A DNA stretch of 64,000 nt from a virus. The stretch lies in the IMG/VR virus record IMGVR_UViG_3300030090_007212, positions 62,001 to 126,000 of that record; one strand, 5' to 3'. Both the position numbers and the translations under genes were made by a program. Position 1 is the first letter of the stretch. Every line of letters begins with the position of its first letter. Positions 1 to 64,000 of this stretch are shown here, in pieces. Under the pieces are notes generated by a model. It was not told where the DNA came from and searched no databases. It saw nothing but the letters and a program-made list of their open reading frames with translations.

Positions 1-247
1 CATAAATTTTAATATTATCATTATAAATTGGATTGGATACTACTCCATTCAAAATTCCATAAAACCTATATATGCTACTTTCTTTTCTCTCTTCTTCAAA
101 GACTTCGTAAGCATTTATATTAGTGTCAATATCATTAACAGGAATAGGTTTATTAGTATTTTCCATAGAAATGTTAAATTGTGTATTAACATTTACGGAA
201 TCTACTGTCCTAGTTTTATTTAATAATATTTTAGTATTTTTCTCCAT
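1..247 (-). CDS. Hypothetical protein, 3' end outside window
   Basis: An open frame starts at ATG 247-245 and stays open to the left edge, giving the first 82 residues. The visible part is hydrophilic and rich in Asn, Glu and Lys, with no recognisable domain. It lies 16 bases downstream of the stop of the 1699-residue virion protein and has its own ATATTTAT element just upstream of its start, so it is probably a late structural gene. The function is unknown. The reading frame is credible because it is uninterrupted, begins with ATG at the expected place, and follows the strand of its neighbours. Confidence 0.7.
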   Translation of the reverse strand, partial: MEKNTKILLNKTRTVDSVNVNTQFNISMENTNKPIPVNDIDTNINAYEVFEEERKESSIYRFYGILNGVVSNPIYNDNIKIY

Positions 248-250
248 TTA

Positions 251-261
251 TAATAAATATT
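251..261 (-). promoter_or_regulatory. Candidate late promoter (ATATTTAT motif)
   Basis: Coding-strand AATATTTATTA lies 3 bases before the ATG at 247. It is one of about 19 copies of this element found immediately upstream of genes in the window. Confidence 0.4.
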
Positions 262-263
262 TT

Positions 264-3200
264 CTATAAAATTTTAAAATATCCATCTTGATTACAATTC
301 AATGGGCTATATGATAAATTCAAATCATAAGTTCCTGTTTGATTTATTGTTATGGTTATTGTTTTAATTTCATCTGCAGTTGCTACTGTACTAGTACCGT
401 TTTGAATACTAACTCCTAACCCACCTAAATTAGATGACATACCTATTTGTGCTACGTTAGGTTGTGTAAGTGTAGTTGTTCCTCCGTTATATAAATTTAA
501 ACCACCAGCTCCTTTAGAATTACTAATAGGGGGTATAGTTGGACAAAACGTTCCACCAAATAAACTTAAAGTTATAACTGCAGGTGCATTAAATACATTA
601 ATTAAAGCGGTAGCGGCCATTGAAGGGAATCCGTAACCTACTCCTTGTGTTCCACTTATAGTGTAATTAGTAATAGTGGTAGTTGGTGTAGTTTGTGAGT
701 TAGATCCCACATTACCACCAGTACTTAAACCACCACCCGGAGGATTAGCCAGTCCTGTTGTTCCACCAATACCAATAGGTGTAGTGTTTCCTATGTTACC
801 TCCTGGGGTATTTACACCACCCGACCCACCTGATCCACCTGGTGTTCCGCCACCTCCTGTTTGAGAAGCGATTAATGTTTCACCTAAACATGTTTTATAT
901 ATACTAAAAGGATTAGTAACTTCATGCCTTAAATTGTTTTGATTATTAGTGTTCTCTGAAGCGTCATCATTAGATGCACCTATACCTTGTAATGTCACTG
1001 CGTTTATTTTATCTGCAAAGAATTTCCCTACTGTTTTATGTAATGCTGTTTTACCTGGCAATAAACCAAAATATAAATAATATGGAGTTTGACTTCTATT
1101 AAATTTAATTCCATATATAGTACCACTACCATTAATTCCATCATCTACATCGTCTACACCACCACTATGTGCATTTTGTCCAAATGTAATTAAAGGTGGG
1201 GTAGTAGAATTAGGGAAATTAACAAAACTTGATGTTTGTCCAGGCGCTAATCCATAAAAATAGTCTGACCCTGTTGGGTTAGTGTCTTTATAAAATCCAC
1301 AAGCGTCTCCAGGGACAAACGCATCCCCATCATTGTAGGTAGATAATATAGGGTCACCACTGGAAAAATCATCTACTAATCTATAATAAGTAGGTGTGCC
1401 ATCCACTAAAGTAATTTCATCATATGTTTGGTAATCATTTTCAAATTCATTGGATCCTGGTCGCATATAATGTACATTTAAATCACCATCTTTATAACCA
1501 GAGAATCTTCTACAGAAATATTCTCTAATTTCTGTATCATGTTCAAAACGCATAAAACAATTACTAATCTCTATTTCTAAATCGTTAGTATCTATAGTGT
1601 CTACCCCTATTTGGGATTGATTAACTGTTGCAGGTGTATTAAGACAAGTGGTTGCTAAACAAGAAAAATCTACGTAACCTCTTAAATTTAATGCCCCTTC
1701 TTTATCTTCTCCGTAATTTAAATCTTTTCTAATTCCAGGAGGATTTCCACTATTTGGTGGGGGTGTATAGTTATTAATAACATTATCAATCTTATATTTT
1801 ATCGCCTCATAACTAACTTGAAAAGTGGTTGGTTGTAATTTATCCATTATAAATGGAACATCATCTATATCACAATAAGTAGTACTACCTAATTCCGTAA
1901 TTGTTGTAGGTAACATTATATTTGCCTTATATTCTAAATCATTATAACTATAATCACCTTTGGGTATAATAGAAGTATAATATAATTCTTGATCATACCA
2001 CATAATGAGTCCATGTTCAATTAATTGACCATTATAATTTAATAATCCCTCTGGTGCGTTAGCACCTCTACAAGAACAAAAGGCATTACACCCTGCTACT
2101 GAATTTGTACCGCAAGTAGATCTACAACATTCTGCCTGCCATGACGTAGATAAATCATTTGGTAAACCTCCAAGACAGTTATATATACACGGGTCTAAAG
2201 GGTTAGGGGGATCAATGTCAGGTGGAAACACCATAGGTGCACCTGTGGAACCTAAAGAAGGTGGTGTATTCCAACAATCTAAACTATTTTTAAAATATTC
2301 TCCTCTTTCTATCATTCTAGTAGGGTCACATTTATTTTTATGTAAACCAAACCCACCTTGATTTTCCCAAGTTTCTGTCCCAAATTGATCAATAGTTTTA
2401 ACATAATCTGGTTCACCAAATGGGTTAGCCCCTACTTTAGTTTCTGCAACTACTTGTAACCCACTAATATTATTCAATGCCCCTTGTAAAGACGCATAGT
2501 TATCAAAAGTAATTTGACATTTTTTATCTGCATCATTTGTCCCATCTAATACTATTTGTTTTGCCGCTAAGTTTAAATTGTCTATACTATTACTATTATA
2601 ATCCCCATACCAATCACTTACTATGTTAGCATCTAACCGAGCACTACATCCTTGTATTGTCACTGTAGGGGTACTATACCCCACATCTAATTTTATTCTA
2701 TCCTGTAAAAAAGTAGCGTATCCTTGAAACTGAGGAGGATTAGCATTTTTAGTTAAACAATTATAATGACAAAATTTATCTTTCTTTATTTGTCCGAATT
2801 TCTTTTTACTCTTTCTAACTTTATATTTTCTTTTTATTAAAGGGAAATATAAACTACCACTTACCCAATCATTATAAAAATCAAATTTTAACATTTTTAA
2901 AAACACTGCCACAGGTTCTAATACACATGATACCCAATCTTTTATTATTGGAGTTTGTAATCCACCACACGTCCAACAACTATAAGGTTTAACATATGTA
3001 TCATTACACACATCTTTAGCAAATGGAGTTTTTAATATAGTAGGTTTAATGGTTATATCCTCTTCTTTACATTTTAACCCTATTAAAGGTATTTTTATAC
3101 AACATTTATCATCACAACAATCAAAGTTACTCCCACAACCACTTCCACCATCACAAGAAAATTCATCCCCACAGTAATTTTGACAAGGATCACAAAATAT

Positions 3201-5363
3201 CCCCGAGAATAAACATTGGAATTTTAACCCCCAACACCTACCTAAAAGTTTAATATAACCCGGATCACAGGTATTCCCAACACTACAAGTTTTACAATCA
3301 TTTACTGTTTGTGCTTCCATAGAAGATACACTACCCCCATAAAATGCCACTCTTTTACAACCCGGTCCTGGTGCGTACATACAAGAACCATAATTGTAAC
3401 ACCATCCCCCTGAATAATATTGACAACACGCCGCATTTACATTACCCCCCTGCCAAGAAACACCACTTTGATTATTTAATACATCCCACGTAAGATTGGC
3501 TCTATATCCTCCTCCCGGTCCGACAACTGAACTACATCCAGGTACACTATTTAAAGGGAGCATTAAATTTTGTAAACCTGCCGCATCATAACAATCCCTT
3601 AAATCGTTATTACAACTACCCACAGTATTAACATCATCACATTCTCCTTTAGCATCATAACATTCTGTAGTAAACATCTTTAAATCATTTTCATCATCCC
3701 ATACACCACCAGTATCATCGTATTCTTGTAACCTATATTTGATTTTAAATTGACCACCCTTTAAAGGATAACTACATATAAAAAATGGTATTTTGAATTT
3801 ACATAGTGCAGTTATTAATCCATTAATAATTTGTATTATACCATTTATAACCCCCACTAAATGTGCGAACAAAGAAAGTATAAAACATAATACACTATAT
3901 AATGGATGTATGTTAGTGTCTACCCTATTACTAGGAAATTTATTAACCCCATATCCATTAACAATATCTTTTATACCAATAAATGCTCTGGTTTCGTCTC
4001 TCTGACTCTTTTGAAATCTTCCTATGTATTGTTTAACAGTATAAACTTTTTTCCATCTAAAGGTAAAAAAGTCTTCAATGTAGTTATATTGGTTAGTAAG
4101 GTCATCTTCATATGGAGTATTTTGTGTGATAGTAGATAATTGTTCATTTATTTTCCAATGATCAGTATTTTGTAATGACCCATAAGAGTAAGACCCAAAA
4201 TTATAATTCCCCGTTAAATTAGGGACTAAAAATTTAACTCTTTGTCTTAATCTTTTATCGGTATCAGATTTATCCATTGATACTCTGAATCTAAAATCTG
4301 CTTCTGTTGCAATTCCTTTTATCCCATCAGGACTTGGTATTAAGTTACCAAATTCATCGGTAATTACTTTACGTAAATTCATAGGTAACTGGATTGACCA
4401 GTTTCCATTATCATCTATTGCATCACCATTAATCTCATAACTTTCTATAGTTCCATCAATTGTTCTTCGTATCGCCTCTAATTTTCCTGCACCAGTAATT
4501 ACATCATTCATCTTACCCATATCTTTATCGGGTCGACAATTTTTATTTACCGAATCTTTTTCATCATCGGAAAATATACTACCCATAAAAATGGCGGTAG
4601 GTATTAATTCTAAATCGATAGATATATCTTTTCTAACAATACCAATTGTACTACCCACACTCAAACTATCACACCAATAAGGGTGAACTGTTACGGATAT
4701 ATTTTGAGAATATATTTGGGTGAGATTATCTAAATTATTAGAGGATTTAAATTTAAATCTACTATCAAATAAATCTTCACTATAACCTTGTGCAATTAAT
4801 TCATAAGGTCTAGAAGATATAAATCCAATATCACTAACATCCATATCATAATGTAAGGTATGTTCCCCCACAGGAACCCCAAATAATATAAAATCTCCCG
4901 CCTGATTGGTGGTAGTGGTATATTTATAATACTTTTCATATATTTCTAAAGTTGTTCCATTGTCTAACATCTCTCTTTTAGAAGGGAAAGTTCCGACTGG
5001 GGTATGATCAAATGTTTGTTGTTTATTTGGTAATAAATTATAACGTATACCTCTATCATTTTTTTCATCATTAGTAGGTGAGGTATATGGATATATTGAA
5101 GATATGACTGGATTATTTAAATCCGCCTCTTCAATGGGCACAAAAATGGATACCTTTACATTAGGTACACCAAATCCATTATTAATGTCTATTCTTCCCG
5201 CAATTACCCCATAATCGGCACAGAAGTTTTGATACTCATCGGTTTGAGAAATTTTCAAACTTAGTATTTCTAGAAAATCATAGTGTTGATTTAAATCTAG
5301 ATTTACCTTTAAGTACCCATCATCTTCACCTGGTTTGGTTCTAATACGGTATGATTTAGACAT
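264..5363 (-). CDS. Giant cysteine-rich virion structural protein
   Basis: A 1699-residue protein of the tail/baseplate module. The N-terminal part (about residues 45-180) has two stretches like carboxypeptidase-regulatory or prealbumin-like beta sandwiches (GVIAGRIDINNGFGVPNVKV, and later GDFILFGVPVGEH). A strongly hydrophobic stretch at about residues 486-535 looks like one or two membrane segments. Residues 560-1130 are very rich in Cys, with clusters such as CCDDKCC. The C-terminal region has a Gly/Thr/Pro-rich linker and a final beta-rich domain. It starts 4 bases after the small membrane protein gene and lies next to gp6/gp25, which suggests a baseplate-attached or fibre protein. I do not recognise a named family over the full length. 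The membrane segment and the number of cysteines are unusual for a tail protein. Confidence 0.8.
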   Translation of the reverse strand: MSKSYRIRTKPGEDDGYLKVNLDLNQHYDFLEILSLKISQTDEYQNFCADYGVIAGRIDINNGFGVPNVKVSIFVPIEEADLNNPVISSIYPYTSPTNDEKNDRGIRYNLLPNKQQTFDHTPVGTFPSKREMLDNGTTLEIYEKYYKYTTTTNQAGDFILFGVPVGEHTLHYDMDVSDIGFISSRPYELIAQGYSEDLFDSRFKFKSSNNLDNLTQIYSQNISVTVHPYWCDSLSVGSTIGIVRKDISIDLELIPTAIFMGSIFSDDEKDSVNKNCRPDKDMGKMNDVITGAGKLEAIRRTIDGTIESYEINGDAIDDNGNWSIQLPMNLRKVITDEFGNLIPSPDGIKGIATEADFRFRVSMDKSDTDKRLRQRVKFLVPNLTGNYNFGSYSYGSLQNTDHWKINEQLSTITQNTPYEDDLTNQYNYIEDFFTFRWKKVYTVKQYIGRFQKSQRDETRAFIGIKDIVNGYGVNKFPSNRVDTNIHPLYSVLCFILSLFAHLVGVINGIIQIINGLITALCKFKIPFFICSYPLKGGQFKIKYRLQEYDDTGGVWDDENDLKMFTTECYDAKGECDDVNTVGSCNNDLRDCYDAAGLQNLMLPLNSVPGCSSVVGPGGGYRANLTWDVLNNQSGVSWQGGNVNAACCQYYSGGWCYNYGSCMYAPGPGCKRVAFYGGSVSSMEAQTVNDCKTCSVGNTCDPGYIKLLGRCWGLKFQCLFSGIFCDPCQNYCGDEFSCDGGSGCGSNFDCCDDKCCIKIPLIGLKCKEEDITIKPTILKTPFAKDVCNDTYVKPYSCWTCGGLQTPIIKDWVSCVLEPVAVFLKMLKFDFYNDWVSGSLYFPLIKRKYKVRKSKKKFGQIKKDKFCHYNCLTKNANPPQFQGYATFLQDRIKLDVGYSTPTVTIQGCSARLDANIVSDWYGDYNSNSIDNLNLAAKQIVLDGTNDADKKCQITFDNYASLQGALNNISGLQVVAETKVGANPFGEPDYVKTIDQFGTETWENQGGFGLHKNKCDPTRMIERGEYFKNSLDCWNTPPSLGSTGAPMVFPPDIDPPNPLDPCIYNCLGGLPNDLSTSWQAECCRSTCGTNSVAGCNAFCSCRGANAPEGLLNYNGQLIEHGLIMWYDQELYYTSIIPKGDYSYNDLEYKANIMLPTTITELGSTTYCDIDDVPFIMDKLQPTTFQVSYEAIKYKIDNVINNYTPPPNSGNPPGIRKDLNYGEDKEGALNLRGYVDFSCLATTCLNTPATVNQSQIGVDTIDTNDLEIEISNCFMRFEHDTEIREYFCRRFSGYKDGDLNVHYMRPGSNEFENDYQTYDEITLVDGTPTYYRLVDDFSSGDPILSTYNDGDAFVPGDACGFYKDTNPTGSDYFYGLAPGQTSSFVNFPNSTTPPLITFGQNAHSGGVDDVDDGINGSGTIYGIKFNRSQTPYYLYFGLLPGKTALHKTVGKFFADKINAVTLQGIGASNDDASENTNNQNNLRHEVTNPFSIYKTCLGETLIASQTGGGGTPGGSGGSGGVNTPGGNIGNTTPIGIGGTTGLANPPGGGLSTGGNVGSNSQTTPTTTITNYTISGTQGVGYGFPSMAATALINVFNAPAVITLSLFGGTFCPTIPPISNSKGAGGLNLYNGGTTTLTQPNVAQIGMSSNLGGLGVSIQNGTSTVATADEIKTITITINQTGTYDLNLSYSPLNCNQDGYFKIL

Positions 5364-5367
5364 CCTT

Positions 5368-5772
5368 TCAATTTAATTCTGCTTTTTTGTTATCTTCAAT
5401 ATCTTCGTAGACTTCGATATCTAATAGTTCACTATTTTCGTCATATCCACCATTATTTTTGAATTGTTGTTCTCTTTTCTTTATTTCCTTTTTAATCCTA
5501 AATTGTTGTAATTTCACAAATAAATTGGTGAATCCATTACGGAATCTTTTATTAATCCCATTAACTGATTTAGGTATAAAGAAATGTATAAATACTTGAA
5601 AAACTAACGCCAATACTATAAAGGGTATTGCTAATACTACCGCTATAAAGGTACCTACTTTAATTAAAAAGTAATCCGTTACATTGGAATTCATTAGTTG
5701 GTCGGATACTAAACTAATATTATCTTTTTCTTCTTGATTTTGATTCTGTTGATTACATGTACTACATCCCAT
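5368..5772 (-). CDS. Small membrane protein, unknown
   Basis: This 134-residue protein begins with a CxxC (GCSTCNQQ), followed by a polar stretch. Residues about 35-72 form a long hydrophobic run (IAVVLAIPFIVLALVFQVFI), enough for one or two membrane passes. A basic segment and an acidic tail (LLDIEVYEDIEDNKKAELN) follow. It lies between the gp6-like wedge gene and the giant cysteine-rich virion protein, 4 bases from the latter, so the two are probably co-transcribed. It may partner the hydrophobic segment of that protein or act at the host membrane during infection; this is inference. No family is recognised. Confidence 0.7.
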   Translation of the reverse strand: MGCSTCNQQNQNQEEKDNISLVSDQLMNSNVTDYFLIKVGTFIAVVLAIPFIVLALVFQVFIHFFIPKSVNGINKRFRNGFTNLFVKLQQFRIKKEIKKREQQFKNNGGYDENSELLDIEVYEDIEDNKKAELN

Positions 5773-5824
5773 AACTTTATTTTTTTACTTAAAACTAATT
5801 AAAAAAACGAAAAAGTAACTATTA

Positions 5825-7648
5825 TTATGTACTAACACTTACTTTAATGTCCTTATTTGGGTATTTTACCTCAAACATTCCATTAGGGATTCCAAATAGA
5901 GTATATCTATTTAATAAGTCAACTTGACGTGTGGCATCATCTAATAACGGTTGTGCTATTTCATTAAAAGAATATTTTCCATTCTCATTAACTTTATTAT
6001 ATATTCTTAAATCCGTTACATTTAATACCCCTGCAACATTGTTTATATTCTCAATTAAATCAGATAGGTAAATATTATCACCCATATCCCATTTATTGAT
6101 ATCCATATAATCGGTAATTGAAGTTATTACTCCTGATATGATTTCCCCTTTAGGTATATTCTTATCAACAAATAAATCAACTTCAAACCCTAAATTTATT
6201 ACTTGCCCATTCTTTATGGTTACGTAATCATTTATCATTCTATAATCTGCCAAATATTCGGCAATATTTTCTTTTAATGTAGAGGTGGATTGTGTAGTTA
6301 ATTTTCCATTCTCATCTAATGCAAGTATAGAAACATTAACTTTATTTCTTTCCTCCCAAACACCAGTCCTAAATGGAACCCCATATCTACCCGGCATTAA
6401 CTTTACTCTACTTTGATAATCTTTTATTGTCACACATCTATGTTGTGATGAAAAGTTATATCTAACTAAATTTCTAATTTCTTCTATTGATGGTTGTCCT
6501 AACCCTCCCATTGCAGGGATTGGGTTGTTAATAGTTAAACTTTCTCTTACTTGTGTATTAATATTACTATCATTACCATTAACGATGAAATTAATTACCC
6601 CTAATTGGGTTAATACGTTAGGCCCAATGTTAGAACTATTACCACCCCCTACTCTGTATCTAATAAACATAGTATTACTCACAGGTGGGATATCTCCCAA
6701 TGATGAATTATTAATTAAATTTCCTATTCTATCTATTTGACCTCTACACCCCACAAAATCATTTAATGCGGAAGTATCGGCTTCACCACCACCGAAAATA
6801 ATTCTACAAAATCCATTATCCGTAAAATCTTTTATAAATCTTTGTGGTGCATTTTTCCATTTACCAGGAGAAATACTACTATTATCACTTAATGTAGTAT
6901 CATCAGTAGTATAAATTTCTGCTTGTGCTAACGCTGGTACTTCATACCAATTATTTTCAAACGCTGCCCACTCACTTTCGGTTGGGTTAGTAGTAAAATT
7001 AGTTCCTTCTTTAGTAATAATGTTTTCAATAGATAATACATTATCATCAGGTAATATAAGTTCATTAAAAGGTTTATAATCTTGTATTTCAATAATCTTT
7101 TTAAATATTTTAGTAAATCCATTTAAAACTATTTCTCTTTTTACTAAATTATAACTTTGTATTTGACCACTACTATCAATATTAGGTAGAATTAATCTAT
7201 TGGGTATACCTCCTGTTGTAAATGGAGATGTAAAGTCACAATCTTCCATTAATTCAAATACTTTACCTGCACCATTTGCTTGGGATCCTTTAAGAATTTT
7301 AGGTGCGTAAGATAAATCAAAGGTGTCTCCTTTTACAGGAACTGTTACTGTCCAATCCACAATTGTAATACTAGGTCTCTTTCCCGGTACATTCAATCCG
7401 AAAGTTCTAGCTAATTCTAATAAAGACGATCTTTCTTGAGCATAATCTATTTGAGTTTCATTAAACATTCTATCGGTTTGGAAAGATAACATGTCTCCTA
7501 CCGCAGCATTTAACTCTAATAACATCATACCCACAGAGGCATCATTAAAATCAGAAAATACATCTGGATAATATTGTTTAATAAATTTTACTAACTGATC
7601 CCTTACATCAGCGAAATTTCTAGCGTTATAATCAATTTTCTTTATCAT
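5825..7648 (-). CDS. gp6: Baseplate wedge protein gp6-like (baseplate J family)
   Basis: A 607-residue protein matching the T4 gp6/baseplate_J family. The N-terminus (FADVRDQLVKFIKQYYPDVF, then NDASVGMMLLELNAAVGDML and FQTDRMFNE) is the typical start of phage gp6 homologues, which form the ring of the baseplate wedge. The C-terminal half, with CVTIKDYQSRVKLMPGRYG and later VEVDLFVDKN, is the J-like core. T4 gp6 is about 660 residues, so the length fits. It is 2 bases downstream of the gp25-like gene. These two genes are adjacent in many contractile-tail systems. In the virion it dimerises to hold the six wedges together. Confidence 0.93.
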   Translation of the reverse strand: MIKKIDYNARNFADVRDQLVKFIKQYYPDVFSDFNDASVGMMLLELNAAVGDMLSFQTDRMFNETQIDYAQERSSLLELARTFGLNVPGKRPSITIVDWTVTVPVKGDTFDLSYAPKILKGSQANGAGKVFELMEDCDFTSPFTTGGIPNRLILPNIDSSGQIQSYNLVKREIVLNGFTKIFKKIIEIQDYKPFNELILPDDNVLSIENIITKEGTNFTTNPTESEWAAFENNWYEVPALAQAEIYTTDDTTLSDNSSISPGKWKNAPQRFIKDFTDNGFCRIIFGGGEADTSALNDFVGCRGQIDRIGNLINNSSLGDIPPVSNTMFIRYRVGGGNSSNIGPNVLTQLGVINFIVNGNDSNINTQVRESLTINNPIPAMGGLGQPSIEEIRNLVRYNFSSQHRCVTIKDYQSRVKLMPGRYGVPFRTGVWEERNKVNVSILALDENGKLTTQSTSTLKENIAEYLADYRMINDYVTIKNGQVINLGFEVDLFVDKNIPKGEIISGVITSITDYMDINKWDMGDNIYLSDLIENINNVAGVLNVTDLRIYNKVNENGKYSFNEIAQPLLDDATRQVDLLNRYTLFGIPNGMFEVKYPNKDIKVSVST

Positions 7649-7650
7649 AA

Positions 7651-8034
7651 TTAAAATGTTAACTGTATGGTATCTGAACTACTAAATGTACCTTCAGTAA
7701 CAGTATATTTTAGTTCAACTATTATTAATTCTTGTATATCATCATTTCTAAATGTTATATCATTAACATATAGATTTGGTATATATTTTTTAATTGTTTC
7801 GTTTAAATTATTTCTAATATCATCATGTGTGATATTATCGTTTGGCTCAAAAATATATTTTCTTAAATCACTACCAAAATCAGGTAGATATAACCTCTCC
7901 CCTTTATTTGTTAATAATAGATGTAATAAGTCCGATCTAATAGCATCTTTATCTGTACTATTTAATTTAAAATAATACCCGTTTTCACTATCTCTAAAAG
8001 GGAAATCAATATTTATATATCTTTTATCTGCCAT
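7651..8034 (-). CDS. gp25: Baseplate wedge protein gp25-like
   Basis: This 127-residue protein belongs to the gp25/IraD-like family, a baseplate wedge component that nucleates sheath assembly. The family signature is visible: DIRSDLLHLLLTNKGERL-type text at residues 30-50, then LPDFGSDLRKYIFEPND with the EPN-type motif, and a C-terminal beta strand (ELIIVELKYTV). T4 gp25 is 132 residues. It is followed after 2 bases by the gp6-like gene. An ATATTTATA element sits 5 bases before the start, so it may open a late transcription unit downstream of the terminator at 8083-8114. Confidence 0.95.
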   Translation of the reverse strand: MADKRYINIDFPFRDSENGYYFKLNSTDKDAIRSDLLHLLLTNKGERLYLPDFGSDLRKYIFEPNDNITHDDIRNNLNETIKKYIPNLYVNDITFRNDDIQELIIVELKYTVTEGTFSSSDTIQLTF

Positions 8035-8039
8035 TTGTA

Positions 8040-8050
8040 TATAAATATTC
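8040..8050 (-). promoter_or_regulatory. Candidate late promoter (ATATTTAT motif)
   Basis: Coding-strand GAATATTTATA, 5 bases before the gp25 start. It lies between a terminator and the first gene of the baseplate unit, which is the expected position for a promoter. Confidence 0.45.
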
Positions 8051-8082
8051 TACAATAAATTTTTTAAAAGAAAAGTATTAAT

Positions 8083-8114
8083 ATAAAAAAAAGGTACCCA
8101 TAAGAGTACCTTTT
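8083..8114 (-). terminator. Rho-independent terminator after the ribonucleotide reductase gene
   Basis: On the minus strand, a perfect 9-bp stem (AAAAGGTAC / GTACCTTTT) with an 8-base loop is followed by a long T run. It lies 24 bases past the nrdJ stop codon. Confidence 0.85.
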
Positions 8115-8137
8115 AATTAAATATATGTGTGAGTTAA

Positions 8138-9997
8138 TTAAGTAATTTCACATGCACCACCTGCACAAGCTAACTCTGAAGTTAAAGTAGTTTCATCTTT
8201 ATCTTCTACAATTTTAGATAAATCTATATCTTGTAAGAATTGAAACATTCTTTCGTATTGTTCCTCAGTTATATCCTCAAAAGGGGCTTGTACATACGTT
8301 CCACCATCATATGGTAATACAGACAACCCATTATAGTGTTCTCTATTATCCCACATCCATTCACCTGCCAATTCCCAATCTTCTTCTTTCAATGAGATGG
8401 TTGCAGATACATTATGACTATTAGAACCATTTCTATGTCCACTTTTAACCCATTCCGTTGCCACTTTTTTCACTCTTTCTAAAAGTTCGAAAGCAGATTC
8501 AGTTCTTAAAATAGAACCTTCTGGTGCGGCTTGAGGGATAGATATTACTGCAGTATCATGTCCACGAAAATAATCATCTTCTACTAATTCAGGATGATTT
8601 TGTTTTAAGTATGTATAAATAGATTCATTTTTACCTACTCTTATTCTTCTAATATAGAAGTCATTATGCCAGGCATGTATACCTGATGAAGTACCTAATG
8701 TTAATGAAGTTGTCCCTGCAGGTTTAACTGTAGTTGTTCTAGCAGCTTTATTAATTCCTAATATTTTAGCAACTCTAGAATTTTCCCTTTTAACAACGTC
8801 TGCAGCTTTAGACATATCATAACCTAATACTCTTCCTGACCCTATTCCTGTCATTGATACACCAATCAACGCATCTTTTTCAGTAGTTTCTCTCCATATA
8901 TCTCTTAGATAATGGAAATCAGTGTATCCAGCTTGTAATGTACCAATAAATGCTGCAGCTTTAACTCTTTCGTTTAAATCTTCTTGAGATTGGATGTTAC
9001 TCACATTTACTTCACATAGATTACAGAATTGGTAAGGTCGTAGAGCAATCTCACAACAAGGATTAGTTCCCCAATCTTTATCATTATTTAAATAAATTCC
9101 TGGTTCACCAGATTGACTCAATTCAACTCTTTTCCAAAGATTCATAAAAAACTTTTTAGTAATTTTATGTCTCATTAAACAAGCTGAATTATTTGCTCTA
9201 CCTCTTTGTGGGTTAAGTTCCCACCAGTTTCCTGATTTACAACCAATCATTAAATCATCATCTGCACTAAATAAACTAATTAGTGCCGCTCTTCTTATAC
9301 CACCTGCCAATACTGCATCTGCAATATGACAAACAATATCATGAACTTCAACAGTAGATAATTTATCACCATCTTCATGATTTTCTAAAATACCAGTAAT
9401 CTTAAGAATACATTCTTTTAATGGTTGAGGTCCCGGTGCTTTACCACCAGATGTTATTAATCTCGCACCTTTAGGGCGAATATCAGAATAATCAAATTCA
9501 ATTCGTGAACCTTTACCATTTAAGTATGATTTCATTAATACTTTAATCGCATCTGCCCAACCTTCAATAGAATCTCCAATAAGGAATCTTCTTTTTCTTT
9601 TAGGGTAAGGTTTATTTACGGGTGGTAATTTTTCAACGTGATGTTTTTGTACGGAATAACCTACACCAGTTCCACCTAATAATAGGAACATACACTCACT
9701 AAAGGAATCGATATGGTCAATAGGCATATATGCACAATTATAAATTCTGTTTGGGGATATCTCAATTGGTTTACCACCAAATTGCATACTCCTCATTGAG
9801 GGTAATACTTTCTTATCATATACAAATTTATAATTTTTTTCAATATCCTCTTTTAATTCAGGATATTTCTTAATGTGCATGTTTTTATTCCTGGTGACTA
9901 ACTCTTCCCAAGTTTCTCTTCTATTAAAATCGGGTAGATATCTAGCATATTTCATGTAGACTGTTATATCCGATAAAATCTTATTTGACAACTTCAT
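8138..9997 (-). CDS. nrdJ: Adenosylcobalamin-dependent (class II) ribonucleotide reductase
   Basis: A 619-residue monomeric class II reductase that makes deoxyribonucleotides using vitamin B12 coenzyme. Key residues can be placed: NPCCE at 312-316 supplies the Asn-x-Cys-x-Glu radical site (C314). C88 (RIYNCAY) and C325 (FCNL) form the redox pair. The C-terminal CAGGAC (C611 and C616) is the shuttle pair. The 11-residue distance between radical and redox cysteines and the CxxxxC tail match the Lactobacillus leichmannii enzyme. The protein is shorter than that enzyme (about 740) but typical of phage forms. No intein is seen. It is flanked by a terminator on one side and inverted repeats on the other, so it looks like a single-gene unit. 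Confidence 0.95.
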   Translation of the reverse strand: MKLSNKILSDITVYMKYARYLPDFNRRETWEELVTRNKNMHIKKYPELKEDIEKNYKFVYDKKVLPSMRSMQFGGKPIEISPNRIYNCAYMPIDHIDSFSECMFLLLGGTGVGYSVQKHHVEKLPPVNKPYPKRKRRFLIGDSIEGWADAIKVLMKSYLNGKGSRIEFDYSDIRPKGARLITSGGKAPGPQPLKECILKITGILENHEDGDKLSTVEVHDIVCHIADAVLAGGIRRAALISLFSADDDLMIGCKSGNWWELNPQRGRANNSACLMRHKITKKFFMNLWKRVELSQSGEPGIYLNNDKDWGTNPCCEIALRPYQFCNLCEVNVSNIQSQEDLNERVKAAAFIGTLQAGYTDFHYLRDIWRETTEKDALIGVSMTGIGSGRVLGYDMSKAADVVKRENSRVAKILGINKAARTTTVKPAGTTSLTLGTSSGIHAWHNDFYIRRIRVGKNESIYTYLKQNHPELVEDDYFRGHDTAVISIPQAAPEGSILRTESAFELLERVKKVATEWVKSGHRNGSNSHNVSATISLKEEDWELAGEWMWDNREHYNGLSVLPYDGGTYVQAPFEDITEEQYERMFQFLQDIDLSKIVEDKDETTLTSELACAGGACEIT

Positions 9998-10030
9998 TTT
10001 CTTCTCTATTTTTTTTCTTATTATTTTATA

Positions 10031-10044
10031 GGGTGTTAAACCCC
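10031..10044. repeat. Small GC-rich dyad upstream of nrdJ
   Basis: GGGT-GTTAA-ACCCC gives a short 4-bp dyad, conspicuous in an AT-rich gap. It sits 34 bases before the nrdJ start, next to the larger dyad at 10048-10070. It could be an operator or part of a leader RNA structure. Confidence 0.3.
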
Positions 10045-10047
10045 ACT

Positions 10048-10070
10048 ATGATTATATACACTATAATCAT
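10048..10070. repeat. Perfect 9-bp inverted repeat between helicase and nrdJ
   Basis: ATGATTATA-tacac-TATAATCAT is a perfect inverted repeat in the 95-base gap after the helicase stop and before the nrdJ start. No T run follows it, so it is more likely an operator or a weak AT-rich terminator than a standard terminator. Its right half contains TATAAT on the minus strand. Confidence 0.45.
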
Positions 10071-10092
10071 TTTAAACGTATAAAAAAACTTA

Positions 10093-11484
10093 TTATTCGC
10101 TATTCCCCATGATGCCTTTCTTCTTTTTCATCGCTTCAATCACAAGATTAGATTTCTTTTTTTCTTCTCCTTTTTCGAAATCTAAAAATGAAACATCACT
10201 CGACATTGTGGTATCTATCTTCAATGTACCATTATCAAATAGTATATCTTCCAATATTACCCCATCTTTACCAAACCTAGATTTTAAAATAGCTAAAGTT
10301 GCCCTTCCTTCTTCTTTTTGTTCTAATGTTTTTGCGACCGATAAAATAAAGTGACCTATTTGTCCTTTTTTGATTGATCCTCCGATCATGTCCGCTTCTA
10401 CTACATTAGCACCAATAGAACTTCTATTACCTTGTACTGCCGTCCATCCTACAACATTTAATTCAGAAATCATGGTCTCGAATTGTCTCATAACATTTCC
10501 TTCTCCAGTCCATTCATCTTTAAATTGTTTTGTAGGTGAAACACAATCCATGTAATCTATAAAAACAATATCTGGTTTGGTACCATTTGAACTTAACTTC
10601 CTGAGATACTGTTTAATGTGTGGTATTGTTGTCCCATCACTCGGCATCTTTTTCAAAATCAAATTACCTTCCTTACTTTTAAATTTTGGTAAAATGTTTT
10701 TAATTTTATCTCTGTTTTCAGTTAATTCATTAAGTGGTACTTCAGTCCAACATGTAATATGTTTTCTCTGAATTACCTTGGGGTTATCCTCAAAAAAGAT
10801 TTGTACTACATTATAACCTAAATTATATGCAGTATTTGCCATTTTAGTTATTAATGTTGTTTTACCAACACCAAAAGGTGCTAAAATAACTCCTAACTCT
10901 CCTTTAGATAAACCACCATCCATTAAATTATCAATACCAACCATTCCTGTGGGTATGGGATTTCTAAAATCCTCACATAACACATCATCGATGGCATGAA
11001 ATACATCTATACCCGCATCTTTTTCTGTACCTACGGCTAAAGCATCTTTTAATATTTCTTCACATTCTTCATATCTATCAAAATCTCCCGCATCTAAAAT
11101 CTTTTGTATTTTAGTATTTGCTTTTTTAAGTTCTTGTTGTTTACAAAACTTAATAGCTACTTCTTGAGTGTGTAGACAATCTTTATGATCCGTATTCTTC
11201 ACTTCTTTAATCATAGTAATTGCAGACTCTCTGGCGATTTCTCGTTTAATGTCTACTTTTATTAATTGAAAGAGTGTTTCGTATGTAGGTATAGATTCAT
11301 ACTTTTCAAAGTAATCTTTTAGTGAAGCAATTATAATTCTCAGATACTCATTATCAAAATATAATGGCTCAATAATGTCCATTATTTCTTCTGAAAATTT
11401 TGTGTCTTCGATTAATTGTTTGACTAATCTTATTTGAAAACTATATCCTAAATATCCTAAATTTGTTCTTTTATCCTTAGTCAT
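10093..11484 (-). CDS. gp41: Replicative DNA helicase, DnaB/gp41 family
   Basis: This 463-residue hexameric 5'-3' helicase would unwind DNA at the replication fork. Residues 1-150 are a helical N-terminal domain. The RecA-like core follows, with Walker A APFGVGKTT at about 202-210, a FFEDNP segment (230-235) and Walker B PDIVFIDYMD at 304-313. An AVQGNR segment and a GGSIKKGQIGHFILSVAKT stretch correspond to helicase motifs H3/H4. T4 gp41 is 475 residues. It is the last gene of the gp32-uvsX-RNase H-helicase cluster. Both a TATATTTA box and an ATATTTAT element lie upstream (11505-11517), so it may also have its own promoter. Confidence 0.92.
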   Translation of the reverse strand: MTKDKRTNLGYLGYSFQIRLVKQLIEDTKFSEEIMDIIEPLYFDNEYLRIIIASLKDYFEKYESIPTYETLFQLIKVDIKREIARESAITMIKEVKNTDHKDCLHTQEVAIKFCKQQELKKANTKIQKILDAGDFDRYEECEEILKDALAVGTEKDAGIDVFHAIDDVLCEDFRNPIPTGMVGIDNLMDGGLSKGELGVILAPFGVGKTTLITKMANTAYNLGYNVVQIFFEDNPKVIQRKHITCWTEVPLNELTENRDKIKNILPKFKSKEGNLILKKMPSDGTTIPHIKQYLRKLSSNGTKPDIVFIDYMDCVSPTKQFKDEWTGEGNVMRQFETMISELNVVGWTAVQGNRSSIGANVVEADMIGGSIKKGQIGHFILSVAKTLEQKEEGRATLAILKSRFGKDGVILEDILFDNGTLKIDTTMSSDVSFLDFEKGEEKKKSNLVIEAMKKKKGIMGNSE

Positions 11485-11507
11485 TTTTATTAAAATGTGG
11501 GTTTAAA

Positions 11508-11517
11508 TATAAATATC
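11508..11517 (-). promoter_or_regulatory. Candidate promoter upstream of helicase
   Basis: Coding-strand GATATTTATA lies 23 bases before the helicase ATG and runs directly into TATATTTA, so it combines the ATATTTAT element with a host-type -7 box. Confidence 0.4.
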
Positions 11518-11519
11518 TC

Positions 11520-11978
11520 TTAAAGCGCGTAACCTTCATATTCACGCGTATAATTTTTTAAAGTTAATCCATTTTGTATGGTTGAAATTATCTCCGGAAT
11601 AATGGAACGAATGTCAACATCATATCTAACTTTTGGTGGGAAATCATTACCACTAAAAAATGTTTGTGCCACTATTCTTCCTTTAACCTTTATTTGGAAA
11701 GTGAAGATGTCTTCGTTCTCATAAATATTCTTTTTCTCATCCTTCTCCAAAGGTGGTTGAGTTATATACGGATTATAATATCTATATAGATAATCACAAC
11801 TTCTTGCCTTAAATTGTTCTTTAATCACATATACTGCATCATCTATAGTTTCTTTTAATTCTAAAGATCGTAAACTATGTACATTAAAACCTTTAATTTG
11901 GAAATTTCTTCCGACTATAGGTTTATTATTAATCAATAATAAAAATTCATAAGGGAGATTTTCATAATTCTTTTTCAT
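11520..11978 (-). CDS. Hypothetical protein in replication cluster
   Basis: A 152-residue protein of unknown function. It has an N-terminal beta-rich segment (EFLLLINNKPIVGRNFQIKG), a central helical part (TIDDAVYVIKEQFKARSCDY) and a C-terminal part ending LTLKNYTREYEGYAL. It lies between the RNase H and helicase genes, 6 bases after RNase H. This position suggests an accessory role in replication. It could be a helicase loader (the gp59 role), but I see no sequence motif supporting that. Confidence 0.7.
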   Translation of the reverse strand: MKKNYENLPYEFLLLINNKPIVGRNFQIKGFNVHSLRSLELKETIDDAVYVIKEQFKARSCDYLYRYYNPYITQPPLEKDEKKNIYENEDIFTFQIKVKGRIVAQTFFSGNDFPPKVRYDVDIRSIIPEIISTIQNGLTLKNYTREYEGYAL

Positions 11979-11984
11979 AACTTT

Positions 11985-13028
11985 TTAATTTGCGTTTTTA
12001 CTAAAATAACTTTTTTCTTTTTTAATAATTCTAAGAAATGGTCTTAAAAAATTTATATAACCATCTCTACCCCCAGGTATTGCCATTGTTAACCCATCTT
12101 CTACCATCATTTTAATAACATTTTTTGTTGTCCTATCTTCCGGATCAATAGGAGTTTCAAATAAGTCATCTAAATATGTTTTAGAAGATTCGGTTAATAA
12201 TGGTTTTTTTAAATCAATAATTTTATCGTTAATATTATAGATATCCTCCCCTTGAATACCTACAGTAACTTTATTGATTATGTTGTCTAATGTTTTCAAT
12301 CTTGTTTTTCTTTCGCTTTGTATTATTTCAATTTTACTAAATATATCTTCCAATGTCAAAGATTGTAGGGTAAATTCGGGAAAATATTTTATTAAAGTTT
12401 TTTCACTCACCCCTTTTATACCTTTAATGTTGTCACTGTTGTCACCAGAGAGGATTTTTAATAGTTTTATATTGCTATAATGATGGTTAAAATTTTCATT
12501 ATAATTTTTAATAGTTACTATTTTTCTTAAATTTATTACATATACACCAATACGTTCATGTAATAATTGTAACATATCTCTATCATTAGTGACTATGACT
12601 ATTTTTTCATCATCTTTAATTTTGGAACAATAATACGCAATTCCATCATCTGCTTCAATAATTTCATCTTGAAATTGTCGAATAAATAGTTCTTCACAAT
12701 ATTGGAATACTCTTTCTTTTTGAATATATAATTCGGGTTCCGAAGGTGGTTGTTGAGTATAGAAATCTTTGTCTCTGTTGGATTTATAATCTTTATAGAT
12801 GTCATACCTTAACCTACCACTAAATATTCCATCCCAGAAGACAAAAACCCTATCATAACGATGTTCATTAATACACTTCCTTAACATAGTTAGGAATTGA
12901 AAAATACCGCCTATATGGGTTTCTTTATAGTAAAGATTTTTCGCTCCATGATAGGCGGTTTTTAATAATGAATCACCATCTACTAATAGGGTGGTTGTAT
13001 ATTTTTTTCTTTTAGTTGGTCTGGACAC
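11985..13028 (-). CDS. rnh: RNase H / 5'-3' flap exonuclease (T4 Rnh, FEN family)
   Basis: A 347-residue PIN-fold nuclease that would remove RNA primers and 5' flaps. Metal-binding acids are in the family positions: D17 and D19 (LLVDGDSLLK), D66 (VFVFWDG), E125/D127/D128 (EIIEADDGIAYY), D149/D151 (TNDRDML) and D196/D199 (SGDNSDNIKG). The last group opens the helix-3-turn-helix motif (IKGVSEKTLIKYFPE) used to grip duplex DNA. T4 RNase H is 305 residues, so this one has a somewhat longer tail. It is placed between uvsX and the unknown gene before the helicase, in the same direction with short gaps. Confidence 0.93.
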   Translation of the reverse strand: MSRPTKRKKYTTTLLVDGDSLLKTAYHGAKNLYYKETHIGGIFQFLTMLRKCINEHRYDRVFVFWDGIFSGRLRYDIYKDYKSNRDKDFYTQQPPSEPELYIQKERVFQYCEELFIRQFQDEIIEADDGIAYYCSKIKDDEKIVIVTNDRDMLQLLHERIGVYVINLRKIVTIKNYNENFNHHYSNIKLLKILSGDNSDNIKGIKGVSEKTLIKYFPEFTLQSLTLEDIFSKIEIIQSERKTRLKTLDNIINKVTVGIQGEDIYNINDKIIDLKKPLLTESSKTYLDDLFETPIDPEDRTTKNVIKMMVEDGLTMAIPGGRDGYINFLRPFLRIIKKEKSYFSKNAN

Positions 13029-13060
13029 TTCTCATATTGATTCTAAAAATTAAACAATAG

Positions 13061-14110
13061 TTATTGATCGGCGTATTCCACTGGTGATTCTATAGTATCT
13101 CCTTCTTCAATAGAAAAATCTACTTCTTCACCAACACTGTCAAATACTTGTGACCAATATTCTTTATAATCTGATTTATAAGAATCAATAGACTTCTTAT
13201 CATCTTCTATGAACCCATGTGTGGTAGCTAATATTCTACAATCAGCATAACCTAATCCGTTCATATGATTTTTATGTATGCCTACCTTAGTCCTTACTGC
13301 AAAGTTTACTTTTCTACCTTTGTTAGTCGCATTTAATTTAGATACACCTGAACTTTTCTGATTACCAAATAGAAATACTAACGCACAAGATAAGTAAATT
13401 GATTGTCCTCCTTTAGGTTGGATTCTTGGTTGACTAAAAGGATTATCAGGTAATTCTACCCAAGGTTGGTTAACAAATACCATAGTATTAGTATAAGGAG
13501 CACTTTCTTTACGAGAAGATGTAATTCTTTGTGCCATACCCATACCCCATTTTTCAGAAATAATACGAGCGGTATGTTGATTACCACCTTTACCTTCAAA
13601 ACTCATTTTACAAGGAATTGTCCCTATAGAGTCCCATAAAAATACAATATCATGAGGTATATCCCCATTTTTTTGTGCATCTAATATTTCAGTAACATAA
13701 TCAAATGCTTGTTCTATGTATTCGAATCCCAACCTATATAATAGAAATCCATCCCAAAATGCTTCGATTTCTCCTGTACTTTCATCTACTTCTTCAACAT
13801 ATTCAGTTTCTAATCCCATTTGTTTAGCATGTTCAAAACTAAATTTCTGTTCGGTAATAATAAAAACAGGCAGTATTCCTTTCTTTTGTGCATCTACTGC
13901 GGTTTGGATTAAAGCGGTAGTTTTACCAGTATCGGAATGACCCAATAACATATTAATTTGACCCATTGCTGGTCCTGGTATTCCTGTCGCTTTTTGGAAA
14001 GATTCCCCTAGATCAAAGTATTTTTGTTCTTTATACTTATCACTAGAAGAAAAACGTTTCCGGATACTAGAAAAATCAGTTGATTTCTTTTTTAGAGGTT
14101 TTTTTGCCAT
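13061..14110 (-). CDS. uvsX: UvsX-type recombinase (RecA/Rad51 family)
   Basis: This 349-residue strand-exchange protein acts in recombination-dependent replication and repair. Walker A is GHSDTGKTT (57-65), Walker B is DIVFLWDS (154-161), and the family's glutamine-ended FVNQPW strand follows. The C-terminal part (GGQSIYLSCALVFLFGN, VGIHKNHMNG) resembles the UvsX DNA-binding region. T4 UvsX is 391 residues. The gene begins 5 bases after gp32, its functional partner, in the same transcription unit. Confidence 0.95.
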   Translation of the reverse strand: MAKKPLKKKSTDFSSIRKRFSSSDKYKEQKYFDLGESFQKATGIPGPAMGQINMLLGHSDTGKTTALIQTAVDAQKKGILPVFIITEQKFSFEHAKQMGLETEYVEEVDESTGEIEAFWDGFLLYRLGFEYIEQAFDYVTEILDAQKNGDIPHDIVFLWDSIGTIPCKMSFEGKGGNQHTARIISEKWGMGMAQRITSSRKESAPYTNTMVFVNQPWVELPDNPFSQPRIQPKGGQSIYLSCALVFLFGNQKSSGVSKLNATNKGRKVNFAVRTKVGIHKNHMNGLGYADCRILATTHGFIEDDKKSIDSYKSDYKEYWSQVFDSVGEEVDFSIEEGDTIESPVEYADQ

Positions 14111-14115
14111 AATGC

Positions 14116-15006
14116 TTAAAATGGTAAGTCGTCAGTTTCTTCATTATCAAGTGGAGTTACATCTACACTATCATCTGTAGTGTCTACAGTAGAAGTAGTA
14201 GTAACATCATCCTTCAATAAATTTATTTCATCTTCCAATGAAGCGGTTTCTGATTCTTCTCTTTCTTCTTCCGCAACATACTTACTTTGTTCTGAATCCC
14301 AAATAGGAGTCATATTTTTTGCAACTATTTCTAAATATTCAGGAGATTTTTTGGCGTAAACATCTCTAAATGTTTCTTCGTTGTTAAACCACTCGTTAGC
14401 TTTGGTGGTATCTTCAGTTAATAGAGTTACATCGTCACACATAATAGAAGTCACAACGCTCCATCCTTTATCATTTCGATTAGTAGTAATAATAATATCT
14501 CTACCTTCTCTAGCATCAGTGATATCACCTTTTAGTTTAAACAAAGGCATTAACTTATCCATAACACCATCACCAGTGTATTTATGTTTAAATCTCCAAA
14601 ATTTAACACCATGATCTTCATTATCTCTATCTATACCTTTTACTACATAAAATTTACGAGGAGTATATTCTCTCGCCATTTCTTTGGCTTTCTTACTACC
14701 CTCCATTAATAAAGCTTCTTTAGCTTCATACAATGGGCAATATTCGCCATCATTTAATTTACTACAGTAAATTTTTTCATATTTACCATTAACTTGTCTT
14801 TCGTAAAAATATACTTCTTGAAAAGGAGAATTACCATCTTTTCCAGGTAAAATCCTAAAAGTTCTGGTAGCACTTTTAACTCCTTTTTGTAGTTTTTCTG
14901 TGAAATACTTTTTTAATCTGTCCTCGTTGGATATTCTACTTCCTTTTGTACTTTTTTCAGTATTTTTCTCATACTGAGATAGTATTGCGTCTAAAGCTTT
15001 ACTCAT
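14116..15006 (-). CDS. gp32: Single-stranded DNA-binding protein gp32-like
   Basis: A 296-residue protein of the T4 gp32 type. Residues 1-20 are a short basic/polar region (cooperativity arm in T4). The OB-fold core follows, with TRTFRILPGKDGNSPF, FYERQVNGKYEKIYC and KFWRFKHKY. T4 gp32 holds zinc with His-Cys3. Here only C81 and C90 (CSKLNDGEYC) are near that position, so zinc binding may be reduced or absent. The last ~55 residues are very acidic and end DDLPF, the usual tip for recruiting partner proteins. It leads the uvsX-RNase H-helicase set and has a host-type promoter 39 bases upstream. Confidence 0.92.
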   Translation of the reverse strand: MSKALDAILSQYEKNTEKSTKGSRISNEDRLKKYFTEKLQKGVKSATRTFRILPGKDGNSPFQEVYFYERQVNGKYEKIYCSKLNDGEYCPLYEAKEALLMEGSKKAKEMAREYTPRKFYVVKGIDRDNEDHGVKFWRFKHKYTGDGVMDKLMPLFKLKGDITDAREGRDIIITTNRNDKGWSVVTSIMCDDVTLLTEDTTKANEWFNNEETFRDVYAKKSPEYLEIVAKNMTPIWDSEQSKYVAEEEREESETASLEDEINLLKDDVTTTSTVDTTDDSVDVTPLDNEETDDLPF

Positions 15007-15044
15007 TTTTCTAATTTTTTATGATTAATTAATTTAATTATTTA

Positions 15045-15073
15045 AATATAAGGTACTTTTTTATAAAAGTCAA
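15045..15073 (-). promoter_or_regulatory. Host-type promoter of the gp32 operon
   Basis: Coding-strand TTGACT, a 17-base spacer, then TATATT (extended TATATTTA), 39 bases before the gp32 start. Read as a Bacteroidota promoter it is TTG-N20-TATATTTA, one base off the TAnnTTTG consensus. Confidence 0.6.
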
Positions 15074-15076
15074 TAT

Positions 15077-15116
15077 AAAAAAAAACCTATAATGGTTAAA
15101 TTTACACATTATAGGT
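15077..15116 (-). terminator. Rho-independent terminator after the acidic protein gene
   Basis: On the minus strand, a perfect 10-bp stem (ACCTATAATG / CATTATAGGT) with a 12-base loop is followed by a nine-base T run. It lies between the acidic-protein stop and the gp32 promoter. Confidence 0.88.
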
Positions 15117-15142
15117 CAATTAGTCAAATTAAAAAAATAAGT

Positions 15143-15886
15143 TTATTCTGTTTCATCATTTGCGTCATAATCAAATGATTGCTGTACTTCAGTTTTACTA
15201 TAATCGTTTACGTCTTTTTGAGTAATTATATATTCTTCTTTTTCTTCACTACCTACATCATAACCTTCTTGATCTTTCCAAAAATCAGTTAAAGATACAC
15301 TATAAGGGAATGAATCCATTGATCTCATTTCTAATTGTTCTACAGGAGTTGGGTTTCTCTCCTCTATTTCTTTTTCTAACTCATCTATTTTATCAATAAC
15401 TTGATCCATTCCAGATACTTGCCCTTCTAAATCATTGAATTTTCCTAATAATTCATCCATTTTTGATGTTAAAGCATTAATTTCATTTCTTGTTTCTTCT
15501 GCTTTATCCACAATATCGGTAACTTCTATTTCTACAGTTTCTTCTCCACCTTCATCTGCAAATTCATCTTCTACTTCTAAACCACCTTCATCAGCAAAAG
15601 GATCAGTCTCACCTTCTTCATCAGCCATATCAGCAAAAGGATCTTCCCCTTCTTCTCCTTCAACTTCTTCTCCTTCAACCTCCTCATCAGCCATATCAGC
15701 AAAAGGATCTTCTCCTTCTTCCTCTCCCGGAACAGGATCTTGTTCATTTAATTCTTCTGCCGCACCCAATAATAAATTTTCAACTTCATCATTAGGGTTA
15801 GTAATATCATCTTCCATATAGAAAGTATATTCTAACAATTGCATATGCCGTTTAAGCTCCTCTTTTAATAAATTATCGTTTCCCAT
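15143..15886 (-). CDS. Highly acidic repeat protein, unknown
   Basis: A 247-residue protein. The middle third (about residues 45-115) consists of imperfect repeats containing DPFADMADEE and EVEGEE, extremely rich in Glu and Asp. Residues 115-170 are a predicted coiled coil (VDKAEETRNEINALTSKMDE, then GKFNDLEGQVSGMDQVIDKI). No enzymatic motif is seen. The start follows the 60-residue gene by 5 bases and the gene ends at a strong terminator. Acidic coiled-coil proteins occur among phage head scaffolds and DNA mimics, but nothing here proves either role. Confidence 0.75.
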   Translation of the reverse strand: MGNDNLLKEELKRHMQLLEYTFYMEDDITNPNDEVENLLLGAAEELNEQDPVPGEEEGEDPFADMADEEVEGEEVEGEEGEDPFADMADEEGETDPFADEGGLEVEDEFADEGGEETVEIEVTDIVDKAEETRNEINALTSKMDELLGKFNDLEGQVSGMDQVIDKIDELEKEIEERNPTPVEQLEMRSMDSFPYSVSLTDFWKDQEGYDVGSEEKEEYIITQKDVNDYSKTEVQQSFDYDANDETE

Positions 15887-15891
15887 TTTTT

Positions 15892-16074
15892 TTAAATTAA
15901 TAATTGTCTACCATCTGTAGTTTTATAAACTTTAGTAACTCTTTCTACAATTTCTTTTCCATCATTGATAAAGCACTCTTCACCTACACACTCCTTCTCC
16001 TTTTTTTCATTTAAGAAATCATCCAATTTATCTTCTAAATTTTGTTTTTCCTTTTTTTCTTTTTTATTTTCCAT
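15892..16074 (-). CDS. Small charged protein, unknown
   Basis: A 60-residue protein. The first half is a Lys/Glu-rich helix. The middle holds two cysteines (ECVGEECF) and the end is beta-like (VTKVYKTTDGRQLLI). It has its own ATATTTATA element 15 bases upstream and is followed after 5 bases by the acidic repeat protein, so the two are probably expressed together. The spacing and promoter support it as a real gene. The function is unknown. Confidence 0.65.
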   Translation of the reverse strand: MENKKEKKEKQNLEDKLDDFLNEKKEKECVGEECFINDGKEIVERVTKVYKTTDGRQLLI

Positions 16075-16089
16075 ATCAATGTCTTTAAT

Positions 16090-16100
16090 TATAAATATTC
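16090..16100 (-). promoter_or_regulatory. Candidate late promoter (ATATTTAT motif)
   Basis: Coding-strand GAATATTTATA followed by ATTAAAG, 15 bases before the 60-residue gene. The same 16-base string recurs upstream of the tail tube gene. Confidence 0.5.
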
Positions 16101-16102
16101 TA

Positions 16103-16519
16103 TTATTCAGAAAAATTACGATTAATGTCCATTATTACTAAATTTCCATTTTTTACAATTAACATTTTTCCTTGATATTTATCCCAATCTATTTCATGTT
16201 CTTTATAATTAATATTCCCTTTTTCTAAACCTACTTCAGATTCAATTAACTTATTCAAGGCATTAATTGTGTAAAAACATTCTCCTTTTTTATGTACTAT
16301 AATAGTAGTAGGGAAAAAGGATTTTGTATTGATTTTTTTTCCATCTTTTAAATAAACCCTAAATGTTAATATCTGTTTATCCTGTTCTTCTTCTGATGTG
16401 TAGATGAAAATTTTATCTTCGGGGGTTCTAAACCTTTTTTGTAGATATTTTTTGAAACTTTCTACTTTATCATTAAGGACAAACGAAGCTAGGGTTATTA
16501 TCTTCACTGCATTCTCCAT
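16103..16519 (-). CDS. Hypothetical protein
   Basis: A 138-residue protein of unknown function with mixed alpha/beta character (DKIFIYTSEEEQDKQILTFR, GKMLIVKNGNLVIMD). Its chosen start overlaps the 3' end of the upstream 210-residue gene by 47 bases, which suggests coupled translation. A later start cannot be excluded. No motif is recognised. Confidence 0.6.
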   Translation of the reverse strand: MENAVKIITLASFVLNDKVESFKKYLQKRFRTPEDKIFIYTSEEEQDKQILTFRVYLKDGKKINTKSFFPTTIIVHKKGECFYTINALNKLIESEVGLEKGNINYKEHEIDWDKYQGKMLIVKNGNLVIMDINRNFSE

Positions 16520-17105
16520 ATCTATAAATGTAAGGTAGTATTTTATTATTTTTGTTAGTTTTTGTTATTATACTCTTACATTTATTAAATACTTGATTTC
16601 TGATTAAAAGGCTATCAGTTAATTGGTTGATTTTATTAATTATTTTTTGTTTTTTAATACCTATTAATTCCATAATATTTAAATCAACACCAAAAACGAT
16701 GTTTTCATTATAAATATATAACATATTATTGTCACTTATATATGAAATTGATTTATTAAAACTATTAATTTTATTAATAATTTTTTTAATTTTACTCTTT
16801 TTATCATGAATAGGATCAATATATACATAATTTAAATGATTCCCTATATTACTATAACATAGATTTTTAAATATTATAATATCTTCCTCATATTCAACTT
16901 TTCTTTCTTTTGGTGTGAATGTCCAACATAAATTTTCTTTTATTTGTTTATGTAAAATAGACGCTTCGGATATAGTATCCTTAGTAATATCCCACCCTAT
17001 TATTATTGTGGGTAAATTAGGTATAATATCTTCTATAGTAGTAGATACTTTAAATTCTTTTTCGAATTCTATGGGTTGGTGTGTAACTATATTTCCAATA
17101 ATCAT
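16473..17105 (-). CDS. Hypothetical protein, possible nucleic-acid-related early protein
   Basis: A 210-residue protein of unknown function, rich in Ile, Lys and Asn. The N-terminal part has a strand-plus-acid pattern (LPTIIIGWDITKDTISEASI) and a later VFGVDLNIMELIGI segment. The paired hydrophobic-strand-then-Asp pattern is loosely like an RNase H/resolvase fold, but I cannot support catalytic residues. A TATATTTG box, the Bacteroidota -7 element, lies 5 bases upstream, so it may be an early gene. Confidence 0.6.
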   Translation of the reverse strand: MIIGNIVTHQPIEFEKEFKVSTTIEDIIPNLPTIIIGWDITKDTISEASILHKQIKENLCWTFTPKERKVEYEEDIIIFKNLCYSNIGNHLNYVYIDPIHDKKSKIKKIINKINSFNKSISYISDNNMLYIYNENIVFGVDLNIMELIGIKKQKIINKINQLTDSLLIRNQVFNKCKSIITKTNKNNKILPYIYRYGECSEDNNPSFVCP

Positions 17106-17110
17106 AATTA

Positions 17111-17118
17111 CAAATATA
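17111..17118 (-). promoter_or_regulatory. Possible host-type -7 box (TATATTTG)
   Basis: Coding-strand TATATTTGTAATTA is identical over 14 bases to the sequence upstream of the DNA polymerase gene. No clear TTG is found at -33, and the box is very close to the ATG, so the call is weak. Confidence 0.35.
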
Positions 17119-17144
17119 AGAATTTTTTTTTAAAAAGTTAATAC

Positions 17145-20100
17145 CTATGCCCTATCGTAAGATATTAAAGGTTTACCCTCATACGAAAAATTACTTAAAA
17201 CGGACTCAAATTTTTCATAAAATTTATCTTTATCCTTTTTTGTAGGACAACTCATTGCACTAGTCCTTTCAAACGTAGTAGAATTACCATCTTCTTTAGC
17301 ATAATCATTACAAGATTTTTTGTTAGCATCTTTAATATCATTCCATACGTAAATTGCGGCACGTAAAGCAATATTAGGTTGAGTACTTACCGCAAAAGGT
17401 GTTAACTTTTGATCTCCTTTATCAAACTTTTTATACTGTTCTTTACCATTTATATAAAAATATCCTCTTTCTCTATATCTAAAAGAATCCCCTATTTGAT
17501 CATTACCACCAACAATTACACCATCTTGGTCTAACTTTTGTTTATCGTTATAAACATCATACACTTTATTTATTTCTAAACCATTAACTACAAAAGAATC
17601 CATTTGTGTTGCACTATAATATTTAGTTTGACCCGAAAATGGGGAGGAATCATCAAATTTAACAATAAAGTTTTCTAAAGAAGGTATATCATCTGCAGAT
17701 TGTTTTTCAGTTTTAGATAGGTTATCTGAATTTACTAATAAATTAGTTAAGAACATAGTTGCTTGACTATTACTTATAATACCATTTTGAATCATAACAT
17801 TACCTAATTCTGTGGCACTTACTCTTTCATTCACTGGAGTTGTCACCCCTAATTCTTGAGTTAATTTTTCTTCAGTTAGTTGATTATACTCAAAATTTAA
17901 TTTTTGTACCTCTTCATCAACACCAATACTATATAAGGGGTCAGTGGTTAAATTATTAGAAAATTCAATAGGAGGTAATTGTAAATCTGCCGTTAAATCT
18001 ATATTTAAGAAGGCAGTAGGTTTATCCACATAACTAGTAATAAATTTAGATTGTCTTACACCACTAAAATTAGTAGACATACTATTTGGTGTAATATTAT
18101 GATTTACGTTGGTTATAAGATATGCACCATTAAAAAATGGGACATTTTGTAAATCAAAATACATAAGTGGTTGGATATTCATACACCCCATAGCATCTAC
18201 TTTACACGTATAAGATCTGGTTTTAAATAACCTTAATAAGTCACTTCCCTGATATGATCTTTGTGTACCACCTTTTTTATCAATAAGATCACTTAATGCT
18301 TTAAAATACTCCGCAGTTTCTCTATGTTCTTGTTGACTTAAAGATACATTTTTAAAAATTGTTTGGTTTTGTGCACCAAACCCAACTTTAAAAGCAACTA
18401 AACTACTATCGGAATTAAAATCACTAGGAATATTCTTATTACTAAACGAAAACCCATCATTAGGATAAGAATAAGTAGTATTCTCCCCAATATCTAATAC
18501 TTCAGAATTACCACCCGCATAAATACAAACATACGCTGGTCCTCTAGACCTATTATTTTCATTAACATTAGTTATTGGTTTAAAAATTTCTGCAACTTCA
18601 ACATTATCTTTATAATTTATAAAAGTAGGTAATATCTGAAATAGAAAATTACTATCCCTCAATATTTTTGCAATAAAAAAATAGATTGAGGTGTTAAGGT
18701 CATTAGATAAACCTAGAATACTATCTAAATTGATAACCGCTTTATCTCCTATATCTGCCCAACCTCTGTCAATAAATTTAAAATAATCAAATAATTCATT
18801 ATTCGCACCACATACTTGTTGTTGTTTATTATCATCTGCCACCCATTTATTATTTACATTCTTAAAGTAATTATAAATTTGTAACTTAATAGAGTTTTCT
18901 GTTGAATTGCTGTTAGTGTTTACTTGTTCCGTTTTATTATCACTACCTTTCTCATTAACTGTTTCTTCAAATGCACTTTTAAATCCTGTTAGATAATCAT
19001 TTATATCATTTATGGTGATATTATTGTTTGGTGTGTTAGGGTCAAAAAATGAAGTAGGTGCAGTTAAAACCACTGAACTTAATTTATTCATTTCATTAAT
19101 GATTTGATTACGTGCAGAGATTTGTTGATCTTCGGATATGGTTAAATCACTACTTTTATATGTTTTAACTAAATTTTCAAAATTTAAAAATCCTTTTGCA
19201 CCTGAACTTAACCCTACCCAATTTTCAAATTTAAATATTAATTCTTGTTGTGTTTTAAAAGGTAAGTTTAATAATTCATTTTCTATGTTAGGGGTTTTAT
19301 CTCCGCTTAACACACCTATTTTATTTATATATTGATTTTTAGGTGAGGAAAGAACATTCCAATTACTTAAAAAGTCATTATTATATCTCGATAATAAACC
19401 ACCAATAAAATATAGATAATAACTTGGTATTTTTATTACTCGTGCGGTTTGATTTTCTTGTTTTAAAACTTCTAATACCTTTTTAAATTTATTGAAAGGT
19501 AAAGTAGATAATAATAATAATGCCCTACCTTTATCATCACTTATATTATTATAAAAATCATTATCTGTTAATAAAGTTTCATATTTTGTTTGATTATTAG
19601 GGGGTAATGTTGGATTTAAAATATTGATGTATTTCCCTTCTGCCTCACTTGGTTCATTACTTATAGTAGTATTAGGTAATGGGTTGGAGTTAGTTATTGT
19701 AGTATTAGGAAGAGGGGACGTAGAAGATACATTGGTGGTAGGGGTAATGTCTTCTGTTGTTATATTTCCCCCATCAATAACTTTTATACTTCTAATATTA
19801 TAATTTTCATTTTTATTATCCGTTGCTATTAATTTATTATTAACCTTATCTAACCAAATATGGTTAAATAAATTGTTAGTAAGATTATTATTATAATAAT
19901 AAGTTTTATAAGTCTTAGAATTTACTTCTTTAGCAACAATCTTTTTATAATCTTTATTATCAGTAATATCTCCCCATAAAGATTTACTGTTATTTACTAT
20001 TGTGGATACACTATTATCTACTATAATATATTGTGATTCTACAATTGGTTTATTGACAACTTCAAAACCGTTATTGATTTTTTTAACCATATTGGTATCA

Positions 20101-22355
20101 GTTGCAGTGGTAACAATATTTTGGAGAGGATCTAATCTGGTTTGAGGATTTGTTTTTAATATATTATTTTCAATATAATCTCTTATTACTTTTGAGAATA
20201 TTGTTAAATTTGCATTTATACCATCTAAAGACCCATATACTGTTAAAGGACTTTTATTATTTATATCTTTATTAAAATTAGAATAATTTTTTATAATATC
20301 AATTCTTTTAATGAATTGACTCACCATTTCTTCATTAATAGTGTTGGTATCATTTAATATGTTTAACCTTAAAAATGGATTAACATCATAATCTAAAGGA
20401 TTCACTGGAAACCAATTGTCAGTATCATTACCCGCAAACCCTGCTGTTGCTTTTGTTATTTCATTTAATTCACTTCTTTTTTTAGTTAAATTTTTAAATA
20501 CATCCTCCACAAATTTAACTTCAGGGAATAAAGAAATATTTGATTTTATTTGTTCATTTTCACCTAAATAAATTTCTATATTACCTTTGTCATCACTAGA
20601 TTGATAAACAGTGGGCCACATAAACTCGTTAAATTTTACAGGTAAATCACTATTTTTTTCACCGAACTCTTTAACAATTAAAGCTTTCCTTTGGTCTTGG
20701 GTATTACTAGAATTAACATTATTTTTTAATTCTTTTAAACATAATAACATTGCATCTGTATTATTACATATAATTCTAAATATATTACGTATAGAGGGGT
20801 TCATCTTTAAATTACCAATTAAGGTTTCATTTAATTTTTTTTGTACCTCTTCTTGTTGTTTTTTTATATTTTCCCTTAAATTAATTAATGTATTTTCTAC
20901 TTGTGATCTAATTTCTCTCAAATCAAAAACAAAAACATTATTAGATAAACTCATGTCTTCTACTCTAGTGTTTTTATTTTGTGGGGTAGAAAAGTATAAT
21001 GTCGGTTGGAATTCTGAGTTTATTAATGGATCTTGAGCAGGTAAAGGACCTTCATTTAAAATACCGCCTGGGGTATTAAATTGAGTGAAAACATTTTCTA
21101 TAGTAATAGATTTATTACCAACCGACCATAAAAATTTTTCATACGATTCTCCTATTTTAAAAGAATCTAATAAAGATTGTTGGCTTTCTTTTGAAATTCC
21201 TCCTTTGTTTCCTTTAACTTGTGATAATTCTTTATTTTTATTTATGAGAAAATCATTATAATCTTTAGTAATATCTTCTAAAGTTGTGAAATATTCTTTT
21301 ATATCTGGTAATCTTATTGAGTTAATTAATAAAAAATCTCTTATAGAAAGATAATCGGATCCTAATACTAATGAATTATCAGTAATTTTACTAGTTTCTA
21401 CCTGCGTAGAATTATTAGTTTGTTTTAAATATTCTGTTGTAGACTCATTATTAATATCTTTAGTTAAAGGTACCCCTATAAATGTTTGTAACCTTTTTAG
21501 TTTCCCAAAAAGTTCATTTAAAGTTTTTAATACTTCAAATTCATCGTTTTTATCTTTAATGTCCTCAAATTCTAATTGTAATTTAGATATTCTTACGAAA
21601 AAATCATCTATTTGTCGAATATCCGTTTCAATAGGTGGTAAGTCCGGATCAATAGCTTCTTGATTATCATAAATTTGATTTAATTTATTAACCCCTATTT
21701 CCGTATTTACCGCACCAATTATATTACCTAATACCATATCTGCTAAAAAAGCCTGCTGAAACCCTACAAAGTTAGCAGTTATATTAAAATCTCCTGTTCC
21801 ACCATCAAAATCTGATGTCCAATTAGTCATATGAAGACAATAATCTACTGTTTTACCAAAATATCCTTTTACAGATAATTTAAAAATAGGATAAGGCATT
21901 TTAAAAAATATACTATATGGTGATTTTCTATTATCATTATCAATAACATCAAATAATGATGCACCTCTCACATCCGTAAAAGTTATATCTACCTGTGGTA
22001 CTAAACTAGCATCATATTTTATATCAATACTTTTTATACCAAACCCTTCTAATATCCCTCTACTATTTGCATCTACAGTACCCCCTATTTTAGTATAATT
22101 GGTAGTTGCATAAGTTTTTTGTGGTGAAGGATCAATCTCCCCTTTAGCGTTATAATTTACTTCAGTCGCAATAAAATTAATTTCACCTATAGTTTCTACC
22201 AAATCACTCCTATTTCTTTCATATGCGGAAAATTTAACATATATAAACATATCTTCAGGTGGAATCATATCCATTCCCGGTGGATTAGGGTCAACTAAAA
22301 ATATATTAGCTGCCACACGTTCAACATTAGATGTATTTGATTGGTTAGTAGGCAT
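17145..22355 (-). CDS. Giant baseplate hub protein with degenerate GH19 lysozyme-like C-terminus
   Basis: A 1736-residue tail protein. The N-terminal ~220 residues (GFGIKSIDIKYDASLVPQVD, then FDGGTGDFNITANFVGFQQA) and a segment near residue 1380 (CMNIQPLMYFDLQNVPFFNG) look like hub/late-control-D-type beta domains. The middle is long, helical and Asn/Lys-rich. Residues about 1512-1730 resemble a GH19 chitinase/lysozyme: ELGNVMIQNGI..SQATMFLTNLLVNS matches the start of that fold, and FRYRERGYFYINGKEQYKKF (from 1625) matches the family's YRGRG-x-Q-L-T-G block. The catalytic Glu of the usual HES is Asn here (VNS, 1541-1543), so it is probably inactive. Next in order come gp53 and an OmpA-domain baseplate gene. 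Confidence 0.75.
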   Translation of the reverse strand: MPTNQSNTSNVERVAANIFLVDPNPPGMDMIPPEDMFIYVKFSAYERNRSDLVETIGEINFIATEVNYNAKGEIDPSPQKTYATTNYTKIGGTVDANSRGILEGFGIKSIDIKYDASLVPQVDITFTDVRGASLFDVIDNDNRKSPYSIFFKMPYPIFKLSVKGYFGKTVDYCLHMTNWTSDFDGGTGDFNITANFVGFQQAFLADMVLGNIIGAVNTEIGVNKLNQIYDNQEAIDPDLPPIETDIRQIDDFFVRISKLQLEFEDIKDKNDEFEVLKTLNELFGKLKRLQTFIGVPLTKDINNESTTEYLKQTNNSTQVETSKITDNSLVLGSDYLSIRDFLLINSIRLPDIKEYFTTLEDITKDYNDFLINKNKELSQVKGNKGGISKESQQSLLDSFKIGESYEKFLWSVGNKSITIENVFTQFNTPGGILNEGPLPAQDPLINSEFQPTLYFSTPQNKNTRVEDMSLSNNVFVFDLREIRSQVENTLINLRENIKKQQEEVQKKLNETLIGNLKMNPSIRNIFRIICNNTDAMLLCLKELKNNVNSSNTQDQRKALIVKEFGEKNSDLPVKFNEFMWPTVYQSSDDKGNIEIYLGENEQIKSNISLFPEVKFVEDVFKNLTKKRSELNEITKATAGFAGNDTDNWFPVNPLDYDVNPFLRLNILNDTNTINEEMVSQFIKRIDIIKNYSNFNKDINNKSPLTVYGSLDGINANLTIFSKVIRDYIENNILKTNPQTRLDPLQNIVTTATDTNMVKKINNGFEVVNKPIVESQYIIVDNSVSTIVNNSKSLWGDITDNKDYKKIVAKEVNSKTYKTYYYNNNLTNNLFNHIWLDKVNNKLIATDNKNENYNIRSIKVIDGGNITTEDITPTTNVSSTSPLPNTTITNSNPLPNTTISNEPSEAEGKYINILNPTLPPNNQTKYETLLTDNDFYNNISDDKGRALLLLSTLPFNKFKKVLEVLKQENQTARVIKIPSYYLYFIGGLLSRYNNDFLSNWNVLSSPKNQYINKIGVLSGDKTPNIENELLNLPFKTQQELIFKFENWVGLSSGAKGFLNFENLVKTYKSSDLTISEDQQISARNQIINEMNKLSSVVLTAPTSFFDPNTPNNNITINDINDYLTGFKSAFEETVNEKGSDNKTEQVNTNSNSTENSIKLQIYNYFKNVNNKWVADDNKQQQVCGANNELFDYFKFIDRGWADIGDKAVINLDSILGLSNDLNTSIYFFIAKILRDSNFLFQILPTFINYKDNVEVAEIFKPITNVNENNRSRGPAYVCIYAGGNSEVLDIGENTTYSYPNDGFSFSNKNIPSDFNSDSSLVAFKVGFGAQNQTIFKNVSLSQQEHRETAEYFKALSDLIDKKGGTQRSYQGSDLLRLFKTRSYTCKVDAMGCMNIQPLMYFDLQNVPFFNGAYLITNVNHNITPNSMSTNFSGVRQSKFITSYVDKPTAFLNIDLTADLQLPPIEFSNNLTTDPLYSIGVDEEVQKLNFEYNQLTEEKLTQELGVTTPVNERVSATELGNVMIQNGIISNSQATMFLTNLLVNSDNLSKTEKQSADDIPSLENFIVKFDDSSPFSGQTKYYSATQMDSFVVNGLEINKVYDVYNDKQKLDQDGVIVGGNDQIGDSFRYRERGYFYINGKEQYKKFDKGDQKLTPFAVSTQPNIALRAAIYVWNDIKDANKKSCNDYAKEDGNSTTFERTSAMSCPTKKDKDKFYEKFESVLSNFSYEGKPLISYDRA

Positions 22356-22363
22356 TAAAACTC

Positions 22364-22690
22364 TTAACTTTCACCATATAACCTTTCATACTCATTTACT
22401 GCTTCAATATATTGTTGTAAACTATCTCTAAAAGGATATGGTATTCTTATTATTTCATTATCAGGAATATTTTCTTCCACACCACCATATTGGGGATTGG
22501 CTAACATAATTAACCACCCATGATAGGGATTATCATAATATTGTTGACTTAATTTATCCATTCTTGTTCTTTGAGAATGGTAAACTACTGTCTTATCACT
22601 TTGTTTTGGTGTTATTTTTATAAAAGGTATCATAGTATAACCACCATCCACTTTAAATCTTTGATATCTATCGTAATATTCCTTTGACAT
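22364..22690 (-). CDS. gp53: Baseplate wedge protein gp53-like (LysM-like)
   Basis: A 108-residue protein with the pattern seen in short gp53-like wedge proteins: RTRMDKLSQQYYDNPYHGWL, LANP, then an Ile-Pro-x-x-Asp-x-x-x-x-Ile-Pro-Tyr-Pro segment (NIPDNEIIRIPYPF) and a C-terminal helix. This is a LysM-related fold. T4 gp53 is 196 residues, so this is a minimal form. It lies between the giant hub protein and the OmpA-domain baseplate protein, spaced by 8 and 10 bases. The order agrees with a baseplate operon. Confidence 0.85.
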   Translation of the reverse strand: MSKEYYDRYQRFKVDGGYTMIPFIKITPKQSDKTVVYHSQRTRMDKLSQQYYDNPYHGWLIMLANPQYGGVEENIPDNEIIRIPYPFRDSLQQYIEAVNEYERLYGES

Positions 22691-22700
22691 AGTATTTTAT

Positions 22701-25700
22701 TTAAGTTAACCCATTAGTTGTATAAGTAAATAATTTATTAGTTTCACTTCCTTTATCATCTTCATATATTGCCAATATTTTAACCTGATTAGGTTTAGAT
22801 TCTAATTTTTTAATAGTATTCCTATTATTTGTCATCAGTGTATCTATCTCATTTAATCTTTGGATTTCATAAGAAGTATTTAAGGACAAACTATCTCTTT
22901 CTGATTGTAATATCCCATTATCAATTTGTAATTGATTTATTCTATCGTAATTTTGTTGATAATTAGAAATATAGGAAGTTAAATCATATTCTTTTTCTTT
23001 TTTATTTTGGGTTTTATTAAGAACGTCTTTAAAATTATTTGGTGTATCTTGTGTCTGTACTTTTACTTTAATTTTTTTATTATCATCTGGAGTGGCAACC
23101 ACTATTTTATTATTATCTTTTTTATTGATATTAATTGTATTATTAGGTGGTGTACCAGTTTCACTACCAGTCTTTTTGGAGTCTTCCTCTTGTTTTACAA
23201 TACCTTCTTGTTTAAGAGAATCAGTAACTTTTAATAATCCTTCAGGTCCTAAAGCATTTTCTTTCATTTGACCTAATTTTAATCCATCTACTATTGTACC
23301 GGTAGACTTATCTACTGAATCTGCCCTAACATCATACATTTCAGTATTTGCGTAAAAATTAAAAGATAATGCATTTTGTAGTCTATTGATTGGGTTTAAT
23401 AAGGAATGTCCCCCTATTAAATCTATAGACATAGTTACATTTGCCATCATAGGTTGTACACCTATACCCGATGGATTCATATCCCATTGTATTCCATTAC
23501 CTGCCTCATACGTAATATTAAGACTATTAATAACTATTTTAGTATGAAAGAAATCTCCAATTCTTAGGATACAAATTGGTGGTCTACCAAATGCTAAATT
23601 TTGTGGTTGTACCGTATCTTTATCATCATATATACTAGGTCCTTGTCTCATACATTGTTGTAAGAAAGTTAATCTAGTATTTAACCCTTCCGGTGTCATA
23701 GAGTGAAAACCAGGATGGAAATATTTTATTTTTTCTGATATAGTAGAAAAATAGTTAGGGAAATTAGCATCAACAAATTCAAAATAACCATTTTCATCAA
23801 TAACTAAACTATCAATAAGTTGTACTTCTTCAGGATAAAACGAAAGGTCACCTAAAGATTGATCTTTATGATTAATATCTTTACCTTTTAACGCATCATT
23901 TTGTACCGTAACCATTACTCTTCTATCACTAGGACTACTAGAAGAAGGTTCACCTTTTCCAATAATTTGTTTACTATAATCCGATGAATTAACTCCAGCA
24001 CTAGTAAGTCCATTATTAATACTTGACCAAACTGCATTTGCTCTTAAAGTACTAATTTGTTGTGAATCTTGTTCATCATCCGATCCCGCAAATCCCTCAA
24101 CAGTAATTTTTACTTTATCTTCACCATTTATAATAGTTTGTATTTTACTTACTACCGAAGCAGTTGAAGAGGGTGTCCATGTATCTGATTCATCAGTATC
24201 GAATTGGAATTCAAAGGTTTCTTTAATAGAGGTTGTATTACTTACTTTTTCTAATTGTATTTCATTATACTTTTTAGTTATTTCGTCTTTTTGATTTTGA
24301 CTAATACTACTATTCTTATCTAAAAATTCTAAAAATTGGGTAGGTGTAATACATCCCGCAAAAAATCTTTCTATTGCATCGGTTCTTTTACCTCTATAAC
24401 CATTAATAACTCTAGGATGATCAACTAATACTTTGAAACTTAATTGACCAGTTCTATTGGTGTTGTTATATGTGAAAACTGGTTCACCTCTTCCAATAAA
24501 GTCTGTTTTATTCCAATTCGCTGCAACACTTTCATCAAATCTTAAATCATAAGGTGGAAACCACATAATTCTTCCTTTATTACCACTTAAAATATCTCCC
24601 GGACCGATTTCATTAAGAGGTAAATCTGCCAAATTATCTGCCCACGCTAAATTTTCTAACGATAACATAAACTTTTTAAATGTAGTTTTAGAATCATCTT
24701 TAGTAGGATGTGTTTTTACAAATCCATTATCATTCAAAACACTTAAAGATGCTTTTTCATTTGTAACCGAAAATCCAGGTAACGTAGGATCTGGCGAAGA
24801 AAATAATCCCGTATTTCTTATAGCATTAAGATAATTGTAATTATCATTAACTGTCCATACTCTACAGAAATTACCATTTGCCTCTGCCTCAATTAAACTA
24901 AATTTACTTATAGCATTTCCTCTACTTATAAGTTTATCTTCTGTTTTGTCTTTAAAATATTTTTTGGTTTGGTTAATCCATACACCATCAGGATGTTCAT
25001 CTACTAATTTTTGTGTTTTATATAATAATGTTTTTTCATTAAAATTAGATTGGTCACCAGTGTTCCAAAAGAATTTTTCATCTACCGTTGTTGTTTTAGT
25101 AGTGTCTGGTGAGTCCAAACCATCTGCCCCATTAAACTCATCACTTTGAAAAACTTGAGTGATTGTTGCCCCTCTATTTGTACTTCTCTCACTACCTATA
25201 TAATATCTACTATTAGTACCTTCTTCTGAAGTTCCTACCATTCTTCTGTCCGTATAATTTGGGACATATAAATTTTGTTGGAAAGATGTTAATAAAAATC
25301 CTACTTGTTGGGCACTAGTTTTTTCTAACAAACTATTCACTCTCGCCTCAGTTGATAAAGAAGGATTAGTATAATTACCTAATTCTGAATTTACTTTTTG
25401 TAATTGAGATGCTATTTGATTATCTTTACTGTTGGAGTTATATTCTTGCCAACCTACCGCATCATTAGATAAAGTGTTAAAATATGATTGTGTCCCATTT
25501 ATACGATTAATATATTCATCTACACCAAATAAACCAGTAGTAATAGAATCAGTTTTATCGGTTTCTACTTGTGCAATTTTATTACTAACAGAAATTTGTA
25601 ATTCTTCACCACCAACTAACCCTAAAGAAGATTCCTTAGTTAAATTTAAATTCTGATATCTATCTATTACCGTATAAGGGTTAACCACACCTTTTTTATC

Positions 25701-26132
25701 ACCTTTATTTATTAAATCAAAATTATCTTCATTATATTGAGTTGGGTAAGGTCCTTTTGGTGGAGTTTCTGTCCATCCCGGTATTGGTGGAATAGGATTT
25801 ATATAATCACTATAACCAATAACACCATAATTGTCATTAAGTGGTGCAAACTGATTATTGTTTACATTTTTTGTATCCCTATAAAATATACCTAAAGGGA
25901 ATAGTTTTTTATCTTCATCGTAATGTAAAGGGATATTTTCATCTTGTGTTCCCCATATAGGAACATTTACTACTTTACCAATATCTTGTAAATAAGTTGT
26001 TAATCCTGCCTGTGATAATGTATCACTTACTGGTGGTGGAAGGTTTCTTCCCAATAACATATCCCTATAATCTGAAGTACTATACGGTCCGAATCCCGCT
26101 AGAGTCTTGTTATAATCTAATATTCCTGGCAT
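22701..26132 (-). CDS. Large baseplate protein with embedded OmpA-like domain
   Basis: A 1143-residue structural protein. Residues 1-520 are Asn/Thr-rich with no clear motif. About 640-740 is an OmpA-like peptidoglycan-binding module (VKITVEGFAGSDDEQ, STLRANAV, then IGKGEPSSSSPSDRRVMV). About 790-950 contains PPICILRIGDFFHTKIVINS and a beta-rich stretch ending PINRLQNALSFNFYANTEMY, reminiscent of tube-cap/hub-adaptor proteins (the gp48/gp54 role); this is inference. The C-terminal 200 residues are charged and partly coiled coil. A candidate late promoter sits 14 bases upstream, so this gene probably begins the transcript covering gp53 and the giant hub protein. Confidence 0.75.
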   Translation of the reverse strand: MPGILDYNKTLAGFGPYSTSDYRDMLLGRNLPPPVSDTLSQAGLTTYLQDIGKVVNVPIWGTQDENIPLHYDEDKKLFPLGIFYRDTKNVNNNQFAPLNDNYGVIGYSDYINPIPPIPGWTETPPKGPYPTQYNEDNFDLINKGDKKGVVNPYTVIDRYQNLNLTKESSLGLVGGEELQISVSNKIAQVETDKTDSITTGLFGVDEYINRINGTQSYFNTLSNDAVGWQEYNSNSKDNQIASQLQKVNSELGNYTNPSLSTEARVNSLLEKTSAQQVGFLLTSFQQNLYVPNYTDRRMVGTSEEGTNSRYYIGSERSTNRGATITQVFQSDEFNGADGLDSPDTTKTTTVDEKFFWNTGDQSNFNEKTLLYKTQKLVDEHPDGVWINQTKKYFKDKTEDKLISRGNAISKFSLIEAEANGNFCRVWTVNDNYNYLNAIRNTGLFSSPDPTLPGFSVTNEKASLSVLNDNGFVKTHPTKDDSKTTFKKFMLSLENLAWADNLADLPLNEIGPGDILSGNKGRIMWFPPYDLRFDESVAANWNKTDFIGRGEPVFTYNNTNRTGQLSFKVLVDHPRVINGYRGKRTDAIERFFAGCITPTQFLEFLDKNSSISQNQKDEITKKYNEIQLEKVSNTTSIKETFEFQFDTDESDTWTPSSTASVVSKIQTIINGEDKVKITVEGFAGSDDEQDSQQISTLRANAVWSSINNGLTSAGVNSSDYSKQIIGKGEPSSSSPSDRRVMVTVQNDALKGKDINHKDQSLGDLSFYPEEVQLIDSLVIDENGYFEFVDANFPNYFSTISEKIKYFHPGFHSMTPEGLNTRLTFLQQCMRQGPSIYDDKDTVQPQNLAFGRPPICILRIGDFFHTKIVINSLNITYEAGNGIQWDMNPSGIGVQPMMANVTMSIDLIGGHSLLNPINRLQNALSFNFYANTEMYDVRADSVDKSTGTIVDGLKLGQMKENALGPEGLLKVTDSLKQEGIVKQEEDSKKTGSETGTPPNNTININKKDNNKIVVATPDDNKKIKVKVQTQDTPNNFKDVLNKTQNKKEKEYDLTSYISNYQQNYDRINQLQIDNGILQSERDSLSLNTSYEIQRLNEIDTLMTNNRNTIKKLESKPNQVKILAIYEDDKGSETNKLFTYTTNGLT

Positions 26133-26146
26133 ATTTATACTTTATA

Positions 26147-26156
26147 TATAAATATT
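26147..26156 (-). promoter_or_regulatory. Candidate late promoter (ATATTTAT motif)
   Basis: Coding-strand AATATTTATATATAAAG, 14 bases before the OmpA-domain baseplate gene. Nearly the same string precedes the gene starting at 28876. Confidence 0.5.
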
Positions 26157-26195
26157 TAAACAAGAAATTCCAGGAAAATTATTATGAACTTTATT

Positions 26196-26230
26196 ATAAC
26201 AAGATAATTTATTATATTTGTTCTTGTTAT
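26196..26230 (+). terminator. Hairpin with plus-strand T run
   Basis: ATAACAAGA / TCTTGTTAT is a perfect 9-bp stem with a 17-base loop, followed on the plus strand by six T. In this orientation it would stop transcripts running against the genes. On the minus strand it could be an mRNA structure between tape measure and baseplate genes. Confidence 0.4.
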
Positions 26231-26296
26231 TTTTTAATATTTTTAAACTGTTTATATTTGGTCCTTATAATAGTACAGAAAATTTTCTTCAAAGTA

Positions 26297-26310
26297 AAGT
26301 GTTTACACTT
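26297..26310. repeat. 14-base palindrome in the tape measure/baseplate gap
   Basis: AAGTGTTTACACTT is a perfect palindrome 23 bases past the tape measure stop. It could be a protein-binding site. The loop is too short for a good RNA hairpin. Confidence 0.3.
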
Positions 26311-26332
26311 AAAAAAATAATTTTTTTTTCAA

Positions 26333-40848: not shown

Positions 40849-43635
40849 TTATTTTTTAACTTTAGCTTGTAGTGGTGTATAAACAATATCTACATAAGAC
40901 CCTTCAGCTTTTATAGCTTTTATAGTCTCATTTAACTCAGCGTGTACCTGCTCGTAGTTGGCTGCCATTGAGCCTGACCATATAGCTGGCATACTTGCTG
41001 TGTTGTAATTATCCCCTGGTCTCCCAGCGAATGTATTATTATCGTTCATTGCACTTGCAAGATATTGAGATAATCCTGGAGCGTTTGGATCCCAATTCAT
41101 TGCTTCCTCTAACATGCTGTGATAAGTATCAAAGTCACCACCAGCGGCAACTCCTTCTCTAACATGGTTATAGAAATTAATCATTGGACCATACTCTCTA
41201 ACTAAGTTTTCCAATCCTTTACGACCATTCACATATGATATAAACATTTGGAAAGGGTCAGGACCTAAACCAATACTACCTTCAAAAGTTAACCAAAATT
41301 CTCTTTTGATTTCTCCTTCAGATTTAGGTTCTTCAACTGGTGCATCTATAGGTTCTTCCACTTCACCTTCTTCTTTAATAGAATCTAGTTCCGCTTCCGC
41401 TTCTTTTAATGCCTTGGCAGCTTCCTCACCTTCAACAGCGGCCTGTTTATGCATATCCCTTACAGTTGCAACTTCTGCTTCTGCTTGAGATACCCATTCC
41501 TTATTATCTTCAGATGGGTCAGCATCATAAGCTTCTTTAGCAGCTTTAAGTTCCGCCTCTACTTTCTCTAACGTTTTACTAACAGAGTCATATTCTTTGT
41601 TAGCTTTGTCAGAAGCAGCTTGCGCCTCTTTAACTTCAGTTTCAGCCTTTTGGATTGCCTCTTTTCTAGCTTCTTCTTCAGCTTTCTTCTTAGCTTCTTC
41701 TTCAGCTTTCTTAGCATCTTCTTCAGCTTTCTTCTTAGCTTCTTCTTCAGCTTTCTTAGCTTCTTCTTCAGCTTTCTTAGCTTCTTCTTCAGCTTTCTCA
41801 ATCAAAGATTTGATATCTTTAATCTGACCTTCCAAAGTTTTCAATGAAGCATCTGCAATTGGAAGAAAAACTCCACCATTATCGACATATTCAGAAATTT
41901 CCTTTCTCTGACCTTCATATTGATTTAAAATAATAAGTAAGTCTTCAACATCCAACTCACCATTATGTTGAGGTGTGACTTCTAAGAACGCAGGAACAGG
42001 TTCAGGAGCCGGAAGTTCAACTCCACTCTCTAACTCTTTAATCTCCTCTTTTAAAGAAGATATTTTTTCCTGAAGTTCAGCATTTTCCTCATCCAATTGC
42101 GAAATTTCGTCCTCAAGAGTTACAATACTTTCTTTACTAGAAGATATGCTATCTTTAAGTTCATCAATTTCAGCTTTTGATTTAGAAATACTTTCATCAT
42201 ACTCAACTATAGATTTAATAGTCTCCGCTAAAGATTTTTGTGATTCATGAAGTTCTTTGGAATCTTCCTTTATCATATCCTCTAACTGAGCGAGTTTTGT
42301 TTCCATTTCTAAAAATTCAGGAGTATCTGGAGTTAAATCCTCTTCCATATGTTGTATCATCTTAGCTTTCTTTTCCTGCCTTTGAGCGAGTTCTTGAGTT
42401 TTCATGTCTATAGAATCTTCTATATCCACTTTTTGGTCATTTAAATCTCTTAAATCACTTTCACTCATTGCCAACTCAGTTTCTTTGGCATCTAAATCAG
42501 CTTCTCCATGCTCAACATCGTCTTTAGTTGCTGTAAGCTCATCTTGCTTTGCAGTAAGTTCAGTTTCTACCTCTTCTCTCTTAGTTTCATTCTCTTCTAA
42601 ACTTCCTTTAGCCTTAGCTAAAGCTATTAGGTTTAGTTTCCCATCAACTGGTTGGAAGGGTCCTTCCTGTTCTTTCTTCTTAGCTTCTTCTGCAGCTTTC
42701 TCCCTAGCTTCTTCTTCAGCTTTCTTCTTAGCTTCTTCTTCAGCTTTCTTCTTAGCTTCTCTTTCCGCTTCAACAGCTTCTTTTTCCGCTTTATACATAA
42801 GAATAGAGTTTTCATAACTTACAGCTTCTTTTTCAGCTTGTTTAACTATATACGACTCTCTCTCCTCATCCTGCATTTTTTCTAAAAGTTTCTCGAATTG
42901 TTCTTCAGACATACCCTCTTCTTTAGCTATAACTATAGCCTCTTCAATAATAGCGTCAGAAAAACCTTCTCGTGCTTCATCCTCAATATCAGATATTCTT
43001 TTTAGAAGAGTTGGTATTTCACCTTCTCCTTCTACTTGCATATCTGCATCAACAATTTTTTGTACTCGAAGTTGTATTTCTTGACTAACTATTCTTTTAC
43101 GAGAGCTTTCTATTGATCTACCAACAAATTCTTTAGAAGCCTCTAATGATTCTTCAATTACTTCGTCAATAGACATTTCTGCACCTTTAGATTTAACAGA
43201 AATTCTTAGTTTTTGCATTGTTTTTGTTCTTATAGCTTCTAACCCTTCTTCAATACCTTCATTTTCTACATCTGCTCTCACAGCTGCAACCAATGATTTT
43301 TGAAGATTATTCACTGCATTAAATGCGGCAAATAAAGTTGAAGATACGTCATCATTTTGGGATAAACGTTTAGACGCAGAAACACCAAAAAGGTCTTCCT
43401 TCTCTAAATTAACCCCACAAGCTTTAACTAAGTTAACTGTTGCAGTTTTTGCATCTTCTACAGAATCTCCATCATCCATGAAACCTTTAACCATTGTAGT
43501 TACTGGGGAAATATTCAGTGATATCTCAGTGTGACCTTTAAATACCTCTTTATTTTCCTCACCAGTCCAAACATTGGATCCACCTGATGCTTTGAATGAT
43601 CCACTATACCCTGCAGGTATTGCAAATTCACCCAT
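40849..43635 (-). CDS. Long coiled-coil fibre protein, downstream part of a frameshift fusion
   Basis: 928 codons from the first ATG (MGEFAIPAGYSGSFKASGG). That ATG falls in the middle of a carboxypeptidase-regulatory-like domain: upstream, in frame and without stop, are 47 codons (acidic linker, then LEDAPIEGADIEFETGETTT) reaching the end of the preceding gene, with no alternative start. Translation therefore probably enters by a -1 shift at 43776-43782, giving about 1400 residues in total. The rest is mostly coiled coil (residues 200-650), including two KKAEEEA tandem arrays, and a globular C-terminal ~150 residues (EFWLTFEGSIGLGPDPFQMF). It is likely a long tail or whisker fibre. Confidence 0.75.
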   Translation of the reverse strand: MGEFAIPAGYSGSFKASGGSNVWTGEENKEVFKGHTEISLNISPVTTMVKGFMDDGDSVEDAKTATVNLVKACGVNLEKEDLFGVSASKRLSQNDDVSSTLFAAFNAVNNLQKSLVAAVRADVENEGIEEGLEAIRTKTMQKLRISVKSKGAEMSIDEVIEESLEASKEFVGRSIESSRKRIVSQEIQLRVQKIVDADMQVEGEGEIPTLLKRISDIEDEAREGFSDAIIEEAIVIAKEEGMSEEQFEKLLEKMQDEERESYIVKQAEKEAVSYENSILMYKAEKEAVEAEREAKKKAEEEAKKKAEEEAREKAAEEAKKKEQEGPFQPVDGKLNLIALAKAKGSLEENETKREEVETELTAKQDELTATKDDVEHGEADLDAKETELAMSESDLRDLNDQKVDIEDSIDMKTQELAQRQEKKAKMIQHMEEDLTPDTPEFLEMETKLAQLEDMIKEDSKELHESQKSLAETIKSIVEYDESISKSKAEIDELKDSISSSKESIVTLEDEISQLDEENAELQEKISSLKEEIKELESGVELPAPEPVPAFLEVTPQHNGELDVEDLLIILNQYEGQRKEISEYVDNGGVFLPIADASLKTLEGQIKDIKSLIEKAEEEAKKAEEEAKKAEEEAKKKAEEDAKKAEEEAKKKAEEEARKEAIQKAETEVKEAQAASDKANKEYDSVSKTLEKVEAELKAAKEAYDADPSEDNKEWVSQAEAEVATVRDMHKQAAVEGEEAAKALKEAEAELDSIKEEGEVEEPIDAPVEEPKSEGEIKREFWLTFEGSIGLGPDPFQMFISYVNGRKGLENLVREYGPMINFYNHVREGVAAGGDFDTYHSMLEEAMNWDPNAPGLSQYLASAMNDNNTFAGRPGDNYNTASMPAIWSGSMAANYEQVHAELNETIKAIKAEGSYVDIVYTPLQAKVKK
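41669..41798. repeat. 21-base tandem repeats encoding KKAEEEA
   Basis: Six imperfect copies of a unit such as AGCTTCTTCTTCAGCTTTCT lie in tandem inside the coiled-coil fibre gene. Copy number could change by slippage and so alter fibre length. Confidence 0.8.
42672..42760. repeat. Second array of KKAEEEA-encoding repeats
   Basis: About four copies of the same 21-base unit as at 41669-41798, in the same gene, so recombination between the arrays could delete about 1 kb in frame. Confidence 0.75.
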
Positions 43636-43769
43636 TGAATTAGTGGTAGTTGTTTCACCAGTTTCAAATTCTATATCTGCACCCTCAATAGGAGCATCCT
43701 CTAATGTTCCTGTATCTCCGGTGTCGTCATCATCGCCACCGTCACCTTCTTGTTCGGCTTCAGTGTTTC

Positions 43770-45050
43770 CTATGAAAAATTTACACCAAAAAGTGTATAA
43801 ACTGCTCCTGAGTCAGTAGCTACTGGAGTAAATGATACTACAGTTTCACCACCTTCTTCGTCATAGTTACATGCATCAACATTTGTTTGAATACCATTAA
43901 CAAATAATATTGCAGTTGAAGTCTCAACTTTTCCTTCTACAGAGAAAGAGTATGCTTCACCCTCAACAGCTTCAAACTCACCAGTTGAATGTCTGTAATC
44001 AGTGTTTTGTACACCTGCTCCAGCATTTGCTTCAACTGTATCAGTTAAGTCAGATATAGATCCTTCTAAGTCAGCTTTTGCGTCAGCTAATGCTTGTGCA
44101 GCTTCTTCAGCGTTTGCTTTGATTATAGCATCTTGTGAGTCTTGCTCTTCATCTACTTCAACTTTGAATGCTTTTATAGTATCATTGACTTCATCATGAT
44201 TTGCAGAAACAGTATCCGATAGATCAGATATAGCTGAATCTAATTCTTCTCTGTTTTGTGCATCTGCAGCTTCTAACTCATCTTTAGCATCTTTTAATGA
44301 TTGAGCAGCTTCTTCGGCGTTTGCTTTGATTGCTTTGTCTTGATCTGCTTGTCCATCTGCTGTTTCATCCATGAATGCTTTTAATGAATCATTGATTGCA
44401 TCATGATTTTCACTAACTTTAGTATCTAAAGAAGTAATAGAGTCAATAATCTCAGTATCCGCTAAGTTATAGGCATCATTTAATTCCTTAAGTGTATCCC
44501 AGTCAACTTCAGCACCATCAAGAATTGCACTAACTCTATCATCTACAGCTTTAACTGAAGCATCTAATTCAGATCTGTTTTGTGCATCTTTAGTTTCTAA
44601 CTCAGCTTTAGCATCTTCTAATGCTTTAGCAGCATCTTCAGCGTTTGCTTTGATTGTAGAATCTAATTCTTCTGTTGCGTCAGCTAATGCTTTAGCAGCT
44701 TCTTCAGCGTTTGCTTTGATTGTAGCTTCTTGTGATGTGAAATCTTCATCTACTTCAACTTGGAATGCTTTTAATGAATCATTGATTGCATCATGATTTT
44801 CACTAACTGTTGCAGTTAATTCAGCATGTTCTTGCTTTCTTTCTGCAGTGTCAGCTTTAGCAGCTTCTTCAACTGCTTCAATCGCCTCTTTTCTTCCTTT
44901 AATCTCTTCAGAAAGCTCAGCGATTTCATTTTCACCTAATACTATATCAAAATTAAAGTCGAATTTTCCATCTTCATTAAGTTGGATCTCTTTAATTTGA
45001 CCAATACCAGGACCTCTTCTTAGAGGATTTGGGTCTTGCATCATCATCAT
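43770..45050 (-). CDS. Coiled-coil fibre protein, upstream part of a frameshift fusion
   Basis: A 426-residue protein starting MMMMQDPNPLRR. Several starts are possible, and any would give nearly the same product. Residues 40-330 are Ala/Glu/Asp-rich coiled coil with a ~60-residue repeat: VSENHDAINDSLKAF twice and SANHDEVNDTIKAF once, each followed by IKANAEEAA-type text. The C-terminal ~75 residues form a small beta domain (AILFVNGIQTNVDACNYDEE) resembling the 95-residue protein at 45214-45501. The last codons contain the slippery heptamer A-AAT-TTT. A terminated 426-residue protein and a ~1400-residue fusion would both be made. Confidence 0.8.
   Translation of the reverse strand: MMMMQDPNPLRRGPGIGQIKEIQLNEDGKFDFNFDIVLGENEIAELSEEIKGRKEAIEAVEEAAKADTAERKQEHAELTATVSENHDAINDSLKAFQVEVDEDFTSQEATIKANAEEAAKALADATEELDSTIKANAEDAAKALEDAKAELETKDAQNRSELDASVKAVDDRVSAILDGAEVDWDTLKELNDAYNLADTEIIDSITSLDTKVSENHDAINDSLKAFMDETADGQADQDKAIKANAEEAAQSLKDAKDELEAADAQNREELDSAISDLSDTVSANHDEVNDTIKAFKVEVDEEQDSQDAIIKANAEEAAQALADAKADLEGSISDLTDTVEANAGAGVQNTDYRHSTGEFEAVEGEAYSFSVEGKVETSTAILFVNGIQTNVDACNYDEEGGETVVSFTPVATDSGAVYTLFGVNFS
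43776..43782 (-). other. Candidate -1 frameshift site AAATTTT
   Basis: Coding strand reads GTA-AAT-TTT-TCA-TAG, so A_AAT_TTT is a slippery heptamer in the correct phase, two codons before the stop. A -1 slip joins the frame that stays open into the 928-codon coiled-coil ORF. Confidence 0.7.
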
Positions 45051-45085
45051 AATAATTGTTTTTTATGTTTGATTGTTATTAGTAA

Positions 45086-45124
45086 GAATTGTGTGATTTT
45101 TATGCGCATATTTTTATACAATTC
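45086..45124. repeat. Nested dyad upstream of fibre gene
   Basis: GAATTGT (45086-45092) pairs with ACAATTC (45118-45124) around a central ATGCGCAT palindrome (45102-45109). It lies 36-74 bases before the 426-residue fibre gene, in a 163-base gap that otherwise holds only an ATATTTAT-like element. It is a candidate regulator-binding site. Confidence 0.45.
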
Positions 45125-45128
45125 ACTT

Positions 45129-45137
45129 AATAAATAC
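45129..45137 (-). promoter_or_regulatory. Possible late promoter of fibre gene (variant)
   Basis: Coding-strand GTATTTATTAAG, about 79 bases before the fibre start. It differs from other copies by its first base and lies further away. Confidence 0.3.
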
Positions 45138-45213
45138 CATGAATTATATAAAAGAACTACCTAGAAAAGTTAAATTAAAATTAATTTACAAAAGTGTGAC
45201 TTTATGGTGACTT

Positions 45214-45501
45214 TTACCTATAAACAAAGACTAAAACGTCATCAATTTGAAGGGAATAATCTCCTATCCATTTAATAGTGTGGAGATTTATTATATTATA
45301 ATCTTGTCCATAATTATAACGTATACCATTAATATATAATTCTGTTTTATTATATTCACTAACAGTAAGAGGGACAATACCCTCAAATAAAACTTGAGCA
45401 TCTATAGTGGGACTAAAAGTAACTGTTTCATATTTCCCTCCCCCTATAACAGTAATGTCACTAGGGTTTCTTACAATATAATTTTTTATAATTTTTTTCA
45501 T
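45214..45501 (-). CDS. Small beta-rich structural protein
   Basis: A 95-residue protein. After a basic start (MKKIIKNYIVRN) it is beta-rich with the pattern TELYINGIRYNYGQDYNI, followed by IKWIGDYSLQIDDVLVFVY. This 'xLYxNGxxY..G.DY...' pattern is common in small fibre-attachment or receptor-binding beta domains, and the same type of domain ends the neighbouring 426-residue fibre protein (VNGIQTNVDACNY). Its start overlaps the end of the gp15-like gene by 4 bases, so the two are translationally coupled. Confidence 0.7.
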   Translation of the reverse strand: MKKIIKNYIVRNPSDITVIGGGKYETVTFSPTIDAQVLFEGIVPLTVSEYNKTELYINGIRYNYGQDYNIINLHTIKWIGDYSLQIDDVLVFVYR

Positions 45502-46529
45502 TTCAATTTACCTTTTAAAGTCATATAGGCACTATTAGTAACTATAGTTTTATTTATAGTAATTGTTAAAACATCTCCATATTTTACATCATAAGGTAAT
45601 GTAACAGGAACCCCATTTAATTGAACAATGTAGGTATTAATATTTTCAACTTCTATTTCTTCGTATGTTGCATCAATATCTACAGTTAAATTGAACATGT
45701 TAACACCAGGATCAAATTGTATATTTAATTCAATTAACCCTTCTTTTTCTTGTTTGGTTATTTGATATGGTGCAAGATTTATATTTTCACTAACTTCATA
45801 AAATTGTATTCCTCTACTAATTGCAGGTTTAACTTTAAATTCATTTTCATCTAATAGATAACCTAACATTTTAATAGAATATAATTGAACATAATATCTC
45901 TTTTCATCAATATTATTAATCACACTTTCATCCCCAATACTATCTAATAATAAAGGTATGGGGTGACCATTTATACGCAAATATTTTTCACCTGCAGAAA
46001 AAGATTCTAACATCTTTTTATTAAAAATATTTAGATCTCTCATTTTATTACAAAATAACCTCACTTCATAGTTCATATCAATAGAAACTGGTTGAGGTAT
46101 TTGGTATACGTCATAACTTTTTATATTTCCATCCCATGTTGGTATTTTCATATAGGTGAATGTAGGTTTACCCGGTATATTGAATGCGCCAGCATAATTT
46201 GTCCCTACTTGTGCGTCAGGTTTTCTTACAATAGTTATAAAAGGAATTTTTATATTTTTATTTTCATCAGAAAATTTCCAAGTTTTTGCAAATTCTGCCC
46301 ATCTTTGAATACTTAAAAATATTACAGGAACTTCTTTACCACCTAAACTTAGATTAATAGAATTTTTCACATATTCAATAAAATCTCTATCCATATCTTC
46401 ATGAAGAATACTTTTAGGTAGATATGTACCATTATTAGCAATATTATCTAATATTTGTTGTCTCGCCGCAAATCCTGTTTTAGGAGGATTTATATTTAAA
46501 TTTTTTCTATAATTTTTAGGTAGTCCCAT
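45498..46529 (-). CDS. gp15: Tail completion/sheath terminator protein gp15-like
   Basis: A 343-residue protein. The region PQPVSIDMNYEVRLFCNKMR, then NIFNKKMLESF, and YLRINGHPIPLLLDSIGDES, then YYVQLYSIKMLGYLLDENEF, matches the layout of T4 gp15 (a 'PxPIxMxYELxIFxxxxxD' strand-helix, then an 'IP...VL...DE...RRRIEWSLTFEVNGW' segment), recalled from memory. gp15 caps the tail and terminates the sheath. T4 gp15 is 272 residues, and the extra length is a C-terminal beta domain (residues ~265-343). Position next to gp14-like and near gp13-like genes follows the T4 order 13-14-15. Confidence 0.65.
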   Translation of the reverse strand: MGLPKNYRKNLNINPPKTGFAARQQILDNIANNGTYLPKSILHEDMDRDFIEYVKNSINLSLGGKEVPVIFLSIQRWAEFAKTWKFSDENKNIKIPFITIVRKPDAQVGTNYAGAFNIPGKPTFTYMKIPTWDGNIKSYDVYQIPQPVSIDMNYEVRLFCNKMRDLNIFNKKMLESFSAGEKYLRINGHPIPLLLDSIGDESVINNIDEKRYYVQLYSIKMLGYLLDENEFKVKPAISRGIQFYEVSENINLAPYQITKQEKEGLIELNIQFDPGVNMFNLTVDIDATYEEIEVENINTYIVQLNGVPVTLPYDVKYGDVLTITINKTIVTNSAYMTLKGKLK

Positions 46530-46534
46530 CTTAA

Positions 46535-47056
46535 TTAAATACCTTTAAATTCATCTTCATCTACGGGTACACATGTCACAGTTCTGTAAAATCCTTTAAA
46601 ACCACCTATAGTATGTGTATTATCCGAGTTTATAATACCATTATTCGAAACGGTATAGTATTGGATTCTATCTTCTGTTTCTGAATAACCAATGTAATCC
46701 CCATAATTTATTTCTGCACCCAATTCTTGTAATTGTGCATCATATACACCAAAAACTAAATTACCATGTTCTAAATGTCTTAAAGAGCCATTAGGATTAT
46801 ATGATTCATTAATAGGTGTATTATTATTTAAAACAACAGTTAACTCTACAGGTTCTTTAAATCTTATTTCATTTCTTCCTGCCTCCCCATATATATCATC
46901 TGTAAGGGATTCTCCTTGTAACACTTGGAATAATATTACTTTAATATTTATATCACCTTCTAACCATTCTCTACCAAATTCTATCTGTAAATCAAAATCA
47001 TCTTGTGAAAAAAACTTATTTAACCTGGTTATAGGGATTTTTCTATTGTTTTTCAT
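46535..47056 (-). CDS. Probable neck protein (gp14-like)
   Basis: A 173-residue beta-rich protein with DDIYGEAGRNEIRFKEPVEL, LEHGNLVFGVYDAQLQELGA and INYGDYIGYSETEDRIQYYT. The 'D-I/L-YGE' followed by a beta domain with 'GDxIxx...EIxxV' is a pattern I associate with T4 gp14 neck proteins, although T4 gp14 is longer (256). It lies directly upstream (5 bases) of the gp15-like gene, and the gp13-like gene lies nearby on the other strand, which supports the neck assignment. It shares a palindromic promoter region with the divergent SNF2 helicase gene. Confidence 0.6.
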   Translation of the reverse strand: MKNNRKIPITRLNKFFSQDDFDLQIEFGREWLEGDINIKVILFQVLQGESLTDDIYGEAGRNEIRFKEPVELTVVLNNNTPINESYNPNGSLRHLEHGNLVFGVYDAQLQELGAEINYGDYIGYSETEDRIQYYTVSNNGIINSDNTHTIGGFKGFYRTVTCVPVDEDEFKGI

Positions 47057-47067
47057 CTATCTTTTCT

Positions 47068-47083
47068 CTATAAATATTTATAG
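47068..47083. promoter_or_regulatory. Palindromic bidirectional promoter candidate
   Basis: CTATAAATATTTATAG is a perfect 16-base palindrome, so the ATATTTATA element reads on both strands. It lies about 12 bases from each of the two divergent start codons (47056 minus, 47095 plus). Confidence 0.55.
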
Positions 47084-47094
47084 TTAATAAAAAA

Positions 47095-48915
47095 ATGAGT
47101 ATAATTGTAAATATGTTAGATATAAAAGATATTAAAGGATTAGGAGGGGAAGAACTATTAAAATCTTATGAAGGTAGAAATCCCTACATAAATTATATGA
47201 AAAAAAAGTATCTTACTGAGAAATCTTATTTTCTCACAACCAATCAAAGTAAGTATGTCAAAAAGTTTTTTAATTTTGAGCCTCGTTCAATGAATAAAGT
47301 AATTGAATTAACTAATTATTTTGCGGAACAATTAAAGGAAGAATATAAATTAAAAGTACCCATTAAGAAAATTTTAATAGAAACTTTATTAGCAGAATCC
47401 GATAAAGCATTACATGTAATCTGTAAATTTTATAAAAATCAAAAAGATGTAAAATTATTATGGATACCTAAAACTCAATTAATTGAAGATATTCATTATG
47501 AAGAAATCGAGGTAGAAGTAGATTATAAGAAGTATGAAGAATTAGATAAAAGAGGGTGGAAGGCATTTGGGCATCAAGAAGAAGGTATAGAATTTCTTTT
47601 AAAAAATCCTAAATGTATTTTAGCGGATGATATGGGATTAGGGAAAACATACCAATCTATTGTTGCCGCCTTAGAATGTGATGCAGAGAGAATATTAATA
47701 GTTTGTCCAGCCTCCCTAAAAATAAATTGGATGAGAGAAGTACAAAATTTTTGTGATGATGTATCAATAATAAAAGGAAAACATTGGGATCCCTCTAGGT
47801 TTACTATAATTAATTATGATATATTGAAAAATTTTCATACTATTGAAGAGAGAGGGAAAAAATATGAGGAGTGGGAATTAAGAAGAGAGATTGTGGAATT
47901 TAATCCTGATTTAATAATTTTAGATGAAGCTCATTTTGTAAAAAATCATAAAAGTATTAGGGGTAAAATATTAAAAGATTTAGCCACTAGATTTACCCCT
48001 GAAAGAATATGGTTATTAACTGGTACCCCTATTGCAAATCGACCTATGGACTATTATAATTTACTATCCATTATAGATTCTCCTGTTGCCCGTAATTGGG
48101 TTCATTACGCTAGAACATATTGTGAAGGTATAAGATTTAGAAAAGGTAGAAGATATATATGGGTAACAAAGGGTGCATCCAACCTAGAAGAATTAAACGA
48201 TAAAACTAAAAGAACAATTTTAAGAAGAAAAAAAGAAGAGGTTTTAGATTTACCAGATAAATTGATAACACCAGTTTATTTAGAACTCCAAAATGTAGAA
48301 GGTTATAAAAATGTATGGGAAGAATATTTAACACAAAGAAAATTAGATGGTAAAAAAGGTAATCCTGCAAGAGATTTAGTAGAGATGACATTATTAAGAA
48401 CTTTTATTGCCCTAGAAACTGTCCCTTATACTATAGAAAAAACTGATGAAGCCTTGGAATTAGGTAAAAAAACTATAATATTTTGTAATTTTAATGATGA
48501 AATGGATGCATTTATGAGATATTATGGAGAAAAAGCGGTATGTATTAGAGGTGGTATGTCAGATAAACAAAAACAACATGCAGTAGATAGATTTCAAGAA
48601 GACGATAGTTGTAAAGTTTTTATTGGACAAATTAAGGCGGCAGGGGTAGGTTTAACTCTAACTGCGGCAGAAATTGTTATTATGAATTCATTAGATTGGG
48701 TTCCTGGAAATCACGAACAAGCAGAAGATAGAGCATATAGAATAGGACAAAATAAAACTGTAAATATTTATTATATGTTAATAGACGATACAATAGATAC
48801 ATTAGTATGGGATATTTTAAATGAAAAAAAGAAAGTTATCGGAACAATAATGGGTGAAGATGACATAATAATAGAATTTATTAAACAAATTGAAAATGGA
48901 AGTAATAGTATTTAG
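47095..48915 (+). CDS. SNF2-family DNA helicase/translocase
   Basis: A 606-residue SWI2/SNF2-type ATPase. Walker A is ILADDMGLGKTYQS (from about residue 178), motif Ia LIVCPASLKINWMREV, motif II ILDEAHF (about 275), motif III WLLTGTPIANRP, motif IV/V KTIIFCNFNDEMDAFMRYYG and AAGVGLTLTAAEIVIMNSLD, and motif VI QAEDRAYRIGQNKTVNIYYM. The closest style is SMARCAL1-type annealing helicases. T4 uses UvsW for fork reversal and branch migration, and this protein may play that part. The N-terminal ~140 residues are unassigned. It overlaps the glutaredoxin gene at its end. Confidence 0.93.
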   Translation: MSIIVNMLDIKDIKGLGGEELLKSYEGRNPYINYMKKKYLTEKSYFLTTNQSKYVKKFFNFEPRSMNKVIELTNYFAEQLKEEYKLKVPIKKILIETLLAESDKALHVICKFYKNQKDVKLLWIPKTQLIEDIHYEEIEVEVDYKKYEELDKRGWKAFGHQEEGIEFLLKNPKCILADDMGLGKTYQSIVAALECDAERILIVCPASLKINWMREVQNFCDDVSIIKGKHWDPSRFTIINYDILKNFHTIEERGKKYEEWELRREIVEFNPDLIILDEAHFVKNHKSIRGKILKDLATRFTPERIWLLTGTPIANRPMDYYNLLSIIDSPVARNWVHYARTYCEGIRFRKGRRYIWVTKGASNLEELNDKTKRTILRRKKEEVLDLPDKLITPVYLELQNVEGYKNVWEEYLTQRKLDGKKGNPARDLVEMTLLRTFIALETVPYTIEKTDEALELGKKTIIFCNFNDEMDAFMRYYGEKAVCIRGGMSDKQKQHAVDRFQEDDSCKVFIGQIKAAGVGLTLTAAEIVIMNSLDWVPGNHEQAEDRAYRIGQNKTVNIYYMLIDDTIDTLVWDILNEKKKVIGTIMGEDDIIIEFIKQIENGSNSI

Positions 48916-49177
48916 TATGGAAGGTTGTCCTCATTGTGATAACCTTAAAAATCAATTAGTAGAAAAAAATATTAACTTTACGGAAAAAGATGTAGATAAA
49001 CATGAAATTTTATATGAGTCTTTTTCTAAAAAAGTAGATAGTGAATTTTTACCTGCAATTTTAATTGGAAAAAAAGCATTTATTCCGGATAGATCTTTTA
49101 AAACTATTGATCAAGCAGTAAAAATTATTGAAAATCACCTGTCGGAGCTGTCTCGTCATGGTCGCCACTTAGGTTAA
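48896..49177 (+). CDS. Glutaredoxin/thioredoxin-like protein
   Basis: A 93-residue protein with the redox active site CPHC near the N-terminus (MEVIVFSMEGCPHCDNL), a central EKDVDKHEILYESF segment and the family's cis-proline region (SEFLPAILIGKKAFI). It would reduce disulfides, probably to recycle the reductase. The class II enzyme in this phage has the two C-terminal cysteines that need such a donor. I chose ATG 48896 over a TTG at 48890. It overlaps the helicase end by 20 bases. Its last 17 codons overlap the convergent 137-residue gene, and the C-terminal SELSRHGRHLG is unlike family ends. Confidence 0.88.
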   Translation: MEVIVFSMEGCPHCDNLKNQLVEKNINFTEKDVDKHEILYESFSKKVDSEFLPAILIGKKAFIPDRSFKTIDQAVKIIENHLSELSRHGRHLG

Positions 49178-49538
49178 AATTATCATAACTTTGACTATAT
49201 TCATCAATTAATTCCCCTAATTGGTTAATTAAATTATCGTGTCCCTCATCACCATCCCAACCAGCACCACTACCACTACTATGTAATAATGATTTTCTTA
49301 TATCTTCTAATGCTAGAATTAGATCTTCATTATTAGTATCTGCTTCGTATGCAAATTGTATTGCAGCTTCAATATCTCTAAGGGCAGATGCTAAATGATT
49401 CATTGCTTTATGCATAAATCCTACCGCAATATCAGTAGAAGTTTTAGTAGTTGTTTCAGTATAAGGAAATAAATTTTCCTCTACTTCATATTCCACTTCT
49501 TCCCTTAAAATTTTTTTTATTAGATTTCTTTCCATCAT
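49125..49538 (-). CDS. Leader-peptide protein G (possible), helical
   Basis: A 137-residue protein. The N-terminus MERNLIKKILREEVEYEVEE has the basic-helix-then-acid pattern of the other leaders and contains an L-R-E site, but lacks the L-x-E-Q form. Residues 45-95 are helical (GFMHKAMNHLASALRDIEAA) and the C-terminal part is polar and acidic. No enzymatic motif is seen. It is convergent with, and overlaps by 53 bases, the glutaredoxin gene, and is divergent from the gp13-like gene with two opposed ATATTTAT elements between. The first or second Met may be used. Confidence 0.6.
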   Translation of the reverse strand: MMERNLIKKILREEVEYEVEENLFPYTETTTKTSTDIAVGFMHKAMNHLASALRDIEAAIQFAYEADTNNEDLILALEDIRKSLLHSSGSGAGWDGDEGHDNLINQLGELIDEYSQSYDNFNLSGDHDETAPTGDFQ

Positions 49539-49540
49539 TT

Positions 49541-49550
49541 AATAAATATC
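49541..49550 (-). promoter_or_regulatory. Candidate late promoter (ATATTTAT motif)
   Basis: Coding-strand GATATTTATT, 2-5 bases before the two possible starts of the 137-residue gene. Confidence 0.4.
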
Positions 49551-49552
49551 TT

Positions 49553-49562
49553 AATATTTATA
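49553..49562 (+). promoter_or_regulatory. Candidate late promoter (ATATTTAT motif), plus strand
   Basis: AATATTTATA on the plus strand, 16 bases before the gp13-like ATG. The motif follows the strand of the gene, supporting its direction. Confidence 0.5.
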
Positions 49563-49578
49563 AATAAATACTATTAAT

Positions 49579-50733
49579 ATGGCAAATGAGTTAAATGATC
49601 AATTAAAAGAAGAATTATTTACCCTGATAAAGCATAGATTAGGTGCACCTATTAGAAAAATAGAGTTAGATTGGGATCAAGAATGTTCTTTATTAGAAAC
49701 CGCAATTGAAGATTATGCACAAAGAGTACAAGATTGGTTAATAGAAAATCAATGGGCATCCTTATTAGGAAATGATGTAGATAATTTAGATATTGCATTT
49801 GCATTAACCACACGTTCTTTGGATTTTGAATCTAGATTTTCTTATGCGTATTCTAAACAAGTTGGATTACAAGATAGAGGTCCGTGGGAATTAAAAAAGG
49901 ATTATGTAACTATAGAATCGGGTAAACAAGTCTATCAAATACCTGGAGGACGAGAAGTAAACGAAATATTATGGATAACACCTAACAGTACCGATCACGC
50001 ACTTTATTCATTTGCAGGTTTTGGTGATTATGGTTTTGGTGGTGGATTCGGTCAAGTTCCTTATGCAGGATGGGGACAAGGTGGTGGATTAGGTAATGGT
50101 GGTTTTTATGTTGCTCCCGCATTCGATGTTTTATTAAGAGCTGCGGATTTTAGTTTAAAATCTAAATTATTAAGAAGTCAATTAACTTATAAAGTTACTG
50201 CAGGACCAAATGGAACCAGATTATTACATCTTATGCCTATCCCTGGTAGTAGATTATCTTTCAGTGCTGCTGGTTTAGTAGGAAGTCAAATTGGTTTGGC
50301 AGGAACTAAAGTATGGTATTATTATTATGATACTGGGGGGATGACACCTGAAGAGGTAAATAATTGTTTAAATGAAAATAAAGATATTATTGCATTACCT
50401 AATGAAGTTCCTTTATCTAAATTAAAATATTCCGATTTAAACGAACCAACTAGAGTGTGGGTGAGAAGATATCTAACTGCGTTATTTAAAGAAGCTTTAG
50501 GTCGTGTAAGAGGAAAATTCAGTGGGGCATTAAAAGTTCCGGATGCAGAATTAACTATGGATTACGATAGTTTGTTAAGTGAAGGAAAAGAAGAACAGGC
50601 AAAACTTTTAGAAGATTTAGATGCTCGTTTAGAAAGACTAAGTAACGCTAAACAACTCGAATTAAAAGCAAGTGAAGCAGAGAATTTAAATAAATCACTA
50701 CAATACAGACCTCTCGGTTTGTTTGTTATCTAA
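49579..50733 (+). CDS. gp13: Neck protein gp13-like (head completion)
   Basis: A 384-residue protein of the T4 gp13 type. The N-terminus is helical (LFTLIKHRLGAPIRKIELDW, LETAIEDYAQRVQDWLIENQ). A Gly/Phe-rich loop lies at residues 150-180 (FGDYGFGGGFGQVPYAGWGQ). The conserved C-terminal block is VRRYLTALFKEALGRVRGKF followed by SGALKVPDAELTMDYDSLLS, the most recognisable gp13 signature. T4 gp13 is 309 residues, and the extra length is the glycine loop. It joins the head portal to the tail. Its last 12 codons overlap the DNA polymerase end on the other strand. Confidence 0.88.
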   Translation: MANELNDQLKEELFTLIKHRLGAPIRKIELDWDQECSLLETAIEDYAQRVQDWLIENQWASLLGNDVDNLDIAFALTTRSLDFESRFSYAYSKQVGLQDRGPWELKKDYVTIESGKQVYQIPGGREVNEILWITPNSTDHALYSFAGFGDYGFGGGFGQVPYAGWGQGGGLGNGGFYVAPAFDVLLRAADFSLKSKLLRSQLTYKVTAGPNGTRLLHLMPIPGSRLSFSAAGLVGSQIGLAGTKVWYYYYDTGGMTPEEVNNCLNENKDIIALPNEVPLSKLKYSDLNEPTRVWVRRYLTALFKEALGRVRGKFSGALKVPDAELTMDYDSLLSEGKEEQAKLLEDLDARLERLSNAKQLELKASEAENLNKSLQYRPLGLFVI

Positions 50734-53466
50734 AGAAAATTTATCTAAAATCCCATAATCCTCAAACATATATGTAGGGGATACCCCAATACTTTCCCAG
50801 AAATCTAATTCTTCTGGTGTTATGGTTAATAAATCTTCAATAGTATCTTGATCACCATCCCCAAAGGGTTGTCCTGAAGTTAATTCTAATTGTTTTCTAG
50901 TAAAGTATTGTCTATGTAAAGGTGAAGTAATTAAAATATCATCTCTAACCTCCGGACTAAAACATACTAAAAGAGGTTTAATTCTTTTATTAAATGCGTC
51001 TATATATCTTTCTATGTTATATACTCCCGTAGTTTCAGGATGATTTTCTATAATATCTTGAGAAATATATTGACAATTAATATGAACAGTTTTTTCTTTT
51101 GTTTTCTTATCGGTTTTAGTTTGAATGTCCCCATGGGATTTACGAGTGCCGGTATTAACATAATAAATGGTATCTCCTAAGTCTACGGTAAGATTTTCTT
51201 TAATAATTAATTCCATATGTGCCTGTTTAGGAAGAGGATTACCTGCCTTATTTAATTGTTGTGCTCTTTTTTCATAATCTTTTACCGACATTCTTACCCT
51301 AGATTTGTTTGCAATTTTAGAAAGGGGGATTTCTTGATTATAAATTCTTTCTATAGTGTCATAATAATCACTAATAAAATCATACCCATTACCATGTAAT
51401 AAAAGATCTAAACCTCTATCTATAAATTCTGCAATATAAGTAGGTAATTTTTTAGATTTGATTGTATTACCCACTAATTTTACTTTCCCATCTATTAAAT
51501 CTGCATAATTTTTACGGGCAATATTAATAGTTGCCTCACATATTTCGTCTACATCTAATCCCATCACACCTTTCATATATACATCATTATATTCCGCAAC
51601 GACCGCATCCATACCTTTATATGTTTTTCCTTTCTCATTGAATCTGTGTTTACCAGAAGAGGTATAGACATATTTATCTACATCTGAAGGGATTGAAAAG
51701 TTAAAACCATCAGTATCTCCTACTAAAGGTTTAAATCCTTTCTCATTAAAAAATCTAATCATATGACGTAAGTATTGTCTCCCTGTACATGTAATTTTTT
51801 CCCCCATATTAGTATCTCCCCATGGAAATACATTAGGTGCAGATATCGATCCAAACATACCATTATTTAATATTTTTAATGGTAATTGTTTTTTATCGTA
51901 ATAATCCGATTTTTCTTTTTCCCCTAATTTTGCGTGTTTAGATTTTAATTCTTTATATAAATTACGATAGTCATAATTATATTGTAGTAATCCTCTCATT
52001 GCACCAGTGACATCGGATTCAGTAAACACATCATGAGTTAATTGTATAGAGGGGTATAGTGAGGCAAAATCGAATTTAACAACATTTTGACTATATCCTA
52101 CTTCTAATAACCTAGAAAGTCCACCAGTAAATCCTTTAGTGGGCATTGTATGGGGAATACCTAAACCGTTTTTATATGCCCATCCTAACATAAGTAATTT
52201 CCATGTGGCAGCAGTACCCATAGTAGAAGATCTCATAAAAGAAGTAGGTAATATTTTTGCCAATAAAAATGTTGCCTGATTAAATATATTATCTACCTTT
52301 TCTGTTTCCCATAAATCATCTATAAGATATCTTTCTACAATATATTGTCCGTTTACTACTTGACAACCATCAGGTATTTTACTTTCTAAAACACCCCAAC
52401 TTCCATCTTCTTCGTTAAACCAATATTTATTATCTTCATCACTCCATACCTTATTAATTTTATCACCCGGAATATATACACGATTAGGTTTTGCGGCGTT
52501 AGAATATTTTGTAATATATTTAAGACTTGCCTGTTTTATTGAGGAATTAATTGCCTGTGCTCTTCTAACTGCATGATATACATCCATAATATTATATCCC
52601 CACATTACGGTTTGTTCATAATATTCCATCTCTGGACCCATTTTTAAACTTTGTTTTTTTCTATAAAATGGGATTGGACCTAAAGTCTTTGCAATTTTAC
52701 CCATTTCTATACCTAATTGGTTTGCCCTTTCTACTATAAAATGCCAGTCAAAATTTTCTGAATTATATCCTGCGATAATGGCAGGTTTTAAATGGTGAAT
52801 TATTTTAAAAAAAGTAATAATTGCTTGGGATTCTCTCATCCTTAATTCTCTACGAGTTTCACCTTCGATAGATAAAACATGTTGGAATCCTCTATTATCT
52901 TTTATACCTATTTGAAATATACTACATTGTTTAGGGTCTAAACCAGTAGTCTCAATATCAAAAGATAATCTATGAACATCATCATATTCATCCATACCTT
53001 TAAATAAACGTTTACCAGATTGTATTAGAAATTGTTCAGTAGGGCTGATTGCTAAAAATTTATCCCTATGTTCTTCAGAATAAACTTCCATTTTACCTTG
53101 TTTGAAAAAGTTTAGTAAATCTCCGTAGGTTCCCCTACATGTAACTAAAAATTTATAACCATCTATTAATCTTGGGATTTCGTCTCCATTTTCATTTTTT
53201 ATGTCTAAAGGGATGAACTTTATACCAAATTCCCTCATTTTCTTTTTTATTTCTCTCCGATTACCTTCATAAAAAATAGACATATCTGGACTTTTCATCC
53301 ATAAAAAGGGTCTTAGTTTATGTTTTTCTATACGTTTACCTTTTTCTGGGTCATGTATTATTAAACTAATTTTATTTTCCCTATAAGACGATTCTACTCC
53401 TACGATATATTTTTGATCATCGTAGCCTTCTAAATACTCTTTAATTTCTTCTACGGTTGCAGGCAT
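50698..53466 (-). CDS. gp43: DNA polymerase, family B (T4 gp43-like)
   Basis: A 922-residue replicative polymerase with proofreading. Exonuclease motif I is SFDIETTG (D170, E172), and NSENFDWHF is exo II. Polymerase motif A is FDFASLYPSIQ (about 466-476), motif B KILNNGMFGS (about 523) and motif C VGDTDGFNF (about 582), where the usual YxDTDS is replaced by VGDTDG. A C-terminal tail (FGDGDQDTIEDLLTITPEEL) is where the T4 enzyme binds its clamp. T4 gp43 is 898 residues. No inteins or split sites were seen. It is preceded by a good host-type promoter (53485-53514) and is convergent with gp13, overlapping by 36 bases. Confidence 0.96.
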   Translation of the reverse strand: MPATVEEIKEYLEGYDDQKYIVGVESSYRENKISLIIHDPEKGKRIEKHKLRPFLWMKSPDMSIFYEGNRREIKKKMREFGIKFIPLDIKNENGDEIPRLIDGYKFLVTCRGTYGDLLNFFKQGKMEVYSEEHRDKFLAISPTEQFLIQSGKRLFKGMDEYDDVHRLSFDIETTGLDPKQCSIFQIGIKDNRGFQHVLSIEGETRRELRMRESQAIITFFKIIHHLKPAIIAGYNSENFDWHFIVERANQLGIEMGKIAKTLGPIPFYRKKQSLKMGPEMEYYEQTVMWGYNIMDVYHAVRRAQAINSSIKQASLKYITKYSNAAKPNRVYIPGDKINKVWSDEDNKYWFNEEDGSWGVLESKIPDGCQVVNGQYIVERYLIDDLWETEKVDNIFNQATFLLAKILPTSFMRSSTMGTAATWKLLMLGWAYKNGLGIPHTMPTKGFTGGLSRLLEVGYSQNVVKFDFASLYPSIQLTHDVFTESDVTGAMRGLLQYNYDYRNLYKELKSKHAKLGEKEKSDYYDKKQLPLKILNNGMFGSISAPNVFPWGDTNMGEKITCTGRQYLRHMIRFFNEKGFKPLVGDTDGFNFSIPSDVDKYVYTSSGKHRFNEKGKTYKGMDAVVAEYNDVYMKGVMGLDVDEICEATINIARKNYADLIDGKVKLVGNTIKSKKLPTYIAEFIDRGLDLLLHGNGYDFISDYYDTIERIYNQEIPLSKIANKSRVRMSVKDYEKRAQQLNKAGNPLPKQAHMELIIKENLTVDLGDTIYYVNTGTRKSHGDIQTKTDKKTKEKTVHINCQYISQDIIENHPETTGVYNIERYIDAFNKRIKPLLVCFSPEVRDDILITSPLHRQYFTRKQLELTSGQPFGDGDQDTIEDLLTITPEELDFWESIGVSPTYMFEDYGILDKFSLDNKQTERSVL

Positions 53467-53484
53467 ACTTATAATGTTTAATTA

Positions 53485-53514
53485 CAAATATACGAAAATT
53501 TTTTTAATTTTCAA
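53485..53514 (-). promoter_or_regulatory. Bacteroidota-type promoter of DNA polymerase
   Basis: Coding-strand TTG, a 19-base spacer, then TATATTTG, which matches the TTG/TAnnTTTG consensus of Bacteroidota housekeeping sigma. It is 19 bases before the start. The spacer contains a GAAAATT/AATTTTC dyad. Confidence 0.6.
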
Positions 53515-53879
53515 CTATCGAGGACGTTAATAAATAATTTATCTCTAATTGGTGCGATTAATGTTCCTGTCCCATCTAAAAATTCTATAACAAATTCTCC
53601 ATTGTATTTTCCCGGTTTTTTTGTATCTCTATCACTCCAATTATAGACAATATAATATTCGGGAGAATCTCCACCAATATCACAATCTTCACATTTTAAT
53701 TCTATACTTGCAGGGGAGTTGGCGATTCTTTTAACATTGTTTTTAACATCCCACATATTAAATTTAATAGTAGCATTTTGTATTTTTTCGAAAAACATTC
53801 TAAAATCATTCCTACCATCATTAATAAGTTCCATTTTTAATGGGGGTAAATTACTATCTTTATTTATAAAAAATTCCAT
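53511..53879 (-). CDS. Small structural protein, beta-sandwich
   Basis: A 122-residue protein. The layout LPPLKMELINDGRNDFRMFF, then ATIKFNMWDVKNNVKRIANS, then GKYNGEFVIEFLDGTGTLIA is like the N-terminal Ig-like domain of BppU-type baseplate proteins and other small fibre modules. Two cysteines occur (CEDCD). It follows the 763-residue protein by 12 bases and ends the fibre cluster just before the polymerase promoter. Virion location is inferred from position and fold. Confidence 0.65.
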   Translation of the reverse strand: MEFFINKDSNLPPLKMELINDGRNDFRMFFEKIQNATIKFNMWDVKNNVKRIANSPASIELKCEDCDIGGDSPEYYIVYNWSDRDTKKPGKYNGEFVIEFLDGTGTLIAPIRDKLFINVLDS

Positions 53880-53891
53880 ATCTTTATTTTT

Positions 53892-56183
53892 TTATACAAT
53901 TGGCCAAGGCTCAACACTACCATCACCAATATCTACCGAACTTACATAATTAGAGATAAAAGGTTCCTCTGAACTACATGGAGGTTCCACCACCCCTAAA
54001 ATACAGTTAACAGTACCTACCAGTAATTCTAATCCACCAGTTTCTGGACCAGCCACTAAGAAATTATCATATGGCTCGCCTTCTGCCTCATATTGGGACG
54101 ACACTTCTTTTACCCCAAAATAATTAATCATCGCTTGACCCCATATTTCTACCACATCTAATACATTAAGTATAGAATCCGGCGCATAGTCATTAACAGT
54201 ACCTTCCCATCCAATATTATTAGTAGTAGTAGTATACCTAATAGTGGAAATTGGATTATCAATTAATACACTTCCATTATCTTCACTAATACTTAATGTA
54301 CATAATAAAGTAGATTCTTCACTAGTACCTAGAGTGGCACCTGCAAACGACCACATCGCTACTTTAGAAGTAGTTATTTCACTACCTTCTTCTAATGGTA
54401 TTTCCGAAGTAGATTGAACCATAAATCCTGCATCTCCGGCTTCTCCCCCTTCTCCGGTGGCGGATATCACAGTAAATCCTGGTCTAAATTGTATGTTAAC
54501 TCCACTTAATTCCGTATTACTGGTATAATACACCTCTACTATCCCTTCTTCTTCACCAGGTTGAAAAGAGAATGAGACTCCGGCTGGTGGTGCTGGTATA
54601 CACGATTCACCTTCACAACATTCAGAATCTTCCAATACTTCAAAATTAGTTATTCCTTCAGTAGGTTCTTCTTCAGGTACACATAACATAAAATTATAAC
54701 ACTTCCATGTTTCCCCATCATCTGTACTCATTCTTACACAAGATGGTGGTGCGTAGATTCCTAATGGTCCTAGAGTAGTATTTTCCCATACTACTTGATC
54801 TTCTTCATCATCACATGCACTATATTTCCATTTTGGGTTTTGACCACAACAATCACAACCTTCTTCTTCAGTATAAATGGCTTGTGGTTCAAATACATCA
54901 TGAGTTGATTCCCCTAATTCTTCGGTTACATAAAAACAAGTCTCTGCTAGTCCAGGAAGAGTTTCCGCGTTTATATAATTTCCTACATACTCACTCAAAT
55001 CAGTATCCGTAAAAAACTCTGTTAAACCATCACAACCCATTAATTTATATGTAGTAGGTGGTTCACCCCCACATTCTATAGTTAGACAATCTACCACTAT
55101 AATATTTTCTAATGCCCCCACATTTGCGGGTTGTTTTATTTTATCCGCAGTAAAACACCCATCAGTGGTGGAAGAACTAAATGCAACACCTGGTGCCCAT
55201 AATTCGCTTTGTGTGGTAGTGATACCAACAATTTCTCCTAGACAATTAGTTAATTGCCAGTTATCTAAACACTCTTCACAACCTTCTAAATATACTGAAT
55301 AATTAATAGGTATTGTAGGTTCACAATCTTCAATACACTCAACCACGGTATAACAAATTCCTGTTTCCTTTTCTTTAATTGAGTGTCCTGTGTCAACATA
55401 ATCACTTAAATCAGTATCAGTATTAATGGGGATACCCTCCCATCCATCACATGGTACTAAAGTATATGTTGTAGCGGTACAAGCATTACATGTCTCATAT
55501 TCATTGGCAACTGGAACTTTTCCATCTAATGTCCATTCATCACATGTTTCCGTTACATTAAAACATCCCTCTACCTCTAATATCTTAATAATTTTACCTA
55601 CATAAGATGCTCCACCCCATGCTTCATAATTAACAACTTCCCATACTTCACCGGTTACGCAATTCGAAATTTTATAATTAGCGAAACAACAGTCTTCTAT
55701 GGATGTTACCTCTAAAGTTGGTTGTAAGGTGACTTCCCATCTAGTGGGTCCTTCACTGGCCAGTGTTACTACCTGACCCACATACTCACTAAGATTCTGA
55801 AGTGTTACAATATCATTTTTATTACCTTTACAATCCTTTAAAATATAGGTAGGTATAGAAACACTATTAGCGTTATCAAAATCAATATCTGTTTCAGTAT
55901 CAGGAGATAAATTTACACTTCCTTTAAACGTGGTTTCACCATTAACTACTATCTCACCCATTTGAATTGGTGAACATCCTGATATACTGTGTACCCATAA
56001 TTGATTGATACAAGTTGCTAAAGTATTACCTGTAAAAGTACTACTACCCCCACTTACTATAGCAGCAATTGCACCTAATGTAGTTTGGGAAGTAACATCA
56101 TTCTCATTAACTAATACAAAAATATCAGTATTTTTTAAACTACCAGCATTAGGTAAATCACTTATTCTTTTTGGAAATCCCAT
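53892..56183 (-). CDS. Cysteine-rich repeat fibre protein with cohesin/dockerin-like end
   Basis: A 763-residue protein. Residues 1-80 resemble a fibre-anchoring start (SDLPNAGSLKNTDIFVLVNE). From about 100 to 500 there are five or six imperfect repeats of about 70 residues with paired Cys, containing phrases like TDLSDYVDTGHSI, TDLSEYVGNYI and YVGQVVTL, which all share a 'LSxYVGxxI' strand and a 'CFxVxE' ending. About 530-640 is a cohesin-like beta sandwich (VEVYYTSNTELSGVNIQFRP). About 655-690 (YAPDSILNVLDVVEIWGQAM) looks like a dockerin F-hand. Cys-rich adhesins like this are rare in phage. Confidence 0.75.
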   Translation of the reverse strand: MGFPKRISDLPNAGSLKNTDIFVLVNENDVTSQTTLGAIAAIVSGGSSTFTGNTLATCINQLWVHSISGCSPIQMGEIVVNGETTFKGSVNLSPDTETDIDFDNANSVSIPTYILKDCKGNKNDIVTLQNLSEYVGQVVTLASEGPTRWEVTLQPTLEVTSIEDCCFANYKISNCVTGEVWEVVNYEAWGGASYVGKIIKILEVEGCFNVTETCDEWTLDGKVPVANEYETCNACTATTYTLVPCDGWEGIPINTDTDLSDYVDTGHSIKEKETGICYTVVECIEDCEPTIPINYSVYLEGCEECLDNWQLTNCLGEIVGITTTQSELWAPGVAFSSSTTDGCFTADKIKQPANVGALENIIVVDCLTIECGGEPPTTYKLMGCDGLTEFFTDTDLSEYVGNYINAETLPGLAETCFYVTEELGESTHDVFEPQAIYTEEEGCDCCGQNPKWKYSACDDEEDQVVWENTTLGPLGIYAPPSCVRMSTDDGETWKCYNFMLCVPEEEPTEGITNFEVLEDSECCEGESCIPAPPAGVSFSFQPGEEEGIVEVYYTSNTELSGVNIQFRPGFTVISATGEGGEAGDAGFMVQSTSEIPLEEGSEITTSKVAMWSFAGATLGTSEESTLLCTLSISEDNGSVLIDNPISTIRYTTTTNNIGWEGTVNDYAPDSILNVLDVVEIWGQAMINYFGVKEVSSQYEAEGEPYDNFLVAGPETGGLELLVGTVNCILGVVEPPCSSEEPFISNYVSSVDIGDGSVEPWPIV

Positions 56184-56201
56184 TTTAATTTTCTATTTCT
56201 A

Positions 56202-56211
56202 TATAAATATG
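56202..56211 (-). promoter_or_regulatory. Candidate late promoter (ATATTTAT motif)
   Basis: Coding-strand CATATTTATATAGAAATAG, 18 bases before the 763-residue fibre gene. Confidence 0.45.
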
Positions 56212-56224
56212 TTAATATTCTTTA

Positions 56225-58291
56225 TTATTCGTCGCACCAAGTTATAAAATCTTCACCGTCTTCACTAGATAAGGGACTACCGTCCTCCGTTTCTAAAAAA
56301 CAATCTAGGGGTAACGGACATATACCATAATTCGCACATAATTCATTAAATCTATATCTAATACTAGTAATATCTAAACAACATTCATATAATCTAAATT
56401 TAGATATATCACCAAAGAAAGTTCCTGCAAAGAACTTTTGCATATATAGATTTTCATCTAAAGGGTCTGGTCCACCAATAGTATTAGTCTCTAATAATCC
56501 TTGAGTCCCCCCACCTAAACTATAATTAAATGGAACCCCTTCTTGTTTTTCTCTATATTCTATTAAATCTCTAAAAATAAACTCATCAAAATCTTCTACA
56601 CTATATTTAAGATAACCATTTACGTAAAAATCTAATCTTCCTTTTCTTCTAGGTACATTAGAAATCTCATCTAATGGATAACCTTCATATGCACAGAACC
56701 TAATGGCTAGTTGAATCCATTCATCTTCAGGTACTATTCCTTTTTTGGAGTAAGATTCATTTACAGTTACTCCAGTTATATATTTTTCTGTTACGGTAAG
56801 GGCAGTTATACTTCCTTTACAATTACAACTATTAGGTTCACCACATTCTTTACACCAAGGACCACATCCTCCAGTTCCATTATCTAAAGGAGTATTACAT
56901 ACTTGACAATTACATCCAGAATTACAATCTCCGCATTGACATTGTTCTTTACAATCTGATATAGTAGTGGCGGTTACTGCGGAGCATACTCCACTTACCC
57001 CTAATGACCTATACCCTACACTACCATCATTTTTTATCCTAAATCCTAATGCATTATTAATTATATCTGCATTTTTATCTCTTTCATGTGTAGTTTCAGT
57101 AATAATTCCTGGGAAACAACAACATCCTGTGGGTTGATAAACTAAAAATGGGTTATCTGTTAAAACTTCTTTTTTAACTAGAGGTGGTGGTAATGGATAT
57201 CCTGATGTTGTAGTATATCCTGTTTCACCACTAAATACATCCCAAAATTTATTTTCTGCCCTTGTACCCATATAATAGAAAAATCCTTCGTTATTGGGAT
57301 ATAAAGCGTTTAAAGTATTTCCTGTATTTATACATACTTTACTATTTTTTCTCATCCAAAACTCTGCAGTCCATCCTTGTTCGTAGCGTGTAGGTAATAT
57401 TTGATAATCCCATGGTTTTGGTGCTTTATCATTATAACATTTAAATGCTTTACGTGGGTCAGGACAACATCCCCCTTTACCATCTCCTTTTCCTCCACAA
57501 TTTGCGCACCAAGGACCACATCCTCCAGTTCCATTATCTAAAGGAGTATTACATACCTGACAATTACTATTACCACATCCATTACACGCACCTGTACTTC
57601 CAGGAATGAATAAAGGATTTGAGTCCCCACAACCACATCCTGAATTACATTGTCCACAACATGTGGAACCAGTAGTACCCGTAGAGGCACTTACAGGAGG
57701 ACAATCAGGTGGGCACGTAAACCAACTAATAGGCCATACAAACATATTGTCAGGCATTTCCTTATAAAAGGTTCTATCTGATAATTTAAAAAATCCTTGA
57801 TAAAATCCCCCACATAATTCTACATATCTACCAACAGTGTTTGCAGAAGTGATAAATCTAGATGAATAATCATAGGTACATCCAGTTACTTTAGTAAAAC
57901 AAAAATTAGTATCTCCTGATCCTATAGTGTAAGTAGACCCAGTGTAAGTATCTATAAAGGTTGTACTAGTTGTAGAAGCGTTACAATCATACTTTATAAA
58001 CCCATTATCAATACCTGTTAATCCAATATCGTATAAAGTTAATCCTGTTGTTGGAACCGATAAACTTTCAAAACAAGAATCCCCTGACCAACTAACTAAA
58101 CTACACAAAGTATCACCACTAGCACATTTATCCACATCCACATCTATATCAATTATTAAACACGCTTCGAGAATTGATTCATGATCTAATCCACAACCAC
58201 AATCTGTACATAAAAAAAGATCCCAATAATCTGAATTACTTAAACGTAAATTAAAACAGTTATTGAAATTATTTTGGTTAATATTACTCAT
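56225..58291 (-). CDS. Cysteine-rich LamG-like tail adhesin
   Basis: A 688-residue protein with several dozen Cys. Segments such as GWTAEFWMRKNSKVCINTGN, EDEWIQLAIRFCAYEGYPLD and GRLDFYVNGYLKYSVEDFDE, then FFAGTFFGDISKFRLYECCL, are the strands of a laminin-G/concanavalin-like lectin domain. It is interrupted by glycine-rich Cys clusters (STCCGQCNSGCGCGDS), including the element CQVCNTPLDNGTGGCGPWC present twice. The clusters could bind metal or be cross-linked by disulfides. Placement between a Cys-rich repeat protein and a tail-collar fibre supports host recognition. The N-terminal ~180 residues are unassigned. Confidence 0.75.
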   Translation of the reverse strand: MSNINQNNFNNCFNLRLSNSDYWDLFLCTDCGCGLDHESILEACLIIDIDVDVDKCASGDTLCSLVSWSGDSCFESLSVPTTGLTLYDIGLTGIDNGFIKYDCNASTTSTTFIDTYTGSTYTIGSGDTNFCFTKVTGCTYDYSSRFITSANTVGRYVELCGGFYQGFFKLSDRTFYKEMPDNMFVWPISWFTCPPDCPPVSASTGTTGSTCCGQCNSGCGCGDSNPLFIPGSTGACNGCGNSNCQVCNTPLDNGTGGCGPWCANCGGKGDGKGGCCPDPRKAFKCYNDKAPKPWDYQILPTRYEQGWTAEFWMRKNSKVCINTGNTLNALYPNNEGFFYYMGTRAENKFWDVFSGETGYTTTSGYPLPPPLVKKEVLTDNPFLVYQPTGCCCFPGIITETTHERDKNADIINNALGFRIKNDGSVGYRSLGVSGVCSAVTATTISDCKEQCQCGDCNSGCNCQVCNTPLDNGTGGCGPWCKECGEPNSCNCKGSITALTVTEKYITGVTVNESYSKKGIVPEDEWIQLAIRFCAYEGYPLDEISNVPRRKGRLDFYVNGYLKYSVEDFDEFIFRDLIEYREKQEGVPFNYSLGGGTQGLLETNTIGGPDPLDENLYMQKFFAGTFFGDISKFRLYECCLDITSIRYRFNELCANYGICPLPLDCFLETEDGSPLSSEDGEDFITWCDE
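56853..56902. repeat. 50-base perfect direct repeat, copy 1
   Basis: Identical over 50 bases to 57507-57556, both inside the LamG-like gene. It encodes the Cys-rich element containing NTPLDNGTGGCGPWC. High identity suggests recent duplication or ongoing conversion. Confidence 0.95.
57507..57556. repeat. 50-base perfect direct repeat, copy 2
   Basis: Second copy of the repeat at 56853-56902, separated by 604 bases. Confidence 0.95.
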
Positions 58292-58305
58292 TAATATAGT
58301 TTATT

Positions 58306-58315
58306 AATAAATATT
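58306..58315 (-). promoter_or_regulatory. Candidate late promoter (ATATTTAT motif)
   Basis: Coding-strand AATATTTATT, 14 bases before the LamG-like gene. Confidence 0.4.
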
Positions 58316-58353
58316 AAGAAATACTAATTAAAATCAATAAGATTTAATTATAG

Positions 58354-61300
58354 TTACACACCAGCGTAAATGATATAATTTAATACAATGTACGGTTGTA
58401 AATTATTGTGTGGTGAACCATTACTATTAGAAGAAGCCGCACCAACATCCATAGTATGGGTATGTTCCCCATCAGGATTTAATTTACCATTATTCATAGC
58501 CCAATTAGAATCTTTTTCATCTACATCACCATTAGGGTAATATTGGTGACCACCTGTAAATACGCTGTTCTTATATCCCGCATCTAACCCACCTAAATTT
58601 CTTTGTGCATTTAATCGTTTAGAGTGGTGTAAATTTATTACATTAGTGGCTTGTTCTCTATCATTTGTATTAGTTTGATAAGTGGCTTGACCATCATGTA
58701 CCCAACTAATTTCATGATGATGTTTACTACCACTATCATCATTAATTGTGTGAGTGTGTTCTTTATATGGTACTTCTGTATGACTTAATGTTACCGTTTT
58801 TTCACCACCCATATCACCTAAACTATTAAAATCACTATCACCATTATCTTTACCCACAGGTATTTTACCACTTAATAAGGGTACTCTAAAGTTATTTCCT
58901 CCATCTAATGACGAGTCATCACCTTTATTACCAGGATTGAATGAGGGTTCTACTTGCCCATAAGTAAAACCAATTACATTAAATAAAAGAAAATAGTCAT
59001 TAGGTTCATACGCTGCACCATCACACATTAACCAACCTGGAGGAGGAGTGTCACCAGCAAATTGTATTATACTACCTACAGGTACATTACTACCACCATT
59101 AGAAGAAGGCGTTTGCCAACTCGCCAATCCGTTAGCGTCTGATGTTAAAACTTTGTTATTACCTTGTGACCCATCTACTATTTTAATTTGTCCATTAATA
59201 TGTAAATCTACATCAGGTGAACTTTGATTAATACCTACCTTATCATTTGCAATGTCTATTGTCATTGTTTCTCTACTATCAGAAGGCCAAGATATGGAAT
59301 GACTTTGGAATGTTATTTTAGAATCAGATTGTAAAGATAATATAGCGGTATTGTCCCTATTAGTTGCACCTAATATGTTTATTTTGTTAATACCAGAATT
59401 CATTGCTACTGCGTTATAATCAATATTTTCACCATTATTGGTAAAATATGTAGTTAACTCTATCGCAATTTCTCCTTCTGGTTTTTCTGTAGTATTTGCC
59501 GCCCTAGTTTGCCAACTTGATGAACTATTCGCACCACCGCTCTGGGGTCTATGTTGAAGGATAACATTATTTGTTTTATTACCAACACCGGAAACACCAC
59601 CAAATGAAAATATACTATCATTACTAGTCATAGTTAAAACATCATTTCTATTAGTTTCTTTTAAGTGAGTAGTACCTTCCACAGATAATGAATGAGCACC
59701 TAATGGTCCAATACCACCTATACCAACTTGACCATTTTGTGCAGATAACGCCATAGTGCCGGGACTATTTATTAAATTAATAGCACCATTTGATTCTGTA
59801 TTCCAAATATAGAAATCCTCAGTTTTATCGCTAATAAAACCAACTTTTGCCTTTGTTCCTGCAGAGTCAGTATAATCAATAAAATTACCACCTGCATTAG
59901 CTATAGTTTCTAATGTTAGAATTGCATTATTATCTTTTACATGTAATTTACTTTGTGGGGTATCTTTACCAATCCCCACATTACCTGTTGGTTCGGAATA
60001 CATATCATTACCAGAAATTTTCCAATCCGCATCCGAACTATTACCTCCACCTGCCAATGAAGATAAATCGACATTATAATCTGTACCGGTGTTTAACCCT
60101 AATTGTAATATATTTCCCGCTAAGCTCGCACTGGCAAGATAAGTATCTGCACCCCCACCTGCCAATGATGATAAATCAATAGTTTGTTGTGGTGCTTCTC
60201 CACAACCATCTGGTGTGGAATGAACCAAAGTTAAAATGTTTGTGGCATCATCAAAAAGTAAATTAGAAACGTAATTATCTCTTATCAATTGACTAACATC
60301 GATGTCTATTTCACTCGCATCTGACATTATTAATTTTAAAATTTTAGTATTACACCTACCATTAGGGGTACCATCTAATAATCCTCCACTAACCAAATAT
60401 TTATCCTCACCTAAATCTACATTTTGTAACAAGGTAGATAAATCTTCCCACGATGCTAATCCACTCGCATCCGAAGTTAATACTTTTTCAACCCCTTCAC
60501 TCCCATCTACAATTTTAACTTGACCATCTACATGTAACTTACTATCTGGGGTTGAAGTTCCAATACCTACATTACCAATTGATCTATAAATGTTGTTTCC
60601 ACTAGGTTTAGGTGACCATAAATTAGTATCATCTAATAAATCTGAAAGATCTATTGATGAAACTGATGATCCATCACTTAATAATAAATCTAAATTAGTG
60701 CCATTTAATTGCCCCGAACTTACATATGTATTAGTATCGGCAACCATACCTCCTACTAACTCACTTAAATTTACTGTATTGCCGTTTGAAATAGTTAAAT
60801 CATAAGTACTCCCATTCCAAGTTAATTGTTGAAAATCTAAATCTCTATGGGTAATAGTAGATACTACTCTACCTTCACTATCAAGTAAGGATATTTCTGC
60901 TGTCTTACTATTATAAGATAATGTATAAGAATTATCTCGTATATCTTCCCATGTGGCTAAACCATCTGCGTCTGATGTTAAAACTTTATTGTTACCTTGT
61001 GTCCCATCTACTATTTTAATTTGTCCATTAAGTTGTGCGTAATTTTTTTCTCTATCGTTAGAATCTTTCCAAAGTAAAAATACTCTATCCCAATCAATAT
61101 CATCCCCTTCTACAAAACCGTCTTTTTGGTTACTAATATTAAACACATATCGTCCTCCACCATTTCCATAAAACGCCAATAACCCTGCATGTGCCTGATT
61201 ACTAGTAGGGTTATGTGAAAAAGGATAAGTAGTGTGACCAGACAATTCTAAATTCCCCTCAAAACTACCAGGTTCTTTAACTGCATTAAAAAGTAAACCA

Positions 61301-61509
61301 TGTGACCCCGACCAACTGTCTTGCACTAATTCAAAATACGTATTCCATGCCCCATCAGCAGCATTAAACGATAAAACATCATCCTGTTTAGATTTACGAG
61401 CACCTTTACCAAAATGTGCGCCGCCATATACTAGTAAGGTAGATTCTCCCGCATCATAAGTTCCCACACTTACTTTATTATTTACATTTAAGTTACCTAT
61501 TAGTTTCAT
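58354..61509 (-). CDS. Tail fibre with tail-collar domain
   Basis: A 1051-residue fibre. The body has several copies of a module ending in KIVDGTQGNNKVLTSDADGL plus a Trp (at about 168, 333 and 780), interspersed with GNVGIGTSTPDSKLHVDGQ-type text, both typical of long trimeric bacterial/phage fibres. Residues about 808-1051 form the phage tail-collar domain: VPVGSIIQFAGDTPPPGWLM, CDGAAY, FRVPLLSGKIPVGKDNGD, several paired His (HTHTI, HHHEI, EHTHTMDV) and the closing LQPYIVLNYIIYAG. The His clusters probably coordinate metal at the receptor-binding tip. It has a candidate promoter 11 bases upstream. Confidence 0.93.
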   Translation of the reverse strand: MKLIGNLNVNNKVSVGTYDAGESTLLVYGGAHFGKGARKSKQDDVLSFNAADGAWNTYFELVQDSWSGSHGLLFNAVKEPGSFEGNLELSGHTTYPFSHNPTSNQAHAGLLAFYGNGGGRYVFNISNQKDGFVEGDDIDWDRVFLLWKDSNDREKNYAQLNGQIKIVDGTQGNNKVLTSDADGLATWEDIRDNSYTLSYNSKTAEISLLDSEGRVVSTITHRDLDFQQLTWNGSTYDLTISNGNTVNLSELVGGMVADTNTYVSSGQLNGTNLDLLLSDGSSVSSIDLSDLLDDTNLWSPKPSGNNIYRSIGNVGIGTSTPDSKLHVDGQVKIVDGSEGVEKVLTSDASGLASWEDLSTLLQNVDLGEDKYLVSGGLLDGTPNGRCNTKILKLIMSDASEIDIDVSQLIRDNYVSNLLFDDATNILTLVHSTPDGCGEAPQQTIDLSSLAGGGADTYLASASLAGNILQLGLNTGTDYNVDLSSLAGGGNSSDADWKISGNDMYSEPTGNVGIGKDTPQSKLHVKDNNAILTLETIANAGGNFIDYTDSAGTKAKVGFISDKTEDFYIWNTESNGAINLINSPGTMALSAQNGQVGIGGIGPLGAHSLSVEGTTHLKETNRNDVLTMTSNDSIFSFGGVSGVGNKTNNVILQHRPQSGGANSSSSWQTRAANTTEKPEGEIAIELTTYFTNNGENIDYNAVAMNSGINKINILGATNRDNTAILSLQSDSKITFQSHSISWPSDSRETMTIDIANDKVGINQSSPDVDLHINGQIKIVDGSQGNNKVLTSDANGLASWQTPSSNGGSNVPVGSIIQFAGDTPPPGWLMCDGAAYEPNDYFLLFNVIGFTYGQVEPSFNPGNKGDDSSLDGGNNFRVPLLSGKIPVGKDNGDSDFNSLGDMGGEKTVTLSHTEVPYKEHTHTINDDSGSKHHHEISWVHDGQATYQTNTNDREQATNVINLHHSKRLNAQRNLGGLDAGYKNSVFTGGHQYYPNGDVDEKDSNWAMNNGKLNPDGEHTHTMDVGAASSNSNGSPHNNLQPYIVLNYIIYAGV

Positions 61510-61520
61510 TGTGTTTTATT

Positions 61521-61530
61521 TATAAATATA
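61521..61530 (-). promoter_or_regulatory. Candidate late promoter (ATATTTAT motif)
   Basis: Coding-strand ATATATTTATAAATA, 11 bases before the tail-collar fibre gene and 3 bases past the LRR gene stop. Confidence 0.45.
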
Positions 61531-61532
61531 TG

Positions 61533-64000
61533 TTAAGTTGTTGTTATACTCCAATTATATGTAGAGTTAGTTAAAATATTAATTGCCCCTAATCCATCAT
61601 ACCCACCAGAAGTATTATCTGGGGCATCATTATTACCATTAATAATTAAAGTAATATTATTCCATCTAGGGGAATTATTAATTGTAATTGTTTTTAAATC
61701 ATCTAATATATGATTAACTTCTGAGGCGCTCATATTATTATCTTCCAAATGTATAGTACTATATTTAGGTGGAGATGATGTTTCATGATTAAGTGTTGCC
61801 CCAGCTAATGGTGAAAAATCTATATACCCTAAATTACAATTATTCAGTTGGAAAGCGTGATTAGAAATTACTGAACTTGAATCCAAAAATATTTGGGTTG
61901 AGGTAGGAAATATTATATTAGTTAAATTAGGATTATGTTCTAATCTTATTTTAAACCTTAAATTAATAAGTCCTGAAATATCGTGAGTACCTGTTAAATC
62001 ATTATGATTTAAAGAATAATTATTTATTCTCCTACTAAAATTTCCATGAAGAACTTCTGTTAGTGAATTATTATACATTATATTAAAACCTTGATCCATT
62101 GTATATGAACCACTTACTACAGAACTTTCCCATTTTGTGCCGTTAAAGTCTGTAGGTTCTGGACAACCAACATCTAACATAGTTAAATCTAATTCTTTTA
62201 CTCCAGTATAACTACATTCATATTTACGAATATAGGTTGGGCTAGCACTATGAGTTACACTAGTTAAATTAATATTACCACTAATGTTTAAATAGCCCCA
62301 AAAATATTGATTGGTATGTGCATTTCCCACACCAATAGAATAATTAGATAAATCTAAATGTGGTTTTATATCACAATTACCTACATTAAAATTATAGATT
62401 AGATTAGTGGTCGGGGGATGAGAAATGGTTGTTAAGTTAGGATTATGACTCACATCAAATATTCCACCCGCGTTAGTAAAAGTTGCACCTAAAGGGTCAC
62501 CTATCCCTAAAGAATCTAACATAGAAATATCTAATATATCCTGTAAATCACAATAACTTAAATTTATTCTTTCTATATCTTCTACCGAAGATGTAAATGA
62601 AACCGATTTTAATTTAGTATTGTGGTTAGCAATTAAATATTTTAATCCACCGCAAGGTGTTAAATCTAAGTTTGGTTGTATATCAGCAGCATCTGCCGTG
62701 ATATACATAGGATTAGTAGAAGTGGGTAGTGTTAAACCAGATAATTGAGTATTATATCTTACATCTAAACTTGTTAATCCACTAATATGTGATACGTCTA
62801 ATGTCCCCCAAGATTTTAAAGGTGTAGTAGGGGTATTATGTCCTGTTTTATAATGTGCAACAATAGTTAAAGGATATTTATGATTATCTTGTATGGTAAT
62901 TCCTGAAAGATTTACATTATGACTTACATTTAAATAAGTCATTCCGGACATCATAGACACATCTAGGTTATTTTGTAAGTTACATTTAGCCGCATTGATG
63001 GATATAGGGCGGTTATTACTTGGGAATTTAATATTCTGTAAGTTACCATAAAAATTAGTAAACCCACTATAATTGTGACTTACATTAAAATCACCACCTA
63101 ATCCTTTTAACATACTAACATCTAATTCACCTTCTAGCGCACAATAATAGGCATGGTATTTATTAAAATTTTTATCACTTTCTCCATGAGTAATTTTTCT
63201 TAAACCAATTTTTCTATAGTTTGGCCAAGGAGGTATATTATCATAGTAATCTCCTTTATTATATTCTACCCTAAAATCTCCACCTAGAGAAGTTAAACCA
63301 GTTAAAACAAGTTCATCAGATAAAGAAGACTGATACCCATGAAAATGAGTAAATAATTCTGAAGTATTAGTAAATGTTAAACCTGTAAGGTTGTAGCATC
63401 TCCACGCATACAATTGTCCCCCCAATTTAGGAAAATGAGACATATCGTGATTACCCTCAATCGCAGTATTAGAAATATTATAATAAGTTAATGGGAATGT
63501 AGAAGTGCATGCAGTATGAGTTAATTTTTTTAATTTACCAGAACTAGCAGCAGTGAAATAACCACATAAATTAGGTATCATCGTCATATCATGTTCTACT
63601 AACTCATCACAACTATTAATCCAATAATTTCTTAAATATAAATTTGTATAAGTATGGGTAATACCTGTTAAATATTTACATGCATTTGCTTGAAATGATC
63701 CATCATATGCCCCACTAAATAATTTATGTTCCGGTGTACCTAATCTTAACATACTTAAATCTAAAGACCTAACCCCTGTGTTCCCACACCAGTATGTATT
63801 AATATTACTAGTGTTTGGGGAGTGAGTTATACCAGTTAATTCATAACTATATTTTATAGGCCACCCTTTACCCCCTTGATTTCTTACATCAAACATACCT
63901 GTATGATTTCCATATAATGGAGAAGGAGTATAGTCATCTTCTACTGGATTACCAATATCAATACCTGAAAGATCTAAATTCCCTTTTAAATTACAATTAG
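61533..64000 (-). CDS. Leucine-rich-repeat tail protein, 5' end outside window
   Basis: The frame is open from the right edge to the stop at 61533. The first Met in view (63896) is not the start, because 34 more in-frame codons upstream already contain a repeat (NCNLKGNLDLSGIDIGN). The visible ~820 residues are imperfect leucine-rich repeats built from LDVSMLKGLGG and HNPNLTTISHP, with the ladder phrases 'CDLQDILDIS', 'FDVSHNPNLT' and 'LDLSNY'. This resembles BspA/internalin-type bacterial LRRs. The last ~60 residues form a capping region (VNHILDDLKTITINNSPRWN). A receptor-binding or adhesion role is inferred from the adjacent fibre genes. Confidence 0.75.
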   Translation of the reverse strand, partial: NCNLKGNLDLSGIDIGNPVEDDYTPSPLYGNHTGMFDVRNQGGKGWPIKYSYELTGITHSPNTSNINTYWCGNTGVRSLDLSMLRLGTPEHKLFSGAYDGSFQANACKYLTGITHTYTNLYLRNYWINSCDELVEHDMTMIPNLCGYFTAASSGKLKKLTHTACTSTFPLTYYNISNTAIEGNHDMSHFPKLGGQLYAWRCYNLTGLTFTNTSELFTHFHGYQSSLSDELVLTGLTSLGGDFRVEYNKGDYYDNIPPWPNYRKIGLRKITHGESDKNFNKYHAYYCALEGELDVSMLKGLGGDFNVSHNYSGFTNFYGNLQNIKFPSNNRPISINAAKCNLQNNLDVSMMSGMTYLNVSHNVNLSGITIQDNHKYPLTIVAHYKTGHNTPTTPLKSWGTLDVSHISGLTSLDVRYNTQLSGLTLPTSTNPMYITADAADIQPNLDLTPCGGLKYLIANHNTKLKSVSFTSSVEDIERINLSYCDLQDILDISMLDSLGIGDPLGATFTNAGGIFDVSHNPNLTTISHPPTTNLIYNFNVGNCDIKPHLDLSNYSIGVGNAHTNQYFWGYLNISGNINLTSVTHSASPTYIRKYECSYTGVKELDLTMLDVGCPEPTDFNGTKWESSVVSGSYTMDQGFNIMYNNSLTEVLHGNFSRRINNYSLNHNDLTGTHDISGLINLRFKIRLEHNPNLTNIIFPTSTQIFLDSSSVISNHAFQLNNCNLGYIDFSPLAGATLNHETSSPPKYSTIHLEDNNMSASEVNHILDDLKTITINNSPRWNNITLIINGNNDAPDNTSGGYDGLGAINILTNSTYNWSITTT

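What the first reader, a model, noticed from the sequence alone, without database searches (positions are those of the whole stretch)
43635..43790. Programmed -1 frameshift A_AAT_TTT fusing two fibre ORFs into a ~1400-residue protein
The 426-residue ORF ends GTA-AAT-TTT-TCA-TAG, a slippery heptamer in the right phase two codons before the stop. The -1 frame is open for 47 codons before the first ATG of the downstream 928-residue ORF, and those codons encode the first half of a beta domain (EDAPIEGADIEFETGETTT) that is completed by MGEFAIPAGYSGSF. No start codon exists in that stretch, so frameshifting, or an indel error in the five-T run, is required to express the domain.
Basis: partly seen in the sequence, partly recalled or inferred. 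Interest (0 to 1): 0.78.

Follow-up and report, generated by a model that had tools for sequence, protein, structure and literature searches.

The report
Conserved frameshift lengthens phage fibre-like protein
In a contractile-tailed virus that probably infects Bacteroidota bacteria, ribosomes appear to slip back one base just before a stop codon so that one gene gives both a short (426-residue) and a long (about 1,400-residue) fibre-like protein, and the same slip site, followed by an RNA hairpin, is kept in two diverged relatives.

Summary
ORF 43770-45050(-) ends GTA-AAT-TTT-TCA-TAG, and the -1 frame is open past this stop into the 928-residue ORF, with no ATG/GTG/TTG for 47 codons. The heptamer alone proves little (4 of 46 window ORFs have one near the stop). 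Relatives decide it. Loci found through the adjacent tail-sheath gene include two contigs (L014, L076) with the same two-ORF, -1 arrangement at the homologous place: G_GAT_TTT_TCC_TAG and T_TTT_TTG_ACG_GAA_TAA. Their -1 reading has no canonical start for 81 and 127 codons, yet the peptide right after the slip is conserved (FIGNTEAE / FLGITEAN / FDGIIDAG). The RNA just after the slip folds far more stably than synonymous recodings in all three (z about -4 to -5). Synonymous divergence WIN-L014 falls to 0.12 in the first 14 codons, against 1.55 in codons 15-47. An indel error or internal start cannot easily explain this. Best reading: programmed -1 ribosomal frameshifting makes a short coiled-coil fibre-like protein and a form extended by 975 residues, beginning with a transthyretin-like domain. 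Phages are known to add C-terminal domains by frameshifting; the proteins, the huge extension and the SD-less (Bacteroidota-like) context are new. "Fibre" is inferred; no product was measured.

The parts
43770..45050 (-). upstream (0-frame) ORF, 426 aa: short N-terminal segment, coiled-coil repeats, C-terminal beta domain
   Evidence: Apolipoprotein-type coiled-coil similarity only
43773..44006 (-). C-terminal beta domain of the short form, 7 strands predicted, last strand ends at the slip site, so the short form looks complete
   Evidence: AlphaFold2 model pLDDT 74 on 3 sequences; homologous in L014 and L076
43776..43782 (-). slippery heptamer A_AAT_TTT (shared core T_TTT_T in L014 and L076)
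43770..43772 (-). 0-frame stop TAG, one codon after the heptamer
43737..43765 (-). RNA hairpin H1, CACTG-AA-GCC(9-nt loop)GGT-GA-CGGTG, starting 10 nt after the slippery TTT; same stem sequence in L014
   Evidence: z -4.4 against synonymous recodings
43719..43741 (-). alternative RNA hairpin H2, CGGTG..CACCG, sharing CGGTG with H1; corresponding hairpins in L014 and L076
   Evidence: z -4.6, none of 1000 recodings as stable
43636..43776 (-). 47-codon -1-frame stretch with no ATG/GTG/TTG, protein-coding by conservation (acidic Gly/Asp linker, then first half of a beta domain)
   Evidence: dN 0.18, dS 0.99 in codons 15-47 against L076; alignment A1
43513..43707 (-). transthyretin/CarboxypepD_reg-like domain (residues 24-88 after the slip), straddling the first ATG at 43635
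   Evidence: Pfam PF13620 sub-threshold E 0.007; AlphaFold2 model with best chain carboxypeptidase D Z 5.7, 57 aligned, rmsd 2.1; low-confidence model overall
40849..43635 (-). downstream ORF as called from its first ATG, 928 aa; read from the slip it is 975 aa: helical region, coiled coils, unknown C-terminal domain
37666..40485 (-). tail sheath protein, 939 aa, next gene downstream (neighbour used to find relatives)
   Evidence: PHROG 23, E 1.9e-63

Best explanation
The two ORFs are one gene decoded by programmed -1 ribosomal frameshifting. Most ribosomes are expected to terminate at TAG (43772-70), giving a 426-residue coiled-coil, fibre-like protein with a finished C-terminal beta domain. 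A fraction, held up by an RNA hairpin just downstream and perhaps by the nearby stop codon, slip back one base on A_AAT_TTT (AAT TTT to AAA TTT) and read on in the -1 frame. That gives a 1400-residue form carrying an acidic Gly/Asp linker, a transthyretin-like beta domain, a helical region and a long coiled-coil tail. Shown: site, phase, conservation of the site and of the encoded peptide, synonymous constraint, excess RNA structure. Inferred: that slippage occurs at a useful rate, that the short form is the major one, that both are virion appendage proteins, and the role (a fixed ratio of short and long appendages near the neck and tail sheath).
For: Same -1 overlap at the homologous site in two relatives whose sheaths are 78% and 69% identical and whose aligned downstream domains are 35% and 61% identical to this one. 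Conserved peptide from the first codons after the slip, with no canonical start for 47, 81 and 127 codons. First 14 codons WIN-L014: dS 0.12, all 9 shared residues use identical codons; codons 15-47 dS 1.55, the rest 1.06, sheath 0.94. Hairpin zone more stable than synonymous recodings in all three: H1 z -4.4, -5.1, -2.1; H2 z -4.6, -5.5, -4.5; junction windows rank first or second among about 460-710 windows per gene pair. L014's G_GAT_TTT + one codon + TAG is the layout of the experimentally studied pea enation mosaic virus site GGAUUUU_UGG_UAG (PMC4737148, PMC5009743). The first half of a domain lies before the first ATG.
Against: Only three sequences carry the junction, and no product or rate was measured. 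The hairpin starts about 10 nt after the slip (further in L076), at the long end of usual spacers; in PEMV a 9-nt spacer reduced frameshifting (PMC4737148). H1 and H2 exclude each other, so the active structure is not settled. No family match names either half as a fibre.
Confidence: 0.92

Rival explanations
1. Assembly or sequencing indel in the T run splits what is really one ORF.
For: Homopolymer of five T at the slip; no reads available to check.
Against: L014 and L076, from other metagenomes and with diverged sequence, break at the homologous place in the same sense. An excess RNA hairpin and frozen synonymous sites would not arise from an error.
Confidence: 0.02
2. Two separate proteins: the downstream ORF starts internally, at its first ATG or at a non-canonical codon (ATA/ATC/ATT) near the stop, by reinitiation.
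For: The genome has no Shine-Dalgarno sites (0 of 36 starts), so lack of one does not exclude a start; ATA, ATC or ATT codons occur 1-4 codons after the slip in all three.
Against: The first ATG differs in place (codon 47, 81, 127) and would cut off conserved sequence under purifying selection. The non-canonical codons are not at one position and lack the A-rich leader seen at real starts. A strong hairpin right there would hinder initiation.
Confidence: 0.04
3. Transcriptional slippage on the T run adds a base to some mRNAs and fuses the frames.
For: T5 or T6 run present in all three.
Against: Runs of 5-6 are short for RNA polymerase slippage (general knowledge), and a codon-phased slippery site followed by a hairpin is the usual mark of ribosomal slippage.
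Confidence: 0.02

Closest known systems
Frameshift-added Ig-like (and other) C-terminal domains on phage structural proteins (phage T3/T7 gene 10, Lactobacillus phage A2, Listeria phages; reviewed in PMC5009743)
   Same: -1 frameshift near the end of a structural gene appends an extra domain to part of the protein made
   Different: Here the extension is 975-1429 residues (longer than the base protein), its first domain looks transthyretin-like, and the base protein is a coiled-coil fibre-like protein beside the tail sheath
Pea enation mosaic virus 2 -1 PRF site (GGAUUUU_UGG_UAG with downstream hairpin, PMC4737148)
   Same: Identical heptamer in L014; heptamer, one codon, UAG, then a hairpin thought to adopt an alternative conformation
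   Different: Plant RNA virus polymerase expressed by eukaryotic ribosomes; no homology; spacer 5 nt there, about 10 here
Tail assembly chaperone frameshift (lambda G/GT and its many relatives)
   Same: -1 frameshift in a tail-region phage gene giving a short and a longer product
   Different: Unrelated, far larger proteins; lies between a neck-like gene and the sheath

Membership tests
programmed -1 ribosomal frameshifting | in-phase slippery heptamer allowing -1 re-pairing | tested here: met
   A_AAT_TTT here; G_GAT_TTT (known functional in PEMV) and T_TTT_TTG in relatives
programmed -1 ribosomal frameshifting | -1 ORF overlapping the stop, without its own start | tested here: met
   47, 81 and 127 codons without a canonical start
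programmed -1 ribosomal frameshifting | downstream stimulatory RNA structure at suitable distance | tested here: inconclusive
   structure present: hairpins with z about -4 to -5 against synonymous recoding; but the distance of 10 nt or more is long and stimulation itself is untested
programmed -1 ribosomal frameshifting | conservation of the signal in relatives | tested here: met
   three diverged sequences
programmed -1 ribosomal frameshifting | fusion product made at a defined rate | not testable with these tools
   needs reporter or mass spectrometry
phage Ig-like frameshift extensions | added domain has an Ig-like fold | tested here: inconclusive
   weak PF13620 match; best structure rows are carboxypeptidase transthyretin-like domains, Z 5.7, with Ig-like filamin and other rows about 1 below
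tail assembly chaperone G/GT | small proteins homologous to known chaperones, just before the tape measure gene | tested here: not met
   426 and 928 aa; no chaperone profile match (weak coiled-coil matches to tape-measure profiles only, E 2e-4); next gene is the sheath
known phage tail fibre families | profile match to a fibre family | tested here: not met
   upstream ORF has no PHROGs match, downstream half no fibre match; 'fibre' rests on coiled coils, beta domain and location

The most novel reading that the evidence does not exclude
The two overlapping, mutually exclusive hairpins H1 and H2, found in corresponding form in all three phages, act as a switch that sets the ratio of short to long appendage, in a phage whose host ribosomes (Bacteroidota type) do not use Shine-Dalgarno pairing and so must rely on RNA structure alone to stimulate the shift.
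Probability: 0.2. Interest if true: 0.72.

Novelty: new variant of a known kind. Interest (0 to 1): 0.52.

Why it matters
Gene callers report this as two unrelated hypothetical proteins, with the second one truncated at its start; the real product is one gene with two forms. It extends frameshift-added phage domains to a very long appendage extension. Because the host probably ignores Shine-Dalgarno sequences, it also offers a natural case to test how far a slippery site plus an RNA hairpin suffices for -1 shifting on Bacteroidota ribosomes. The pair sits in a highly variable slot between a neck-like gene and the sheath, so it may bear on surface or host recognition (inference).

Tried and rejected
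Single-protein or profile scans with the downstream or upstream ORF found nothing. No relative in 50,697 phage records for the window's downstream N-terminal part, its upstream ORF, or the L014 and L076 downstream halves; none in GTDB genomes for the domain or the sheath. Further profile scans and a search of 41 whole records behind the loci gave no fourth junction. L013 is homologous but its contig begins after the site, and L007 (99% identical sheath) begins inside the downstream ORF. A direct DNA pattern for the site found only L014's contig. The heptamer alone was judged weak evidence after a background count. Foldseek gave no significant match for either domain. Covariation counting was not attempted: three sequences, and MAFFT does not register L076's hairpin.

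Full report
Observation. The window is 62001-126000 of a 138.5-kb viral record. ORF 43770-45050(-) (426 aa) ends GTA-AAT-TTT-TCA-TAG, and ORF 40849-43635(-) (928 aa) is open in the -1 frame back past that stop. From the slip (TTC at 43776) to the first ATG/GTG/TTG are 47 codons. A slip at A_AAT_TTT would give 425 + 975 = 1400 residues. A background count shows the heptamer alone is not rare: 1% of codons, 4 of 46 ORFs near their stop.

Relatives. Direct searches with either half found nothing, so relatives were sought through the neighbouring tail sheath (PHROG 23): 80 loci, and later through the 343-residue neck-like protein upstream: 43 loci. Two contigs hold the same two-ORF arrangement, L014 (sheath 78% identical) and L076 (69%), and L013 holds the downstream half only. 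The sites are GTA AAT TTT TCA TAG (window), GTG GAT TTT TCC TAG (L014) and AAG TCT TTT TTG ACG GAA TAA (L076). All share T_TTT_T in the same phase. The -1 peptide after the slip is conserved: FIGNTEAEQEGDG / FLGITEANEEGDG / FDGIIDAGEEDSG, followed by an acidic Gly/Asp linker and TGTLEDAPI / SGTVEDAPV / TGTLEDAPI. The first canonical start comes only at codon 47, 81 and 127, so no shared start could yield the conserved part. A six-frame scan of all loci then held, for -1 or +1 overlaps of this kind, found only this site and its homologues joining two long conserved ORFs.

Selection. In codons 15-47, all before the window's first ATG, dN and dS against L076 are 0.18 and 0.99, so the -1 reading is protein-coding there. 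In the first 14 codons after the slip, dS between window and L014 is 0.12, against 1.55 in codons 15-47, 1.06 further on and 0.94 in the sheath; all nine shared residues keep the same codon. With nine codons this is modest on its own (chance 0.004 under independent codon choice), but it falls exactly on the hairpin.

RNA structure. The same stretch folds far better than synonymous recodings with the genes' own codon use. Hairpin zone H1: -10.3, -12.4, -10.5 kcal/mol, z -4.4, -5.1, -2.1 (window, L014, L076). Zone H2: -8.6, -11.4, -18.6, z -4.6, -5.5, -4.5. Against windows over both genes, the junction is the top or second-ranked region in each of the three. H1 (CACTG..CGGTG) begins 10 nt after the slippery codon in the window and L014; H2 (CGGTG..CACCG) reuses the 3' arm of H1, and L076 has a corresponding pair (CCGGA..TCCGG and CCGGGTCCG-ATGA-CGGACCCGG). 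Which one stimulates slippage is not known. That two exclusive hairpins matter as a switch is speculation.

Proteins. The short form is coiled-coil repeats with a C-terminal beta domain predicted to be complete at the slip site (pLDDT 74). Residues 24-88 of the extension resemble a carboxypeptidase regulatory (transthyretin-like) domain: sub-threshold PF13620 and best VIA rows Z 5.7, 57 aligned, rmsd 2.1, from a low-confidence model. Its first half lies before the first ATG. Neither ORF matches a phage fibre family; 'fibre-like' is an inference.

Context. The interval between the neck-like gene and the sheath varies from 310 to 7262 bases among relatives (neck-like protein 43-87%, sheath 53-87% identical), and many close relatives (L008, sheath 87%) lack the pair. 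It is a variable slot. None of 36 starts in the window has a Shine-Dalgarno core, and A is enriched at -3, -4, -6 and -11 to -14, as described for Flavobacterium johnsoniae (A at -3, -6, -12, -13; PMC6847099). The host is therefore probably Bacteroidota (inference); nearest named sheaths include a Flavobacterium phage at 35%. Bacteroidia ribosomes generally fail to recognise SD sequences at initiation, although prfB shows that pairing can still occur during a long pause (PMC8710568). So a dnaX-type SD stimulator is unlikely here, and RNA structure would have to do most of the work.

Known parallels. Phages add Ig-like or other domains to structural proteins by -1 or +1 frameshifting (PMC5009743). 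L014's G_GAT_TTT + codon + TAG is the layout of the pea enation mosaic virus site, whose heptamer, spacer, stop and hairpin were tested by mutation (PMC4737148). The principle is known; the proteins, the size of the extension and the host context are new as far as these searches reach.

Verdict. Programmed -1 frameshifting, confidence 0.92. Rates, the major/minor split and the virion role remain to be measured.

Noticed in passing
45498-40485 (-) and homologous interval in about 40 loci: Interval between the 343-aa neck-like gene and the tail sheath ranges from 310 to 7262 bases among relatives and holds different fibre-like or repeat genes: a variable cargo slot.
   Followed up: partly
all minus-strand gene starts in the window: 0 of 36 starts have a Shine-Dalgarno core; A-rich leaders at -3/-6/-12 point to a Bacteroidota host.
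   Followed up: partly
L018:4917-6814: A 362-aa tail-region ORF intact in L016, L061 and L062 is broken in L018 into a 251-aa ORF and an open -1 frame without a slippery site; indel or real break not resolved.
   Followed up: no
37666-40485 (-): Unusually large tail sheath (939 aa); only its last 360 or so residues match the common sheath profile.
   Followed up: no
44060-44830 (-): DNA-level repeats inside the coiled-coil part of the short form (73-86% identical copies), suggesting growth by duplication.
   Followed up: no
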